DNA from: Fibrobacterota bacterium
Lineage (GTDB): Bacteria; Fibrobacterota; Fibrobacteria; UBA11236
NCBI GenBank assembly: GCA_028287505.1
Contig: JAQBPN010000089.1
Coordinates: forward strand, 1-60,072
Direction: 5' to 3'
Length of the DNA: 60,072 nt
This document shows, one piece after another, positions 1-60,072 of this stretch; positions within the stretch are counted from its first letter, which is position 1, and the number at the start of each line of letters is the position of its first letter. A program made the translations under genes and the position numbers. The notes under the pieces are model-generated. The model ran no database searches. It was given only the letters and a program-made list of their open reading frames with translations, and was not told where the DNA came from.

Positions 1-219
1 ACCGCCGAGCAGGCGGAAAAGCTGAGCGTGCACGCCAACGTGCTTGCGGGCCAGGGCTAAACCATCCTCCGGCGCATGGACCAGACAAGGCACCAGGGCT
101 CGGGGAAGATAGACCACGCCGGCGACCTCATGAACTCGGTTTCCAGCCTGTGGTTCATCCGCGGCAAGATGGAAAAAAAGGGCGAGTATCCCGTGCTCCT
201 GAATGAGGCGGGGCCGTGA
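1..219 (+). pseudogene. 3' end of an unidentified gene with an in-frame TAA
   Basis: Frame 1 reads as coding from base 1 to the TAA at 58-60. It then stays open in the same frame for 52 more codons to the TGA at 217-219. Both parts have the GC-rich third positions of real genes here. A single C-to-T change would turn a CAA (Gln) into this TAA, so this may be one gene broken by a point mutation or sequence error. Alternatively a short separate ORF starts at the ATG at 76, but no Shine-Dalgarno sequence precedes it. The residues look helical and rich in Gln, Lys and Glu, and a chemoreceptor-like or coiled-coil tail is possible. I do not recognise the family. Confidence 0.35.
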
Positions 220-1157
220 TGCTTCGCGCTTCCATCCGCTCCTGGATTCCGCTATTGTCGTTTTGCCTGCTCCAGACGGCTCTTCCGTCCATCGTGCGCG
301 CGGACGACTCGCCCAAATACGCCGAGCGCGGCCTGTCCGCTTATTATTCCGGCAAATACGATCTGGCCCGCATGTTCTTCGCCAAGGCCTTGCAGGATGC
401 GGTGCTCAAGGGCAAGGACGAGTGGATTGCCAAGGCGACCTTCAACCTGGTGGATCTGGAATTGGAAGCCAACGATGAAATGGAAGCCGCCCGCCTTTTG
501 GACGGAATCAACACCCGCGATCGCGCCATCAAGTCCCTCTGGCTCTGGAAGCGCTCCCAACTCGCATTCCAACAGCGCCGCTACCCCGTCGCTTCCCAAC
601 TGGTCGACTCCGCCCTGGCATTGGCCAAGGGGGATCCTGCCCGGGAAACCTCCATGGGGCTGGATCGCATGCGTTACCTGATCCAATCCAGGGAGCCCTC
701 GGTATGGGCTTCCCAATACGAGACCTTCCGTAAAGGCCTGGGACGCGAGCGGGCCACCCCGCTGGACGCGATGGCGGCCATGGCCCGCAAGGAATACGGC
801 CTGGCCGACACCCTTTGGCGCGAAGCCATGGGATATTACCGGGACCATGGGCGTTTGGCCAAGGTCGCCGGCTGCCTGAACCAATCCGCCATCTGCCAAT
901 TTTCCCTGGGACGCAGGGGGGAGGCGGTGGAATCCAACGCCCGCGCCGTGGCCATCCTCGCGGAATTGGGCCTGGAGGTTCCGGGCCTGAAAGCCCAGGC
1001 GCTCAAGCTTTTGCTGGTGGACGACGAGCAGGAACTTGCCAAATTGCGCCGGGATATGGATCTTGTCGGACAGCGTTTCAGCGGCTTCGACCTGCAAGGG
1101 ATCCTGGATGAGTATTCGCAAAATCTGCGCGACAATCGTTCTGGCCTGGGCCATTAG
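219..1157 (+). CDS. Exported TPR-like protein of unknown function
   Basis: The protein has about 312 residues and begins with a signal peptide (basic MLRASIRSW, then a hydrophobic stretch ending near residue 28 at IVRADD). The rest is Ala/Leu-rich paired helices, for example around YSGKYDLARMFFAKAL, that look like degenerate tetratricopeptide repeats, so a periplasmic scaffold role is likely. The start is either GTG at 216 or ATG at 219; a GAGG at 205-208 could serve both. The upstream reading frame stops at 217-219, directly on the start. The next gene begins inside the last 50 bases of this one, so the two are probably translated together. No enzymatic motif is visible. Confidence 0.7.
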   Translation: MLRASIRSWIPLLSFCLLQTALPSIVRADDSPKYAERGLSAYYSGKYDLARMFFAKALQDAVLKGKDEWIAKATFNLVDLELEANDEMEAARLLDGINTRDRAIKSLWLWKRSQLAFQQRRYPVASQLVDSALALAKGDPARETSMGLDRMRYLIQSREPSVWASQYETFRKGLGRERATPLDAMAAMARKEYGLADTLWREAMGYYRDHGRLAKVAGCLNQSAICQFSLGRRGEAVESNARAVAILAELGLEVPGLKAQALKLLLVDDEQELAKLRRDMDLVGQRFSGFDLQGILDEYSQNLRDNRSGLGH

Positions 1158-2586
1158 CCCCGCCGCCAATCTCCAGACCCAAGACATTCTTTTCTTTTCC
1201 ACCCACAAGTTCCCGACCCAGGTGGTCGGCGATTCCAAGAACGCCTTCATCCTGACCGAGGGCGGCGTGCTCATGTACGACTACCGCCGGTCGTCGTGGA
1301 TGGACAATCTGTTCACGGGCAACGCCATCCAGGCCATCCGCTATTCCCAGGCGCGATCCAAGCTCTACCTGCTTCTGCAGGGCGGACGCACCATGGAATA
1401 CAACCCCGTGTTCCGGCGCTTCACGGATGCGGCCCTGGCGGATTACCAGGCCGCCGGGGACGGGGCCTCGGGCGCGGATCTGACGGGCCTCACCCTGGAC
1501 GGGGACAATTTCTTCCTGGGCGACGCCATCCGCGACAAATACATGCGGCGGGCCCCCATCGTCATGGGAAAGGTTTTCGACTACGACAATCTGTGGGTCC
1601 TGACGGCCGGCCTGGGCCCGTTCTACGGGTCCGCGCGCCGCAAGCAGGCGTCCTCCTTCTGGTTCGGCCTGGACTATCCCGCCACCGCGGTCATCTATCC
1701 GGAGGGCAATAATATCTGGTACGGCTCCTGCCGGAGCGATTATCCGGCATCGGATGTGTCCACGGGAATCGCTTCCCAGAGCAACGGCGCCCTGGTCAGG
1801 TCCAAGGCCGATCTCAACGGGTGGAAAACCTATCCGGCCCAGCTGGAATACGGCTTCGGGGATGGGTGCGTGAGGGACGTGACGGTTTGGCGCGATTACA
1901 TCTGGCTGGCCACCAACAAGGGCGTGGTGCGCCATGATCCCCGCACGGGACTTTTCCGCAACTACAACCATCTGATGGGAAGCACGGACGTCCGCGTCAA
2001 TGCGCTGCACGTGCATGAGAATCAGCTCTTCGTGGGCACGGAGCGCGGCGTGGGCTACCTGGAGGATCCGGACAAGGAGGAAATCAAGACCGTGGGCGGG
2101 GAGCTTCCCATCCAAGGAGGCGTGCAGGTCTATGAATTGATTTCCAAGGACAAGGACCTGTGGGCCGCCACCCGCCTGGGCCTCATCGTGTTCCAAAAGG
2201 GCGCCTGGAAAACCCTCAACGACGTTTCCGGCAAGGACGTTCCGGAAGCGTCCCTGGTTTCCGTTCCCTCCATGGCCTATCACGACTCCTCGATGTATTG
2301 GGTCTACGAAAACCGGGTGATGGTCAAACCGCGCAAGCAGGCCCAAAAGGTGCTTCTGGAGCGCGACCATCCCTTCCGTCTCCGCTTCGACGGCGACATG
2401 CTCTACATCGCCTTCACCACCGGCGTCACGGCCTACGATACGCGCAAAGGACTCTGGACGGATTTCCGCCTGGAGGACGGCATCCCGGGCACGCGCGTCC
2501 TGAGCATGGCCCTGTCCGGAGGCAAGCTCTGGATGGGCACCGATGCGGGCATAGAACGCATCAACCTCAGGCCGTACCTTCCCTGA
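1108..2586 (+). CDS. Exported beta-propeller protein (Reg_prop-like repeats)
   Basis: This protein has about 492 residues. The start chosen is the ATG at 1108 because it gives a clean signal peptide (MSIRKICATIVLAWAISPA), whereas longer versions do not. The mature part carries repeated blades of the form LWxGTxxGLxxF. Examples are IWLATNKGVVRHDPRTG, LFVGTERGVGYLEDP, LWAATRLGLIVFQKG and LWMGTDAGIERINLR. These resemble the two-component-regulator propeller (Reg_prop) repeats also found in free-standing exported proteins. No kinase or membrane anchor follows, so it is more likely a periplasmic or secreted binding protein than a sensor. It overlaps the TPR-like gene by 50 bases, suggesting a functional pair. 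The ligand is unknown. Confidence 0.75.
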   Translation: MSIRKICATIVLAWAISPAANLQTQDILFFSTHKFPTQVVGDSKNAFILTEGGVLMYDYRRSSWMDNLFTGNAIQAIRYSQARSKLYLLLQGGRTMEYNPVFRRFTDAALADYQAAGDGASGADLTGLTLDGDNFFLGDAIRDKYMRRAPIVMGKVFDYDNLWVLTAGLGPFYGSARRKQASSFWFGLDYPATAVIYPEGNNIWYGSCRSDYPASDVSTGIASQSNGALVRSKADLNGWKTYPAQLEYGFGDGCVRDVTVWRDYIWLATNKGVVRHDPRTGLFRNYNHLMGSTDVRVNALHVHENQLFVGTERGVGYLEDPDKEEIKTVGGELPIQGGVQVYELISKDKDLWAATRLGLIVFQKGAWKTLNDVSGKDVPEASLVSVPSMAYHDSSMYWVYENRVMVKPRKQAQKVLLERDHPFRLRFDGDMLYIAFTTGVTAYDTRKGLWTDFRLEDGIPGTRVLSMALSGGKLWMGTDAGIERINLRPYLP

Positions 2587-2664
2587 GGGCGGCCGGGCAA
2601 AAGTCAAAGCCAAACTCCGAAAACCCAAAGCCTGAAATAAGCCGGAAATCGCGGTCCGAAAACG

Positions 2665-2694
2665 GCCCCGGACCAATCCACTTGGGGCTTTTTT
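2665..2694 (+). terminator. Intrinsic terminator after the propeller gene
   Basis: GCCCC (2665-2669) pairs with GGGGC (2684-2688) across a 14-base loop and is followed by six T. It lies 80 bases past the stop at 2586. The stem is short, so strength is uncertain. Confidence 0.5.
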
Positions 2695-2839
2695 GGTTTC
2701 TTCCAAACCCTCCCCTTTTTATGCTCCGCCTTTCGGATTCTCTTCCCAATCACCCCTTTACGGTTTTTCCGGCCACGTTGTAACCTCAAGGAACACCCGC
2801 CTCCGCGCCCATTCAGCGCGGTCGGGAAGAGGATTCGCC

Positions 2840-3904
2840 GTGAAGCGCAAATACAAATTTCCGGTTTCCCAGCAAGCCAACCTTTTGGGCTTGGAGTGGC
2901 AGAAGCTGTGCACCTTCGGACTTTCCCAGCCCGAACGGTTCGAAGAAAAAAAACATCGCGCCGCGTTCCTGGGACCGTTGGACAGCCGCGGCTACCATTG
3001 GTCCTATCCCGCCAACGACTATCCGTCCACCTTCGGACGTTTCATGTCCTACTTCCTCCATGAAGTGCCCCAGCCCGACGGCAGCATTTACGAGATCTAC
3101 ATGAAGGAAACCGAGTTCCCGACGCAGCTGGAAGAAGTGCTGGCCTTGCGTCTGGGCGAGGCGGAAACCGCGCTGGTGGAGTTCATGGGCATGCATGAGG
3201 ACCGCGTCCGCTTCTACGGGCGCGACCTTGGCAACGGGAAGGAAATCCTTTACAGCCCCAACGATTATCTGGCCTGGTGGACTTCGCCCCTGAAACCGTC
3301 CAAGGATGCCTGCTTCATGCAGGTGCATCGCGCTCCCTTGCGTTCGATCAACGTGAACGTGGCCGAAGCGGTGTTGCTCACAGCGCCCACCTATTACACC
3401 GGCAACGAACTGCGCGCGCGCAGTCTCACTTGCATGCGTCTCTGTCCCAACGGGCTTTCCGCCTTTACGTTGGAAAAGAAGATCTGGGCCCATGCCCATT
3501 GGATGGACTTCTGCGTGGACATGCCCATCCCCAGCGAGAACTATCTCCAAGCCCTGGTGCGCTGGGAAGAGTATCTCGACAAGGAGCTGGAGGATTCCTG
3601 GTCCTTTCCCGCCCTCCTGCACGATTGGGAATTGAGCGGCAGCCTGCTCTCCCGCATGGTCCAGGACCTGGCCGGCGCGACCATCGCCATTCCGGAATTG
3701 GAATGGGTGTTGGAAAGCATCTGGAACGAACAGCCGCGCGTGAGTCTGTGGGGCAAGACCCCGCGGCAAACGGGCAAGAGTCTGTGCACCCAGGCCATGC
3801 TCGATGAAATCATCCGGGCCATCAAGCTGAAGGGCAAGGCCAACCTGCTGCCGCGCCACGTGTTGATGGCGCGCGCCATCGAACTGCCGGAACCGGCGCG
3901 GTAA
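2840..3904 (+). CDS. Hypothetical protein, family not recognised
   Basis: The product is a 354-residue soluble protein with no signal peptide or membrane segment. The start is taken as the GTG at 2840 because a purine-rich GGGAAGAGGA lies just upstream; the open frame extends back to 2693, but that part crosses the preceding terminator and has poor codon use. The sequence is rich in Trp, Tyr and Glu (for example NDYLAWWTSPLKPSKDA and HAHWMDFCVDMPIPSENY) and ends in a basic helical region. I see no nucleotide-binding, protease or DNA-binding motif. It stands alone between two terminators. Its TAA lies inside the first of four consecutive small hairpins. Confidence 0.7.
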   Translation: MKRKYKFPVSQQANLLGLEWQKLCTFGLSQPERFEEKKHRAAFLGPLDSRGYHWSYPANDYPSTFGRFMSYFLHEVPQPDGSIYEIYMKETEFPTQLEEVLALRLGEAETALVEFMGMHEDRVRFYGRDLGNGKEILYSPNDYLAWWTSPLKPSKDACFMQVHRAPLRSINVNVAEAVLLTAPTYYTGNELRARSLTCMRLCPNGLSAFTLEKKIWAHAHWMDFCVDMPIPSENYLQALVRWEEYLDKELEDSWSFPALLHDWELSGSLLSRMVQDLAGATIAIPELEWVLESIWNEQPRVSLWGKTPRQTGKSLCTQAMLDEIIRAIKLKGKANLLPRHVLMARAIELPEPAR

Positions 3905-3969
3905 GACCGTGTTCGCACGCTGAAGCAGCGTGTTCGCCCGCTGAGGCAGCGGTTCGCACGGTAAAACCG
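3899..3969 (+). repeat. Array of four mini-hairpins with conserved spacers
   Basis: Four small perfect hairpins follow one another: CGGTAAGACCG (3899-3909), CGCTGAAGCAGCG (3918-3930), CGCTGAGGCAGCG (3939-3951) and CGGTAAAACCG (3959-3969). They are separated by near-identical spacers TGTTCGCA, TGTTCGCC and GTTCGCA. The stems come in two types that stay complementary although their bases differ. The first hairpin contains the TAA stop of the preceding gene. Function is unknown; possibilities are a 3' mRNA stabiliser or a small repeat expansion. Confidence 0.6.
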
Positions 3970-3996
3970 CGTACGTCAACTTTCCGGATAGGCATC

Positions 3997-4031
3997 AAAA
4001 AAGCCGCGGGTCCCGAGACCCGCGGCTTTTA
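3997..4031. terminator. Strong bidirectional terminator
   Basis: A perfect 12-base stem (AGCCGCGGGTC side, 4-base loop CCGA) is flanked by an A-tract on the left and a T-tract on the right. It can therefore stop transcription from the gene ending at 3904 and from the minus-strand gene ending at 4056. Confidence 0.85.
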
Positions 4032-4055
4032 TTTTGCGACCTGCTTGTCCGGGGC

Positions 4056-4817
4056 TCAGAAAGCCAGGGCGCCGCCCAATTCCATGGTCAGGCTGTTGCC
4101 GTCAACGGCCGAGGGCATGGAGCTCAGGAAGTGGTATTTGAAATTGACGAAAGCGGCGAGGGGAATGATCGGCGGCTTGACCTTGGCGCCCACTTCCAGA
4201 TGGAAGCCTACGCCGCTCTTGAGCCCTTCGTCCTTGATGGCGCCGATGAGAATCGACGAAACCTCTTCCGGGGTATCGGCCGCGCCGGGATTGGTCCCGT
4301 TCGCCGTGGCTTTGCTGATCGCTTTTTTGGCGAACTTGGCATTCAGGACTTCCGTCGCCAGCACATGGGTGATGCCTGCGCCCGCATAGACCTTGACCAG
4401 GCTCACCAGCGGGGGGAATTTCAGGAACGGATAGAGCACGGTGACATCGCTCATGATACGGGCGAATCCGGGTTTGTCCAGGATAGGCACTCCGAGATCG
4501 AATTTAAGCGGGGTGGTCTGCGTTCCGGGACCGTTGACGGTGACATCGTACAATCCATATTGGAAGTTGCTGCTCGCTTCCAGATCAATGAACGGCAAAG
4601 CGTCGATCCAGATTTTCAGGCCCATGCCGTTCAATCCTGAAACCGAGGCCTGGTCGATGGAGATGCTGTCGGTGCTGGTGGCGGCGATATTGTTTTTGCT
4701 GCTCTTGACTTCCAAGCCGAGCGCGGGCGCCCATTGGCCGCCGATTCCGAAAATGGCATGGGAATAAACCACCGCGGTCGCGGCCAAAGCCAAGCTTCTA
4801 ATCCACATTGTCTTCAT
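4056..4817 (-). CDS. Probable outer-membrane beta-barrel protein
   Basis: The protein has 253 residues. The start at 4817 has a good GGAGGAATC ribosome site and gives a signal peptide (MKTMWIRSLALAATAVVYS, cleavage near AIFG). The mature chain alternates hydrophobic and polar residues in short Gly-rich strands and ends in Leu-Gly-Gly-Ala-Leu-Ala-Phe. A C-terminal Phe is typical of proteins inserted by the BAM complex. The frame continues upstream of 4817 but without signal-peptide character. The gene sits behind pgeF on the same strand, with 88 bases between. The specific barrel family is not recognised; a structural or transport role is possible. Confidence 0.7.
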   Translation of the reverse strand: MKTMWIRSLALAATAVVYSHAIFGIGGQWAPALGLEVKSSKNNIAATSTDSISIDQASVSGLNGMGLKIWIDALPFIDLEASSNFQYGLYDVTVNGPGTQTTPLKFDLGVPILDKPGFARIMSDVTVLYPFLKFPPLVSLVKVYAGAGITHVLATEVLNAKFAKKAISKATANGTNPGAADTPEEVSSILIGAIKDEGLKSGVGFHLEVGAKVKPPIIPLAAFVNFKYHFLSSMPSAVDGNSLTMELGGALAF

Positions 4818-4905
4818 GATTCCTCCGGAAAATAGGGATCGTCGATGCCGATACAATAAGTAAAACGGATGGTTTTTGCAACGGATTCCGGGACTCCCGG
4901 CCGCC

Positions 4906-5778
4906 TCAGGGCTCCACCAGGGAAATGAACGCCGCCAAGCGTCCGGAAGCCTGTCCATCGCTGCGATAGGAGAAATAACGTTCCGGTTCGGTCAGCGTGC
5001 ATCCCCCTGAATCGCGGATGTGGTCCACTAGTACGCCCGCCGCAATGGCTTGTGCACGATTGCACCCGGGCATATCAAAGTAAAATCTGCCGGCTTTCCC
5101 GATTACGAATTCCGGATCCAGTCCGGCGGCCACTTCCGCTCCCACTTCCAGGGAATCGGGCCTCAGGCAGGGTCCGAACGCCACCAAGGCGCTTTCCGCG
5201 CGGATGCGGCCGCTGTTCGCGAGGAAACGAAGGGTTTTTTCCAGGATGCGGGCCCGTGTGCCGCGCCATCCCGCGTGCACGGCCGCGATAGTCCCGCCGG
5301 CCGGATCGAAAATGAGGGCGGTCAGGCAATCCGCCATCGTCACGGCAAGCACGCGCCGCGAAGATCGGGAAAAGAGGGCATCCGCCCCCTGCGGTTCCAG
5401 TCGCCGCAGGCCGGCCTCGCCGACTTCCGGCCCTTCCGCCTCCCGGACGTTTCCGGTTTCGGTCAGCCCATCCGCGTCGATGAATACGTCTCCGTGGACC
5501 ATGCGCGGAATCACCAGGGTTTTCTCCGCCAAACCTTCAGCGTCCAGGACCGTTTTCCAATTCCGCGCGACCCGTTCCGGATCGTCTCCGCTGAGGAATC
5601 CCAGGTTGAGATCGGAGTAAGCCCCGGTGCTGGCTCCTGCGGGAGAAGGCGGAGAGCCGGCGGCTGGATTGGGTAGGGAAGGGTCCCGGACGGCAAGGTG
5701 GCGGGACGTGAATGCGGCGCGCACCCGGTTTTCCCATTCCGGGAAAGGACGAAGCAGGAAAGGCGCCGATTCGTTCAC
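4906..5778 (-). CDS. pgeF: Multicopper-type laccase-domain protein, PgeF/YfiH family
   Basis: This 290-residue protein belongs to the YfiH family. Members are described as peptidoglycan editing factors and as purine nucleoside phosphorylase/deaminase enzymes with a zinc site. The family blocks are present in order: PRMVHGDVF (first His), VTMADCLTALIF (Cys), VHAGWRGTRARILE (second His), FGPCLRPDSLEVGAEV, and RYFSYRSDGQASGRLAAF at the C-terminus. The length is slightly above the usual 240-270 because of extra Pro/Ala-rich sequence near residues 35-55. The start is a GTG at 5778 that overlaps the stop of the upstream SpoIIE-type gene (GTGA), so the two are translationally coupled. Confidence 0.9.
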   Translation of the reverse strand: MNESAPFLLRPFPEWENRVRAAFTSRHLAVRDPSLPNPAAGSPPSPAGASTGAYSDLNLGFLSGDDPERVARNWKTVLDAEGLAEKTLVIPRMVHGDVFIDADGLTETGNVREAEGPEVGEAGLRRLEPQGADALFSRSSRRVLAVTMADCLTALIFDPAGGTIAAVHAGWRGTRARILEKTLRFLANSGRIRAESALVAFGPCLRPDSLEVGAEVAAGLDPEFVIGKAGRFYFDMPGCNRAQAIAAGVLVDHIRDSGGCTLTEPERYFSYRSDGQASGRLAAFISLVEP

Positions 5779-7202
5779 ACGTCAAGGATAACAAGGGTGG
5801 CGTCGTCCGCCAATTCGCCCACGGCCTGGGTGGAGCCCCCCAGGTAGTCGGATCGCAGTTTCATCAGGGAGTCGATCAACGCGGCGGGATGATCGGATCC
5901 GGCGACCAAGGCCAGATCGCGCAAGGGTTCCACTCCGAACATTTTGCCGTTGATGCCGTGGGCTTCCGTGATCCCGTCCGTAAAGAGGAATACGCGCGCT
6001 TCCGGAGCCAGGTCTATGCTGGCATCGCTGAGGAAGGTGGTGGCGAACATTCCCAGCACCAGCCCCTGGGAAGGCATTTCCAAAAGGCCGTCCGGCTTCG
6101 GCGCGCCCGCGGGATCCTGCTGCACCAGTTGCGCCACGTGTCCGGCATTGCAATAGGTAAGCCGTCGCGAACCCTTGTCGAAGATGGCATAGAATGCTGT
6201 GACGAATTGGGCCGCCCCCAATTGCTGGGTCATGAACGTCGCGTTGATTTTGTTGAGGACGGAGCAGGGGGAGGCGTCCTGCCCGGAAATCCCGTCCTGC
6301 ATCGAGAACGTGCGCAGCAGGACCTTGAACATGGACATGACCAGGGCGGCGCCGATGCCGTGGCCGGAAACGTCCGCGACCACCATTCCCAGGTTTCCGC
6401 TCGGCAACTCGAAGCAATCGTAATAGTCCCCGCCCACCATCCCCGCGGGGATGTATTTGGAGGCGATGCGGCGCAAGAGGTGGTTGGGGAAGGAGGTGGG
6501 CAGCAGGTTGTTTTGGATGACGCGGGCCCGGTCCAGATCCTTCTCGATGTGCTTTTGCGCCTTGCTCAGGGCCGCGTAGGCTTCGTTCAGTTTGCTGTTG
6601 GTCTGTTTCAGCTCCGTGTTGGCGACCGCCAGCTCCTTCTGGGCCCGCCAGGTTTCCATCATCAGGCCGGCCTGCTGGGCCAGGCTGGACAGATGGGAAA
6701 TGGTCTGGCCTGTCAGTTCAGGACCCGGTGGAGTGGTGTCCAGCCATAAGGCCCCCATCGGCAGGATGCAGGAAGGCATGTCCGGGGTGGCCTCGGCGAT
6801 GCGCGTTGTGAGCGGCATGATGAGATAGCTTTCCGCGCCGGTCACCCGGAACGGATCGTCCGCGGCCGGATTTTCCACCAAAAGGTGGCGATGGGAAATC
6901 AGGGCGGTGTGCACGGTCCCGATAGCGGGGGAAATCCTGATCCGATCCATGACTTCCCGGGAAAGCCCGAGACCATGGGTGGGATGGAGATAGGGTTGGC
7001 CTTCCTTGAGTCCCAAAAGGGCCATGTTTTGGGCCCCGGTCAGTTCCGTGATCCCCAACAGGAACGCTTCCAAAGCCTGGTCGAGGGTGGCGGCGGAATG
7101 CATCACCCGGGTCACCTCGTGGACGAGGGAACTGAGCACCAATTCCCTGGAGAGGAGATCCTGGTTCTGGTTGTCTTCCGTTTCTTGCGGATCGAAGGGC
7201 AT
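5775..7202 (-). CDS. GAF-domain PP2C-type (SpoIIE/RsbU-like) serine phosphatase
   Basis: This cytoplasmic protein has 475 residues. Roughly residues 30-190 form a GAF sensor domain, for example around LTGAQNMALLGLKEGQPYL. A coiled-coil linker follows at about 195-240, and a SpoIIE-type PPM phosphatase domain from about 240 to the end. Metal-site motifs are visible: GGDYYDCFELPSGNLGMVVA, DVSGHGIGAALVMSM, FLFTDGITEA and the C-terminal DDATLVILDV. Such enzymes typically dephosphorylate anti-anti-sigma or response-regulator-like partners in stress or motility signalling. No such partner is adjacent; the only coupled gene is pgeF downstream. No membrane segment is seen. Confidence 0.9.
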   Translation of the reverse strand: MPFDPQETEDNQNQDLLSRELVLSSLVHEVTRVMHSAATLDQALEAFLLGITELTGAQNMALLGLKEGQPYLHPTHGLGLSREVMDRIRISPAIGTVHTALISHRHLLVENPAADDPFRVTGAESYLIMPLTTRIAEATPDMPSCILPMGALWLDTTPPGPELTGQTISHLSSLAQQAGLMMETWRAQKELAVANTELKQTNSKLNEAYAALSKAQKHIEKDLDRARVIQNNLLPTSFPNHLLRRIASKYIPAGMVGGDYYDCFELPSGNLGMVVADVSGHGIGAALVMSMFKVLLRTFSMQDGISGQDASPCSVLNKINATFMTQQLGAAQFVTAFYAIFDKGSRRLTYCNAGHVAQLVQQDPAGAPKPDGLLEMPSQGLVLGMFATTFLSDASIDLAPEARVFLFTDGITEAHGINGKMFGVEPLRDLALVAGSDHPAALIDSLMKLRSDYLGGSTQAVGELADDATLVILDV

Positions 7203-7361
7203 TTCCTTGGCTTTCCCCTGGTTTGCTGCCGGTCCGATTATACCACAAGAGTGCGGCCAAGACCAAAGGCCGGTTGACCGGGGAGGGGGGGTTAGCTAAG
7301 TTTTATAGCCGTTTTTAAGGGGGCGATTCCGCCTCGACACTTGCGATACCATGAGGCCCGG

Positions 7362-8081
7362 ATGAATCTTTTCAAGCAAACACCAGACGCCAAAGCTCCC
7401 GCTCAGGAAGTCGGCCTTGTCGATTGGTTCATGGATGACTTTTGGCCTCGCTTCGGCAAACAGTCCGTTTACGTCCTCCTCGGCATCGCCGTAGTGGTTG
7501 CCGGTTTCGCCTGGTACAACAATGACCGCGTGGAACAACAAGGCAAGGAAAACAAGGAACTCGGCCCGGCTTTCGTCTATTACAGCGAGGATAAGCTGGA
7601 TTCCGCCGAAACCTTCCTCTCCGCGTTCGTGAAAACCAGCCATTCCCGCCTGGTGCAGGACAAAGCCAACCTCATGTTGGGTCAAATCAACTATTCCAAG
7701 GGCAAGTACGACGACGCCATCAGGGCGTTCAGCCTTGTCGACCTGGCCAATACCAAGCAGCCCTTGATTTCCTCCGGCGCCATGCACGGCCTGGCCTCCA
7801 GCTACATCCAAAACAAGAATTACCCCCTGGCGGCGGAAACCTTGGAGAAATTCGTCTCCACTTTCGGCCGCAGAACCGCCAGTCCCATGGAAAAAGTGGC
7901 CGGCAAGGAAGTGGCCGACCTAAGCCCCGCCGTCCCCAACGCCCTCTGGAAGCTGACCTTGGTTTACCGCGAATCGAAGAATCCCGAGAAGGAAAAGGCG
8001 ACCGCCGCCAAGCTGGTGGCCATCTATCCTGAATCCAGGGAGTCCTTCGACGCCACGCGGCTTCTCGCGCAGATTCCCTGA
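7362..8081 (+). CDS. Membrane-anchored TPR protein, YfgM/CpoB-like
   Basis: The protein has 239 residues. After a short cytoplasmic N-terminus (MNLFKQTPDAKAPAQEVG...) there is one membrane segment at about residues 31-47 (SVYVLLGIAVVVAGFAWY). A periplasmic series of TPR-like helices follows, including AETFLSAFVKTSHSRLVQ, INYSKGKYDDAIRAFSL and NYPLAAETLEKFVSTF. This is the layout of the TPR_21 family (YfgM ancillary SecYEG subunit and relatives), whose members help periplasmic protein folding. The start is the ATG at 7362; an earlier in-frame TTG at 7341 lacks a ribosome site. It is divergent from the SpoIIE-type gene and is followed by an intergenic repeat element. Confidence 0.8.
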   Translation: MNLFKQTPDAKAPAQEVGLVDWFMDDFWPRFGKQSVYVLLGIAVVVAGFAWYNNDRVEQQGKENKELGPAFVYYSEDKLDSAETFLSAFVKTSHSRLVQDKANLMLGQINYSKGKYDDAIRAFSLVDLANTKQPLISSGAMHGLASSYIQNKNYPLAAETLEKFVSTFGRRTASPMEKVAGKEVADLSPAVPNALWKLTLVYRESKNPEKEKATAAKLVAIYPESRESFDATRLLAQIP

Positions 8082-8134
8082 GACCCTCTCTCTGGTTCTC
8101 CACCTGTGGGGTCATTGCGGCCCATTTCATTGTT

Positions 8135-8275
8135 GTCCCTCGTCGGGCGACCGGGCCACCCTTTGATTGCAATGCTACGCCCCTTGGCGTCGGGCGTCGG
8201 GCGTTAAGAAAAAACAAAACCAATGCAATTCCGGGAATTCCCGGCTTTTTCTTATCGCCCGACGACCGACGAAAT
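8135..8275 (-). repeat. Dispersed palindromic repeat, copy A (inverted)
   Basis: This 141-base intergenic element lies between the YfgM-like gene and uvrB. Read on the minus strand it matches the copies at 18068-18225 and 27910-28088. It begins CATTTCGTCGG, then has a GTCGGGC-type arm ending TAAGAAAAA and a variable centre. The mirror arm follows (TTTTTTCTTAACGCCCGACG...), then GCCAAGGGGCGTAGCATTG, and the end is CGCCCGACGAGGGAC. The arms can pair into a long hairpin with an AT-rich tip. It occupies nearly half of the 296-base gap before uvrB; the remainder holds only a short inverted repeat, CTGCC/GGCAG, at 8338-8354. Confidence 0.8.
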
Positions 8276-8377
8276 GCCGCCCCAGGCTCCCAGGCCTCAA
8301 ATCCCCACTCCAATCGCCCGATCGCTCTTACCCGCACCTGCCACCTTCCGGCAGCCTCGATTCCTATATTCTTACCC

Positions 8378-10381
8378 ATGTCCATCTTCCGCCTAGAAGC
8401 CCCTTTTGCTCCCGCCGGTGATCAGCCCGCGGCCATCGAACAACTGACGGCCGGTTTCCGCGCCGGGGAGAAATTCCAGACCCTGATGGGTGTGACCGGT
8501 TCGGGCAAGACCTTCACCATGGCCAACGTCATCCAGGAGATTTCCAAACCCACTTTGATCATCTCCCACAACAAGACCCTGGCGGCCCAGCTTTACCAGG
8601 AGTTCAAGGCGTTTTTCCCCAAGAACGCGGTGGAGTACTTCGTCAGCTATTACGACTATTACCAGCCGGAAGCCTATGTCCCCTCCAGCGATACCTTCAT
8701 CGAGAAGGATTCCAGCCAGAACGATGAGATAGACAAGCTTCGCCTGCGCGCGACCATGTCCCTCATGTCCCGGAAAGACGTGGTGGTGGTCTCGTCCGTC
8801 TCGTGCATATATGGGTTGGGAACCCCTACCGAGTACCGTAAGATGATGGTCGAGGTGAAGGTGGGCGACTCCATTGAGCGCAACGAGTTGCTGCGCAAGT
8901 TCGTGGACATCTACTACAGCCGCAACGACTTCGATTTCCGCCGCGGGACCTTCCGGGTGCGCGGGGATGTGGTGGAAGTCCATCCCGCCTATGACGATTT
9001 CGCCTATCGCTTCGAGTTCTTCGGGGACGAGGTGGAAAAGATCCGGCGCATCAATCTGATCACGGGCGAAGAAGAAGCCCAGTTGGACTCCATCCTGATC
9101 TATCCGGCCCGGCATTACGTGACCAGCGAGCAGGGAATGGATCGCGTGCTGAGGGACATCCGCCACGAACTGGACGAGACCCTCAAGAAGTTCACCTCCG
9201 AAAACAAGCTTCTGGAAGCCCAGCGCCTGAGCCAGCGCACCATGTACGATATGGAAATGCTCAAGGAAGTGGGGCATTGCCCGGGGGTGGAGAACTATTC
9301 CCGCATCCTGGAAAATCGCGCCGTGGGAACGCCGCCCTCCACCCTGATGGACTTTTTCGGCGACGACTACCTGCTCATCCTGGACGAATCCCATGTAACG
9401 GTTCCCCAGATTGGAGCCATGTACAACGGTGACCGCTCGCGTAAGGAAAACCTCGTCAATTACGGGTTCCGGCTCCCCTGCGCCCTGGACAACCGTCCCT
9501 TGAAGTTCAGCGAGTTCGAAGGCAAGATTCCCGCCACTCTGTTCGTTTCGGCCACGCCCGCGGACTACGAACTGCAGAAGTCCGGCGGCGTGGTGGTGGA
9601 GCAGATCATCCGTCCCACGGGCCTGCTGGATCCGGAAGTGGAAGTGCGGCGGACCAAGGGCCAGATCGACGACATCCTGAACGAGATCGCCTTGCGCATC
9701 CCCAAGAACGAGCGCATCCTGATCACCACCTTGACCAAACGCAGCGCCGAAGATCTGACGGAATACCTGCAACAGGCCGGCCTCAAGGTGCGGTACATGC
9801 ATTCCGATACCGACACCTTGACCCGCAGCGAAATCATCAAGGAGTTACGCGAGGGGACCATCGATATCCTGGTCGGAATCAATCTCTTGAGAGAGGGATT
9901 GGATTTGCCGGAAGTCTCCCTGGTGGTGATCCTGGACGCCGACAAGGAAGGTTTCCTGCGCAGCAACCGGTCCCTGATCCAGACCATAGGCCGGGCGGCC
10001 CGTCATCTCCATGGCCGGGTCATCCTCTTCGCGGACCAGATGACCGCGAGCATGCGTTACGCTATTGACGAGACCAACAAACGGCGCGCCAAGCAGGAAG
10101 AATCCAACCGCCGGACGGGAATGATCCCGCGCGGTGTGGTCCGGGAAATCCACAAGCATCTGCAATTGGTTCCCGATGTGGATTACAGCATCGACCTGAA
10201 GGCCCTCATGGTCGCCGAGGAAGATGCCGCCTATGTCGCAGCCGAAGGGGATGGGTCCGCGCCCAAGGGAAACCCCGACGTCGAAGCCCTGCGCAAAGAG
10301 ATGCGCGAGGCTGCCGCGAATCTTGAATTCGAAAAGGCCGCCCATTTCCGGGACCGAATCCGCAAGCTTGAAGGCGGCTGA
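8378..10381 (+). CDS. uvrB: Excinuclease ABC subunit B
   Basis: UvrB is the damage-verification helicase of nucleotide excision repair; it is loaded by UvrA and recruits UvrC. The 667-residue length is normal. Walker A is GVTGSGKTF at about residues 40-48. The beta-hairpin region YYDYYQPEAYVPSSDTFIEK, the DESH box (LILDESHVTVPQI) and the helicase motifs LVGINLLREGLDLPE and QTIGRAARH follow. The C-terminal UVR motif, which contacts UvrC, is at about residues 630-665 (ALRKEMREAAANLEFEKAA). The start at 8378 matches the family N-terminus (FRLEAPFAPAGDQPAAI). No operon partner is evident. No LexA-like operator of the type proposed for recA is seen upstream. Confidence 0.98.
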   Translation: MSIFRLEAPFAPAGDQPAAIEQLTAGFRAGEKFQTLMGVTGSGKTFTMANVIQEISKPTLIISHNKTLAAQLYQEFKAFFPKNAVEYFVSYYDYYQPEAYVPSSDTFIEKDSSQNDEIDKLRLRATMSLMSRKDVVVVSSVSCIYGLGTPTEYRKMMVEVKVGDSIERNELLRKFVDIYYSRNDFDFRRGTFRVRGDVVEVHPAYDDFAYRFEFFGDEVEKIRRINLITGEEEAQLDSILIYPARHYVTSEQGMDRVLRDIRHELDETLKKFTSENKLLEAQRLSQRTMYDMEMLKEVGHCPGVENYSRILENRAVGTPPSTLMDFFGDDYLLILDESHVTVPQIGAMYNGDRSRKENLVNYGFRLPCALDNRPLKFSEFEGKIPATLFVSATPADYELQKSGGVVVEQIIRPTGLLDPEVEVRRTKGQIDDILNEIALRIPKNERILITTLTKRSAEDLTEYLQQAGLKVRYMHSDTDTLTRSEIIKELREGTIDILVGINLLREGLDLPEVSLVVILDADKEGFLRSNRSLIQTIGRAARHLHGRVILFADQMTASMRYAIDETNKRRAKQEESNRRTGMIPRGVVREIHKHLQLVPDVDYSIDLKALMVAEEDAAYVAAEGDGSAPKGNPDVEALRKEMREAAANLEFEKAAHFRDRIRKLEGG

Positions 10382-10621
10382 CGCGGATCACATCACTCCT
10401 GGCGATTCCTCCTACATTCCAACTTTCCGAATTGTATTACTGGATTAATTCCGGTTGAATCGGGAGTTATAACATTTTCATCCTAACCACCCTCTTGGTA
10501 ACCATGAATGGCTATCGTTCAGGAGCATTGGATCAAAGGATTACGGGGGCATTCTTCCCAATTACAGACAGTGCGGGAATTGATATAAGAGCGGGAAATA
10601 CCATTAATTACCTATTGCACT

Positions 10622-10650
10622 TTGTCTTTTATATTTATTTTTTGCATAAT
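10622..10650 (+). promoter_or_regulatory. Predicted sigma70-type promoter for the small lipoprotein gene
   Basis: TTGTCT (10622-10627) and CATAAT (10645-10650) are spaced by 17 bases in a strikingly AT-rich patch upstream of the gene starting at 10695. The rest of the gap 10382-10621 shows no gene or other recognisable site. Confidence 0.5.
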
Positions 10651-10654
10651 GAAC

Positions 10655-10674
10655 CGGTTGATTTTTATCAACCG
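10655..10674 (+). promoter_or_regulatory. 5' UTR stem-loop
   Basis: CGGTTGAT and ATCAACCG form a perfect 8-base stem with a TTTT loop. It begins about 5 bases past the predicted -10 box and ends 8 bases before the AAGGAG ribosome site. A hairpin at the extreme 5' end of a message is a known stabilising arrangement. Confidence 0.5.
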
Positions 10675-10694
10675 AAAAACTTAAGGAGTACTGC

Positions 10695-11300
10695 ATGTTG
10701 GCTTTGGGAAAAATGAAGAAAATCTCTCTCGGTGGAATGGTTGCCGGCGCTTTGATCGTTGCGAGCTCGTTTTCCGTGACCGGTTGCTTGACCGATGATA
10801 AGAAGACCGATTCGACCGCCACAGGAACGCACACTGCATTCCCCGCGGCCACCACCATCGCCGCCGGCGCTCAGGGTGCCGCCTTGGGATCCGTGCTCGA
10901 TCTCGACACCAAGACCGCATTGACTTCCGCCCAGGCCAACGCGGCCCAGAGCAGCATCGACCTCGTATTCATGTTCTATGCCGGTGCGTTCCACATGGAC
11001 AATCCCAAAGCCGCCCGCCTCGCCGGTATCGCCAACTCCATCAACCTGACCAACACCTATACGGAAGCGTCCCTCAAGGACACCAAAATCGTGAAGGTTT
11101 CGGCCGCTCCCGCGGATCAGGAAGCCGCCAAAGTCGCCTTCGACGGCGGCACCGCTTCTCCGAGCAACGTAATCGTCGGCGGTGAATTCTTCCTCGTCGA
11201 GACCACCAGCGGCAAAATCAGCTTGGTCAAGGTCGGAGCCATCGTCGGTACGGACAAGCTGGCCAACGCCAACTTCGACGTCTCCATTTCCACCATCTAA
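10695..11300 (+). CDS. Small lipoprotein of unknown function
   Basis: This is a 201-residue lipoprotein. The signal peptide runs MKKISLGGMVAGALIVASS to a lipobox VTGC, and a Thr/Asp-rich linker (DDKKTDSTATGTHT) follows the lipidated Cys. The remainder is Ala-rich with few Cys or Trp and ends in short beta-like segments (NVIVGGEFFLVETTSG, LANANFDVSIST). The AAGGAG at 10683-10688 supports the ATG at 10695. A good promoter, a 5' hairpin and a strong terminator make it a stand-alone unit, probably well expressed. No family is recognised. It is not related in sequence to the other lipoproteins of this window as far as I can see. Confidence 0.75.
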   Translation: MLALGKMKKISLGGMVAGALIVASSFSVTGCLTDDKKTDSTATGTHTAFPAATTIAAGAQGAALGSVLDLDTKTALTSAQANAAQSSIDLVFMFYAGAFHMDNPKAARLAGIANSINLTNTYTEASLKDTKIVKVSAAPADQEAAKVAFDGGTASPSNVIVGGEFFLVETTSGKISLVKVGAIVGTDKLANANFDVSISTI

Positions 11301-11322
11301 TCTTCGCTTCCATTGCGAGATG

Positions 11323-11352
11323 AACGCCATCCCCCAGGGGATGGCGTTTTTT
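11323..11352 (+). terminator. Intrinsic terminator of the small lipoprotein gene
   Basis: AACGCCATCCCC pairs with GGGATGGCGTT across a 3-4 base loop and runs into six T. It is located 22 bases after the TAA. Confidence 0.85.
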
Positions 11353-11480
11353 GTTGGCCGGTTCCGTGCGGGCAGCGGGAGCTCCGGCATTTCGTACCGC
11401 CATTCCGGAACGCGAGAATTCCCAATTCACCCCGCAAAAACTAGATTTACGTTTTCCCATCCAGGCAAGGAGCCCGTTCC

Positions 11481-14189
11481 ATGAAGGTCCTAAAACGAAT
11501 CATTCTCGCGGGCATAGTACTTGTGCTCCTCCTGAGCCTGGGCGCCTATTTCGCCATCAAGATCGCGTTTCCCCCGGCCAAAATCAAGGAGCTGGTGCAC
11601 AAGCACGGCTCCGAGGCCCTGAACCGGGACGTCAGCGTGCAGGACGTTTCCATCCGGGTATTTCCCAACCTCAAGCTTTCCGTCAGCGAGATCAACGTCG
11701 CGAATGCCCCGGGGTTTTCCACGGATCCCTGCATCAAGCTCCGCGAGCTCGCGCTTTCCATCAACTTCCTGTCCCTCCTGAGATTCTCCCCGGTCGTGAA
11801 TGAAATCAAGCTGGTGGATCCGGAAATCCTCTATGAGGTCTCCAAGGACGGGCACAACAATCTTGAGGGAATCGGCAAGGCGGCGGATACCGCCAAGGTG
11901 GCCAAGGACACCTCGAAGACGATCGAGAGCCCCGCCGCCGTGGCGTTGAAGTCCTTCATGATCGAGAACGGGCGCGTACGTTACCGCGATCTCAAGAGCG
12001 GGCGCGAGCTCATCCTGGACAAGATCAACCAGAGCGTTTCCCTGGACCTGGATCAGCGGCTGGAAGACGTGAACACCAAAGGCAAGCTGGAGATTTCGGA
12101 AATCAGGGTCTCGGATTCGGCTTCCGGATTGCGCAAGGGTAACATCAAGATTACCGTCCGCCATGACATCCACCTGAACCTGCCCGGGGAACGCCTCCAG
12201 GTCAGGAGCCTGGAACTGGGCTTCCAGGACATCCGCGCCACCGTCAAGGGCGAGGCCACCAAATTCATGACCAAGCCCCCGGTGCTGGACTTCAGCCTTT
12301 CCGCTCCGGACATCCGGCTGGCGTCCGTGTTGAAGGAAGTGCCCGCCAGCCTTTCCCCGGACATCCCCAAGCTCAGCGCCAAGGGCGTTGCGGCCCTGGA
12401 GGCGCATATCAAGGGCGCCCTGGACTCGGTCAACATGCCCGACGTGATGGCCCATTTCACCATCCGCGACGGCGGCGTCAGCCATAAGGATCTTCCCGCC
12501 GGGATCGAAAACATGAATCTGGAACTGGACCTGGCGGGCGACAGTCTGAAGTTGGGACGGTTCGCCTTCGACCTGGGAGGCAATCCCGTTTCCATGGACG
12601 GCCTGGTGACCTCCCTCCGGAAACCGGTTCCCATGCTGCAGGATTTCAACGTGAACGCCTTGTTGGACATCGGAAAGCTGGTTCCGCTCCTGCAGAAGCT
12701 CGCCATGGTGGATAAGGAACTGAAGGCGGAAGGCCTGGTCCAGGCCAAGATCAAGGCCGCAGGGCCCTTGGATCCCAACGCTCCCCAGAACCTGCGCGCC
12801 GCCGGCACCGTGGACCTCAAGAACGTGGCGGCGGAGGGCAAGCCCTTGCCCCAGCCCCTCAAGCTGAGCGGCCAGGTCAAAATCGACAACGATAAGATCG
12901 GCGAGAACCTGAGCGTGCACATCGGATCTTCCGATCTCACGGTTAACGGCACCGTCGCCAACTATTTGGCCATGGTGATGCCCAAGGCCGCCAAAGGAGC
13001 CAGGACCAAGGCCAAAATCGCCGTGCAGTCCTCCTTCCTCAACCTGGACGAACTGATGCCGGGCGGGGAAAAGAAACCGGAAAAGGAAAGCGCTCCCATG
13101 ACCTCCTGGCCCAGCTTGCCCAAGCTGGACGCGGATGTCGACGTGAAGCTTGCCAAGACCCAGCTCATGAATCTGGCCATGACCGACTACTCCTCCAAAA
13201 CCACCTTGGCCGGGGGCATAGTGACCACGGCCATGAAGGGAACCCTCTACTCCGGAGGCTTCACCTCCTCCTTGAAAGCGGATTTGCACGACACCAGCGA
13301 TGCGGACGTCGCCCTCAAGCTGGACGTGAACCACGTGGAAGCCAACGATTTCATCTCCCGTCTGAACGACCACCTGCCCGGCAGCAACCGCCTGATGAAA
13401 AGCCTCTCCCGGGCGGACAGCACCATCTTCGGAAAGTTCAACCTGAACATGGACGTCAGGACCCACGGCACGCCCCAGGTGGTGGCCGACAACCTGGCCG
13501 GCAAGATCGCCTTCGCATTGAACGACGGCAAGCTGATGGAAACGGGACTGGTGAAGGGCCTATCGGACGCTCTTTCCAAGGTCAGCAAGTCCCTGGCCTT
13601 CCATGAGTTCACCTTCTCCAATTTCAAATCGGACCTGGAGGCCGCCAACGGCAAGCTCCTGGTCAAGGATGCCAGCATCTCCGAATCCGTGGTGGGCGGC
13701 ATCATGGCGGCGGGAGCCATCGGCTTCGACAATACCCTGGACCTTTCCCTGGAAAGCCACCTTCCCCCCAATCTCAGTTCCGGCGTCCTGGGCGCGGGCA
13801 GCGCCTTGGCCTCGGAAGTGGCCAAGCTCAGCCAGATCCCGGCGCTGGGAGGCGCCAGCCTGGTCCCGGTGGACAAGGCCGGCCGCGCCGTGATTTACTT
13901 CCTGGTAGGCGGCACCTTGTCCAAACCCAGCTTCACCCTGGATGCCAAGCGCATGGCCACGGAAGCCACCTCCGGCGCCAAGAGCGCGCTCAGCGACGCG
14001 CTTAACAAGAAGAAACTGGAATTGAAGGGCCAGGCCGATGCCGAAAAGGCCAAGGCGGAAGCGGCCGCCAAGGCCAGAATCGACGAGGAAAAGAAGAAGC
14101 TGGACGCCGCCGCGGAACAACAGAAGAAAAAAGGCACGGACGAGGCCAAAAAGCAGGGCAAAAAGGTGCTGAAGGGCCTCGGGCTCTGA
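11481..14189 (+). CDS. AsmA family protein
   Basis: This is a 902-residue inner-membrane-anchored periplasmic protein. One N-terminal membrane segment (IILAGIVLVLLLSLGAYFAIKI) is followed by the AsmA start motif region (EALNRDVSVQDVSIRVFPNL, then LSVSEINVANAPGF). Repeated amphipathic beta segments span the middle. The AsmA C-terminal region lies near residues 660-780 (FHEFTFSNFKSDLEAANGKL; AGAIGFDNTLDLSLESHL). The family includes bridge-like proteins linked to phospholipid transport to the outer membrane. The last 80 residues are a Lys/Ala/Glu-rich coiled coil (SALSDALNKKKLELKGQADA...), an addition I do not regard as standard. An AAGGAG ribosome site precedes the ATG. Confidence 0.88.
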   Translation: MKVLKRIILAGIVLVLLLSLGAYFAIKIAFPPAKIKELVHKHGSEALNRDVSVQDVSIRVFPNLKLSVSEINVANAPGFSTDPCIKLRELALSINFLSLLRFSPVVNEIKLVDPEILYEVSKDGHNNLEGIGKAADTAKVAKDTSKTIESPAAVALKSFMIENGRVRYRDLKSGRELILDKINQSVSLDLDQRLEDVNTKGKLEISEIRVSDSASGLRKGNIKITVRHDIHLNLPGERLQVRSLELGFQDIRATVKGEATKFMTKPPVLDFSLSAPDIRLASVLKEVPASLSPDIPKLSAKGVAALEAHIKGALDSVNMPDVMAHFTIRDGGVSHKDLPAGIENMNLELDLAGDSLKLGRFAFDLGGNPVSMDGLVTSLRKPVPMLQDFNVNALLDIGKLVPLLQKLAMVDKELKAEGLVQAKIKAAGPLDPNAPQNLRAAGTVDLKNVAAEGKPLPQPLKLSGQVKIDNDKIGENLSVHIGSSDLTVNGTVANYLAMVMPKAAKGARTKAKIAVQSSFLNLDELMPGGEKKPEKESAPMTSWPSLPKLDADVDVKLAKTQLMNLAMTDYSSKTTLAGGIVTTAMKGTLYSGGFTSSLKADLHDTSDADVALKLDVNHVEANDFISRLNDHLPGSNRLMKSLSRADSTIFGKFNLNMDVRTHGTPQVVADNLAGKIAFALNDGKLMETGLVKGLSDALSKVSKSLAFHEFTFSNFKSDLEAANGKLLVKDASISESVVGGIMAAGAIGFDNTLDLSLESHLPPNLSSGVLGAGSALASEVAKLSQIPALGGASLVPVDKAGRAVIYFLVGGTLSKPSFTLDAKRMATEATSGAKSALSDALNKKKLELKGQADAEKAKAEAAAKARIDEEKKKLDAAAEQQKKKGTDEAKKQGKKVLKGLGL

Positions 14190-14240
14190 TTCACCGGCGC
14201 CGGCCGCGGGGATTTCCGCGCGTCCGGCCCTGCGGCCGCT

Positions 14241-14975
14241 TCATAGTACGGCGTCCAAAAGCTTAAGGAACCTCTCCAAAGCATTCGATCCAGCCGCTCT
14301 GGCATTTACGGATCCCTTCGCCACATTCAAGGTCACGGCACGCGACTCGAGCGCCTGGGGCAGGCCGTAGGCGTTCGCACCCATCAGGGAGAGCTTCATC
14401 TCGGCATCGATTTTGTAGGGGATGTCCTTGCCCTCCACAATGGCCTTCCAGGCGGCCTTGGAAAAGACCGGATTGTCCAAGCGTAGCGGGAAGGTTACCG
14501 GTACCACGGTGTCGGCGCCCGGGCCCACCGAGAATGCGGGTATGGCGCCGATGGCGCTCGGGTCGGACGCCGATGTGTTCAAGACCCTCAGGTGGCCGTT
14601 GGCGCCGTCGAAAACCGCCCGTTGCGCATGCGAGTTGGCGGCCTTGATGTCCACGCGTACGTCCACCCCGAACTGGCCCAGGAACGATTTGTCGCGGGAA
14701 AACAGGTCGAGGGATGCGCTGAGGAGGTTGGACGGGTAGACCAGATGGGATACATCCAGGCGGTCCACGGAAAAGCGGACGCCCAGGATGCCGAGCCTTT
14801 GCTTGAGGGCGTCGAAAGCGCTGCAGCCCGTCAACAGCAAGGCCGCCAGAACGGCGGCGGGGAATGCGGATCGGGTGCTTCCGAAACGCGACAAGGACGT
14901 TTCGATCCGGGTCGCCTCGACCCGGATCGCTTCGACCCGCGGGTTCGCAAGCTTGGGAAAATCGGTTTCCGCCAC
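14241..14975 (-). CDS. LEA14-like (WHy domain) lipoprotein
   Basis: The protein has 244 residues. A perfect AAGGAGG lies 6 bases before the GTG at 14975, so this start is well supported. It nevertheless leaves an unusually long polar leader before the lipobox LLLTGC near residue 51. The leader contains a short repeat (VEAIRVEATRIE) encoded by a 12-base inverted repeat. The mature part resembles the LEA14/water-stress-hypersensitive fold, with a Leu-rich segment VSHLVYPSNLLSASLDLFSRD and alternating strands about residues 65-200. In bacteria these are periplasmic lipoproteins of uncertain function. It converges on the AsmA gene with 51 bases between, which hold no clear terminator. Confidence 0.65.
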   Translation of the reverse strand: MAETDFPKLANPRVEAIRVEATRIETSLSRFGSTRSAFPAAVLAALLLTGCSAFDALKQRLGILGVRFSVDRLDVSHLVYPSNLLSASLDLFSRDKSFLGQFGVDVRVDIKAANSHAQRAVFDGANGHLRVLNTSASDPSAIGAIPAFSVGPGADTVVPVTFPLRLDNPVFSKAAWKAIVEGKDIPYKIDAEMKLSLMGANAYGLPQALESRAVTLNVAKGSVNARAAGSNALERFLKLLDAVL

Positions 14976-15075
14976 GGCGTTCCTCCTTGCCGGCCAAGGC
15001 CGGGCACTTCAAGATAGATTCGTCCGGATCGGCCGCAAGCGGCGCGTCCGGTGCAAACCGTTTCCTGAGGGTCCC

Positions 15076-17340
15076 TCAGCCGCGCAAGGGCGGAGGCGGG
15101 GGCGGATCGGACTGGAACTTGAAGAAACAGGCGGCCAGGGGCGGCGCGGTCAGCTCCAGCGAGTAGGGGAGGTTATGCATGGGAACGGGTTCCGTCCGCT
15201 TGCCGCCCATATTGCCCAGGTTGCCGCCGCCGTAAACCTGCGAATCGCTATTGAAGACTTCCACGTAGAAGCCATCCAAAGGCGCGCCCAGGCGATAATT
15301 GTGGCGGGGGATGGGGCTGAAGTTGAAGAGGCAGAGGATCACTTCCTGGGGGCCCCCGCCTTCGCGGGGTTCGCCCTTGCGGAGGAAGGCCACGATGTTG
15401 TTGTCCTGATCGTGGAAATCCACCCACTGAAAGCCCGCATAGGAACTATCCAGTTCATACAAAGCGGGTTCCTGCTTGTAGATGGTGTTGAGGTCCCGCA
15501 CCAGCATCTGCAGGCCCTTATGGCGTTCGACCTGCAGCAAAGGCCAGTCGAGGGAAACGCCGGGATTCCATTCCAGCCATTGGCCGATTTCCAGGCCCAT
15601 GAAGTGGAGCTTCTTGCCGGGATGGGCGAAGAGGTAGGCGAATGCGGTGCGCACGTTGGCGAACTTCTGCCAATCGTCCCCGGGCATCTTGTTGGGGAGG
15701 GAGCCCTTGCCGTGCACCACTTCGTCATGGGACAGCACCAGGCAGAAGCGCTCGGAAAAGGCGTAGGACATCTCGAAGGTGAGCAGGCCCTGATGGTAAC
15801 GCCGGAACAACGGATCCTTGGAGAGGTAGGTCAGGAAATCGTTCATCCACCCCAGGTTCCATTTGTAATGGAATCCCAGGCCGCCATGATCGAGGGGATG
15901 GGTGACGCCGGGAAAGGCCGAGCTCTCCTCCGCAATCATCAAGGTATGGGGGAAATGCTGGGCTACCACCGAGTTCAGGTGCTTCAGGAATTCCACCGCT
16001 TCGTGGTTGGTATTGCTGCCGTCCGGGTTGGGAATCCAGGCCCCGTTTTCACGGGCGTAGTCCAGATAGAGCATGGAAGCCACCGCATCCACGCGCAATC
16101 CGTCGATGTGGAATTCCTCCATCCAATAGATGGCGTTGGCGATGAGGAAGTTGCTCACCTCGTGCCGGCTGTAATTGAAAATGCGCGTGCCCCACTGGGG
16201 ATGGCTGCCCTTGCGGGGATCCTCGTGGGCGTAAAGGGACGTGCCGTCGAAGAAGTCCAATCCGTGGAGATCGGATGGAAAATGGGCCGGGACCCAGTCC
16301 AGGATCACGCCCAGTCCGGCCTGATGGCATTTGTCCACGAAGGATTTGAACTGCGCCGGCGTGCCGAAGCGTTTGGTGGGCGCGTAATAGCCTATGACTT
16401 GGTAGCCCCAGGACTCGTCCAAAGGATGCTCCTGGACGGGCATCAGTTCCAGATGCGTATAGCCCATTCCCGTCACGTACGGAATCAGGCGATCCGCCAG
16501 CTCGTCGTAAGTCAGGAATCCGGATTCGCGGCCCGGATTCTTCTGCCATGATCCCAGATGGGCCTCATAGATGGAGATGGGCTTGTTGTCCCTTTGCACC
16601 TGCGGGCGGATTCCGTTCCAGGCTTGATCGTTCCAGGTGTAAGGCGCCGGATCGGTGATGATGGCCGCGGTGCGGGGCCGCAATTCGGCTTCCTTCGCGT
16701 ACGGATCCATCTTTTCCACCTTGGCGCCGCCCAGGGTGTGGATGAGGAATTTATAGGCCTGTCCATGGCTCAATCCGGGTATGAAAGTCTCCCAGATGCC
16801 GGAGAAGGACAGTTTGCGCATCATATGGCTGCGCCCGTTCCATCCGTTGAAGTCCCCGATGACGGCTACGCCCCGGGCGTTGGGAGCCCACACGGCGAAA
16901 TGCACGCCTTGATGCCCCTGATGCTGGATCTGGTTCGCTCCCAGCTTTTTCCAAATCTGGTAATGCGTGCCTTTGCCGTACAGGAACACGTCATAATCGC
17001 TGAGCACGGGAAGAATGGAGTAGGGGTCTTCGTATTCCGTCACCTGTCCGGAGTGGTAGGTGGCGCGGATCCGGTAGGGAAAGAATTCCAGCCGGTCCGG
17101 AAAAAGGCACTCGAAAAGTCCGGTCCCGGAGCCGTACTCGCATTCGGCAAGGCCGCTCAGCGACCCTCCGTCATCCCAGAGGATTTCCACCTTCTTGAAT
17201 TGGGGATTGAATACCCGGATGACTCCCGAAGTCTGCCGGTTCACCGTGACATGGTGATAGCCGAGTTTCGAGAAGGGATCGACGCTTTCCAGATTCTCCA
17301 GGAGATGTAGCTCCTGGGGGGGTAACAGGCATTTTTTCAT
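15076..17340 (-). CDS. glgB: 1,4-alpha-glucan branching enzyme
   Basis: GlgB transfers alpha-1,4 glucan segments to alpha-1,6 branch points during glycogen synthesis. The 754-residue length fits the long form. An N-terminal beta domain (about residues 25-120) and a CBM48-type domain (GVHFAVWAPNARGVAVIGDF at about 145) come first. The GH13 barrel follows: GYTHLELMPVQEHPLDESWG, DWVPAHFPSD, DGLRVDAVASMLYLDY with the nucleophile Asp, MIAEESSAFPGVT with the acid/base Glu, and VLSHDEVVHGKGSL. The C-terminal beta domain includes LCLFNFSPIPRHNYRLG. It ends with a Pro-rich tail. No other glycogen gene is in the window. Confidence 0.97.
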   Translation of the reverse strand: MKKCLLPPQELHLLENLESVDPFSKLGYHHVTVNRQTSGVIRVFNPQFKKVEILWDDGGSLSGLAECEYGSGTGLFECLFPDRLEFFPYRIRATYHSGQVTEYEDPYSILPVLSDYDVFLYGKGTHYQIWKKLGANQIQHQGHQGVHFAVWAPNARGVAVIGDFNGWNGRSHMMRKLSFSGIWETFIPGLSHGQAYKFLIHTLGGAKVEKMDPYAKEAELRPRTAAIITDPAPYTWNDQAWNGIRPQVQRDNKPISIYEAHLGSWQKNPGRESGFLTYDELADRLIPYVTGMGYTHLELMPVQEHPLDESWGYQVIGYYAPTKRFGTPAQFKSFVDKCHQAGLGVILDWVPAHFPSDLHGLDFFDGTSLYAHEDPRKGSHPQWGTRIFNYSRHEVSNFLIANAIYWMEEFHIDGLRVDAVASMLYLDYARENGAWIPNPDGSNTNHEAVEFLKHLNSVVAQHFPHTLMIAEESSAFPGVTHPLDHGGLGFHYKWNLGWMNDFLTYLSKDPLFRRYHQGLLTFEMSYAFSERFCLVLSHDEVVHGKGSLPNKMPGDDWQKFANVRTAFAYLFAHPGKKLHFMGLEIGQWLEWNPGVSLDWPLLQVERHKGLQMLVRDLNTIYKQEPALYELDSSYAGFQWVDFHDQDNNIVAFLRKGEPREGGGPQEVILCLFNFSPIPRHNYRLGAPLDGFYVEVFNSDSQVYGGGNLGNMGGKRTEPVPMHNLPYSLELTAPPLAACFFKFQSDPPPPPPLRG

Positions 17341-17562
17341 GGCTACCGTAAATTAGTTATTAGAACCACTACCTGCCGAAATTACGACCGATAGGGAAGA
17401 TTTTGCGGGGCTTTGCTGCGAATGCTGCATGCATGATCATCGGGCCGCGCGCCGGCCGCGGAAACGCTTCATGTCGGGGATGAAAAAATCGTGGGGAAAA
17501 ATAACCCTGTCCCCGGAACCGGAAGCCTTCTTTTCGAAGGTCTCCGGCCCGAGGCGGGTTAG
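17341..17562. other. Gap between glgB and the tRNA pair, with a hairpin
   Basis: No gene is seen here. On the minus strand, downstream of tRNA-Asp, CCGGAGACCTTC and GAAGGCTTCCGG (17519-17547) form a stem with one mismatch and a 5-base loop. It may end the tRNA transcript, although the T-rich stretch follows only about 15 bases later. The part next to 17341 should contain the glgB promoter but no clear boxes are visible. Confidence 0.4.
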
Positions 17563-17639
17563 TGGCGGAATGGACGGGACTTGAACCCGCAACCCCTAGC
17601 GTGACAGGCTAGTACTCTAACCAATTGAGCTACCACTCC
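17563..17639 (-). tRNA. tRNA-Asp (anticodon GTC)
   Basis: The acceptor GGAGTGG pairs with CCATTCC (one G-T pair), with discriminator G and an encoded CCA. The anticodon loop is CTGTCAC on the stem CTAGC/GCTAG, giving GTC. The D arm TAGCTCAATTGGTTAGAG and the T loop GGGTTCAAGTCCC are present. The length is 77 bases. It is 8 bases downstream of tRNA-Val and almost certainly co-transcribed with it. Confidence 0.96.
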
Positions 17640-17647
17640 GTGTTAGT

Positions 17648-17725
17648 TGGTGGGCGTTGAGGGACTTGAACCCCCGACCCTCTGCGTGTAAAGCAGATGC
17701 TCTAAACCAACTGAGCTAAACGCCC
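17648..17725 (-). tRNA. tRNA-Val (anticodon TAC)
   Basis: The acceptor GGGCGTT pairs perfectly with AACGCCC, with discriminator A and an encoded CCA. The anticodon loop TTTACAC on the stem TCTGC/GCAGA gives TAC. The D arm is TAGCTCAGTTGGTTTAGAGC and the T loop GGGTTCAAGTCCC. It starts 6 bases after the stop of the small membrane protein upstream on the same strand, so protein gene and tRNAs may share a transcript. Confidence 0.96.
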
Positions 17726-17731
17726 GAAACC

Positions 17732-17935
17732 TTACTTCTTGTCTTCCTTACCCTTTCCCATCAGGATGCTGATGGGAAGAACCACCGCAAATGCGAGGAT
17801 GAGGATGAAAGGCGCAACGTTCAGGGCTAGTTTATTATCAGCCGGCCCTCTGCCCAAGAGGAAAAAACCGATCGCGAGCAAAACGGCCCCAAGGAGGATT
17901 CCTAAGTAATTCTTCTTGGTGAAAAAGCCTTGCAT
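17732..17935 (-). CDS. Small two-helix membrane protein, DUF3098-like
   Basis: The protein has 67 residues and two hydrophobic segments: YLGILLGAVLLAIGFFLLG and NVAPFILILAFAVVLPISIL. These are joined by a short Gly/Pro/Asn loop, with a basic tail KGKEDKK. The layout and the N-terminal FTKKNYLGILLG resemble DUF3098 proteins. The ATG at 17935 has AAGG 5-8 bases upstream. The open frame runs back to 18070, but that part enters a repeat element and is not protein-like. It lies immediately ahead of the two tRNA genes. The function is unknown. Confidence 0.65.
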   Translation of the reverse strand: MQGFFTKKNYLGILLGAVLLAIGFFLLGRGPADNKLALNVAPFILILAFAVVLPISILMGKGKEDKK

Positions 17936-18067
17936 CTTGCCTTCTGAAACGGTCCCGTTTTTCTTGGGATGAGGAAAAATAAGATAGAATGGGACTTTGT
18001 TCAAGGTGTATAGGCGGATTTGCGGATCAGCATTTGTGTGGATTTGATTCCGCAGCGCCCGGAACAA

Positions 18068-18225
18068 CATTTCGTCGGGCGTCGGGCGACGGGCGTCGGG
18101 CGTAAAGAAAAAACTGGGGAGATTCCCGAATTCGACTGATCTTGGTTTTTCTTTACGCCCGACACCCGACGCCTAGGGGCGTAGCATCAGGGCCAGGGGG
18201 AAGGCCCGTACGCCCGACGAGGGAC
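18068..18225 (+). repeat. Dispersed palindromic repeat, copy B
   Basis: This 158-base element fills the gap between phoH and the small membrane protein. CATTTCGTCGG starts it. The left arm is a run of GTCGGGC-type heptamers ending GTAAAGAAAAAA. The centre (about 18114-18144) is unlike the other copies. The right arm TTTTTCTTTACGCCCGACAC mirrors the left. It continues with GGGGCGTAGCATCAGGGCC and closes with CGCCCGACGAGGGAC. The CGTCGGGCG and CGCCCGACG ends act as terminal inverted repeats. No ORF lies inside. Confidence 0.85.
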
Positions 18226-18250
18226 CAAAGGGTAAAGACCGCTCTGATTC

Positions 18251-19231
18251 CTATGTGGGGAATCCGGACTTCTCGTAGGCCTTGATGATGTCACGGACCA
18301 GGCGATGCCTGACCACGTCCTCGACGGTAAGCTCGATTTGGCCGATGCCTTCGATGCCGGCCAGGATTTTCCGGGCGTGGGCGAAACCGGACTTCTCGAA
18401 CTTGTCGAGATCGACCTGGGTCTCATCCCCGGTAAGCACGGCCTTGCTGTTGATGCCGATACGTGTGAGGAACATCTTCATCTGGGAGATCGACGTGTTC
18501 TGGGCCTCGTCCAGGATGATGAAGCTCTTGCCCAGGGTGCGTCCGCGCATGTAGGCCAGGGGCGCAATCTCAATGGAGTTGCTGTCCCAATATTCCTTGA
18601 GTCTTTCCGCGGAAAGCATGAGGCTCAGGGAGTCGTAAAGCGGCCGCATGTAAGGGCCGATCTTTTCGCCGATGGCGCCGGGGAGAAAGCCCAGGCTCTC
18701 TCCGGATTCGACCGCGGGACGGACTAGGATGATGCGTTCCACCAGCTTCTTTTCCAGGGCCTGAACGGCCATGGCCACGGCGAGGAAGGTTTTGCCGGTT
18801 CCCGCAGGACCGCCTGCCAGCACGATGTCGTGCTGCTTGATGACGTTGATGAATCTGGCCTGCCCGCGCGTTTTCGGCTGGAGCGGATTGCCGAATCGAT
18901 CAATAAGGATGGGCTTCTCGAGGTGGGGCGCGAAATCGCCCTTCTTTTCCTCCGCAGCCTGTGAACCGCCGCTCGCGCTGCCTCCGGCGAGGATCTCCTG
19001 CACGTAGAAGTCGGTAAGCTGATGGCCGGTGCGAAGGGCGTCCCGCATGCGTTCGACGGCTGCGCGGGCGCTGCGTACTTGGGCTTCCTCGCCGGCCTGG
19101 ATGGTGATGCCGGGAGTTCGGGTCAGGAGTTTGACGTGGTAAGTCCGTTCAAGCCGGATGAAGTTCGTTTCACCCTCGCCCGCCAATTGGATTTTTTCGT
19201 CATCCGTGGCGGGAAGATTAAAGGAGAACAA
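18251..19231 (-). CDS. phoH: PhoH family ATPase
   Basis: PhoH-like proteins are cytoplasmic ATPases with RNA-related functions, often found beside ybeY. The 326-residue protein has an N-terminal KH-like region (IRLERTYHVKLLTRTPGITI) and Walker A in GGPAGTGKTFLAVAMAVQAL. It also has VRPAVESGESLGFLPGAIGEK and a Walker B-like FIILDEAQNTSISQMKMFLT, followed by VLTGDETQVDL. I place the start at a TTG at 19231 because AAAGGAG lies 5 bases upstream. The longer open frame runs through the neighbouring lipoprotein gene in another frame. That gene ends only 10 bases upstream, and its tail carries this ribosome site, so the two form one transcript. Confidence 0.92.
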   Translation of the reverse strand: MFSFNLPATDDEKIQLAGEGETNFIRLERTYHVKLLTRTPGITIQAGEEAQVRSARAAVERMRDALRTGHQLTDFYVQEILAGGSASGGSQAAEEKKGDFAPHLEKPILIDRFGNPLQPKTRGQARFINVIKQHDIVLAGGPAGTGKTFLAVAMAVQALEKKLVERIILVRPAVESGESLGFLPGAIGEKIGPYMRPLYDSLSLMLSAERLKEYWDSNSIEIAPLAYMRGRTLGKSFIILDEAQNTSISQMKMFLTRIGINSKAVLTGDETQVDLDKFEKSGFAHARKILAGIEGIGQIELTVEDVVRHRLVRDIIKAYEKSGFPT

Positions 19232-19241
19232 TAAGGCTCCT

Positions 19242-19484
19242 TTATTTTCCGGACTTGGCAGTGCTGCTGTTCTTCTCTTCGCGAAGCTGATGAGCCTTTG
19301 CCTCGGCGTCCTCGGCGGAACGGCGGGCGTCCTCAAGCTTCTGGTTCTTATCGGGTTCCGCGCTGCCCATGCTCGAGTCCATCGAGGACGAAGACGAGTG
19401 TTTGCTACCGGCACAACCCACAAAGGCGGTCATTACGGCGGCCAAAGTCACGGGCAATACAAAGCTCTTAAACCTTGAAATCAT
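19242..19484 (-). CDS. Small coiled-coil lipoprotein
   Basis: The protein has about 80 residues. The signal peptide MISRFKSFVLPVTLAAVMTA ends in the lipobox FVGC; a Ser-rich linker and a charged helix (KLEDARRSAEDAEAKAHQLR) follow. This resembles the general plan of Lpp-type small lipoproteins, though no C-terminal Lys-Arg-Lys peptidoglycan link is seen (it ends Lys-Ser-Gly-Lys). The ATG at 19484 has GGAG 6 bases upstream; an ATG at 19496 with AAGGG is an equally possible start. It precedes phoH by 10 bases. Confidence 0.7.
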   Translation of the reverse strand: MISRFKSFVLPVTLAAVMTAFVGCAGSKHSSSSSMDSSMGSAEPDKNQKLEDARRSAEDAEAKAHQLREEKNSSTAKSGK

Positions 19485-19496
19485 TCGATTCTCCAT

Positions 19497-19810
19497 GATT
19501 TTCCCTTAACTTAGAGCAATAGACCCGGTTAGTCAACAAGCAACGGCAAAAATCTAGTCCAATTGGGGCGATGAGGCAATTCCCACCGGCCTGAACCTCG
19601 CCCGGTCCCGCCCGTCCCCGCAAACCGGTCCGACACCCCTGAAAAGGGGGGATACCCCTCCCGTCCGGGGAGGACCGGACCCGAGACCGGGGGCCGGAAG
19701 CCGGATTATTCCGGGCGGGAAGCGGAATAGCGCGTTTAAACTTGCTATTTCCCCACGCCTGTTAATACTTTTTGGGACGGTCGACGAATTGCCATAAGGC
19801 TGAAAGGTAT
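19497..19810. other. Divergent intergenic region, no gene seen
   Basis: These 314 bases separate the lipoprotein-phoH unit (minus) from the DRTGG-like gene (plus). The middle (19625-19700) is very GC-rich with runs of C and G (CCCCTGAAAAGGGG at 19637-19650) that could fold. The right end, 19735-19775, is AT-rich and likely carries the promoter of the plus-strand gene. No ORF with typical codon use is present. Confidence 0.4.
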
Positions 19811-20182
19811 ATGCAAGCGGACCTGCGCTCGATGATCGAAACCATCAAGGGAGCCTTGGTGAATCCTGAACTAATCCATGATTCGGTGGACCTCGTTTAC
19901 GTAGGCTCCGATTTGAACGAACTCACCGACGATCTTTCCAACATCATGCTTGTCACGAACCTCGTGCACATCCGCCTGATGGAGGTCGCCGAGGAAGTCG
20001 ACATAGTGGCCATCGTATTTTCCAACGGCCACCATCCCAAGCCCAAGGAAATCTCGCGCGCCCGGGAACTGGAGATCGATCTGGTCACCACGCCCCTCTC
20101 GCTCGACGAAGTCCACCGCCAACTCAAAGCCGAATACGGCACGACCCTGGACATCAAGGCCAAAATAGCCCCCACCGTCTAG
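19811..20182 (+). CDS. DRTGG-like domain protein
   Basis: This 123-residue cytoplasmic protein matches the pattern of small stand-alone DRTGG-domain proteins. An opening LVYVGSDLNELTDDLSNIML comes first, a central EEVDIVAIVFSNGHHPKPKE follows, and then ELEIDLVTTPLSLDEVHRQL. Such domains occur in phosphotransacetylase and CBS proteins and beside hydrogenase genes; their role is thought to be sensory or regulatory. The ATG at 19811 follows GAAAGG by 4 bases; an upstream in-frame ATG at 19772 adds an unlike leader. No partner gene is adjacent, and family assignment rests on pattern only. Confidence 0.6.
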   Translation: MQADLRSMIETIKGALVNPELIHDSVDLVYVGSDLNELTDDLSNIMLVTNLVHIRLMEVAEEVDIVAIVFSNGHHPKPKEISRARELEIDLVTTPLSLDEVHRQLKAEYGTTLDIKAKIAPTV

Positions 20183-20788
20183 CGTCCTTCCAAGCCAATC
20201 ACATCACTCTCCGTCGCATCGCGGTTCCCAAAACCGCGATGCGCGTATTCCGGAGGATCTTTCTGGGGTAACATATACGTTACCACATCCAACGATAGCG
20301 TTGCGGCGTCTTGGTTCCATGTTGTCTGGACATCACATGTTGGATTAAATGGACAACGGCTGGGGGTTCGCCATCCCTAAGTCGGCAGGATATCTTAGCG
20401 TCAAACCGGTTCGGCCCACTCCGTAGCCGATGCGCGCGAACCTCTGGGGACCCCCGACACCCTTGCCAGATACGCAGCCCATCTTCGTATTTATCGGTAC
20501 TTAGAGTCTGTCGATTGGGTTTGAGTCCACCCCTGCGCGTGGGACAGCGGGTGGGGAGCGGGGCGCGTGGCCGGGCGTATCAGGCGGAGGCAACAAAACC
20601 GGGATGGCCGACGGATTAGCTCGCGAACACTCTTCCTGAAAACAAACCTCACAGCGACCGGCTAATGTGTGAGTGAGCTAGTGAGACACGAAGCATCGGA
20701 CAGTCGGCCAGCCGGAGGACAACGGGGGCGGCGGTGACTTGCCGAAGCCGCTAGCCCGGACAGGCGCACCCGTCCCCACCCTCGGGCA
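20183..20788. other. Unexplained 606-base gene-free region with hairpins
   Basis: No reading frame here has protein-like composition. A perfect 12-base hairpin, CGCATCGCGGTT/AACCGCGATGCG, lies at 20215-20243. A second inverted repeat, GGTAAC-ATATAC-GTTACC, lies at 20267-20284. The rest is GC-rich and carries several possible stems (for example GCGGC/GCCGC near 20730-20752). I looked for the conserved cores of RNase P RNA, SRP RNA and tmRNA on both strands and did not find them. A structured RNA of another type or a decayed gene are the main possibilities. Confidence 0.5.
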
Positions 20789-21670
20789 CTATTCGATGTT
20801 TTGGATCTGCTCCCTAACAATCTCCAGCTCTTCCTTCCAGGCAACGCAAAGGTGCTGCATATCGGAAAACTGGCTCTTGGTCCCCAGCGTATTGACCTCG
20901 CGCAGCATTTCCTGCAGCAGGAATCCCAACCGCTTGCCGGGACTCTTGTGGGACGCCATCGTTTCCAGAAAATGATGAAGATGCGCTTCCAGCCGCACGA
21001 TTTCCTCGGTCACGTCCAGACGCTCGGCCATGATTCCGATTTCGGTGACCATCCGGTCCTGGGAAAGGACCGTATCCCCGATCAGTTCCTGGACGCGCGC
21101 CTTCATCTTGGCCACGTATTCCTGCTGGCGCACGGGCACCAGGCTTTTCACTTTTTCGAGTCCGGGGAAGAAAGCCCGGATGCGTCCCTCCATATCGGCG
21201 GCCAGGACCCGGCCTTCGTTTTCCCGCATTGATACGAGTTCGCGGCAGGCGCGTTCGAAAACGGGGAGGATCCTTTCCACGGCCACGTCCGTGGACTCGG
21301 CGGCCTCGGAAGACGTGACCATGTCCGGGATCTTCAGCAGGTCGGCGATGTCCAGCACGGTGGGGGTGCCCAAGCGCGCCTGAGCGTCGCGGATGACGGC
21401 GGAATAGGCCTTGAACACGGATTCGTTGAGCGCCAGGCCCCCGCCGCCGGGACCATCGCTTTCATATTGGACATGGCACGTCACGCTTCCGCGGGAAATG
21501 TGCTTTCCCAATTCAGTTTTCAGCTTCGGTTCCAGGTGGAGAATGCTCTTGGAGGCCCGGATTTGGAATTCCAGGAACCGGTTGTTGACGGTTTTCAATT
21601 CCACGGTCACGGTAAAACCCGCCCCGACCGCATCGGCCTTGCCGTATCCCGTCATGCTCTGAACCGTCAC
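20789..21670 (-). CDS. yicC: YicC family endoribonuclease
   Basis: The product has 293 residues and is a member of the YicC/YloC family; E. coli YicC is reported to act in small RNA decay. The N-terminus is diagnostic: VQSMTGYGKADAVGAGFTV, then VELKTVNNRFLEFQIR. The C-terminal domain shows MAERLDVTEEIVRLEAHLHH, SPGKRLGFLLQEMLREVNTL and the terminal KEELEIVREQIQNIE. The GTG at 21670 is preceded by AGGAGG at the right distance, so the longer frame to 21733 is discarded. gmk, its common downstream neighbour, is absent; the next 606 bases downstream carry no gene. Confidence 0.95.
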   Translation of the reverse strand: MTVQSMTGYGKADAVGAGFTVTVELKTVNNRFLEFQIRASKSILHLEPKLKTELGKHISRGSVTCHVQYESDGPGGGGLALNESVFKAYSAVIRDAQARLGTPTVLDIADLLKIPDMVTSSEAAESTDVAVERILPVFERACRELVSMRENEGRVLAADMEGRIRAFFPGLEKVKSLVPVRQQEYVAKMKARVQELIGDTVLSQDRMVTEIGIMAERLDVTEEIVRLEAHLHHFLETMASHKSPGKRLGFLLQEMLREVNTLGTKSQFSDMQHLCVAWKEELEIVREQIQNIE

Positions 21671-21985
21671 GTAATCCTCCTGAGTTGTTCCACCGAGGGC
21701 GGAGCCGCAGCGGCCCGGCCTCAAAAAGTGCAAGCCTGAACTTAGAAAAATCGCCCTCTACCCTCCTATTGAGGCAGTCGGACGGTTTTGTCCGGCCGCC
21801 GGGCCGGATTCCCGGCTGTCAAGGAAATTTCTCCTTGCGGTGATCGATAGCACGGAGGTTGGAACCGCGAAGACATCCTCCCGGATCGGCGGTCAAAGAA
21901 TAAGCAAAAAAGATTGCCGTAATCCGGACCACCCTCTAAAATCGACTTGGTCTAAAGGTCAGATACCGGTCACGGAAAAACCAAT

Positions 21986-24900
21986 ATGGAGAACTCGGCA
22001 ATGGATAGCAGTAACGATTTCAAGGCTGTATTTATGGGGTCGGGAACCCATAAATCCGCCTTCCGCATCTTCGGAAAATCAATGGTGACGGCGGTGTGCG
22101 CCCTCTCTCTGGCATTTTTGGGCTGTTCGCAGAAGGCGAGCAGTTCCAAGGTCGTGGCTCCTCCGGGTCCCGGGGAAAACACGGATCCGAAGAAAGTCGT
22201 TAGCAAACTCGATTCCCTGGTCAAGCAGAATGCCGGCAAGGGCAAGGGCGTGGTCACGGGCTTCCTTACCGGCGAAGGCAAATCAGTCGCCTCCGGTCTG
22301 CTCAAGCAGGCCAGCAACGCCGGCGGCGAACGCCGCCTCCTGACCAAAACGGAAATTCCCCTGACCGGTGCGACCATCCTGATCTTCAACTCCCTGAAGG
22401 CCACGACCGCGGCCGACACAACCCTTAAGACGGATTCCTTGGGCAACTATACCTGCGTGCTCAACGAAGGCAAGTACTTCGGTTTCGCAGTGTATCTCGA
22501 CCTTGAGACCTTCCAGTTGGTGACCACGGGCATTCCCAACATGAATCCCAAAGCGGATACCATCATCCATATGGATACCGCCACCGCCATCGAAGACGTG
22601 ACCGCGCCCACCGTGGCCGGCGTCTATGATGCCAACTCCTCCAACAGCGACGGCATCTTCCTGGTCGGCTCCGTGCCGGACAAGAACGCCAAGATCAACA
22701 TCACCTTCTCCGAACCCATGAACCGTGAATCCGCCAACAAGGGTGTGATCCTGGGCCGTATCGATACCGCCAACACGTCCACTTCCATGGTGCTCGCCGA
22801 TACCGTCAAGACATCGACCATGACCATGAGCTGGAGCGGCGACAGCAAGGAGCTCACCCTAAGCATCGCCTCGCTCTCCACGGGCGCCCAATACGGTTTG
22901 ATCCTGCCCACCACCTTGAAGGACCTGGCCAAGAACCCGCTTGAGAAGGAATACAAGGCCACCTTCGTGACCGCCGCCGCCGCCGAGCTGGCCGCCGTCA
23001 AGTTCGCCGTCGTCTCGACCGTTCCCGGCGACAAGGAATCCATCAAGCCCATCCAGAATCCCGGAGTCAGCTTCAACCGTCCCGTGGAAACCTTCTCCCT
23101 CCTGAAGGGGGCGACCATCGTTCCGGCCGTGACCGGCTACTGGGAAGTTTCCGGCGCGCGCGCCGTATTCATCCATAAGGAACCCCTGGCCGTGGGCACG
23201 ACCTACACCGTCTCCATCCCCGTTTCCGTTACGGACCTTTCCGGCCAGGCCCTCGCGGGCGCTTCCTCCTTCAGCTTCATTGTGAAGGACTTCGAAGGCG
23301 CCGCCAAGGACAACTCCGGAAAGGAGAAAGACGTGGCGCTGGCGGTTGAGAGCGCGTTCGACGCTTACCTGTCCGGCGACATCGGCCGCTTCGGCGCGGC
23401 CTTCCATCCCAATTTCCGCCTCTACGATGAAGACGGAAGCATCCGTTCCAAAGGCGAATTCCTCGACAAGATCCGCGCGGATGTGGGCGAGAGCCAGGCC
23501 TTGGCCGCCGGCATCATGGGTCCCGTATTCGACACTTCCGCTGCCGCTTGCAAAGATCACATGAACGTTTGGAAGGTGGGCGCCGAGGGCGGTACCGCCG
23601 ATGACGTCATCTGGGTCAGCGCCTACGTGAACCCCGGCCAATCCCCGGCCGCCTTCGGCTTGGATCATAAGCAAATCAATCCTTCCGACCTGATCTGGGA
23701 TCCCACCGGCCCCCGCTTCACCTACAAAGGCAAGAAGTACGGATTCGGCCCGGACATGACCCGCTTCCACGGCCCCGTCAACATGGACGCCGCCAAGGGC
23801 GACCTGCGCTTCATGGCCGACTTGCTGAAGCAGACTTCCACCGTGGTGCTGGAACCGGTAAAGCTGGAATCCCGCACGGAGTTCAAGGTGGACAATGCCA
23901 TCACCCTTAATGGCGACACCGCCAATCTGGCCGTGAAGATGATCGACTATTCCAAATACAGCCGGACGAACTTCCGCGACGGCAACATGGCCTGCACTAG
24001 CCTGGCTGCGGATACGAACTACCAGATCCTGAAGTTCGTCCTCATTAACGACGGCTCCAAGTGGCTGGTGATTTCCATCGTCTCGCCCGCCAAGGTATCG
24101 GTCCAGGACTTCAACAAGACCGTGGACACCAAGGATTTCCAGATCAAGCAAATACTTCCCATCACCCTGACCGCTCCGCTCAAGAACGACGCCCAGGGCG
24201 CGGACGGCAAGGTCGTATTCAAGTTCAAGGGACCGGCGCATGACAGCATCGGCGGTTACCTGGTCGGCATCGCGGAAGATCCGAAGTTCTGCTTCGGCCG
24301 CCAGCCCGTAGGCGCGCTGATTTTCGTCAAGGCCTCCAACCATACGGGCGCCGAAGAATCCTTCGTGCTCAATGGTTCGGGAATCCCCGAAGGCAACAAC
24401 GCGACTTCCATTCTCCGCCGCGTGGCGGACCTCAGGCTGCCCGGATGGGATCGGACCATGTTCGAGAACTCCATCACCTCCCTTTTCGATGCGACCAAGG
24501 GTTTCGGCGGCGTGTACAATTGGAAAGCCATCGCCATCAAGGACACTTCGGCGACGCAGTTCCTGGCCAATGGCTTCCTCCCCGAGCGCTTCTACGCGGA
24601 ATCCGATTTCGGCCCCACCAAGGGTTACTTCGCTTGTAAGGCCTTCCCCCAGGGCGATGCGGCTTTCAACGCTTTGCAATCGGCCCAGCAGACCTTCGTG
24701 AACAACCAGCCCGTCGTCGGCAACAGCTTCAGCGATATGGATATGGACGGCATACCCGACGGCATCGAAGCCAAGTACAAGACGGATCCCCGGGATCGCA
24801 ATTCCTATCCCGACTTCCGCACCGATACGGACGGCGACGGCCTGGCCGACTTCCTGGAAGCCATGCTGGATCCCAAGGGCACGCTCGCCATGGTCACCAA

Positions 24901-27313
24901 CAAGGCCACCGAAGCGGGCGTGAAAGAGGAGATCGCCAAGCTCATCGCGGCCGGAATCCCCTGGCAGGATACGGATGGCGACGGATTCCCGGACGACATC
25001 GAAATGATGCAGGGCTTCAATCCCAACGATGCCAAGAACAACCCCGGCACGCGCCCGCGCACCAGCGCCCCGATTGGCGTGTTCGCCGGCAAGTTCCAGA
25101 TGGGAACCCAGACCAACAACATCACCTTCAAGCTGTATACGGATACCGCCAAGGCCTTGTGGGTGACCTATACCGCCGTCATCGGCAGCGATACCCTCAC
25201 CGATTCGGTCAGGACCATGTTCAATGAAGGCGCCGGCGAGGTCTACATCCCCGTCGCATTGCTGAAGAACGGTCCGGACGCCGGCAGGGCCTTGCTCATG
25301 CGCGGCCACTATGACGCCATCTCGTCCCTGTTGATGGGTCCTATCGACATGATCACGGCCCCGGCCAAAGGCTCCGTCAACTTCGGCAGCGGCCCCTATG
25401 TGGGTCAGTTCGCGGCCAGCGGTCGCGGTGAAGATGTCTCCCGTTACCTGCCCGGCAACAATACCGGCACCGTGGTGAACAATCCCGTCAACAACCCGGT
25501 CAACAACGCCGTAACCTACCGCATGCCCCCCGCGGGCGTGAAGGAAGGCGCTCTCATCATCCTGGCGGCCGGCAAGGTCACCCTGGTGGATGAGTTCGGC
25601 GATACCCTGGCCGTGATCGAAAACCTCAGTGTGCGCCCCCAGGCCGACGGCAGCTACGAATTCTTCGGAGAGAAGAAGGTGGTGGCCGCCGACAACAGCT
25701 ACAAGCGCTCGGAAGTGGGCGGCCGCATCGTCTATGACCAGCAGGGAAGCTGGGTCGTGGACGGCCATTTCTTCCAGGAATCCGATTCCTCGGGAGTGCA
25801 TAAGAGCATCCCCGGTCAGCTGAACGCCAAAGGCCTCAAGGCGGACATGACTCCGTCCACCGACGGCATCACCGGCACCATGAAAGGATGGATCGCCCAG
25901 GACAAGAGCGGTAACGGTTTCACGGCCCAGCCCGTAAACAATGTTCCCGCCTGCGACCCTACCAAGGGTCCCTGCACCACGGATCCCAACGCTTGCGACC
26001 CCGCCAAGGGCCCTTGCAATACCAACCCTTGCCCCGCGGGCCAGGTTTGCCCCCCCGTGAACAACAATCCCGGCACGTCCTTCCAGAAGTCCTTCATGGC
26101 CGGCACGGTCGTCTTCAAGATGTACCTGGAAAGGGCCGCCATCAAGTCCGGCGACTACTTCTACGTCTCCATGGGCGGTCGCGTGTATCGCGTGAAGAAC
26201 GATTCCCTGCATGTGGCCAATGCCATGGCCCCGATGTGCGGACAGGTGGTCCTGACGCTGGAAGCGATTCCCGCCAAGGATGAATCCTCCGGCGCCAAGG
26301 CCGCTTTCATGGCGGACTCGATGGGATTGCCCATGGGCTCCACCAACCTGGTTTTCCTGATGGAAGACCAGTTCGCCGCCGGCGTTCCCAATCGTTTGGA
26401 CAAGGCCTTCGACAACCAGGGTGAAGTCCGCGCGAACGTCTTCGTCGTGGAAATCCGCCCGGTGACCCTCGACTACGGCAAGAGCGCCATGGTCTGCGGC
26501 AACGGCCCCATCGTGAACAACCCGGTCTGCGATCCCACCAAGCAGGTATGCAACCAGCCCTGCGATCCCGCCAGAGGCCCTTGCGGCCCTGTGGATACCA
26601 ACAAGGTTGTTTGCGACCCGGCCAAGGGTCCCTGCAACCAACCCTGCGATCCGGCCAAAGGCCCTTGCGGTCCGGCCGTCGGCGGGTTCAAAGCTCCTTT
26701 GTACAAGGGACCGCTCGATATGCTGACGGTCGCCCTGGGTTCGTCCAACAACCAGGTGGGATTGGTTAAGGACAGCACGATGACCGTTTCCGGCAAAGTG
26801 ACCATCAATCCCGCATCCATAACCGTCGAGCCCAATACCAGGAACGTGATCGTCATGGACGCGGCCGGCACCGGCAAGTATCTGGTGTTGGCGATTCAGG
26901 GCGATTCATCCAAGATCCTCATCAAGGACGGAATGCCTTTGGTTTTCCCCAAGCCCAATGATTCGGGAACCGTGGTCAACAATCCGCCCAAGGACACGGT
27001 GCCGCCGGTGGTCAACAATCCTCCCCAGGATACCGCCAAGCCCGTTCCCTATATCGGCACCGTGGACAACCTGAGGAGCCTGCTGGTTTCCAAGCTCAAC
27101 AAGGTGAGGATTCCCGGCCCCAATGGCGTGACCGATGCGGTGGTGAATCCGGAATCCCTGCAAAGCGACGGTACATATACCACGGGCGTAGATGCCAATA
27201 ACAGCACCAGGATCTATGTCTTCCTGGCGCCCAAGGCGGCTCCCACCAAGGTCTTTCTGGGACCGGATGGCGCCATCCTTGTCGCGGAAAAGTCGACGAT
27301 AGCCGGTCTTTAA
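21986..27313 (+). CDS. Giant multidomain lipoprotein with Ig-like, TSP3-like and Cys-rich repeats
   Basis: The protein has 1775 residues. The N-terminus ends in the lipobox AFLGC near residue 47. Two SbsA-type Ig-like domains are likely at about 205-325 (INITFSEPMNRESANKGVIL) and 335-435 (ARAVFIHKEPLAVGTTYTVS). An NTF2-like segment follows at about 445-550 (FDAYLSGDIGRFGAAFHP). Calcium-binding TSP3-like repeats lie at about 915-1010 (DMDMDGIPDGIE, DTDGDGLADFLE, DTDGDGFPDDIE). Asn/Pro linkers (VVNNPVNNPVNN) and two clusters of CDPxKGPC repeats (about 1320-1360 and 1510-1565) come next. It is probably a cell-surface protein. Start choice is uncertain: ATG at 22001 has GGAG 10 bases upstream. 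Confidence 0.8.
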   Translation: MENSAMDSSNDFKAVFMGSGTHKSAFRIFGKSMVTAVCALSLAFLGCSQKASSSKVVAPPGPGENTDPKKVVSKLDSLVKQNAGKGKGVVTGFLTGEGKSVASGLLKQASNAGGERRLLTKTEIPLTGATILIFNSLKATTAADTTLKTDSLGNYTCVLNEGKYFGFAVYLDLETFQLVTTGIPNMNPKADTIIHMDTATAIEDVTAPTVAGVYDANSSNSDGIFLVGSVPDKNAKINITFSEPMNRESANKGVILGRIDTANTSTSMVLADTVKTSTMTMSWSGDSKELTLSIASLSTGAQYGLILPTTLKDLAKNPLEKEYKATFVTAAAAELAAVKFAVVSTVPGDKESIKPIQNPGVSFNRPVETFSLLKGATIVPAVTGYWEVSGARAVFIHKEPLAVGTTYTVSIPVSVTDLSGQALAGASSFSFIVKDFEGAAKDNSGKEKDVALAVESAFDAYLSGDIGRFGAAFHPNFRLYDEDGSIRSKGEFLDKIRADVGESQALAAGIMGPVFDTSAAACKDHMNVWKVGAEGGTADDVIWVSAYVNPGQSPAAFGLDHKQINPSDLIWDPTGPRFTYKGKKYGFGPDMTRFHGPVNMDAAKGDLRFMADLLKQTSTVVLEPVKLESRTEFKVDNAITLNGDTANLAVKMIDYSKYSRTNFRDGNMACTSLAADTNYQILKFVLINDGSKWLVISIVSPAKVSVQDFNKTVDTKDFQIKQILPITLTAPLKNDAQGADGKVVFKFKGPAHDSIGGYLVGIAEDPKFCFGRQPVGALIFVKASNHTGAEESFVLNGSGIPEGNNATSILRRVADLRLPGWDRTMFENSITSLFDATKGFGGVYNWKAIAIKDTSATQFLANGFLPERFYAESDFGPTKGYFACKAFPQGDAAFNALQSAQQTFVNNQPVVGNSFSDMDMDGIPDGIEAKYKTDPRDRNSYPDFRTDTDGDGLADFLEAMLDPKGTLAMVTNKATEAGVKEEIAKLIAAGIPWQDTDGDGFPDDIEMMQGFNPNDAKNNPGTRPRTSAPIGVFAGKFQMGTQTNNITFKLYTDTAKALWVTYTAVIGSDTLTDSVRTMFNEGAGEVYIPVALLKNGPDAGRALLMRGHYDAISSLLMGPIDMITAPAKGSVNFGSGPYVGQFAASGRGEDVSRYLPGNNTGTVVNNPVNNPVNNAVTYRMPPAGVKEGALIILAAGKVTLVDEFGDTLAVIENLSVRPQADGSYEFFGEKKVVAADNSYKRSEVGGRIVYDQQGSWVVDGHFFQESDSSGVHKSIPGQLNAKGLKADMTPSTDGITGTMKGWIAQDKSGNGFTAQPVNNVPACDPTKGPCTTDPNACDPAKGPCNTNPCPAGQVCPPVNNNPGTSFQKSFMAGTVVFKMYLERAAIKSGDYFYVSMGGRVYRVKNDSLHVANAMAPMCGQVVLTLEAIPAKDESSGAKAAFMADSMGLPMGSTNLVFLMEDQFAAGVPNRLDKAFDNQGEVRANVFVVEIRPVTLDYGKSAMVCGNGPIVNNPVCDPTKQVCNQPCDPARGPCGPVDTNKVVCDPAKGPCNQPCDPAKGPCGPAVGGFKAPLYKGPLDMLTVALGSSNNQVGLVKDSTMTVSGKVTINPASITVEPNTRNVIVMDAAGTGKYLVLAIQGDSSKILIKDGMPLVFPKPNDSGTVVNNPPKDTVPPVVNNPPQDTAKPVPYIGTVDNLRSLLVSKLNKVRIPGPNGVTDAVVNPESLQSDGTYTTGVDANNSTRIYVFLAPKAAPTKVFLGPDGAILVAEKSTIAGL

Positions 27314-27338
27314 TCCTGCCCGGACCTTGTGAATATCC

Positions 27339-27368
27339 GGCCCCGGGGAAATTTTCCCGGGGCCTTTT
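27339..27368 (+). terminator. Intrinsic terminator of the giant lipoprotein gene
   Basis: GGCCCCGGGGAAA pairs with TTTCCCGGGGCC across a very short loop, followed by TTTT. It lies 26 bases after the TAA at 27311-27313. Confidence 0.85.
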
Positions 27369-27439
27369 CATTTCCCCGGAAAAACGCCTCCAGACCCGTG
27401 CTGGCTCTCCCTGGGCAGGCAATGGTATTCTGGAAGGGA

Positions 27440-27853
27440 ATGGAAAACCGGAAATTCAGCCTGGACAATCATGATGTGGAGGCAAGACTGCGCCGCCTGG
27501 ACGCGGCAAAGGCCGGAGCCCTGGAACAGGCCCTGGATGGCCTTTCCAAGTCGCCGGGAGGCCTAAAAGGGAAGCGGGACCGGCTGCCGGAGTTCCTGCT
27601 GCCCTTGGCCGAATTCGGCCTGTCCTCGCAGCAAATCCTCGCCATGGCCGCCAAGCTCCCGGACGATTTCGATTTGGATCATCGGGAAATCTATTTCGAC
27701 TTCAGGCTCGATCGCTGGATCCGGCATATCGAACCGCCCACCCTTTCGGACTGCTTGGAAGAATATCTCGAAAGCGCGCAGACACCGGCCGAAGGCATTG
27801 CCTACCTGAGAGAGCAATGGCAGGCGTTCCTCAAGCGTCACGGGGCGGAATAG
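27440..27853 (+). CDS. Hypothetical small soluble protein
   Basis: The protein has 137 residues and no signal peptide or membrane segment. It is mostly helical and acidic, with Leu-rich stretches such as LPEFLLPLAEFGLSSQQILA and a Tyr/Phe/Asp-rich centre (DDFDLDHREIYFDFRLDRW). I do not recognise the family. The start is either the ATG at 27440, which has AAGGG close upstream, or the in-frame ATG at 27422. It is a single gene between the terminator of the giant lipoprotein and repeat copy C. Confidence 0.6.
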   Translation: MENRKFSLDNHDVEARLRRLDAAKAGALEQALDGLSKSPGGLKGKRDRLPEFLLPLAEFGLSSQQILAMAAKLPDDFDLDHREIYFDFRLDRWIRHIEPPTLSDCLEEYLESAQTPAEGIAYLREQWQAFLKRHGAE

Positions 27854-27909
27854 GGAAGAAATCTGCGGGACTTTGATTTTGGATATTTGACGCCGCAGTG
27901 TCCGAACCG

Positions 27910-28088
27910 CATCCCGTCGGGCGTCGGGCGACCCGGCACGAAGCGTGCCTGGGCGTCGGGCGTTAAGAAAAAAAGAATCCTGACTAAGTCACGGTGCATG
28001 CTCTTGCATGCTTTTCTTTTCTTAACGCCCGACGCCCGACGCCAAGGGGCACAGCGTTGTAACCAGGGGGCAGCCCGTACGCCCGACG
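27910..28088 (+). repeat. Dispersed palindromic repeat, copy C
   Basis: This 179-base element, in the same orientation as copy B, lies between convergent genes ending at 27853 and 28150. The left arm is CGTCGGGCGTCGGGCGA, interrupted by an extra hairpin (GGCACG/CGTGCC) before the last heptamer and TTAAGAAAAAAA. The centre contains its own palindrome, GCATGCTCTTGCATGC. The right arm CTTTTCTTAACGCCCGACG continues into GCCAAGGGGCACAGCGTTG and ends CCCGTACGCCCGACG. Confidence 0.85.
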
Positions 28089-28149
28089 GAGCGATCCTAC
28101 AACGATCCCCGTATCAAGATTTACCGCCGAATCTTAACCCATTTTTGTG

Positions 28150-29106
28150 TTAAAAGGGTATCCGCCATTCGCAGGCCAGGGAACCCTCCGGTCCCGCGGT
28201 AACGGCGAATTTCTGGGGCGCATCGAAATCCGATAGGGAGGCGTCCACCATCCCGTCCAGCACCGCATAAACGTAAAAGAGCCCCATGGCCCAGAAATAC
28301 TGGTTGCGGCGCTTGCGGTATAGGGTGCGATCCTTTTCCAGTTCCGTAATATCCCCGGTGTTTTTTTCCAACCGGGCGACTTTCAATCTCTGGTTGAGAA
28401 GGCCGACCATTTCCTGGCGCGAATAGGCCGAAACCACGCTGGCGCCCAAGGTCATCCACAGCATGCCGAACTTGCCATACCGCCTGTTATACAGTTGGCC
28501 CGCCCCGGGAAAGAGCATTCCGTAGGCCATGGCCCTGCGCACCGAACGGGTTTTCGTGTCGCGATGGCGGCTGAGGTAGGCGATTTCCGCGGCATCCAGA
28601 ATACCGTACAGGTGCAATCCCAGGGCCCAGGCGATTTGCGAGTTGGCGAGATCCTCCTGTTGGGAGGCCAATTGGGATCGTTTGCGCGCGAAATCCACCT
28701 GGCTGGCCCGTTGCGGTCCCAGCAGCGCGGCGCTGTCCGGAAAGCGGCTCTCCCTGATGAACAGGGCGTCCGCGGAGTCGAGGGCGTCCTTGGCCTGGTT
28801 CCGCCAATGAGGGACATCCACCAGATCGGAATAGAGGGCCAACCCGCCCAGCAGGGTTTCCATGCCGATGAGGAAACCGCCCCGTACCGGGTGGCTACCG
28901 TATATCTGGCCGGCGCCCGGCAGCAGGGCGGAAAGCGTGACGGCCTTGGAATAGGAAAGCGGCTCGGTGGTGCCGCTCCAATCGCGCAAAGGCAAGGTGT
29001 CAATCTCGACGATGCCGCTGTGGCCTTGGGCCGAAATGGGCCGGTAAAGAGTTGCCAAGAGCAGGGATAGGAAGAGTAGGGGGGATGGTTTCTCTGACTT
29101 TGGCAT
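28150..29106 (-). CDS. DUF5683 domain protein (envelope)
   Basis: The protein has 318 residues. An N-terminal signal peptide (LLFLSLLLATLYRPISAQ) is followed by two similar membrane-associated blocks. These are SALLPGAGQIYGSHPVRGGF near residue 60 and GMLFPGAGQLYNRRYGKFGM near residue 210. The PGxGQxY-(6-8)-G pattern is the signature of DUF5683, found in envelope proteins of Bacteroidota, Fibrobacterota and relatives. A charged coiled coil lies between (about 125-165), and the chain ends in Pro-Phe. The function is unknown. The gene is divergent from cinA and converges on repeat copy C. Confidence 0.75.
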   Translation of the reverse strand: MPKSEKPSPLLFLSLLLATLYRPISAQGHSGIVEIDTLPLRDWSGTTEPLSYSKAVTLSALLPGAGQIYGSHPVRGGFLIGMETLLGGLALYSDLVDVPHWRNQAKDALDSADALFIRESRFPDSAALLGPQRASQVDFARKRSQLASQQEDLANSQIAWALGLHLYGILDAAEIAYLSRHRDTKTRSVRRAMAYGMLFPGAGQLYNRRYGKFGMLWMTLGASVVSAYSRQEMVGLLNQRLKVARLEKNTGDITELEKDRTLYRKRRNQYFWAMGLFYVYAVLDGMVDASLSDFDAPQKFAVTAGPEGSLACEWRIPF

Positions 29107-29207
29107 GGCTTGGCTTCCGAGCGGAAAAAGTACAAAGAACTCGGTCGGTCCGGCCTATCCTCAAGGGTGACATTTACTGTCCCCGGTGAGGTGGTATATT
29201 TTTATCC

Positions 29208-30479
29208 ATGAGAGTCGGCATCATCAATATCGGGGACGAGCTGCTGGGCGGGAAGATCCTGAATTCCAATCAGTTCGATTTGGCCCGCATCCTGGCTCCC
29301 CTCGGTCATGAAATCCCCTTCAACCTGGTGATCGGCGACGACGAAAAGGTTTTGGCGCGCGCCCTGGACTGGGCCATGGGGCCCCAAGCGCTGGTGAAGC
29401 CCGACATGCTCATCCTCACGGGCGGCCTGGGCCCTACCCGGGATGATCTCACGCGCCAGGCGGTGGCCGGTTTCCTGAAGCGTCCCGTGGTCGAAAGCCC
29501 CGAAGCCATGGAATGGCTCGCTGAATACCTCGCCGGATACTTCGGCAAGCCGGCCGCGGAAATGCCCTGGGGCCAACGCATCCAGGCTTCCATTCCCGAG
29601 GGAACCCGGCCGTTACGTAACCCCGTCGGTACCGCCTGCGGGTTCGCATTCGAGGCCCACGGGATCCCGGCGTTCGCTTTTCCCGGGGTGCCCTCCGAAC
29701 TGGACGCCATGGTGCGCTTGCATCTGCTTCCCGGACTCCAGGGAGACGGGGTCCTGCTCGAAAAGACCGTATGGACCTGGGGCTGGTCGGAAAGCGCCCA
29801 ACGCCAGGCCTTCGCCCCGCTTACCGTGCCCGATCATTTCCGGTACTCTAGCCTCCCCGGGGAACGGGGCGTGCGCCTCACCTTGTCCTGCCTGTGCGCC
29901 CCGTCCGATCGGGATCGGCGCGGCGCGGAGCTCGATCTACTTTGGCGGGAAATGCTGAATGCCATCCCCTCCGAAGCCATAGTCGATCGTGAGGGCGCGA
30001 CCCTGCCGCAGGCCGTGGTGAAACTGTTGCTCGCCAAAAAGGCGACCGTCTCCGTGGCCGAGTCCTGCACGGGCGGCGGGTTGGGGTTTCTCCTTACGGA
30101 AACCTCCGGGAGTTCGGAAGTTTTCCACCGCGGTTTTCTCACTTATTCCAATCAGGCCAAATCCGATTTGCTGGGTGTGGATGCCGCCGTCCTGAAATCC
30201 TCCGGAGCCGTTTCGGAAGAAACGGCTTTGGCTATGGTGCGCGGGTGCCTGGAGAAATCCGGCGCCACTTACGCCGTGGCCATTACCGGCGTTGCCGGAC
30301 CCACCGGCGGCACTCCGGAAAAGCCCGTGGGCACCGTATGGATTGCGGTAGCCTCCCGGGAGTTCGCCAAGGCCAGGCTTTTCAAGCTGCGGGGCGATAG
30401 GAATACCATCCGCTGGCGATCGGCCTACAATGCCCTGAACCAGCTTAGACTGTTGATTTCCGGGCAAATAGCGCAATGA
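29208..30479 (+). CDS. cinA: CinA family protein (MoCF-like + nicotinamide-nucleotide amidase)
   Basis: This 423-residue two-domain protein opens with the molybdopterin-binding-like CinA domain. Its marks are IINIGDELLGGKILNSNQFD, LILTGGLGPTRDDLTRQAVA and the loop IPAFAFPGVPSELDAM. From about residue 265 comes the PncC amidase domain (VSVAESCTGGGLGFLLTET, AVAITGVAGPTGGTPEKPVG), which deamidates NMN in the pyridine nucleotide salvage route. The order cinA then recA is a common bacterial arrangement. A TATATT box is only about 8 bases before the ATG and no close ribosome site is visible, so the transcript could be nearly leaderless. Confidence 0.95.
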   Translation: MRVGIINIGDELLGGKILNSNQFDLARILAPLGHEIPFNLVIGDDEKVLARALDWAMGPQALVKPDMLILTGGLGPTRDDLTRQAVAGFLKRPVVESPEAMEWLAEYLAGYFGKPAAEMPWGQRIQASIPEGTRPLRNPVGTACGFAFEAHGIPAFAFPGVPSELDAMVRLHLLPGLQGDGVLLEKTVWTWGWSESAQRQAFAPLTVPDHFRYSSLPGERGVRLTLSCLCAPSDRDRRGAELDLLWREMLNAIPSEAIVDREGATLPQAVVKLLLAKKATVSVAESCTGGGLGFLLTETSGSSEVFHRGFLTYSNQAKSDLLGVDAAVLKSSGAVSEETALAMVRGCLEKSGATYAVAITGVAGPTGGTPEKPVGTVWIAVASREFAKARLFKLRGDRNTIRWRSAYNALNQLRLLISGQIAQ

Positions 30480-30500
30480 ATAGCATATCCAAAAATGCCC

Positions 30501-30529
30501 TTGCACAAATGAGCAGTAATTCATATCAT
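30501..30529 (+). promoter_or_regulatory. recA promoter overlapped by a LexA-like operator
   Basis: TTGCAC (30501-30506) and TATCAT (30524-30529) are 17 bases apart. TGCACAAATGAGCA (30502-30515) is a near-palindrome that fits TGCNC-N4-GTGCA, the operator I recall for Fibrobacter LexA, with one mismatch. Overlap with the -35 box is where a repressor would act. No lexA gene is in the window. Confidence 0.5.
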
Positions 30530-30562
30530 TATCATAAACCCTCCCTTCCCTAGGAGTTTCTC

Positions 30563-31678
30563 ATGTCCAAACCCGCCAACAAACCTCAGGTCGTTTCCGA
30601 AGAAGCCGCCAACAAGAAAAGAGCCATCGACGCTTGCGTGGCCCAGATCGAAAAGAACCATGGCAAAGGTTCAATCATGACCCTGGGCAGCCAGGAAATC
30701 GTGGACATCCCCGTCATCAGCACGGGATGCATCCAGCTGGATATGTCCCTTGGAATCGGCGGCCTGCCCAAGGGAAGAATAGTCGAGATTTTTGGACCCG
30801 AATCCTCCGGTAAGACCACCCTGACCCTGCACGCCATCGCCGAATGTCAAAAAGCGGGCGGTGTAGCGGCCTTCATCGATGCCGAGCATGCCTTCGACGC
30901 TCTTTATGCCCGCAAGCTGGGCGTGGACATCGACAACCTTCTGGTCTCTCAACCCGATACGGGCGAACAGGCTCTCGACATCTGTGAAACCCTGGTTCGC
31001 AGCGGAGCCATAGACCTGATTGTCGTGGACTCGGTGGCGGCCCTGGTTCCGCAAGCCGAAATCAACGGCGAGATGGGGGATTCCCATATGGGCCTCCAGG
31101 CCCGCCTGATGTCCCAGGCCCTGCGCAAGCTCACCGGCATTTTGAACCGGTCCCATTGCTGCCTCATCTTCATCAATCAGTTGCGTATGAAGATCGGCGT
31201 CATGTTCGGCAACCCGGAAACCACCACCGGCGGCAATGCCCTCAAGTTCTACGCTTCCGTACGCCTGGATATCCGCAAGATCGCCTCGCTGAAGGAAGGC
31301 GAGGAGGTCATTGGAAACCGCACCAAGGTGAAGGTGGTGAAGAACAAGGTGGCCGCGCCTTTCAAGCAATGCGAGTTCGACATCCTGTACGGATGCGGGA
31401 TTTCCAGGGAAGGCAGTCTCCTGGATATGGCGACGGAAATGGAAATCATCCAGAAGAGCGGAACCTGGTTCTCCTACGGGAAGGAACGTATCGGCCAGGG
31501 ACGCGAGAAGGCTCGCGACTTCCTCAAAGAGAACAAGGCCATGGCCCAGGAAATCGAAGCCAAGATCCGGCAGACCGCGGCTACCAGCAAGGCGGAGGCA
31601 AAGTCCGGTAAGGAAGTCTCCTCCAGCGACGGCGAGTCCTGGGACAATATCGAGATCACCGCGCAAGGCGATACCTGA
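30563..31678 (+). CDS. recA: Recombinase A
   Basis: RecA forms the ATP-dependent filament on single-stranded DNA for homologous recombination and SOS induction. The protein has 371 residues with an about 15-residue N-terminal extension. Walker A is [14 protein letters not shown]. The sequence [17 protein letters not shown] gives Walker B, and [14 protein letters not shown] and [20 protein letters not shown] cover the L1 and L2 loop regions. The C-terminal domain ends in a Lys/Ser/Glu-rich tail. Some usually constant positions differ, for example [12 protein letters not shown] and [19 protein letters not shown] ribosome site precedes the ATG. It follows cinA by 83 bases, with its own predicted promoter. 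Confidence 0.98.
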
Positions 31679-32111
31679 AGGGTCTCACCGGGCGTTGCCG
31701 CACGGCGATGCCTTGATCAGTTGAACGGATTCCGGTTTCATCCCCAGGGATGACCGGCTCCGTCAAACGTCGAAGGGATGGCGCCTCGCTGCTCGATGGC
31801 CATTCCTCGTCCCGTCGGCAGCCTTATGCTTGTAAGGCTGCCGACCATTCCTCCCATGCCGTTCAATGCTTCTCCAGTGTCTCCATGTCGCGTTGTCGAT
31901 CCGGCAGACAATTGCCGAATCGGCCCGCTCCCCGGAGACGGAAACCCGTTTTGACGGGATTCGGAACAGGGTGGTTCCCGGGCGGGTAAAAAAGCCGTAA
32001 AACCGGGCGCTTTTTCTCGCTTTCGGGACCGGAAGAGCGGTTACGGCGGCGCGCCGAATTATATAATTTACTGAAACGCTTCATTCCTAACGCCAAACCC
32101 GACCGACCCTA
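31679..32111. other. 433-base gap with a perfect 13-base hairpin
   Basis: No gene is seen. GTCGGCAGCCTTA (31814-31826) and its complement (31833-31845) form a perfect stem with loop TGCTTG, flanked on both sides by CATTCCTC. Near the right end AAAAAAGC and GCTTTTT (about 31989-32015) could form a weak terminator. TATAAT at 32062-32067 is a candidate -10 box for the next gene. Confidence 0.45.
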
Positions 32112-32969
32112 ATGCGCCCAATCCGAAATAGATTCCCAAGCCTGGTTTGCGGGCTGTTTTTGTCCGGGGCGGCTTGCGCCTTGGGCGCAACGGATGATGA
32201 CGTGGCCCGTCCCCTGCTTATGCAGGCCCTGGAGAACCAGTACCACGGACGTTACCAGGCGACCTTGGAAATGGTGAACGAGAATTTCGCGGACGGTAAG
32301 GACTCCCTGTCGGGTTGGGCCGAGTTCGCCGACGACGTGGGCGAACGGAAGATGTGCCTCTCCGGTTCCAAGAAGGCGTTCGAATACCGAAGCCTCAATT
32401 TCGGCAAGGAGCAATGGGTCACCGACGACAATTCCCGTCGCGTCCGGCGCATCGCCAACCGCCAATGGAAAAAGGGCGTGTTCGGCAACCTGCTCACCTA
32501 TGAGGACATGCTTAAGCTGCCGGCGGATTTCTTCCTGGAATACTCATCCTGCAAAGGAGTGAAGATCACGGACAGCGCTTATCAGATTTCCATGACCCTG
32601 AAACCATTGTTCCAGTCCTTTTACAGCCGCATCGATGTGACCTTGGGAAAGAGCCCCGTGCTGGTCAAGGCCATGACCTTCTACGGTACCCATGGGGAAA
32701 GGCTCAAGACCCTGGAAGTCAAATGCTATAAGGAGATGGAAGGCAAGTGGCTGGTCACCGATATGTCGGTAGCGGACAATGATTCCACCGCAAGCCTGCA
32801 GATGTGCTTCAAGAACTTCTCGTTCACGGAGTCGCCCCAAGCGCAACGTGAACGGGCCAAGAACGGTTTGAGTCTGTTGGCCAAGCGGCCCTTGGTGGTT
32901 CCAGCCGCTTCGGAAGGCGCCGGTCCGGACGATGCGGACGTCGAGAGCCCGGAAGAAGTCAGCAACTGA
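32112..32969 (+). CDS. LolA-like outer-membrane lipoprotein-sorting protein
   Basis: The protein has 285 residues with a signal peptide (FPSLVCGLFLSGAACALGA). The body fits the LolA_like group of periplasmic proteins annotated as lipoprotein-sorting: YHGRYQATLEMVNENFADGK, a basic VRRIANRQWKKGVFGNLLTYEDM, then alternating beta strands (VLVKAMTFYGTHGERLKTLE). It would be a single-domain half-barrel that carries a lipid or lipoprotein. The C-terminal 30 residues are acidic and likely disordered. No ribosome site is obvious before the ATG. It converges on the barrel-like gene that ends at 33006. Confidence 0.7.
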   Translation: MRPIRNRFPSLVCGLFLSGAACALGATDDDVARPLLMQALENQYHGRYQATLEMVNENFADGKDSLSGWAEFADDVGERKMCLSGSKKAFEYRSLNFGKEQWVTDDNSRRVRRIANRQWKKGVFGNLLTYEDMLKLPADFFLEYSSCKGVKITDSAYQISMTLKPLFQSFYSRIDVTLGKSPVLVKAMTFYGTHGERLKTLEVKCYKEMEGKWLVTDMSVADNDSTASLQMCFKNFSFTESPQAQRERAKNGLSLLAKRPLVVPAASEGAGPDDADVESPEEVSN

Positions 32970-33005
32970 CTCCGGGCTTCCCCGATTGCCCCTGAGGGGC
33001 GCTCT

Positions 33006-33941
33006 TCACATTTTCAGAAAGTGGATGTTCCACTTCCAATCCGCCAGCAGGACGATGGACTTCGCCACGTCTCCTTCGGGGATTTGGTCGTGTGCGGTCC
33101 AATATCCCACGCTGAAATCCAGGCCTCTACGTTGGTGTTCCGGATTTCTTCCCATCCGGAACCCGGTGATGCCGACGGACACCAGGTTTTTTTCCGACGA
33201 GGTGTGGTCTGTGTTCCAATACTGATCCCTGAGGTCGAAGCCCTGGAAGGAAACGGTCCGGAACAGGGACCAGGGCCGCAGGTCGATGGAGAATTGGGCC
33301 AAACCGTAGTTTACCCGATCCCCGGTGCGGATCAGAAGCTCGTCCTCGTATTCGAATACATAATCCTTGCCCTTGGCGTCGACGTCCCATAGTGTCCTCG
33401 AAGCCTGGAAATAGAGCTGGGTCTTGCCGATGTCGAAGGTCAGGTTGGCCTGATAAGCGAAGATGTCCGCGCCCCCAACACTCTTGTCGGCGGACAATAT
33501 CTTGTCCGGGGTGTAAAGCTCCTTTTCCGGGGGAGGGGTGTCTCCGGGCCGGGCGAAAGCGAGCATGGAGTTGTGGAACACGAGCCGGTTGTAGCTCAGG
33601 CCGAACTCCAGGTAGCGGATGGGCTTCAGGTTGAAGGTCGTACCCACGTCCGAGGTGAAGGGAGAGATGTTCAGATTTCCGTTGGTCTCGAAATAGGTCT
33701 CTCCGAAAAGCCCTTTATTACTCTCCGAAAGGGGCTCGATCCAGCCCACCTGGAAATGGTAGAACCCGTTGGTCAGGACGTAGTCGTACCCGACCGGGCT
33801 GGCCATGATGCTGACCTGGTTCATGAAGAAGGGTCCGAAGAGGAGGGGTTTGATGGTATCGGCCCGGAGGCCGGGCACGAACAAGGCCGCGGCCAGCAAT
33901 GCCAGGCGTATGGAGTTACGGACCGAAAAGCGGGAATACAA
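33006..33941 (-). CDS. Probable outer-membrane protein of unknown family
   Basis: The protein has 311 residues beginning at a TTG (33941) that gives a good signal peptide (SVRNSIRLALLAAALFVPGLRA). The mature sequence is rich in aromatic residues and short amphipathic strands. Examples are LEFGLSYNRLVFHNSMLAFA, TQLYFQASRTLWDVDAKG and GLDFSVGYWTAHDQIPEGD. It resembles a beta-barrel, but the C-terminus (NIHFLKM) lacks the classical terminal aromatic residue. No ATG alternative preserves the signal. The gene lies tail-to-tail with the LolA-like gene and back-to-back with the BamE-like lipoprotein, a local cluster of envelope genes. Confidence 0.65.
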   Translation of the reverse strand: MYSRFSVRNSIRLALLAAALFVPGLRADTIKPLLFGPFFMNQVSIMASPVGYDYVLTNGFYHFQVGWIEPLSESNKGLFGETYFETNGNLNISPFTSDVGTTFNLKPIRYLEFGLSYNRLVFHNSMLAFARPGDTPPPEKELYTPDKILSADKSVGGADIFAYQANLTFDIGKTQLYFQASRTLWDVDAKGKDYVFEYEDELLIRTGDRVNYGLAQFSIDLRPWSLFRTVSFQGFDLRDQYWNTDHTSSEKNLVSVGITGFRMGRNPEHQRRGLDFSVGYWTAHDQIPEGDVAKSIVLLADWKWNIHFLKM

Positions 33942-34087
33942 CTGAGTCCACCCCTGGTGATGCGTCTGCTGGCAAAATCTAAAAATATTAACGTGGCTGC
34001 GCCGTAGTGGATCGGTTTCCCTTCATACGATGCGGTTCTATTCCTATATTTCAGGCCGACGAAAGCAATCATTCCTGGAGGGACTGC

Positions 34088-34543
34088 ATGAACACCAAGC
34101 TATCCGGCCATTCGGTACCGAAAGACACGCTCGCCCCGAGGTTCCCATTCCGAGGGTTGCGGGGGGCCTTGCGTCCGGTATTTCTGGCCGCAGGCTGCCT
34201 GGTCGTCCTAGCGGCGTGCGCTTCCAACTACACCAGGCCCCTGGTCTCCCGGGGGCTTCCCTCCGAAGAACGCAAGGATTACATCATCCAAAACGGATTC
34301 GGCATCCCGGAAAACGTCAAGCAGGCCTTTCTGGAAGGCTTCGTGGAAGTGGGAATGGCCAGGGAAATGGTTTTCCAGCTCTATGGGGCCCCTGATCGGA
34401 CCACCGGCGGGGACACCAATTGGGAATACGTGAACAATAAGGGCAATCTCATTACCGGTGTCACGTTCAAAGCCGACAAGGTCGAGAAGGTTTACGGCGA
34501 TCCTAAGGGCGGCAACTCCGCGGAAGCCAAACCCACGCCATAA
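34088..34543 (+). CDS. BamE/SmpA-like lipoprotein
   Basis: The protein has 151 residues. GGAGG at 34078-34082 supports the ATG at 34088. A basic leader is followed by a hydrophobic stretch (PVFLAAGCLVVLAAC) with lipobox LAAC. The C-terminal half carries the SmpA/OmlA-like signature: FVEVGMAREMVFQLYGAPDR, then a TNWEYVNN strand and VTFKADKVEKVYGD. In BamE this fold supports the outer-membrane assembly machine, but similar small lipoproteins have other uses. Identity as the true BamE is not established. A strong hairpin follows the stop. Confidence 0.65.
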   Translation: MNTKLSGHSVPKDTLAPRFPFRGLRGALRPVFLAAGCLVVLAACASNYTRPLVSRGLPSEERKDYIIQNGFGIPENVKQAFLEGFVEVGMAREMVFQLYGAPDRTTGGDTNWEYVNNKGNLITGVTFKADKVEKVYGDPKGGNSAEAKPTP

Positions 34544-34547
34544 CCGC

Positions 34548-34597
34548 GGCCCGGCGTTTCGCCGGCCGGCGCCCAGTCGGCGAAGCGCCGGGCCTTT
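34548..34597 (+). terminator. Long hairpin terminator after the BamE-like gene
   Basis: GGCCCGGCG-T-TTCGCCG pairs with CGGCGAA-G-CGCCGGGCC (16 pairs plus one G-T) and is followed by TTT only. Termination may be partial, allowing read-through into the aminotransferase gene. Confidence 0.6.
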
Positions 34598-34618
34598 CCG
34601 GAAATCTTGGGACTCATT

Positions 34619-35770
34619 ATGGATACCTCCAAATCCCCGGATTGGGATAAAATCCAGTCCGATTTTCCCATCAACCAACACCTCATCTGGCTGAACAATT
34701 GCGGGACCACGCCCATGGGCAACCCCGTGCGGGAAACCGTGAATCGCTGGTTGGATGAATACCAACGCCGCGGTACCGCCGCGACGGGCTTTTCCTACAC
34801 CGGCGTGAAAGCCTCCATTTATCATCGTCTGGAAACCCTCCTGCGCGCCAGACCGGGAGAACTGGCTTTGGTGCACCACACCGCGGAAGGCATGAATTTC
34901 ATCTCCCACGGCCTGTCCTTGGACCCGGGGGATGAAATCCTGCTTCTGGAGAGCGAGTATCCGAGCAATGTGTATCCCTGGGAGCATTGGCGGGAAAAGG
35001 GGGTGCAGGTGCGGACCGTGCCCATGACGTCCAGTCCAGGGGATTTCCCCGCCGCATTCGCGGCGGCGGCAGGTCCCCGGACCCGGGTAGCCTCCTTGTC
35101 GGCCGTGCATTGGTGCACGGGCATGCCCGTGCCCTTGCAGGCCGTGGGAAAGCTCTGCGCGGAGCGGGGCATCACCTGGGTCGTGGATGGCTCCCAGGGG
35201 GTGGGTCTGGTCGATTTGGATGTGCATGCCTGCGGGATACATTATATGGCTTTCTCGGCCTGGAAATGGCTGCTTGGCCCGTTGGGCCTCGGCATCATGT
35301 TCGTTTCCCGGGATCATTTGGAATCCCTGAATCCCATTTTCAAAGGCACGGAATCGGTTCCCCATGATTATGAATACCTGCCCTACAAACATGCCTGGAA
35401 GCCCTCGGCGGATCGCTTCGCCATCTCCACCGGGAGCATGACCGATTGGGTGCATTTCGACGCCAGCCTTGCCTACCTGGAAGACATCGGTTTCGACAGG
35501 GTCCGGGATCGCATCGGGACCCTGTCCCGCCGCCTCGCCGACGGCTTGAGGGGTGTCGGCTTCCAGGTGGCGTCGGACGCATACCCGGAACAGGCCAGCG
35601 GCATCGTGGCGGTTTCCCGTCCCGGGTTGGATTCCGGCTCGGCCGTCAAGACCCTGAAGGACCGCAACATCGTAGCCGCGGAACGTCTGGGCCGCATCCG
35701 CTTCGCCCCCCACGTCTACAACTCCGAAAAGCAGATCGACAAGGTCGTGGGGGAAATGGCGGATTTATGA
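34619..35770 (+). CDS. PLP-dependent class V aminotransferase/cysteine desulfurase-like
   Basis: The protein has 383 residues with the class V fold. The N-terminal LIWLNNCGTTPMGNPVRETV is the typical opening. The PLP-site region TWVVDGSQGVGLVDLDV holds the Asp and Gln contacts, and the catalytic lysine lies in AFSAWKWLLGPLGLGIMFV. The C-terminal small domain includes AISTGSMTDWVHFDASL and RLGRIRFAPHVYNSEKQIDK. No conserved Cys loop typical of IscS/SufS is seen at the usual place, so it could be an isopenicillin-N-epimerase-like or kynureninase-like enzyme. The start is ATG at 34619. Its last four bases overlap the mutY start (ATGA). Confidence 0.85.
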   Translation: MDTSKSPDWDKIQSDFPINQHLIWLNNCGTTPMGNPVRETVNRWLDEYQRRGTAATGFSYTGVKASIYHRLETLLRARPGELALVHHTAEGMNFISHGLSLDPGDEILLLESEYPSNVYPWEHWREKGVQVRTVPMTSSPGDFPAAFAAAAGPRTRVASLSAVHWCTGMPVPLQAVGKLCAERGITWVVDGSQGVGLVDLDVHACGIHYMAFSAWKWLLGPLGLGIMFVSRDHLESLNPIFKGTESVPHDYEYLPYKHAWKPSADRFAISTGSMTDWVHFDASLAYLEDIGFDRVRDRIGTLSRRLADGLRGVGFQVASDAYPEQASGIVAVSRPGLDSGSAVKTLKDRNIVAAERLGRIRFAPHVYNSEKQIDKVVGEMADL

Positions 35771-36924
35771 TCGGCTCCGCCGTGAAACCGGCCAAGGCCT
35801 TGGCCCGATGGTTCCAGGCCAATCAGCGGGATCTGCCCTGGCGCCTAGCGCTGGAGGTTCCTGACGCGGGCCTGGTGGTGCGGGAAGCGGCTCATCCGCA
35901 AGTCTCGTCCGATCGCGATGCTTTGCCTTCGCCCCGTCGCGATCCGTACCGGACCTGGATCTCGGAAATCATGCTTCAGCAAACCCAGGTTTCCACGGTG
36001 GTGGACTATTATCATCGTTGGATGGAGCGTTTTCCGGACGTGGCCGCCCTGGCGGGAGCGGCCGAAAAGGAGGTCCTGGAGGCGTGGGCGGGGCTGGGGT
36101 ACTACTCCCGGGCCCGTAACGTATTGGCTACTGCGCGCAAGGTCATGGAAGACCATGGCGGCGCGTTCCCCTGGCGGCGCGAAGATCTGCTGGGGTTGAA
36201 GGGGGTGGGGGAATACACCGCCGGCGCCATCGCCAGCCTGGCCTTCAACCGTCCCGAGCCCATCCTGGACGGGAATCTGGTGCGCGTATTCAGCCGACTG
36301 TACGCCTTGGATTTCCTGCCGGACGGCAAGGAAGGGAAAAAGGCCTATTGGGATCTGTCCCGCGCCTGGGTCGAAGCCCATGACGCGGCCCTGGTCAACG
36401 AAGGCCTGATGGAGTTGGGCGCCCTGATCTGCACTCCCCGCAATCCCGACTGCGCCCGCTGCCCTTTGTCGGCCCATTGCGCCGCCTTCAAGACGTCGGC
36501 CCAGGAAAGGTTTCCGCCCGCCCGTTCCCGCAAAGACTCCGTGGACGTGGCCGGATTCGCGGTGGCCGCATTCCGCGAGGGAAAGGACGGCGAAGAGGTA
36601 TTGCTGTACACCCCGCGCAAAGCCGAACGCTTGGCCGGGTTGCTGACTTTTCCCCTATTCCCGGTGGCGGATCTGCCCGCATTGCGCGAGGCCTGGCGGG
36701 CGGGCCTTCCCGGACTGCCGAAAACGGCCCTCCGTCCCCGGGCGGTTACGGTGACCCACAGCATTACCCATCACCGCTATCGGCTCCGCATCGTGGAAGG
36801 CCGGGTGGAAGCGGGAGCGCGGACCCGGTCGCTGCCCGAAGGCTATGCCTGGGCGCCCGTCGCCGGGGTGGAACGCATGCTGGTGAGTTCGCTGCCGAAG
36901 AAGATCTGGAAGGCCGTGCGCTAG
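35767..36924 (+). CDS. mutY: A/G-specific adenine DNA glycosylase
   Basis: MutY removes adenine mispaired with 8-oxoguanine. The 385-residue protein has SEIMLQQTQVSTVVDYYHRW with the catalytic Glu, and the helix-hairpin-helix GLKGVGEYTAGAIASLAFNR. DGNLVRVFSRLYAL holds the catalytic Asp. The [4Fe-4S] motif is CTPRNPDCARCPLSAHC (C-x6-C-x2-C-x5-C). From about residue 255 comes the NUDIX-like domain that recognises 8-oxoguanine (VAGFAVAAFREGKDGEEVLL; TVTHSITHHRYRL). Unusually, some 30 extra residues sit between LPWR and RDPYRTWISE. The ATG overlaps the aminotransferase stop. Confidence 0.95.
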   Translation: MIGSAVKPAKALARWFQANQRDLPWRLALEVPDAGLVVREAAHPQVSSDRDALPSPRRDPYRTWISEIMLQQTQVSTVVDYYHRWMERFPDVAALAGAAEKEVLEAWAGLGYYSRARNVLATARKVMEDHGGAFPWRREDLLGLKGVGEYTAGAIASLAFNRPEPILDGNLVRVFSRLYALDFLPDGKEGKKAYWDLSRAWVEAHDAALVNEGLMELGALICTPRNPDCARCPLSAHCAAFKTSAQERFPPARSRKDSVDVAGFAVAAFREGKDGEEVLLYTPRKAERLAGLLTFPLFPVADLPALREAWRAGLPGLPKTALRPRAVTVTHSITHHRYRLRIVEGRVEAGARTRSLPEGYAWAPVAGVERMLVSSLPKKIWKAVR

Positions 36925-36948
36925 TCCGCACCGGGGGCTGTCGGGGCG

Positions 36949-39606
36949 CTAAGGATTGGCGGTGGCGATGGAATGCACCGAGGCTTTGGCCCGGCTGCAG
37001 CAGCGGAATCCGATCGCGCGGCTGGAGTAGAAGTCCCTGGCGGGTTTGGTGCCCAAAACCGAGTAGGCATACAGGTATTGGACGATGAATTTCCCCGTTT
37101 GATCCTTCTGCACGAACCATTGGGAATTGCCCGCCTCGCGCTTGAAGATTTTCTCCAAGGAGGACTGGGACGTATCCTTCATCTCGTTCGCATCCAGTGT
37201 ATCCTTGATGACGCGCGTTGGCACGGCCACGTTTTCGAAGGTGACCACGGCCAGGGAGCGCGTGGTGAGGCGAGCGGAGACCGGCCTTTTCCCCTGGAAT
37301 ACCGTGTCGGGAAGGACGATCTTGATGTGTTGCGGCTCCGACTGGCCGGATATGAAGGCGAGCAGTTCGCTGCTGTCTTTCAGTGATGGGATGATGTCCG
37401 TGATCTTGCCCAACTCCAGGCTTGGATCCAAAGCCATGCAGCGATGCCCCTCCAATCCGGGCCCGTAGATTATGGCGATTTTTACGCTGTCCGCGTTCTT
37501 GCATTCATCCCGGAACTGAGGCCGCACCTGCTGGGCGAAATCGCGGTTGGAGCAGCGCGCCAAGTTCTGGGTGGTGGACAACTGGGGGAAATTCGTTTTC
37601 AGGTAGTTGCCGCCGCGGATGCTCTTTCGGAACATAGCCGACGAGTCCGTCAACGCCGTATCCGCGAAGGTGAAGTCGGGGTCCATCACCGAGTCCTTGA
37701 TGCCGGCATAGGCATTGGAAGCATAAGGATCCCGCACCCATTCGGACAGATTGCCCGCCATATCGTAGACGCCCTCGGTGGTGAGGCAGACCGAGTTGCG
37801 GAGCTCGAAGGACATGGCCATGGCCGAGTCGTTGGTCGCCTGGTTGCAGCTGGATTGGAGAATGGAGGCATTCTTGTTTTCCGATTGGATGCCGTGCAGG
37901 AGCGAGGCGCTGTCGGCGCCCGGGCCTTCGCAGGAGCGCTCCCATTCGGCCTCGGAGCATAGTCCGGTTCCGAAATCCGGATTGATGTCGGCGCAGATCT
38001 TTTCCGCCTGTTCAAACGTCACGTTGGAGACGAAGCGCTTGGACGTCGAATCCCGGTGTTCGTAAGGTTCAATGCAAAACGAGCCCATGGTCAAGACGCG
38101 GGACGGCGTTTCATCGATGGAGGCCGCGGGGCTGTCGTCCCCGATCTTGAATTTGGCGCGGGGAATGGGGATGAAGCCGGCAGGGCAGGTCATGGTGCTG
38201 TCCCCCTCGGCGAAGCGGACCGAGTCGGTGGCCACCGTCAAGGTATCCGTATCCGATTCGAATCCGGAATTGTCCACGGCGGTCAGGCTCAGGCGGAAGG
38301 CGGTTCCCGGCGGCAGGAATTTCATGGCCACCGTAAATGAATCCCTGGAGGAATCGGCGGGCACGGGGACTATGGTGGAGTCGATGCGATCGAGGCCGGT
38401 GGTCCTTTCCCCGGGACGGCGCAGCAGAATGCGGGTGAGCTGGTATTTCTGGATATTGAAGTTTGCATGCGGACCGGCCTGGCGGTTTTCGCCTTCCTGG
38501 GTGGAATCCCGGGAAGCCACCCACTTCACCACGAATCCGTTGTGGGTGGTCGAGTCCGTGGAAAGGACAGGCTTGGAGGGCTGGGTGGTATCGGTGGTAT
38601 GCACGGTCACCTTTTCCATGGCCGTGTCGTTCTGGTTGCCGTTGCTGTCGATGGCGTAGAGGAACAATTGCAGGGTATCCTGGGGTTTCAGGTTTCCGAT
38701 CACCAGGTGCAGACTGTCCGACGGCAGCGGCACGCTTCGTTTGGCGGACCGGCTGGAGTCGGACAGCCGGAACACGATGGTGGTGGGAAGGGTATCGTTG
38801 TTGAGGGAATCGGTTACCGAAGCGGTCATATCCTTTTCCCCGATCAGGTAGGAGATCACCTTCGGCTTGAACGCCAGCTTCCTTTCGAGGGAAGGCCGTC
38901 CTTGCAGGGTCAGGCTGACGCGGTACCCGCGGATGAGCCCGGTATCCTGGGAAGGATCGAAAAAGCTCACCCGGTCGGTGGGACGTTCCCAGGCTACGGA
39001 GATTTCCTTGGCCATGGGCTTGACCCTGGGATGGAACGGATCAGGGGGATCCTTGTCCGTGGTCTTGAAGTACGCGAACTGGGGTTGGCCCGGGGTCACG
39101 TCGCCGCCGTATACGGGCACCAGACCGAACACCAGCTTGCCCGATCGATCTTCCGATCGGTGGAGGGAATCGATCAGGAAGACCCTCTTGATCCCATGCC
39201 TCAAGGTATCCTGCACCAGGGCGCCGGTGCCTTCGAAGGCGAAAACCAGGGTATCCTTCGGGGCCTGGGACAGAACGACGATGCTGGCCAGTTCGGCATG
39301 ATCGCGGATGTAACTCCAGGGTTTCCCCCCGTCGCCGATGGTGTCCAGGTAAATGCGGTAGCCCACGAGGTTGGTGGTGTCCTCCGGACGGGACCAGGTC
39401 AATTGATATTTCTTGGAGGCCAGGCAGGCATCCTTGTCCTTGAAGCGGCTGGGCTCACCGCATAATGAATCGTTGGTGCCGGTGGTGTCCGCCCGGAAAA
39501 AGCTGGGGCTGCGGAGGTAGTTGAAGTTCGTCCGGTCCGGGGTGGGGGTGCATGCGAACAGGATCGCGCCCAGACAGAACCAGAACCAAGCTTTCATAAA
39601 GCGCAT
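36949..39606 (-). CDS. Large lipoprotein with fibronectin-like and FGE-sulfatase domains
   Basis: The protein has about 885 residues. The start at ATG 39606 (or 39597) gives the lipoprotein signal AWFWFCLGAILFAC. Residues about 30-450 look like a series of fibronectin type III/Ig-like domains (KYQLTWSRPEDTTNLVGYRI; EISVAWERPTDRVSFFDPSQ). From about 470 a formylglycine-generating-enzyme-like domain follows. Its marks are CPAGFIPIPRAKFKIGDD, FCIEPYEHRD, FGTGLCSEAEWERSCEGPG, YDMAGNLSEWVRDPYA and RKSIRGGNYLKT. FGE-like domains also occur as binding modules, and the catalytic cysteines cannot be confirmed by eye. A C-terminal 180-residue part is unassigned. It converges on mutY. Confidence 0.8.
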   Translation of the reverse strand: MRFMKAWFWFCLGAILFACTPTPDRTNFNYLRSPSFFRADTTGTNDSLCGEPSRFKDKDACLASKKYQLTWSRPEDTTNLVGYRIYLDTIGDGGKPWSYIRDHAELASIVVLSQAPKDTLVFAFEGTGALVQDTLRHGIKRVFLIDSLHRSEDRSGKLVFGLVPVYGGDVTPGQPQFAYFKTTDKDPPDPFHPRVKPMAKEISVAWERPTDRVSFFDPSQDTGLIRGYRVSLTLQGRPSLERKLAFKPKVISYLIGEKDMTASVTDSLNNDTLPTTIVFRLSDSSRSAKRSVPLPSDSLHLVIGNLKPQDTLQLFLYAIDSNGNQNDTAMEKVTVHTTDTTQPSKPVLSTDSTTHNGFVVKWVASRDSTQEGENRQAGPHANFNIQKYQLTRILLRRPGERTTGLDRIDSTIVPVPADSSRDSFTVAMKFLPPGTAFRLSLTAVDNSGFESDTDTLTVATDSVRFAEGDSTMTCPAGFIPIPRAKFKIGDDSPAASIDETPSRVLTMGSFCIEPYEHRDSTSKRFVSNVTFEQAEKICADINPDFGTGLCSEAEWERSCEGPGADSASLLHGIQSENKNASILQSSCNQATNDSAMAMSFELRNSVCLTTEGVYDMAGNLSEWVRDPYASNAYAGIKDSVMDPDFTFADTALTDSSAMFRKSIRGGNYLKTNFPQLSTTQNLARCSNRDFAQQVRPQFRDECKNADSVKIAIIYGPGLEGHRCMALDPSLELGKITDIIPSLKDSSELLAFISGQSEPQHIKIVLPDTVFQGKRPVSARLTTRSLAVVTFENVAVPTRVIKDTLDANEMKDTSQSSLEKIFKREAGNSQWFVQKDQTGKFIVQYLYAYSVLGTKPARDFYSSRAIGFRCCSRAKASVHSIATANP

Positions 39607-39733
39607 CGCCGGAGTAAGATATAAAGAATCGGATTGGAAAGACTTAAGGTCTGCAAGTCTCATGAGGTAGTCCATTGTCCTACAAAAATGGGCCATTTTC
39701 CGTTTCCCTGGGGCTTTTCGGCCGGCCGGAAAC

Positions 39734-39761
39734 GAAAAAGGACCTCCCGGGGGAGGTCCTT
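39734..39761 (-). terminator. Terminator of the rplU-rpmA operon
   Basis: On the minus strand AAGGACCTCCC and GGGAGGTCCTT form a perfect stem with a 2-base centre, followed by five T. It lies 38 bases after rpmA. Confidence 0.85.
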
Positions 39762-39798
39762 CAAATCCGCCGGGGCCCTGCCCGCGAGTCCGGCCCGG

Positions 39799-40080
39799 TT
39801 AGGCGGGAACCGCGACGGCCGCCGTAACGGCGGGATAGACGCTGACCTTCTGACGGTCTTTGCCCAGGCGCTCGAACTTGACCACGCCCTCGATCAGGGA
39901 AAAGATGGTGTAGTCGCGGCCGAGACCGACGTTCAGTCCGGGATGCCAGCGGGTGCCCTTCTGGCGCAGGATGATATTGCCGGCGATGACCTTTTCTCCG
40001 CCGAATTTCTTGATGCCGCGGTATTTCGGATTCGAATCGCGGCCGTTACGGGTGCTGCCTAGACCTTTTTTGTGTGCCAT
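39799..40080 (-). CDS. rpmA: 50S ribosomal protein L27
   Basis: The protein has 93 residues. The N-terminus [20 protein letters not shown] and the signature [20 protein letters not shown] followed by [11 protein letters not shown] are canonical. L27 sits at the peptidyl transferase centre. The mature-type N-terminus (no Firmicute-like cleavable leader) fits a Gram-negative. The C-terminus is slightly extended with Ala/Val residues. It follows rplU by 3 bases in one operon and ends at a strong terminator. obgE, often next, is not here. Confidence 0.98.
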
Positions 40081-40083
40081 GAC

Positions 40084-40533
40084 TTACTTTCCTTCTTTGC
40101 TTGCAGCGGCCACTTTCTGGGCCCTGGTAAGGGGAACGTTCTGAACTTTCTGGGCGGCGAGAGCCTTGATGCGGGCGCGGGCGCGCACCTTGGCCTTCTC
40201 GTCAACGCTGGACTTGTCGGCGCCGGAGGCGATCTCGGTCACGAGCACTTCCGTGAAGAGCTGGCGATGGCCGACGATGCGGCGGTAGCGCTTGCGGGCT
40301 TTGCGCTTGAAGGAAAGGACCTTGTCGCCCTTGCCCTGGTTGAGCACTTCCAGCTTCACGGCCGCGCCGGAAACCAGGGGTGCGCCGATTTGGACTTTGT
40401 CCCCGTTCGCGAACAGGAGTACGTTGGAAACGGTCACGACGTCGCCGACCTTCGCTTCCATCTTGGGAACCTTAAGCGTTTCTCCCACGGTGATTTTATG
40501 CTGAAACCCACCGCATTCGATAACTGAGTACAT
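40084..40533 (-). CDS. rplU: 50S ribosomal protein L21
   Basis: The protein has 149 residues. The N-terminal [19 protein letters not shown] and the RNA-binding [20 protein letters not shown] followed by [14 protein letters not shown] identify L21, which binds 23S rRNA with L20. Typical L21 has about 103 residues, so this one carries a Lys/Ala-rich tail of about 45 residues that is probably flexible. The gene precedes rpmA by 3 bases. The 150 bases upstream (40534-40682) should contain the operon promoter; no gene is seen there. Confidence 0.97.
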
Positions 40534-40682
40534 GGTCGTCCTTTATCTCTATCTGCTAAATGACATGGGAAACCGACTACGACGGATCCCGGAAAAACAG
40601 GCGCATAAAGTTACCAAAAGCTGTGGGAATTTTAAAGGGAAAGACTGAAATCGCCCGGATTTCACCGGGACAGGGTGCTCCC

Positions 40683-42674
40683 CTAATGGGGGAGCCGATC
40701 CCGGATCCCCTTGACCTTCAGCTGATAGGCCTCATTGGGTTGGAACTCGGAAATGTAGGCATTGGCCGATTTCAGCACATTGATGCGGTTCCCGGGGGTT
40801 TTTTGGGCTTCGTAGGTGGCCGCATCGGTTTGCCACAGCAGATACATGACCTGTTCATGGAAAATGCTGGGGTGCATGAATTCGGGACGGGCCGACAGCA
40901 GGGAGACCAGATCCCGTCGCGCGTCCGGAGAGGCGGGGTTCCGCGCCAGCATCAACTGGGACCTGAGCAGGCGCAAATCCGGGGATTCCGGTTTGATGGC
41001 GAGCAGGGCCGAGATTTTCTCGAATGCAGCGGGGTCTTCCTCCCGGACCAGGGTTTGCACCCGGACAAAGCCCTCTTTCCCCCAATCCGCATCCCCGACG
41101 TTGTCACCGGTTTCCGTGCCCAGCCCCGCCAAGGCTCCCAGTCTGGCCGCGTCCGCCGCCCTGGCGGCTTCTCCGCTTCTGGCGCCCGGCCCCGTTCCAT
41201 GCGGCGAACCCGCTTTGGCGCCCGCGGTTGCGATGCCTTTTTCCGATTTGACGCCCAAGGTCCGGTCGCCCAAAGGCCGGACCTTGGACCCTGCGGGCTG
41301 GGTGGGGCCATCCAAGCGTTCCAGGGTCTCATGGCCGCCCGTTTCGCGTTCCGCGTTCTGCGCCGTCGCCGTGCGAGGGTTCGTCATGCCGGCGGCGGGA
41401 AGCGCGGCATCGGGACGGGAATGGCCCGGTCCGAATTGCCAGGCCGCTCCCAGGGTCAGCGCCAGGCAGACCGCCGAGGCCGCCACGTAGACCAGCGGGG
41501 AGCGCCGCTTGGCCGGATGGCGAAGTCCCGAGGCGTAATCCAAGGGTTGCAGTAACGTGGGCATTACCCCGCTGGAGGCCTGGTCGGTGGGTTGCCGCCC
41601 GTCCACGGGCATCAGGAGCTCCGGGTGGGCGAGCTTCTTGCCCAGACCGATCAGGATATCGTTCACGGTCCGTCCGCCCGAAAGGGTGTGGAAGACCTCT
41701 TCCATGTCCGGCCGCATGGAAGCCGCGTCCGGGTACTGGTAGGGCTGCTCGCTCAAGGGCACGGAAAAGTCGTGGTAGACCAGGCATTTCCGGAGCACGC
41801 CGGATGCGAACGAATGCGCCGAGGCTATTTCCAGATGGCATTGGGAATAGACTTCCGGATCCAGGATCTTGATGATGATCTGCGGCGAAGTCTCCCCATA
41901 GAAGGGAAGCCGGCCCGTCAGCAATTGGTAGTACAAGACTCCGATGGCATGGATATCGTGCTGGGTCTCGCGGAAGTCCTTCCAGAAATCCTGGTACTGC
42001 GCCTTCTCTTCCGGGCTGTTCGCCTTTTGCAGGCGGGCCTTGCCCATGTAGGGAATGGTGCCGACAAGGTTCTGATCCACGGTGACGTTTTCCGTGAGGG
42101 CGGTTTTGGCCGTCCCGAAATCGATCAATACCAGCCGGCCTTTTTCATTGCCCTTGACGCCCAGAATGAGGTTGCCGGGGGAAATGTCGCGATGCGCCAC
42201 GCCGAAGATCTCGCGATCGGGAAGATGCACGTTGGCGCGATGCGCGTATTCGAGCGGATAGAGGGCCGAAAGGATCAAGGCCGAGGCCGTGACCGGGTCG
42301 ATGAGATCCTGCCAGGCGCAACCGAGTTCGGATTGACGCTGCGCCACGATGTCCAACAGCGCCCGCAGGCTGAATCCCTGGATATAATCCAGGATCATGT
42401 AGCGATGGCCGTGCTTGTCGCCTTGGCCGCGCAGGGTCACGATTTGCGGATGCTTCAGCCGGCTGAGGATCAGGCCCTCTTCCAGAAAGGTCTTGAGGTG
42501 CCGGCGCCGGGAGGCCTCGTCCAGGCCGTTGTCCTGGGAAACCTTGATGACGCGGTGTTCCTGCAGTTCCTCGTCGAACGCCAGGTAGGTAAGCCCATAT
42601 CCTCCGCGCCCGATCAATCGTTCCACCACGCATTTTTCGAAGCGGGTGCCGATCAATTGGTCTTGGGCGATCAT
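40683..42674 (-). CDS. Transmembrane Ser/Thr protein kinase
   Basis: The protein has 663 residues. A Hanks-type kinase domain occupies about 1-320: glycine loop LIGRGGYGLTYLAF, the ATP-binding Lys in HRVIKVSQD, catalytic loop GVAHRDISPGNLIL (HRDISPGN rather than HRDLKPxN), and LVLIDFGTAKT (DFG). A single membrane segment follows at about 393-413 (VYVAASAVCLALTLGAAWQF). The extracytoplasmic part is Pro/Ala-rich, then helical and TPR-like towards the C-terminus (PESPDLRLLRSQLMLARNPA). It lies 31 bases downstream of the parvulin gene on the same strand, probably as one operon. A role in envelope sensing is inferred. Confidence 0.9.
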   Translation of the reverse strand: MIAQDQLIGTRFEKCVVERLIGRGGYGLTYLAFDEELQEHRVIKVSQDNGLDEASRRRHLKTFLEEGLILSRLKHPQIVTLRGQGDKHGHRYMILDYIQGFSLRALLDIVAQRQSELGCAWQDLIDPVTASALILSALYPLEYAHRANVHLPDREIFGVAHRDISPGNLILGVKGNEKGRLVLIDFGTAKTALTENVTVDQNLVGTIPYMGKARLQKANSPEEKAQYQDFWKDFRETQHDIHAIGVLYYQLLTGRLPFYGETSPQIIIKILDPEVYSQCHLEIASAHSFASGVLRKCLVYHDFSVPLSEQPYQYPDAASMRPDMEEVFHTLSGGRTVNDILIGLGKKLAHPELLMPVDGRQPTDQASSGVMPTLLQPLDYASGLRHPAKRRSPLVYVAASAVCLALTLGAAWQFGPGHSRPDAALPAAGMTNPRTATAQNAERETGGHETLERLDGPTQPAGSKVRPLGDRTLGVKSEKGIATAGAKAGSPHGTGPGARSGEAARAADAARLGALAGLGTETGDNVGDADWGKEGFVRVQTLVREEDPAAFEKISALLAIKPESPDLRLLRSQLMLARNPASPDARRDLVSLLSARPEFMHPSIFHEQVMYLLWQTDAATYEAQKTPGNRINVLKSANAYISEFQPNEAYQLKVKGIRDRLPH

Positions 42675-42705
42675 GGTGCTTGCCGTGCGTTCAGCGAGCG
42701 GGCGC

Positions 42706-43950
42706 TCAGGGCTCGTACACTCCGGCCAGGGAGGTGTCCCGATAGGCGGTTTCCAGGTAATTCACCTTGTACCGGTCGGCCAGGGTCTGGAGGTATTTCT
42801 TGAGGCCCTTGCCGGCTTTGGCGGACTTCTCCGCCATCAGGGCGCGCATCACCTGGATTTGGTAGCTTTCGAACTTGCCGTCGTTGCGCTCCGTGAGCAG
42901 CACCAGGTGCCATCCCAGGGGAGTGCGGAAAACCGGCGACATCTGGCCCACCTTCAGGCCGGAGACCTGCTTCTTGAATTCGGGATTGAAATCCCCGGGC
43001 AGGAAGCGTTGCAGATCGCCCCCGTCCTTCTTCTCGGGGCCGTCGGAAATGTCCCGGGCCTTCATGACGAAGCGGGTCAGCAGCGCTTCCAATTGGGCGG
43101 AATCCTTGGCCAACCCGGCGCGGACCTGTTCCAGGTCCCCTTTGCGCTTCGAGACTTCGGCGGAGCCGGCGTTCTTGTCCACCAGGAACACGATCTGGCA
43201 GGCGCGCAGGGAATCGTTGATGGGGAAGGCCGCTTTGTTGGCGGTGAAGAAGTCCTGGGTCTCTTTGAGGGTCGGGCGGCCCACCGGGCTCACCTGGGTG
43301 TTGAGCAGTTTGTCGGCCTTGATCTGGCGGGCCATTTTCTCGCGCAGGCCCGGCTCCGAATCGCCCGCTTCCTTCAAAGCGTGGCGGAAGGCTTCGTCGT
43401 TGGGGAAATTGGATTTGAAGACCTTGGCCAGGGAATCGATGGCCTTATCGTCCGCCACGACATTGAGACGCTTGGCTTCCAGATCGAGCAACTCCTGCCC
43501 GATGAGATTGGTCGCGACCATCCTTTCCAGGTATTGCTTTTCCCTGGGATCCATTTCCGCGGGAGCGCGCTTGACCTTGACCATCAGGTCCACCAGGGTG
43601 TCAATCTGACGCCTGCGGATTTTGCTGGGGCCGACGGTGATGACCACGCTGGCCGGGGTTTTGGGACCGCTTTTGGCGGTTGCCGAAGACTTGCCTTTGG
43701 AGGCTTTGCCGGCGGATTTCGCGGCCGGGGCCTTGGCGGAATCGGATTTGCCGTCCGCGTTCGCGGGGGCCGTGGCCTCCACGGCGGGCGTCACGGGAGC
43801 GGCGGGAGCCGCGATGGCGGGTGCCGCCGCCGCGGCCGGGGCGGCGGCGGCCGGTTCGGTCGATTGGGGGGTGGAGGGTGCGGCGGCTGCCAATGCGGAC
43901 GAAATGGCCAGTGCGGCCAATACCGGGAATATGCGGATGGTTAGGAACAT
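42706..43950 (-). CDS. Periplasmic parvulin-type peptidyl-prolyl isomerase
   Basis: The protein has 414 residues with a signal peptide (IFPVLAALAISSALAAAA). A long Ala/Pro-rich low-complexity linker runs to about residue 95. SurA-N-like helices (YLERMVATNLIGQELLDLEA) are followed by a PpiC rotamase domain at about 255-365 (GGDLQRFLPGDFNPEFKKQV; MSPVFRTPLGWHLVLLTE). It is likely a chaperone for proteins crossing the periplasm. The linker probably spans the peptidoglycan or is simply flexible. It starts back-to-back with glpD, 102 bases apart, and is followed by the kinase gene. Confidence 0.88.
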   Translation of the reverse strand: MFLTIRIFPVLAALAISSALAAAAPSTPQSTEPAAAAPAAAAAPAIAAPAAPVTPAVEATAPANADGKSDSAKAPAAKSAGKASKGKSSATAKSGPKTPASVVITVGPSKIRRRQIDTLVDLMVKVKRAPAEMDPREKQYLERMVATNLIGQELLDLEAKRLNVVADDKAIDSLAKVFKSNFPNDEAFRHALKEAGDSEPGLREKMARQIKADKLLNTQVSPVGRPTLKETQDFFTANKAAFPINDSLRACQIVFLVDKNAGSAEVSKRKGDLEQVRAGLAKDSAQLEALLTRFVMKARDISDGPEKKDGGDLQRFLPGDFNPEFKKQVSGLKVGQMSPVFRTPLGWHLVLLTERNDGKFESYQIQVMRALMAEKSAKAGKGLKKYLQTLADRYKVNYLETAYRDTSLAGVYEP

Positions 43951-44052
43951 GAAGGGTTGGGCCTGGTCAAAGGGTGGAAATAACTGTTTTTTAAATGATG
44001 AATTAGACAGGAAAAATAGGAAAATAAGCGCGGGAAGGACCGGTCCAACAGA

Positions 44053-45639
44053 GTGGATTACGACCTAATCATTGTCGGCGGCGGCATCAACGGCGCGGCT
44101 TTGGCCCGCCTTGCGGCCTTCCAAGGCCTGAGCACGGCCCTGTTCGAAGCCGGGGATTTCGGCAAGGGCGCCAGCACCAATACCTCAAAACTCCTCCATG
44201 GCGGCCTCCGCTACCTGGAAACCTTCGATTTCGGCCTGGTGCGCGATGCCGTGCGGGAACGGGCGCAATTGCTGGAACTGGCCCCTCATCTGGTGGAGGC
44301 CAGGCGGTTTCTCTTCCCACGCACCCGTCTGGGCCGTCACGGCCGACCCGGAATCAAGGCCGGTCTCACCCTTTACGATTTCCTGGCCGGGGACCGGAAG
44401 CTGGATCCCCATCGCTGGGTGCCGCCGGATGAATTGCGGCGGAAGGAACCGCATTTCCTGCCCGATGAGGTTTGCGGGGCCTACGAGTATTCGGATTGCG
44501 TCATGGACGACGCCCGCATCGTCATGGAGAACCTGGTGGACGCGGACGCTTTGGGCGCCGCGATCCACAATTACCAATCCTTCCAAGCGGTGCAACCCGC
44601 CGGGGACGGTGTTCTGGAAGTGACCGTGCTGGATCGCCTGACGGGAAGGGAAACCGTTTTCCGCGGGCGGAAACTCGCATTGTGCCTGGGTCCCTGGACA
44701 GACGAGGTGGCCAAGATCGTGTTTCCCAAGAGCCCGGCCCAGGTGCGCCTCTCCCAGGGCATCCACCTCATCGCCGACGGCCTGCCTTCGCAATCCTGTT
44801 TCATCCTGCCGGTGCCGGACAGCAAGCGCTATTTCTTCATCGTCCCCTGGAAGGGAAAGCATCTTATCGGCACCACGGAAACGGAAGTGGGTCCTTATCC
44901 CCCCGTGCCCACCGTCCCCAAGGATCGGGAGGTGGAAGAGCTGCTGCGCCTGGCGCGCATCTATTTTCCGGATTGGCGGCCGGACATCCTCTGCACCATC
45001 ACGGGATTGCGGCCGCTGGCTCGCAGCGCCAAGGGTTCCACCATCACCTTGAGCCGCGAGCATGAATTCCACCGTCTGCAGGAGGGGGTCTTTTCCGCCG
45101 TCGGCGGCAAATACACCACCCACCGGACCTTCGCGGAGGAATTCCTGAAATTCGTACTGGACGGGAAAACGGAACTGCGGGACATCAAGCCGCGGCCGCT
45201 GCCCGGGGCCTGGGCCGACGCCGCGGAACGGGACGAAATCCGCTCGGCCTTGAAGGCCTACGGATTCGCGGACGAAGCCGTGGCGGTAACCTGGATGAGA
45301 CGGTACGGAAAACGCTCCCTGGAGCTCGCGGATTACATCGCCGCCGATCCCGCCAGGCAGGAAAGGCTGCCCGGCCCCTACGGACTCCTGCTGGGGGAAG
45401 TCGCATTCTCCGTCGAGCGGGAATGGGCCCGGACGGCGGAGGATTTCTTCCGGAGGCGCACGGACGCCTATTTCACCCGGGGCGCCGGATTGGAGAACCG
45501 CGCGCGCGTGGAAGCGGTGCTGGCCGCGCGCACGCCCCGCTTGGCCCAGAACCTGGGGCCCGATGCGGACTATCCCGCATTCCTGAAAAACAACCGGCAT
45601 ATCGCGGCGGGGAACGCGCCCGCGCAGGAGGCGGCATGA
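44053..45639 (+). CDS. glpD: FAD-dependent glycerol-3-phosphate dehydrogenase
   Basis: GlpD oxidises glycerol-3-phosphate to dihydroxyacetone phosphate at the inner membrane and passes electrons to quinones. The 528 residues show the FAD-binding YDLIIVGGGINGAALARLAA and GKGASTNTSKLLHGGLRYLE. LIGTTETEVGPYPPVP and the FAD-contact GVFSAVGGKYTTHRTFAEEF follow, and a C-terminal DAO_C domain ends the protein. The start is a GTG at 44053; GGAAGGA is rather far upstream. The stop overlaps the next gene's ATG, so glycerophosphodiester hydrolysis and glycerol-3-phosphate oxidation are translationally linked. The glycerol kinase and facilitator genes are absent. Confidence 0.95.
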   Translation: MDYDLIIVGGGINGAALARLAAFQGLSTALFEAGDFGKGASTNTSKLLHGGLRYLETFDFGLVRDAVRERAQLLELAPHLVEARRFLFPRTRLGRHGRPGIKAGLTLYDFLAGDRKLDPHRWVPPDELRRKEPHFLPDEVCGAYEYSDCVMDDARIVMENLVDADALGAAIHNYQSFQAVQPAGDGVLEVTVLDRLTGRETVFRGRKLALCLGPWTDEVAKIVFPKSPAQVRLSQGIHLIADGLPSQSCFILPVPDSKRYFFIVPWKGKHLIGTTETEVGPYPPVPTVPKDREVEELLRLARIYFPDWRPDILCTITGLRPLARSAKGSTITLSREHEFHRLQEGVFSAVGGKYTTHRTFAEEFLKFVLDGKTELRDIKPRPLPGAWADAAERDEIRSALKAYGFADEAVAVTWMRRYGKRSLELADYIAADPARQERLPGPYGLLLGEVAFSVEREWARTAEDFFRRRTDAYFTRGAGLENRARVEAVLAARTPRLAQNLGPDADYPAFLKNNRHIAAGNAPAQEAA

Positions 45640-46481
45640 CGCCTTTCTGGAAAGTGGCCCATCGCGGGTGGCACAAGTATCACGTCGAGAACACCTTGGA
45701 AGCCTTCCGGGCCGCCTATGAGGCGGGATGTTACATGGTGGAATTCGATGTGCAGCTCACCCGTGACGGCGTGCCCGTGGTATTCCATGACGACGATTGC
45801 AAACGCCTGGCCGGAAAACGCGACAATGTCTTCGACCTGGATTGGAAGGACCTCCAGACGCTTTCGATGCCGGCCCGTCCGGCGGCAGCGGGAAGCGGGA
45901 ACCCGGGCGGGCCGCGCGTCTATCGGATTCCCAGCCTGGAACAGTTCCTGGCCGAATTCGGATCCATGCCCTTCTACCTGGAGCTGAAAATCCCCAAGGC
46001 CGTGGCCGGGAACCGGGCTTACGTGGAAATGCTGGGAGAGAAATGCGCCAGGATGGTGACTGCGGCCCGGGCCCATCCGGATACCTTTCTGGGGAGCTTT
46101 CACGGCGGGATCCTGCGCTACGTGGCGAAAGAGAAATTGTTTCCCGTGCTGGCCGGCATCTTCGAGGATTACCGGCGCTTCGAGGAGGTCCATTCCGGCA
46201 AGGACGCGGAGACCGCCGTGGCCATCCGGCATTTCTCCGTCTCGTGGGATATTTTCCGGAAATACATCCGGGAGAGCGCCGCCGCCGCCGACAAGGCCGC
46301 GCGCCATGCCAGGGTCAAACCGTCCGAACTGGATCTGCTGACGCGGAAGGCCGCGGGCGTGCCCGGTCCGGAACTCTTCCTGATCTGGGATATCAAAGGC
46401 GAGAAGGATTTCCGCGCGGCCTTGAACCAAGGCGTGCGCGGCCTGGTGACCGACGACGTGGAAACCCTGGCCAAGCTTTAG
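45636..46481 (+). CDS. Glycerophosphodiester phosphodiesterase
   Basis: The protein has 281 residues and belongs to the GDPD family, which releases glycerol-3-phosphate from glycerophosphodiesters. Catalytic motifs are VAHRGWHKYHVENTLEAF (His, Glu), MVEFDVQLTRDGVPVVFHDD (Glu-x-Asp, His) and FYLELKIPK (Glu, Lys). No signal peptide is present, so it acts in the cytoplasm, UgpQ-like rather than GlpQ-like. GGAGG precedes the ATG, which overlaps the glpD stop (ATGA). Its product is the GlpD substrate. A long insertion around residues 75-95 (AAAGSGNPGGPR) is a flexible loop. Confidence 0.92.
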   Translation: MTPFWKVAHRGWHKYHVENTLEAFRAAYEAGCYMVEFDVQLTRDGVPVVFHDDDCKRLAGKRDNVFDLDWKDLQTLSMPARPAAAGSGNPGGPRVYRIPSLEQFLAEFGSMPFYLELKIPKAVAGNRAYVEMLGEKCARMVTAARAHPDTFLGSFHGGILRYVAKEKLFPVLAGIFEDYRRFEEVHSGKDAETAVAIRHFSVSWDIFRKYIRESAAAADKAARHARVKPSELDLLTRKAAGVPGPELFLIWDIKGEKDFRAALNQGVRGLVTDDVETLAKL

Positions 46482-46486
46482 GCCCG

Positions 46487-46549
46487 CCCGAAGAGTCCGG
46501 AAGAGGGGTCCGGAAGAAGAGTCTAAAAGAGGCGTCTAGAAGAGGCTGA
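46487..46549. repeat. Imperfect short tandem repeat between convergent genes
   Basis: Five degenerate units of about 10-14 bases, of the type GAAGAGGCGTCTA/GAAGAGTCCG, run from after the GDPD stop into the last codons of the lipid kinase gene. The unit repeats encode the C-terminal RRSFFSLF of that protein and continue past its TAG. Confidence 0.55.
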
Positions 46550-47570
46550 AAAAAGACCTGCGGAGGTCCAGCAATTGCACCTGCCGCGACCGCTTGATCA
46601 CCAACCGTCCGGATTCCTTCAGGAACCCGGTGATGTCCTCCCCGTCCAATTGGCAGTACTCGCCGCCTCCGCCCAGGATCTCCACGCTGCGCGCGCGGTA
46701 GAGCCGGATATGCCGGCCCATGAACTTGGCGAAGCGGGGCAGCACGCGGGTCATGCCCACCAGCAGGGAGAACTTCCACAGCTTGTCGAACACGGCCACT
46801 TCCAGCATGCGATCGTCGAAGCGGGCGGTGGGGAAGACCCGGGCTCCGGCGGCGTAGGAGTTGATGTTGCCCACCACGCAACAAATGGATCCCTCCAGTT
46901 CGACGCGCTCTTCGCCCTTGGCGGTTTTCATCACCAGCGTGCATTTGCCGGAGATACGCTGGGTGGAACGCTGCATGAAGGCTTTGACGTAGAAAAGCTT
47001 GTTGAAGAGGCTGCCCTTGGGAATCTTCCCCGCCTTGCGGGCCACGTCGAAATCATGGAGGACGGCGGCGTCCATTCCCAGGCTGACATAGGAGGCCATG
47101 GTCAACCGGCCGTTCAGGTCCCAGAGATCGAAGCGGACGCATTGGGCCTTGAGCAGGCGCTTGACGCAGGCCAGCAGGCCGCGTTCGTTGTAGATGCGGA
47201 AGATGCCCAGGGCCCGCCCCAGGTCGTTGCCGGTTCCCAGGGGGATGAGGCCTATCTCGGTATCGCGGAGATCCTGGGCGCGCAGGCGGTTCAGCACGAA
47301 CCCGATGGTGCCGTCCCCGCCCACGGCGATGACCTTGCGGGCCGAAGCCAACAGGGAATCGGTCTGTTCCTCAAGCCGCCCCGCTTCGGTCAATTCGGCC
47401 TTCCAGTCGCCCCGTTGGAATCCGAACGAGTCCATGATTTCCGGAAGCTGGTTGAATACGCGTTTGCCGACCCCGCCTCCCGATATCGGATTGATCAGGA
47501 ACGCGATCGACAGGCGCGTCGCCGTCATGGACGCGCCCGAGGCGGCCGACGCCATGGCTTCAGTCGGCAT
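46536..47570 (-). CDS. Diacylglycerol/sphingosine kinase-like lipid kinase
   Basis: This 344-residue DAGK_cat-family enzyme opens with LSIAFLINPISGGGVGKRVF. The nucleotide-binding signature VIAVGGDGTIGFVLNRLR and IPLGTGNDLGRALGIF follow, then the C-terminal beta domain (CCVVGNINSYAAGARVFPTA; RFDDRMLEVAVFD). Such proteins phosphorylate diacylglycerol or related lipids at the membrane. The C-terminus is encoded by a short tandem repeat. It overlaps the upstream SanA-like gene by 11 bases, part of a minus-strand run from 49.2 to 46.5 kb. Together with GlpD and GDPD it points to phospholipid turnover. Confidence 0.9.
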   Translation of the reverse strand: MPTEAMASAASGASMTATRLSIAFLINPISGGGVGKRVFNQLPEIMDSFGFQRGDWKAELTEAGRLEEQTDSLLASARKVIAVGGDGTIGFVLNRLRAQDLRDTEIGLIPLGTGNDLGRALGIFRIYNERGLLACVKRLLKAQCVRFDLWDLNGRLTMASYVSLGMDAAVLHDFDVARKAGKIPKGSLFNKLFYVKAFMQRSTQRISGKCTLVMKTAKGEERVELEGSICCVVGNINSYAAGARVFPTARFDDRMLEVAVFDKLWKFSLLVGMTRVLPRFAKFMGRHIRLYRARSVEILGGGGEYCQLDGEDITGFLKESGRLVIKRSRQVQLLDLRRSFFSLF

Positions 47571-48159
47571 TGAACCACCGGGAAATCCGGAGCAGGATGA
47601 AATCCTTGAGGCGCGTGAAATATTCCCGGGAAGGGATGCTCGACGATATCCCGTCTTCGCTGACCACCAGGCCGGAGGCGTCGAAGCCCATGGATTGGGC
47701 GATGTACAGCGCCCGGGGAAGGTGGTAGTCCTGGCTCACGATGAGGATCCGGCGGATCCCGGAGCTCCTGCGGAAGTTGAGCAGGGTAACATACGTGGAA
47801 CGCCCCTTCTCATCCACCAGGATGTCCTCCAGCGGGACGCTGTTGCGGCGCGCGAAATCGAGCATCGCCGTGGTCTCGTTGTACCCGCCCGGAATGGCGT
47901 GGCCGGAAAGGACCAGCTTGGCTCCTTTGCGAAGCCCCAGGTATTTCAAGGCGCCTTCCATCCGCTGTTGCAGCACGGGGGAAAGCCTTCCGGAGCGGTA
48001 CACGCTGGCGCCCGGCACTATCACCGCGTCCACCAGGGGAATGGCCGCCGGATCCGTATACATGCGGGCCTTGGCCTTCACGACAACGTAGGCGTTGATG
48101 ATCCAGGCGCACAGGATCAGGATGAGGGCGAAGACGCCGAAGGGTTTCAGCCAGGCCAT
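47560..48159 (-). CDS. SanA/YdcF-like DUF218 membrane protein
   Basis: The protein has 199 residues with one N-terminal membrane segment (PFGVFALILILCAWIINAYV). The DUF218 domain follows: DAVIVPGASVYRSGRLSPVL, KLVLSGHAIPGGYNETTAML, an acidic LEDILVDEKGRSTYVTLLNF and ILIVSQDYHLPRALYIAQSM. This matches SanA-type proteins, associated with envelope barrier function in E. coli. The ATG at 48159 lies inside the end of the upstream gene (13-base overlap), so translation is coupled. The longer open frame to 48336 is a shadow of that gene. Confidence 0.85.
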   Translation of the reverse strand: MAWLKPFGVFALILILCAWIINAYVVVKAKARMYTDPAAIPLVDAVIVPGASVYRSGRLSPVLQQRMEGALKYLGLRKGAKLVLSGHAIPGGYNETTAMLDFARRNSVPLEDILVDEKGRSTYVTLLNFRRSSGIRRILIVSQDYHLPRALYIAQSMGFDASGLVVSEDGISSSIPSREYFTRLKDFILLRISRWFNAD

Positions 48160-48668
48160 GCACGGGTATTCAGGTAGACGTCCTTGACGTGCACGTATTT
48201 GGCGGCGAGCTTGGCCAGACCGGCGATTTCCTCGTCGCTCAGCTTGCGCACCGTCTTGGCCGGATTGCCCATGATCAGGGATCCCGCTTCGAAGCTTTTG
48301 CCTTTGGACAGCAGACTGCCCGCCGCGATCAGGCAATCATCGCCCACCCGGGTCCCGTCCATGATGATGCTTCCCATGCCGACCAGCACGCGGTCCCCTA
48401 TGGTACAAGCGTGGATCGTGCACCCATGTCCGATGGACACGTCGCACCCGATGGACGTCCCCAGATCGCTGGCCACGTGCACGGTGGTATGGTCCTGGAT
48501 GTTGGAGCGCGCGCCCACGGTGATGTGGTTGATGTCCGCGCGCAGGACGCATTGGAAGAAAACGGAAGCATCCTCGTCCAGGCGCACCTGGCCGATGATA
48601 TCCGCGCTGGGGGCCAGGAAGACCCTGGGTCCCAGGTCGGGTCGCTTATCGCCGAAAGACAGTATCAA
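48147..48668 (-). CDS. Gamma-carbonic-anhydrase-like hexapeptide protein
   Basis: The protein has 173 residues and forms a left-handed beta-helix of hexapeptide repeats. Family motifs are VRLDEDASVFFQCVLRADIN, HITVGARSNIQDHTTVHVAS and CDVSIGHGCTIHACTIGDRV, and the C-terminal helix is LIMGNPAKTVRKLSDEEIAG. The metal-binding His positions of gamma carbonic anhydrases are at HTTVH and GHGCTIH. Many relatives (YrdA, PaaY) show little carbonic anhydrase activity, so the substrate is uncertain. The start is a TTG at 48668. It overlaps the SanA-like gene downstream. Confidence 0.88.
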   Translation of the reverse strand: MILSFGDKRPDLGPRVFLAPSADIIGQVRLDEDASVFFQCVLRADINHITVGARSNIQDHTTVHVASDLGTSIGCDVSIGHGCTIHACTIGDRVLVGMGSIIMDGTRVGDDCLIAAGSLLSKGKSFEAGSLIMGNPAKTVRKLSDEEIAGLAKLAAKYVHVKDVYLNTRAWPG

Positions 48669-48728
48669 GGCGCCCCGCTCGGATTCCGCCCCAATCGGGC
48701 GGTGCTCGGTTTTATTTCAGGTAGGGTA

Positions 48729-49169
48729 CTACTTCAGATAGGAATAGGCAGGATAGGAGACGAGTTCGCTCTTCTCGAACCAAAAGGCGATTTCCCGGGC
48801 GGCGCTGGCGGCCGAATCCGAGGAATGGACGATGTTCTCGCCGGTGTTGGGGGCGAAGTCGTGACGGATGGTGCCGGCGGATGCATTGGCCGGGTTGGTG
48901 GCGCCGTTGATGGTGCGCACCTTTTCGACCGCCTTTTCGCCGGAGAGGGCGATCAGGATGACGGGTCCCGAGGTCATGAATCCGACGAGCTCGCCGAAAA
49001 AGCCCCGCTCCTTATGCTCCGCATAAAAGCCTTCGGCTTCCTGCTTGGTCAGGGATTTGGCCTTGAGGCCGGAAACCGACAGGCGGGACTTCTCAAAACG
49101 GGAGATGATCTCCCCGATGATGCCGCCTTTGACGCCGTTGGGTTTGATGATGACGAGAGTAGATTCCAT
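48729..49169 (-). CDS. ndk: Nucleoside diphosphate kinase
   Basis: Ndk transfers the gamma-phosphate between nucleoside triphosphates and diphosphates through a phospho-histidine. The 146 residues begin STLVIIKPNGVKGGIIGEII. The sequence YAEHKERGFFGELVGFMTSG comes next, then GATNPANASAGTIRHDFA, and the active-site His is in GENIVHSSDSAASAAREIAF. The length is standard. The gene is the first of a minus-strand run with the gamma-carbonic-anhydrase-like gene 60 bases downstream. tRNA-Gly lies on the other strand 134 bases away. Confidence 0.97.
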   Translation of the reverse strand: MESTLVIIKPNGVKGGIIGEIISRFEKSRLSVSGLKAKSLTKQEAEGFYAEHKERGFFGELVGFMTSGPVILIALSGEKAVEKVRTINGATNPANASAGTIRHDFAPNTGENIVHSSDSAASAAREIAFWFEKSELVSYPAYSYLK

Positions 49170-49303
49170 GAGCCGGATTTTCCTTGGTTTGGCAACAAAG
49201 TAATAAACCCCAGCGAATTTGGAAATTTCAGCTTTCCAACCGGACGAAAACAGGGGATCTCACTATATTATGGGCCACCCCGGGGAACTGTTTTCCGGGA
49301 CAT

Positions 49304-49379
49304 GCGGATTTAGCTCAGTTGGTAGAGCTTTTGCTTCCCAAGCAAAGGGTCGCGGGTTCGAGTCCCGCAATCCGCTCCA
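49304..49379 (+). tRNA. tRNA-Gly (anticodon CCC)
   Basis: The acceptor GCGGATT pairs with AATCCGC, with discriminator T and an encoded CCA. The anticodon loop TTCCCAA on the stem TTTGC/GCAAA gives CCC. The D arm TAGCTCAGTTGGTAGAGC and the T loop GGGTTCGAGTCCC are standard. It is a single-gene transcript ending at the following terminator. Confidence 0.97.
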
Positions 49380-49433
49380 AAAGCCCCTTCGGAATCATCT
49401 GATTTCTTCAGAAAACTTCCGGAGGGGCTTTTT
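49379..49433. terminator. Terminator after tRNA-Gly, usable from both sides
   Basis: AAAAGCCCCTTCGGAA pairs with TTCCGGAGGGGCTTTT (16 pairs, one G-T) with a 22-base loop, and T follows. The A-tract on the left lets it also end the minus-strand CBS gene, whose stop is at 49456. Confidence 0.85.
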
Positions 49434-49455
49434 CGTTTCAGGTCTTTACATTCAG

Positions 49456-49878
49456 TCAAGGCCTGGAAATTTCCTGGAGCACTTCGCCGGCCACCGCTTT
49501 GCCGGTTGCGAGCGCAATCTGCCCCTGGGTGACCAACCCGGCCACGGCTCCCTTGGAATCGACCACGATGATCCTGCGCACCTTGTTCTTTTCCATCAAC
49601 CGGATGCATTCATCGATGTCATCGTCCGGTCTGACGCTGATGACGGACGGGGTCATGCACTCCTCCGCCTGGGTCAGGAACGGATCCTTGCCTTCCGCCA
49701 GGGCCCGGATCACGATATCCCGGTCCGTGATCATACCCGCCGGCTTGCGGTTGGCTTCATTCTCAAGGATGGGCAACGCGCCGCAATCGCAGTCCTTCAT
49801 CAGCTTGGCAATCTCTACCAGGGAATTTTCCCCCACGCCGCAGGCGGGGTCGCTTGTCATGATATCGCTTACCTTCAT
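49456..49878 (-). CDS. Tandem CBS-domain protein
   Basis: The protein has 140 residues and consists almost only of two CBS domains. CBS1 runs from VSDIMTSDPACGVGENSLVE to GMITDRDIVIRALAEGKD, and CBS2 from MTPSVISVRPDDDIDECIRL to GLVTQGQIAL. Such Bateman modules bind adenosine nucleotides and act as energy sensors. Free-standing pairs like this are common in stress and dormancy regulons. GGAGG (GGAGGGAAAAACC) precedes the ATG. BrkB lies 86 bases upstream on the same strand. Confidence 0.92.
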   Translation of the reverse strand: MKVSDIMTSDPACGVGENSLVEIAKLMKDCDCGALPILENEANRKPAGMITDRDIVIRALAEGKDPFLTQAEECMTPSVISVRPDDDIDECIRLMEKNKVRRIIVVDSKGAVAGLVTQGQIALATGKAVAGEVLQEISRP

Positions 49879-49964
49879 GGTTTTTCCCTCCTTTGGAAGC
49901 CGGATGGGCTTCCCCTATTCTTTAAAATCGTTCCCTGTGGACAAGGCGCAAGCCGGCCGGTCTC

Positions 49965-51353
49965 TCACCAGGAAAACCAGGCCCAGACCCGGCGTGGGGT
50001 CCGTGCGCGCAGGTTTCCATCGCCTTTTCCGGCGTCGGACGGCGGCACCGGAGTCACGTTCTGCATGCATCTGTCCATTTCGTCTAGCACCGCGGTGTAA
50101 GGATTTTCGGCAAGACCGGCTCCGGACTCTTCCAAATCCTCTCCCAGCATTTCCAACGCCTTGATGATGGCCGCCGGCGTCAGGAGGCGGGGATCCCGCG
50201 CCGGGACATAGGCCGCTTCCGATCCGTCCCATGGATCGGTTTCCAGGATCAGGCGGGCCGCCGTCAGCTTCTCCAGCATCTGCCGCACGATCCGGATGGG
50301 AATGTCCAGGTCGGCTCCCAATTGTTCCGCCGTGGCCGGGAGTTCTCCTTTCCCGAACCGTTCGCATATCCTTCCGCATAGAGCCAGACCGATGCGCTTT
50401 ATCGCCAGAAAGCTCAGATTGGGAACGTGTTGCCGGAGTTCGTTGCCTCTGAAGTTCTGATGCTGTTGGGTGATTTCCGCGCCCATGAGAACGATGTTCC
50501 AACTGATTTGCAGCCAGATGATGAACAGCGGCAGGGCGGCGAAGCTTCCATAGATGGCATTGGTCTGCGACACCCCCACTTGCAAACGGATGTAAAGGCT
50601 TTGGGCCAATTGGTACACCAAAGCGGCGATGGCGCCGCCGAACAATCCGGAAAACGGTTTGACTTTGGCGTTGGGCAGGAAGATATAGAGGAAGGAAAAC
50701 AGCCCCCAGAGAAGCAAGAGGGGAAGGAACTGCAGGATGGTTGCGGCCACGGGACCCAGGAAACGCGAATAAGGCGCGGCTTCGGCGGCGCTCTTGATCC
50801 AGGTGGCGACGTAAACGTTCAGGCTGCTGGCTCCCAGGACCAGGAACGGACCGATCAGGATCACCGACAGGTAGTCGCTGAACTTCCGGGTCCAGGAACG
50901 GGATTTGGCTATCGACCAGATATGGTTCATGGCCTGTTCGATGTTCCCGATGACCTTGATGACCGAGTAGATGAGGAAGACTACGCCGGCACCGGCGACC
51001 AGGCCTCCTTGGGCGTTGTCCAGGGCGCGGCGCGCGAACTCCACGGCCTGCTTCAATACATCCTGTTGTTCCGGAAAATGGGAAAGCAGCCAGGCATCGA
51101 ACCGGGTTTCCAGTCCGAATCCCTTGGCGATGCCGAACAACAACGCCAGCACCGGCACGATGGAAAGCAGAGAATAGAGGGTAAGGGCCGACGCGCGCAA
51201 TCCCGCCTGGTCCCGGTTGAACCCTTGCAGGGCGAGCACCAGGATTTTCAGGTATTTCAGCAGGGTTCGGCGGAGGAAGGAGCGGGAATCCGAACGGATG
51301 CTCCAGAGCCCTTCAGTGAAAAAACGCCGGATTTTCCAATATAATTCCACCAC
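49965..51353 (-). CDS. YihY/BrkB family inner-membrane protein with C-terminal winged helix
   Basis: The protein has 462 residues. The BrkB core spans about 40-300 with several membrane segments (LTLYSLLSIVPVLALLFGIA, GLVAGAGVVFLIYSVIKVIG, FLPLLLLWGLFSFLYIFLP, AIYGSFAALPLFIIWLQIS). The family hallmark NIEQAMNHIWSI is present. These proteins were once called RNase BN, wrongly, and their transport role is unclear. From about 335 a cytoplasmic winged-helix-like region follows (ATAEQLGADLDIPIRIVRQM, LEKLTAARLI), a known variant in some phyla. It diverges from cfa. Confidence 0.9.
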   Translation of the reverse strand: MVELYWKIRRFFTEGLWSIRSDSRSFLRRTLLKYLKILVLALQGFNRDQAGLRASALTLYSLLSIVPVLALLFGIAKGFGLETRFDAWLLSHFPEQQDVLKQAVEFARRALDNAQGGLVAGAGVVFLIYSVIKVIGNIEQAMNHIWSIAKSRSWTRKFSDYLSVILIGPFLVLGASSLNVYVATWIKSAAEAAPYSRFLGPVAATILQFLPLLLLWGLFSFLYIFLPNAKVKPFSGLFGGAIAALVYQLAQSLYIRLQVGVSQTNAIYGSFAALPLFIIWLQISWNIVLMGAEITQQHQNFRGNELRQHVPNLSFLAIKRIGLALCGRICERFGKGELPATAEQLGADLDIPIRIVRQMLEKLTAARLILETDPWDGSEAAYVPARDPRLLTPAAIIKALEMLGEDLEESGAGLAENPYTAVLDEMDRCMQNVTPVPPSDAGKGDGNLRARTPRRVWAWFSW

Positions 51354-51508
51354 GGGATCCGCTTCCGAAACATTTTGGGCATCCGCTTGGAACCCATGCC
51401 GGCATTGGACCGGGCATTTTTAAAAAAAGAAGTTCCCGGGCGGCGGAAAAGAAATTATTTCTCGCCGGAAAAGGACGCCGAATCCACGGAATGGAAAGGA
51501 AACCGAAA

Positions 51509-52696
51509 ATGCCCGAGACCCTGCAAGCTCCGGAACCCATGTCCACGGAGGCGGCCCCCGGCAACGGGCAACATCTTCCGGCTCGGCTTCCCCCACGCGG
51601 CATCATCGAACAGATGCTGGATCGCGCGGATATCCGCATCGACGGAACCCGTCCTTGGGACATCCGCATCCATAACCCCCGCGTGTTCGGGCGCATCATG
51701 GCCCAAGGATCTTTGGGGCTGGGGGAATCCTACATGGAGGGGTGGTGGGATTGCGACGCCATCGATGAATTCTTCGCCCGCATCCTCAGGGCCCGGAAAG
51801 GATTCCATCCCAACCTCAACCTCACCCTGATCCTGGCGGCCCTGAAAGCGAAATTCCTGAACCGGCAGACCCGGATTCTCTCGATGGGGAAGGGGAAGAA
51901 CCACTACGAAATCGGCAATGATCTCTACCGCCGCATGCTGGACAAGCGGATGGTGTACACCTGCGGCTATTGGAAGGACGCCAGGAACCTGGACGAGGCG
52001 CAGGAAGCCAAGCTCGATCTCACTTGCCGGAAACTCCGGCTGGAGCCGGGAATGCGCGTGCTGGACATCGGTTGCGGTTGGGGCAGCTTCGCCAGATTCG
52101 CGGCGGAGCGGTACGGCGTAAAGGTGGTGGGCATCACCGTGTCGGAAAACCAGGTGGAACTGGGCAAGGAAACATGCCGGGGCCTGCCCGTGGAAATCCT
52201 GCTTCGGGATTACCGGGACATGGATGAGCGCTTCGATCGCGTGGTATCCCTGGGGATGTTCGAGCATGTCGGCTACAAGAACTACCGGGAATACATGCGG
52301 GTGGCGGCGCGCTGCCTGGACGATGGCGGCCTTTTCCTTTTGCACACCGTGGGGGACAACCGCTCCGAATTCGAATTCGATCCGTGGATGGACAAATACA
52401 TCTTTCCCAACGCCCATTTGCCTTCCATCGCCCAGATCGGAGCCGCCATGGAGGGCGTGTTGGTGATGGAGGATTGGCACAATCTCAGCACCGACTACGA
52501 TCTGACCCTGAGCGCCTGGCATGACAATTTCCAAAAGCACTGGCCCGAGCTTTCCAAATCCTACGATGAAATCTTCCGCCGCATGTGGCGGTACTACCTG
52601 CTCCAATGCGCGGGCGGGTTCAGGGTCCGCAAGACCCAACTCTGGCAGATAGTCCTGGCCAAGAATCCTGTCCGGCAATACCGGTCCCTGCGATGA
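51509..52696 (+). CDS. cfa: Cyclopropane-fatty-acyl-phospholipid synthase
   Basis: Cfa methylenates unsaturated acyl chains of membrane phospholipids with S-adenosylmethionine, usually on entry to stationary phase or stress. About 395 residues are seen. The N-terminal lipid-binding region includes GLGESYMEGWWDCDAIDEFF. HYEIGNDLYRRMLDKRMVYT leads into the SAM site VLDIGCGWGSFARFAAERYG. VSLGMFEHVGYKNYREYM and HTVGDNRSEFEFDPWMDKYI follow. The start at 51509 has AAAGGA upstream; ATG at 51491 adds six residues without a ribosome site. It is divergent from BrkB and sits with other stress-type genes. Confidence 0.95.
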   Translation: MPETLQAPEPMSTEAAPGNGQHLPARLPPRGIIEQMLDRADIRIDGTRPWDIRIHNPRVFGRIMAQGSLGLGESYMEGWWDCDAIDEFFARILRARKGFHPNLNLTLILAALKAKFLNRQTRILSMGKGKNHYEIGNDLYRRMLDKRMVYTCGYWKDARNLDEAQEAKLDLTCRKLRLEPGMRVLDIGCGWGSFARFAAERYGVKVVGITVSENQVELGKETCRGLPVEILLRDYRDMDERFDRVVSLGMFEHVGYKNYREYMRVAARCLDDGGLFLLHTVGDNRSEFEFDPWMDKYIFPNAHLPSIAQIGAAMEGVLVMEDWHNLSTDYDLTLSAWHDNFQKHWPELSKSYDEIFRRMWRYYLLQCAGGFRVRKTQLWQIVLAKNPVRQYRSLR

Positions 52697-52737
52697 ATCC
52701 TCCCCGGCGGCCGTAGGGAAGGGGGCCGGCGGGGGGA

Positions 52738-54123
52738 TCAGGAACCGTGGCGGTGGGGGCGATGGGATCCGGTTTCGGACGCGAGGTGCATCGTGAACCA
52801 ATCCGCCGCGAGCCTGGATACTTCCTCCAGGGCGCCCGGCTCTTCGAAGAGATGAGTGGCCCCGGGGATCACGGCGAGCCGTTTTCCGCCATGCAAAGAT
52901 TCCAGGGCCTCCCGATTGAGCTCCAGCACCGTCTCATCCGCTCCGCCCACGATCAGCAGGGTGGGCACTTCGACCTCGTCCAGGGACGGACCGGCCAGAT
53001 CCGGACGTCCTCCCCGGGACACCACCGCCGAAACCAGATCGGGAAGGCGCGCCGCGGCCATCAACGCGGCCGCCGCGCCGGTGCTGGCTCCGAAATAGCC
53101 GAGCCTGAGATGGGACAAATCCGGATTGGCCGCTATCCAATGGCTTGCGGCCACCAGGCGTCCTGCCAGCAATCCGATATCGAATCGGAACTCGCCGGTG
53201 CCGCGATCGACGGCGTCCTCATCCGGAGAGAGCAGGTCCATGAGCAGGGTGGCGAATCCGGCCCGGTTCAAAGCTTCGGCCACTTGGCGGTTGCGCGGGC
53301 TGAGCCGGCCGCTGCCGCTGCCATGGGAAAAGAGGATCAACCCTTCCGGATTGGACGGGAGCGTCAAATCGGCCGACAGGGTGGCCGTGCCCGCGGGGAT
53401 GCGCAGGGTGGATCGCGAGCGGGGGAAAGGGGATCGGGTGACGGGACCGGTGTCCGCTTCGGATTCCTTCCCCAGCCAACTCCGCGCCTCGTCCAGGAGT
53501 TCCGCCACTTCCTTGTCGCTCACCTGGGAAAAATCCTCGTACCAAAGGCCCACGGCCTGGAAAGGCTCCGGGGTAAGCGGGCAGATGACGTCGTCCGCTT
53601 CCTTCATGATTTCCGCCACCGCTTGGCGGGAGGCCACCGGAAGCGCCACTACGATGCCGGCGACCCGCCTTTGGCGCAGACCGAGCAAGGCGGCGCGCAT
53701 GGAGGAGCCTGTGGCTGCGCCATCGTCCACCAGGATGATGGTGCGTTCCTCCAGCGGCATGGGAGGCCTGCCCCGTCGGTACTCGGCTTCCTTGCGTTCC
53801 AATTCGGCGAGCCGCTTGCGGGCCAGTTTTTCCAACTCCCCGTCCGACAATCCGGCCCGCCGCACCAGATCGCGATTGATGACCCATGCGCTTCCGGAAG
53901 TGACCGCTCCCATGGCCAATTCTTCCTGGCCGGGAAACCCCAGCTTCCCCACCAGAAAGGTGTCCAAAGGCGCCCGCAGGGCCTTGGCGGCTTCGAATGC
54001 CACGGGAATGCCTCCCCGGGGCAATCCCAGGACCACCACGTCTTTCCGTCCCGTGTAATTCCTGAGCAAGGGCGCCAGGGTCCTGCCCGCTTCCGTCCGG
54101 TCCCCGTAAATCCGTTGTGCCAT
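52738..54123 (-). CDS. Phosphoribosyltransferase fused to an alpha/beta hydrolase
   Basis: The protein has 461 residues in two parts. Residues about 1-215 are a type I phosphoribosyltransferase (VVVLGLPRGGIPVAFEAAKA; PRPP motif IILVDDGAATGSSMRAAL). Residues about 235-450 are a dienelactone-hydrolase-like alpha/beta hydrolase. They include ILFSHGSGSGRLSPRNRQVA, the nucleophile in LGYFGASTGAAAALMAAA, the acid in LLIVGGADETVLEL and the His in IPGATHLFEEPGAL. This fusion is seen in other bacteria, often in stress gene clusters; its substrate is unknown. AGGTCC lies just before the ATG. It is convergent with cfa and divergent from the alcohol dehydrogenase. Confidence 0.9.
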   Translation of the reverse strand: MAQRIYGDRTEAGRTLAPLLRNYTGRKDVVVLGLPRGGIPVAFEAAKALRAPLDTFLVGKLGFPGQEELAMGAVTSGSAWVINRDLVRRAGLSDGELEKLARKRLAELERKEAEYRRGRPPMPLEERTIILVDDGAATGSSMRAALLGLRQRRVAGIVVALPVASRQAVAEIMKEADDVICPLTPEPFQAVGLWYEDFSQVSDKEVAELLDEARSWLGKESEADTGPVTRSPFPRSRSTLRIPAGTATLSADLTLPSNPEGLILFSHGSGSGRLSPRNRQVAEALNRAGFATLLMDLLSPDEDAVDRGTGEFRFDIGLLAGRLVAASHWIAANPDLSHLRLGYFGASTGAAAALMAAARLPDLVSAVVSRGGRPDLAGPSLDEVEVPTLLIVGGADETVLELNREALESLHGGKRLAVIPGATHLFEEPGALEEVSRLAADWFTMHLASETGSHRPHRHGS

Positions 54124-54277
54124 GTGGACCTCCGCATTCGATCTTAAACAACCGTTTGCGCCAGGTGAATGGAAGCGCTACGCGCAGGGATTTATTTTCC
54201 TGTTATAGCCCTTCCATGAGTGCCGCGCAGTCGCGGGGCGCGGTGTGAGGTGCGGAGAGGGCCGGGAGGGAGCGGGC

Positions 54278-55285
54278 ATGCGAGCCATGGTCCTGGAGAG
54301 CGGGAGCCCCGCCGGCCCAGGTCGTTTGATCCCGCGGGAGATTCCGGAACCGGTTCCGGGGCCGGGAGAAATCAGGCTCAAGGTGCTGGCCTGCGGAGTG
54401 TGCCGGACCGATCTCCACCTGGTATCCGGTGATTTGGAGCCCGGAAAGCCCGACCTCGTTCCCGGACATCAGGCGGTGGGGCGCGTGGACGCAGTGGGGC
54501 CGGGCGCGGAAGGATTCCGGGTCGGGGACACGGCCGGGGCCACTTGGCTGTATCTGACTTGCGGGCGGTGCATATATTGCGTTACCGGCCGGGAGAACCT
54601 CTGCGATCGCATCCGGTTCACGGGGATGCACGCCGATGGCGGTTATGCCGAAGCCATGGTGATCCCGGCTACCCATGCCGTCCCTTTGCCCGAAGGCCTG
54701 AGTGCTCCCGATACCGCGCCGCTTTTGTGCGCCGGCGTAATCGGATACCGGTCGCTGAAGCTATCCGGTGTGCTGCCGGGGCAGATCCTGGGTCTGTTCG
54801 GATTCGGCGCTTCGGCGCATATCACCCTGCAAATCGCTTTGCGCATGGGCTGCAGGATCTGCGTTTTCAGCCGGGACGATGCCCACCGTCGCCACGCACT
54901 GTCCTTGGGGGCCGCATGGGCGGGCCGGCTCGAGGACAATCCTCCCGAACCTCTGCATGGCGCGATCACGTTCGCGCCTTCCGGCCGGGTGGCGGTGGAA
55001 GCCTTGCGAAAGCTGCGCAAGGGCGGAACCGTGGCCGTCAATGCGGTGCATATGGATACCCTGCCCGCATTCCCCTATTCCTCGCTCTACCAGGAACGTT
55101 GCATAAGAAGCGTGGCAAACATCACACGCGAAGATATCCGCGAATTCATGGCGCTTGCGGCGGCCGGGCCCTTCCGGGTCAAGATCAATCCTTTTCCCCT
55201 GGCGGAAGCCAATATCGCTTTGGCGCGCATGCTGGCGTCGGATTTCCAGGGAGCGGCCGTATTGCTCATACCGGGCGCGGCTTGA
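54278..55285 (+). CDS. Zinc-dependent alcohol dehydrogenase (AdhA-like)
   Basis: The protein has 335 residues in the medium-chain dehydrogenase family. VLACGVCRTDLHLVSGDLEP carries the catalytic-zinc Cys. DLVPGHQAVGRVDAVGPGAE holds the His, with Gln where many relatives have Glu. The structural-zinc loop is CGRCIYCVTGRENLC, and the NAD(P)-binding turn is ILGLFGFGASAHITLQIALR. The start at ATG 54278 is supported by GGGAGCGGGC upstream. The Rossmann loop GFGASA is of the AdhA subgroup. The next gene, PolX, starts 47 bases downstream on the same strand. Confidence 0.93.
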   Translation: MRAMVLESGSPAGPGRLIPREIPEPVPGPGEIRLKVLACGVCRTDLHLVSGDLEPGKPDLVPGHQAVGRVDAVGPGAEGFRVGDTAGATWLYLTCGRCIYCVTGRENLCDRIRFTGMHADGGYAEAMVIPATHAVPLPEGLSAPDTAPLLCAGVIGYRSLKLSGVLPGQILGLFGFGASAHITLQIALRMGCRICVFSRDDAHRRHALSLGAAWAGRLEDNPPEPLHGAITFAPSGRVAVEALRKLRKGGTVAVNAVHMDTLPAFPYSSLYQERCIRSVANITREDIREFMALAAAGPFRVKINPFPLAEANIALARMLASDFQGAAVLLIPGAA

Positions 55286-55332
55286 ACGGCTTTTTCCTTT
55301 CTTGGCCTCCGCGGAATAGCGATTTTGGAATC

Positions 55333-57120
55333 ATGCCCAAAGCCAAGAACGGGAACGCGCGCCGGGAAAACGGCCCTGCCAACGCGGAAATAGCCTCCAT
55401 GCTCCGGGAAATGGCCTTGCGCCTGGAGATGCAGGAGATTCCCTTCAAGCCCCAGGCTTTCGAAAAGGCCGCCCACACCGTGGACGCGCTGGATGAGTCC
55501 CTGGAAAAAATCCATCGGGAGGGAGGCCTCAAGGCGCTGGATGCATTGCCCGCTGTGGGGGCGGGCATCGCCAAACGGATCGAGGAAGCGTTGGCTACCG
55601 GCAGAATCGGCGAGCTGGAAGACATGCGGCGGGAAACGCCGGTGGACATCGTGCGACTGTCCGCCGTGGAAGGCCTCGGTCCGAAATCGATACGCGTGCT
55701 CCACGATCAACTGGGCATCCGCACCCTGGACGATCTCGCCAGGGCGGCCCGCGCGGGCGCCATCCGGGGCTTGCCGGGCTTCGGGGCCAAGACGGAGGCG
55801 AAACTGATCCGCGGCATCGAGTTCCTGGGAGTGGATGCAGGCAGGCTTCCGCTGGGCGAGGCCTTCGCGTTGGCGCACCGGATTGAAATCAATCTCAGGG
55901 TGGAAGGCGCGGTCCGGGAACTGGTGTTCGCGGGCTCCTTGCGCCGCCGCAAGGAAACCATCGGCGACATCGACATCCTGGCGGTGACGGACCATCCCGT
56001 GGAGCTGGTGGAACAGTTCGTTTCCATGCCCGGAGTGAGCGCCGTTTATGCCCGGGGCGTGACAAAGGCCCTGGTGCGTCTGAGCGCCGGCGTGGATGCG
56101 GATTTGCGCGTGGTTCCCCGCGAGAGCCTGGGAGCCGCGCTCGTGTATTTCACGGGCAACAAGGATCACACCGTTGCCATCCGGCGGCTGGCCTTGGAAC
56201 GGGGCCTGAAGATAAACGAATACGGCGTGTTCCGGGGCAAATCCCGCATCGCGGGGGAGACCGAGGAATCCGTATACGCGGCCGTCGGGCTTCCCTGGAT
56301 CCCTCCGGAATTGAGGGAATATCGCGGCGAAATAGAGGCGGCCCGGGAGGGACGTCTCCCCAGATTGGTAGAGCAGGGGGATTTGCTCGGCGACCTTCAG
56401 ATCCAGACGGATTGGACGGACGGAGCCGATTCCCTGGAGGCCATCGTGGAGGCGGCCCGCAGGATGGGCCGGAAATACATCGCCATCACCGATCATACCC
56501 GCGATTTGCCCATGGCCCGGGGCAATGATGAGGAACGGCTCTTGCTCGAGGCCGAAGCGATCCGGGCCCTGGACCGGCGCATGCGGGGCATCCGGGTTTT
56601 GGCCGGAGCGGAATTGAATATCCGGCGCGACGGAAGCGTGGATATCGCCGACGAAGTGTTGGCGAAATTGGACGTGGTGGGAGCCGGGATCCATTCCCAT
56701 TTCAATCTGCCCCGGGAGGAAATGACCCGCCGCATGATCCGCGCCATGGAGAACCCCAATGTCGACATTCTCTTCCATCCCAGCGCCCGGCACCTGGGGC
56801 GCAGGAAGGCCGTGGACTTCGACACCGAGGCCGTGTTCGCGGCGGCGCGGCGGACCGGCACGGTCCTGGAAATAGACGCCCAGCCGGGCAGGTTGGACCT
56901 CAAGGATGAACACATCCGACGCGCCGTGGAGATGGGCGTGAAGCTGGTCATCAGCTCCGACGCCCATAGCGCGGCCGAACTCCGCTATCCGGAAATCTTC
57001 GGGATTGGATTGGCGCGCCGGGGTTGGGCGGAGAAGAAGGATATCCTCAATACCCTGCCCGTGGAGAAATTCCTGAAAAGGCTGAAAGGTTCCAAAACGG
57101 GCCGGCGCGCGCCCGCCTAG
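55333..57120 (+). CDS. polX: DNA polymerase/3'-5' exonuclease PolX
   Basis: Family X polymerase with a PHP domain; such enzymes fill gaps in base excision repair. The 595 residues start at ATG 55333. An N-terminal helix-hairpin-helix region is present (LPAVGAGIAKRIEEALATGR, VEGLGPKSIRVLHDQLGI). The polymerase active site GSLRRRKETIGDIDILAVTD has the Asp-x-Asp, and YFTGNKDHTVAIRRLALERG follows. The PHP domain occupies about 340-580 (YIAITDHTRDLPMARGNDEE, VLAGAELNIRRDGSVDI, VVGAGIHSHFNLPREEM, ILFHPSARHLGRRKAVDF, VISSDAHSAAEL). The first PHP motif reads GDLQIQTDWTDG, lacking both His of the usual His-x-His. It overlaps the PAP2 gene stop by four bases. Confidence 0.95.
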   Translation: MPKAKNGNARRENGPANAEIASMLREMALRLEMQEIPFKPQAFEKAAHTVDALDESLEKIHREGGLKALDALPAVGAGIAKRIEEALATGRIGELEDMRRETPVDIVRLSAVEGLGPKSIRVLHDQLGIRTLDDLARAARAGAIRGLPGFGAKTEAKLIRGIEFLGVDAGRLPLGEAFALAHRIEINLRVEGAVRELVFAGSLRRRKETIGDIDILAVTDHPVELVEQFVSMPGVSAVYARGVTKALVRLSAGVDADLRVVPRESLGAALVYFTGNKDHTVAIRRLALERGLKINEYGVFRGKSRIAGETEESVYAAVGLPWIPPELREYRGEIEAAREGRLPRLVEQGDLLGDLQIQTDWTDGADSLEAIVEAARRMGRKYIAITDHTRDLPMARGNDEERLLLEAEAIRALDRRMRGIRVLAGAELNIRRDGSVDIADEVLAKLDVVGAGIHSHFNLPREEMTRRMIRAMENPNVDILFHPSARHLGRRKAVDFDTEAVFAAARRTGTVLEIDAQPGRLDLKDEHIRRAVEMGVKLVISSDAHSAAELRYPEIFGIGLARRGWAEKKDILNTLPVEKFLKRLKGSKTGRRAPA

Positions 57121-58025
57121 AAGTCGACGTTCACGGTGGGAGTCGGAGTGGTCCCGCCTCCGGGAAAAGTCATGCCCAGCTTCACGTCGATGGTCCTTTT
57201 GGCCGGTAGGGCATGAGACCCGCCCTCGTCGGTGGGTGTCCCCTTCCTTAACGCACCTATTCGCAGATGCATCCTGGGCATGAAATATCCGCTCAACGCG
57301 CCGACCGCCGCTCCCGCAACAACGTCCGAGGGGAAATGCTTGCCGGCCATGATTCTCAGGGCGCCTACCCCGGTGGCCATGGTAAGCCCCGTTCCCCAAA
57401 TCCAAGGTACCAGCGGCGACCCGGGATGCCGCAGCTGAAAAGTGTAGCCCGTGAAAACGGCGGTCGTGAATGCCGTGGCTGTATGGTTGGAGAAAAAACT
57501 GCTGACGTTCTGGGGGGTCCTCTTTTCGCTTTCGCTCACCCGCGGGTCATAAGTCACCGGTGTGGAATGCAGGGGGAAGCTCTTGGCATAACTGCTGAGG
57601 GAATTGGAAAGCATCAAGGCTTCCTCCAGGATCACCGCGTCCGTAAGCGCTCCGTACCACGGTTGCTGGCCGCGGTAGGTATCCCAGGCGTTCACCGCCA
57701 CGGGAATCAGGAATTGGGACCAGGCCAGTCCGCTGCTGAGGGCGGAAAGGGTGGGGGAATTGAAGCCGATGGCCCAACGATCGAATCCCGGTATGTCCCC
57801 GGCGTGGAGCGCCTGCAGGTCCAAGGGTTCCTTGCGTTCGTTTTTCAGCAAGGCGCCTGAATGGACGTTCATCGCAAGGATGCCGGCGGCAAGCGGGAGA
57901 TCCAGGCCGAGATGCAGGGAATAGGGTTGGACGGATTTTGAATGCGTGGAATCCAGGGCGATGGCGGCGGATGAAATCGCCGGAATGCCTGGAAGGATCA
58001 GCCAGAGGAGATGTGTCAGCTTCAT
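57117..58025 (-). CDS. PAP2 superfamily membrane phosphatase
   Basis: About 302 residues start at ATG 58025, with a signal-like segment (HLLWLILPGIPAISSAAIA). The lipid-phosphatase motifs are KRTPQNVSSFFSNHTATAFT (the usual PSGH is SNH here) and GALRIMAGKHFPSDVVAG (Arg-x5-His-x3-Asp). Members dephosphorylate phosphatidic acid, PGP or undecaprenyl pyrophosphate at the periplasmic face. The C-terminus beyond about 250 is polar and ends in Asp-Phe, hinting at outer-membrane or periplasmic location. The stop shares CTAG with the convergent polX stop. No ribosome site is visible. Confidence 0.8.
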   Translation of the reverse strand: MKLTHLLWLILPGIPAISSAAIALDSTHSKSVQPYSLHLGLDLPLAAGILAMNVHSGALLKNERKEPLDLQALHAGDIPGFDRWAIGFNSPTLSALSSGLAWSQFLIPVAVNAWDTYRGQQPWYGALTDAVILEEALMLSNSLSSYAKSFPLHSTPVTYDPRVSESEKRTPQNVSSFFSNHTATAFTTAVFTGYTFQLRHPGSPLVPWIWGTGLTMATGVGALRIMAGKHFPSDVVAGAAVGALSGYFMPRMHLRIGALRKGTPTDEGGSHALPAKRTIDVKLGMTFPGGGTTPTPTVNVDF

Positions 58026-58093
58026 CCGAGGTAAACTACGAAAGGACAAGGCAGGACCAAGGTTTCCGGCCCGGGGGGCGGGTAAAATTAAAT

Positions 58094-58738
58094 TCAAGGG
58101 ATACGGACATCACGCGAACCGTTCCGGGCCCGCGAAGAGGCATGCCTGGGATCCTGGCTTCCGAAATACACGTTCAGGGCCAAGGCGGCGGTGAGGATGT
58201 CCCCCAATCCGATGCTGCGATTGGCGAAATAGGCCAGCCAATCGGAATCGATGGCGCCGATTTGAACGCATCCGGCCCATCCGGTCGTCTTGGGGATTGC
58301 AACGGAACCCCGGAAATATTTCGCTCCGGCGAAGAAGCGGAAATGCAGGGCCGAGGGCCAATAATATCCGACGTATTTTTTTCCGTAGAGGAAGTAATGG
58401 TCCCCCAGCGCGATTTGGCCCGAATACCCCAGAATGGCGCGATATAGGGTCCCGGAGGCGCCCAGATCGGCCGGGAACAGGGAGATGGTGGTCGTTTGGG
58501 AAACGGAAGCGATGCTCTCCCCGCCCGCCCATTGGGGCACATACCCGAAATCGAAATCCGGCTCGATCAATCCGTCCAGGAAGGATTGGCCGCCTCCCAA
58601 TGAAAACAGGCCCTGGCTTCCGGCGAATTGCGCGCGCAGGTATGCGGGCGGAAAAACCGGATTCGCCTGGCTGGCTTCCGTCCGGAAAAACGCGAGGAGG
58701 ATGATCCCAGGCAAAAAAGAGGACCGCGGAAAAGTCAA
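58094..58738 (-). CDS. Exported, probably outer-membrane protein, coupled to the metallophosphoesterase
   Basis: The protein has 214 residues. The start is a TTG at 58738 overlapping the upstream stop (TTGA), with AGAGGA 8 bases before; the longer frame to 59023 is a shadow of the neighbour. The signal peptide is FLPGIILLAFFRTEASQA. The mature part is Gly/Tyr/Phe-rich with short strands (HYFLYGKKYVGYYWPSALHF, GDILTAALALNVYFG), barrel-like. No family is recognised. Coupled translation suggests it works with the phosphoesterase. Confidence 0.65.
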   Translation of the reverse strand: MTFPRSSFLPGIILLAFFRTEASQANPVFPPAYLRAQFAGSQGLFSLGGGQSFLDGLIEPDFDFGYVPQWAGGESIASVSQTTTISLFPADLGASGTLYRAILGYSGQIALGDHYFLYGKKYVGYYWPSALHFRFFAGAKYFRGSVAIPKTTGWAGCVQIGAIDSDWLAYFANRSIGLGDILTAALALNVYFGSQDPRHASSRARNGSRDVRIP

Positions 58739-59547
58739 TAGAAGATCCTCTTTACCGAAACTGCGGAATCGGCTACGGCGACCTTGACGTAATTCCGGTC
58801 GGCGACGTTGTCCGCGATCACGTACGGCATGCGGATGCCGTCGTGCAATCCCAGGTGGTAGTGGTGCTGGTGGCCGAAGATGCACAGGGCGGCGCGGTGC
58901 TTGCTGAACAAGTCGATCAACATGGTTTCCATGACCGGGGTGATTTGATCCCCCCAGGGAGGGATATGGGCGATGGGAAAAACCCGGAGGGAATCCGAGG
59001 TTGAAAGCTCCGATTCCAGCCACGCGGTATCTGGCAGGTTCAACGAGAACTCCCAGATATTGTCGTTGAAGAGGATGAATTTCGCCCCTCTGTATGTGAA
59101 GGAGTGATCCAAGGGCCCATAGAGATTCCTGAAGATTTCGGCGCCGTTGGCCAGCGCGTCATGGTTCCCGATGACGGGAAAATAGGGCGCACGCAGTCGT
59201 TCCAGGCGCTGGTCGACCCACTCGAATTCTTTATTCAAACCATACTGGGTCAGATCGCCGGTAACGAATGTGAACCGGATGGAAGTGTCGGCGTTGATGC
59301 TGCTGACCGCACCTTCCAGTTCATCATAGGCGTCATGGATGTCCGAGATTACGGCAAAGGAAAACATCCTTTCCCTTCCGTCCGTCCCGGCAATCCTGGC
59401 CAGCTGCCCGGCAATCCACCCGTCGCCGCGATCCCGGGTAGGGATTTCATAAGGACTGTACTCGAACAATCGACAGGATAGAATGCAGATCAGCGCCGCC
59501 ATGGCCGGGACCGCCCGCCGGTTGTGCTTCCAAAACCCTGGTTGCAT
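58735..59547 (-). CDS. Calcineurin-like metallophosphoesterase, probable lipoprotein
   Basis: The protein has 270 residues. The N-terminus (RAVPAMAALICILSC) looks like a lipoprotein signal. The metallophosphatase motifs are all present: FAVISDIHDAYDE, FTFVTGDLTQYG, FPVIGNHDALAN, VFPIAHIPPWGD and CIFGHQHHYHLG. These bind two metals; the substrate could be a nucleotide, a phospholipid head group or another phosphoester. It is followed by a translationally coupled outer-membrane-like protein and then PAP2, giving three envelope genes, two of them phosphoesterases, in a row. Confidence 0.88.
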   Translation of the reverse strand: MQPGFWKHNRRAVPAMAALICILSCRLFEYSPYEIPTRDRGDGWIAGQLARIAGTDGRERMFSFAVISDIHDAYDELEGAVSSINADTSIRFTFVTGDLTQYGLNKEFEWVDQRLERLRAPYFPVIGNHDALANGAEIFRNLYGPLDHSFTYRGAKFILFNDNIWEFSLNLPDTAWLESELSTSDSLRVFPIAHIPPWGDQITPVMETMLIDLFSKHRAALCIFGHQHHYHLGLHDGIRMPYVIADNVADRNYVKVAVADSAVSVKRIFY

Positions 59548-59568
59548 GCAATCTTCCCGGGCGGACCA

Positions 59569-60000
59569 TCAACCCCATAATCCGCGGAGGGCGCGCGGAA
59601 AATTCGAAAGCACGTGGCCTATCTCCCCTTCGGATACATGTCTTTTCAGGATCTGGAAAACCGCCCGGGTGACGCGTTCGGGATCCAGGTCGGAATCCTT
59701 GGGAAAGTAGGGCGGGATATGCGCGAGGAAATCCTCCACCTTTTTGTCTTTGACCGGCACGATGGATGTATCCCAACTCTCGTAATACAATCCACGGACC
59801 AGGATGGGCAATTGATCGCCCAGGTCGATGGCTTCCCGGATGGGAAGCCTGTCCCTCAGGGCGTGCAGGACCGCCCGCAGGGATTGCAAGGCGAAATGGC
59901 GATCCCGCCATTCCATTTCGGTTTCGATTTCCTTGAGCCATTCTTGGGTCTTTTGCACCGTTTTTTCGAGGGTTTCCAGACCGGTCGCCGTGATCGACAT
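59569..60000 (-). CDS. DUF2267 domain protein
   Basis: The protein has 143 residues and begins at the ATG at 60000, preceded by AAGGAGG with 5 bases between; the upstream ATG at 60024 is less likely. The sequence fits DUF2267: LEKTVQKTQEWLKEIETEME, RDRHFALQSLRAVLHALRDR, LPIREAIDLGDQLPILVRGL, YYESWD, and DPERVTRAVFQILKRHVSEG. These small cytoplasmic helical proteins of unknown function often sit near CBS, Cfa or universal-stress genes. Upstream, TTACGCGTAA (60035-60044) is a 10-base palindrome that may be part of an operator or promoter. Confidence 0.88.
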   Translation of the reverse strand: MSITATGLETLEKTVQKTQEWLKEIETEMEWRDRHFALQSLRAVLHALRDRLPIREAIDLGDQLPILVRGLYYESWDTSIVPVKDKKVEDFLAHIPPYFPKDSDLDPERVTRAVFQILKRHVSEGEIGHVLSNFPRALRGLWG

Positions 60001-60072
60001 TTCATCCTCCTTGGGCGGATCCATAAAATCATTCTTACGCGTAAAAAGGAAAAGAAGAATTGGATTCGGTAT

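Follow-up and report, generated by a model that had tools for sequence, protein, structure and literature searches.

The window, a stretch of 60,072 nucleotides, is contig C28 of a 6.07-Mb Fibrobacterota MAG (130 contigs, 98.7% complete), hereafter G000, which was compared with five congeners (G001-G005). A sequence-only reading had placed three palindromic elements with heptamer arms in this window, and all three were located there far above chance, with cores at 8141-8271, 18073-18219 and 27915-28088. Between the second and the third lies a 1775-aa ORF (22001-27313) with cysteine- and proline-rich internal repeats (CDPAKGPCNQPCDPA-like) around 25952-26673. The parts of the three loci are as follows.

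8141 to 8271, minus strand: core of element 1 (inverted), with heptamer arms, a c3 cassette (GCCAAGGGGCGTAGCATTG type) and a TTAAGAAAAA centre
8272 to 8332, no strand assigned: outer arm of element 1, type A, AAATGCCGCCCCAGGCTCCCAGGCCTCAAATCCCC...GATCGCTCTTA, conserved across the family
18073 to 18219, plus strand: core of element 2, with heptamer arms, a TAAAGAAAAA/TTTTTCTTTA centre and a c3 cassette
18220 to 18251, no strand assigned: outer arm of element 2, type B, AGGGACCAAAGGGTAAAGACCGCTCTGATTCC, a module present also at about ten other copies
27915 to 28088, plus strand: core of element 3, consisting of a left arm with a c1 cassette (ACCCGGCACGAAGCGTGCCTGGG), a centre and a right arm with a c3 cassette
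27931 to 27953, plus strand: hairpin of the c1 cassette of element 3, the stem of which varies between copies with compensatory changes
27963 to 28025, plus strand: variable centre of element 3, TTAAGAAAAAAA ... TTTTCTTAA; centres are terminator-like in about one third of the copies
28042 to 28079, plus strand: c3 cassette in the right arm of element 3, CCAAGGGGCACAGCGTTG...GCAGCCCGTA

The three copies counted in the window proved to be a small part of the family, since about 113 elements were estimated for G000 from 77 copies fetched with their flanks. The double heptamer CGTCGGGCGTCGGGCG occurred 283 times in G000, 143 times in G005 and nine times in G002, while its backwards control gave no hit in G000 and a pattern search of the other 58 genomes of the genus, family, order and class returned none. 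A BLAST search with element 3 as the query gave 151 matches in its own genome; the named matches to the repeat were from 'Fibrobacteres bacterium nzgw217' (JAHFCH01), which is the congener G005, and the repeat had no Rfam match. Within 537 kb of G000 DNA rich in elements, tandem arrays were over-represented only at period 7 (61 arrays) and at twice that period, 14 (46 arrays); each of the other lags from 4 to 15 gave 0-4 arrays. Several contig ends of the MAG fall within elements (e.g., C4:1, C40:1 and the ends of C62, C66 and C104), as is expected for repeats, and the copy number is thus probably underestimated.

The basic form of the element was found to be (CGTCGGG)3-4 CG, TTAAGAAAAA, a variable centre, TTTTTCTTAA and CG(CCCGACG)3-4, with a median core of 147 bp and a median of 63 nt between the heptamers. 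In either arm, one or more heptamers can be replaced by a hairpin cassette, of which there are at least five interchangeable types; the block GCCAAGGGGCGTAGCATTG, which had been taken as conserved, is indeed present, yet it is one of these cassettes and is missing from many copies, many having plain heptamer arms with no cassette at all. The stem of the c1 cassette occurs as CACG/CGTG, CGCG/CGCG, TGCG/CGCA and CCCG/CGGG, and these compensatory changes could also arise from self-correction of the palindrome. Terminator-like structures were predicted for 26 of 70 centres in one direction and for 19 in both, compared with a mean of 0.6 in shuffled sequences. The ends had been drawn too short, for outer arms of the form AAAYGC..CTAC..CTCC..GCATCAAATCCC ... 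TCTTC, degenerate but conserved, run about 55-60 nt past the heptamers on each side, the TCTTC end lying about 50-60 nt out from them. Left and right outer arms were no more similar within an element than between elements (p = 0.63); they were therefore rejected as element-specific paired stems and regarded as family-wide conserved ends. No target-site duplication was evident by eye in the flanks of elements in G000, G003 and G005, where the exact element boundaries are uncertain.

The elements sit at the 3' ends of genes, with a median of 57 nt from the stop codon of the neighbour to the first heptamer. According to gene calls made with a simple hexamer-based caller, divergent genes flank only 3 of the 69 copies with both neighbours called, whereas they flank 54 of the 148 background gaps that measure at least 80 bp (p = 6e-8). 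In each of the sister families of G003 and G005, described below, 1 of 22 copies lay between divergent genes (p = 0.006 for either family versus gaps of at least 80 bp), a deficit that was not significant against all gene pairs.

Comparison of orthologous sites demonstrated insertion-site polymorphism. All five congeners retain the gene pair that flanks element 3, with no element in the space between the two genes. The site of element 2 is empty in G001, G002 and G004; at that of element 1, G001 and G004 have no element and G002 has a remnant. In G003 and G005, the loci of elements 1 and 2 carry a different, GC-rich repeat instead, which is apparently a second dispersed repeat family. This repeat (G003:C57:31100-31800 and 40900-41800, L264 and L265; in G005, L272, L273, L275 and L276) is about 400-600 bp long with palindromic parts, contains ...GGGGAAGG..CCTTCCCC..., and is unrelated to the heptamer elements.

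The statement that the elements encode nothing was correct for the three in the window but not for the family, as the member at G000:C16:56799-57283 (L161) encodes a protein. This copy has perfect (CGTCGGG)4 and (CCCGACG)4 arms around a 425-bp centre whose sole ORF specifies a protein of about 120 aa matching PF05635, the 23S rRNA-intervening sequence protein (IVP), with E values of 6.4e-37 to 1.7e-36; no transposase is encoded. G000 has no other PF05635 gene, and this one lies between two protein genes, not inside a 23S rRNA gene. The reading frame of the upstream gene stops inside or just past the left heptamer array and that of IVP continues into the right one, so that both C-termini would be supplied by element sequence. 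The 425-bp centre has no obvious similarity to the short centres, and the short forms are thus not simple internal deletions of the coding copy. The protein also matches PDB 2GSC (E 6.5e-26), the structure of X. campestris XCC0516, whose four-helix bundles are described as assembling into a toroidal homopentamer (PMC4990558). An IVP gene of G005 with the same heptamer adjoins an ABC-transporter gene that is apparently the orthologue of the one in G000; the two IVP proteins are 72% identical, with a dN of 0.21 and a dS that could not be estimated, values that are suggestive, though not proof, of purifying selection on IVP.

The association of IVP genes with inverted heptamer arrays extends through Fibrobacterota and to plasmids of other phyla. 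All five IVP genes of the genus are flanked by inverted arrays built from four different heptamers, namely CGTCGGG (G000 and G005), AGGGTAN (G003), and the AAGGTTT type and AAAAGTG (both G005). PF05635 was detected in 100 of the 168 Fibrobacterota genomes searched, and the best tandem lag was 7 or 14 at 32 of the 34 scorable loci in this phylum and 7, 14 or 8 at most of 15 plasmid loci. Among 47 IVP genes from Fibrobacterota and from plasmids of cyanobacteria and a gemmatimonad, which are not all independent because some are orthologous between close species, 46 carry an array of tandem 7-8-nt units upstream, downstream or both, and in most cases inverted arrays enclose the gene. In a comparison with 285 control windows, for which L186, L230 and L231 were not automatically scorable, an array was found in either flank of 98% of IVP loci versus 7% of controls, and in both flanks of 72% versus 1.4%. 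Upstream and downstream arrays matched in inverted orientation at 87% of IVP loci versus 1% of controls, the proportion falling to 6% when partners were swapped between loci. Plasmid IVPs with arrays occur in Nostoc, Calothrix, Geminocystis, Anabaena, Pseudanabaena and others, as illustrated by the N. edaphicum plasmid, which has AGGGAAC x3, IVP and (TGTTCCC)n in this order; 8-nt units were seen at the Gemmatirosa, Picosynechococcus and Oscillatoria loci, and the array signal was weaker at the Leptolyngbya and Stanieria plasmid IVPs. No IVP was found in viral contigs. Some cyanobacterial plasmids carry IVP genes inside CRISPR-Cas operons (L222, L227 and L228): the gene separates cas6 from cas4 in Anabaena sp. 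90 and Pseudanabaena galeata, and cas10 from cmr3 in Picosynechococcus PCC 7003. These are probably insertions and could be misread as Cas accessory genes.

If the gene-less hairpins depend on IVP elements, those of each genome should bear the heptamer of its own IVP. Heptamers matched in this manner across the congeners. In pattern hits, which come several per element, the counts for G000, G001, G002, G003, G004 and G005 were 283, 0, 9, 0, 0 and 143 for CGTCGGG, 0, 0, 0, 220, 0 and 0 for AGGGTAN, and 0, 0, 0, 0, 0 and 361 for AAGGTYT. No PF05635 gene was found in G001, G002 or G004, and each of the three heptamers is abundant only where the matching IVP is present; the one exception, the nine G002 hits, is a handful of degenerate relic copies, as would be left if the IVP element had been lost. 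For the fourth heptamer, AAAAGTG, exact hits numbered three and were confined to G005, two of them being IVP arms; this result is weak, with A-rich noise and a noisy control. The derivatives in G003 are gene-less hairpins of 77-143 bp with about 3-7 heptamers per side, and a Fibrobacter-class genome (G036) has a few arrays similar to the heptamer of its IVP. The six genomes are related and the CGTCGGG IVPs of G000 and G005 are apparently at the same locus, so the comparison does not amount to six independent trials.

On these grounds, we propose as likely a new class of mobile elements, herein termed IVP-heptamer elements, of which the repeats would be the non-autonomous (MITE-like) members. 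This accords with the earlier suggestion of a non-autonomous mobile element or a new class of interspersed repeat, which is borne out by the roughly 113 dispersed copies, the empty orthologous sites, the genus-restricted spread and the apparent autonomous partner. The mobiliser that had been suggested, a TnpA-REP (Y1) transposase, was not supported, because PF01797, present in 5 of 14 control genomes, had no match in G000, and the apparent partner is the PF05635 gene. The class would be defined by inverted arrays of tandem 7-nt (sometimes 8-nt) repeats, with an autonomous form of about 400-490 bp holding a single IVP/S23 four-helix-bundle gene between the arrays; each lineage would have its own heptamer, borne also by the gene-less hairpins of the same genome. 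The homopentameric IVP ring may read the array on single-stranded DNA or RNA, perhaps with one heptamer per subunit, as suggested by a five-subunit ring and arrays of roughly 3-6 units. It could then bring both ends together and guide the copying or insertion of whatever DNA lies between matching arrays, and the gene-less copies would be mobilised in trans. In this inferred course of mobilisation, host enzymes would presumably supply the strand chemistry, as no known nuclease, recombinase or polymerase is encoded by the element and neither RVT_1 nor Y1 was detected in G000. IVP folds are not known to have a catalytic site, and a host enzyme not yet recognised could be the mobiliser, with IVP in an accessory role. 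A site just past stop codons would avoid harm, and the centres may often act as terminators.

In a more far-reaching form of this proposal, the protein that confers specificity and drives mobilisation in a widespread, hitherto unrecognised class of transposable elements would be IVP (PF05635) itself: its pentameric ring would read inverted 7-8-nt tandem arrays and move any DNA enclosed by them with no need of a classical transposase or reverse transcriptase. The orphan heptamers known from cyanobacteria, Beggiatoaceae and xanthomonads would then belong to this class, and the 23S rRNA IVSs would be the members that landed in rRNA. We advance this tentatively, judging its chance to be slightly below even. 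Mobility based on an RVT_1 reverse transcriptase was rejected because no such gene (PF00078) was detected in G000.

Another explanation, which we regard as unlikely, is that a conventional transposase of the host (DDE, HUH or RT) moves the hairpins in trans and that IVP is a captured passenger. MITEs normally depend on a transposase in trans, the transposase search in G000 covered the Y1 and RVT_1 families, and IVP lacks known catalytic residues. However, genes of both families searched are missing from G000, and the arrangement of IVP between inverted arrays recurs with many heptamers in Fibrobacterota, Cyanobacteria and Gemmatimonadota, which would not be the case for a chance passenger. Less probable still is a lack of mobility altogether, with the hairpins being selected host elements at gene 3' ends (bidirectional terminators or mRNA-stabilising structures), the heptamers structural repeats of their stems, and IVP a protein that regulates or binds their RNA. 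Such a role would fit the strong 3'-end bias, the excess of terminator-like centres over shuffles and the compensatory c1 stem changes, whereas the empty orthologous sites in congeners with intact host genes, the species-specific heptamers and copy numbers, and the occurrence of IVP elements on plasmids all argue against it. Most improbable are REP/BIME-like palindromes of the CGTC-tagged superfamily (Di Nocera et al., 2013, PMC3733652) moved by RAYT, because, although the elements are palindromic, intergenic and begin with CGTC and CGTC REPs are said to be without a known dedicated transposase (PMC3733652), a REP is by definition a 20-40 bp palindrome with an unpaired GTAG/CGTC tag (PMC3733652), whereas CGTC here lies in a paired tandem heptamer within a core of far greater median length, the sister families in the genus are built on AGGGTAN or AAGGTYT, neither of which contains CGTC, and G000 has no Y1 gene.

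IVP-heptamer elements look like a previously unrecognised kind of mobile DNA. If this is true, IVP/S23, a large protein family whose role is unknown, would gain a function, heptanucleotide repeats so far without explanation would be accounted for, a transposition system without a recognised recombinase would be added to those known, and the repeat family of a genome would be predictable from the heptamer flanking its IVP gene. No link between IVP and heptamer arrays was found in the literature covered, which excluded subscription journals and preprints, and prior publication is possible.

Among the known systems, the 23S rRNA IVS of Coxiella and Leptospira is likewise an element of about 430 bp with a single IVP ORF and inverted terminal arms forming a long stem (PMC4990558); these IVSs have long been suspected to be selfish or mobile (PMC4990558), and the same paper cites a hypothesis of their mobility from 1993. 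Its layout of IVP between inverted arms is shared by the autonomous copies only; the present elements differ from it in lying intergenically at mRNA 3' ends, in their tandem heptamer arms and in having about 100 gene-less derivatives that share these arms. The DGR accessory protein Avd is reported to resemble PF05635 in sequence and structure (PMC10053308), while G000, unlike a DGR, has no detected reverse transcriptase. With BOX/BIME/REP mosaics, the elements share a modular palindromic intergenic organization with exchangeable parts, from which they differ by the heptamer arrays, the IVP partner and the absence of RAYT. The coding element, in contrast to that of MITEs, has no transposase, its ends are 7-nt tandem arrays and no target-site duplication was recognised; like MITEs, the gene-less copies are short, dispersed inverted repeats with empty sites in relatives, and their ends match a longer coding element of the same genome, a pattern seen also in G003 and G005.

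Intergenic tandem heptamers are shared with the heptanucleotide repeats, i.e., TAACTGA, GGGAATC and the cyanobacterial repeats named STRR. For the TAACTGA repeats of Beggiatoaceae, 'no mechanism is evident' (PMC4679880). The GGGAATC repeats of Xanthomonas form 70-75 convergent inverted pairs and, like those of Nostoc, are generally not found with mobile elements (PMC4692102); neither paper contains 'S23' or 'intervening' in its text. X. campestris also encodes an IVP (PDB 2GSC), and for STRR a heptamer flanking an IVP gene is supported on cyanobacterial plasmids. The 7-letter repeats scattered in many other bacteria may be explained by IVP elements.
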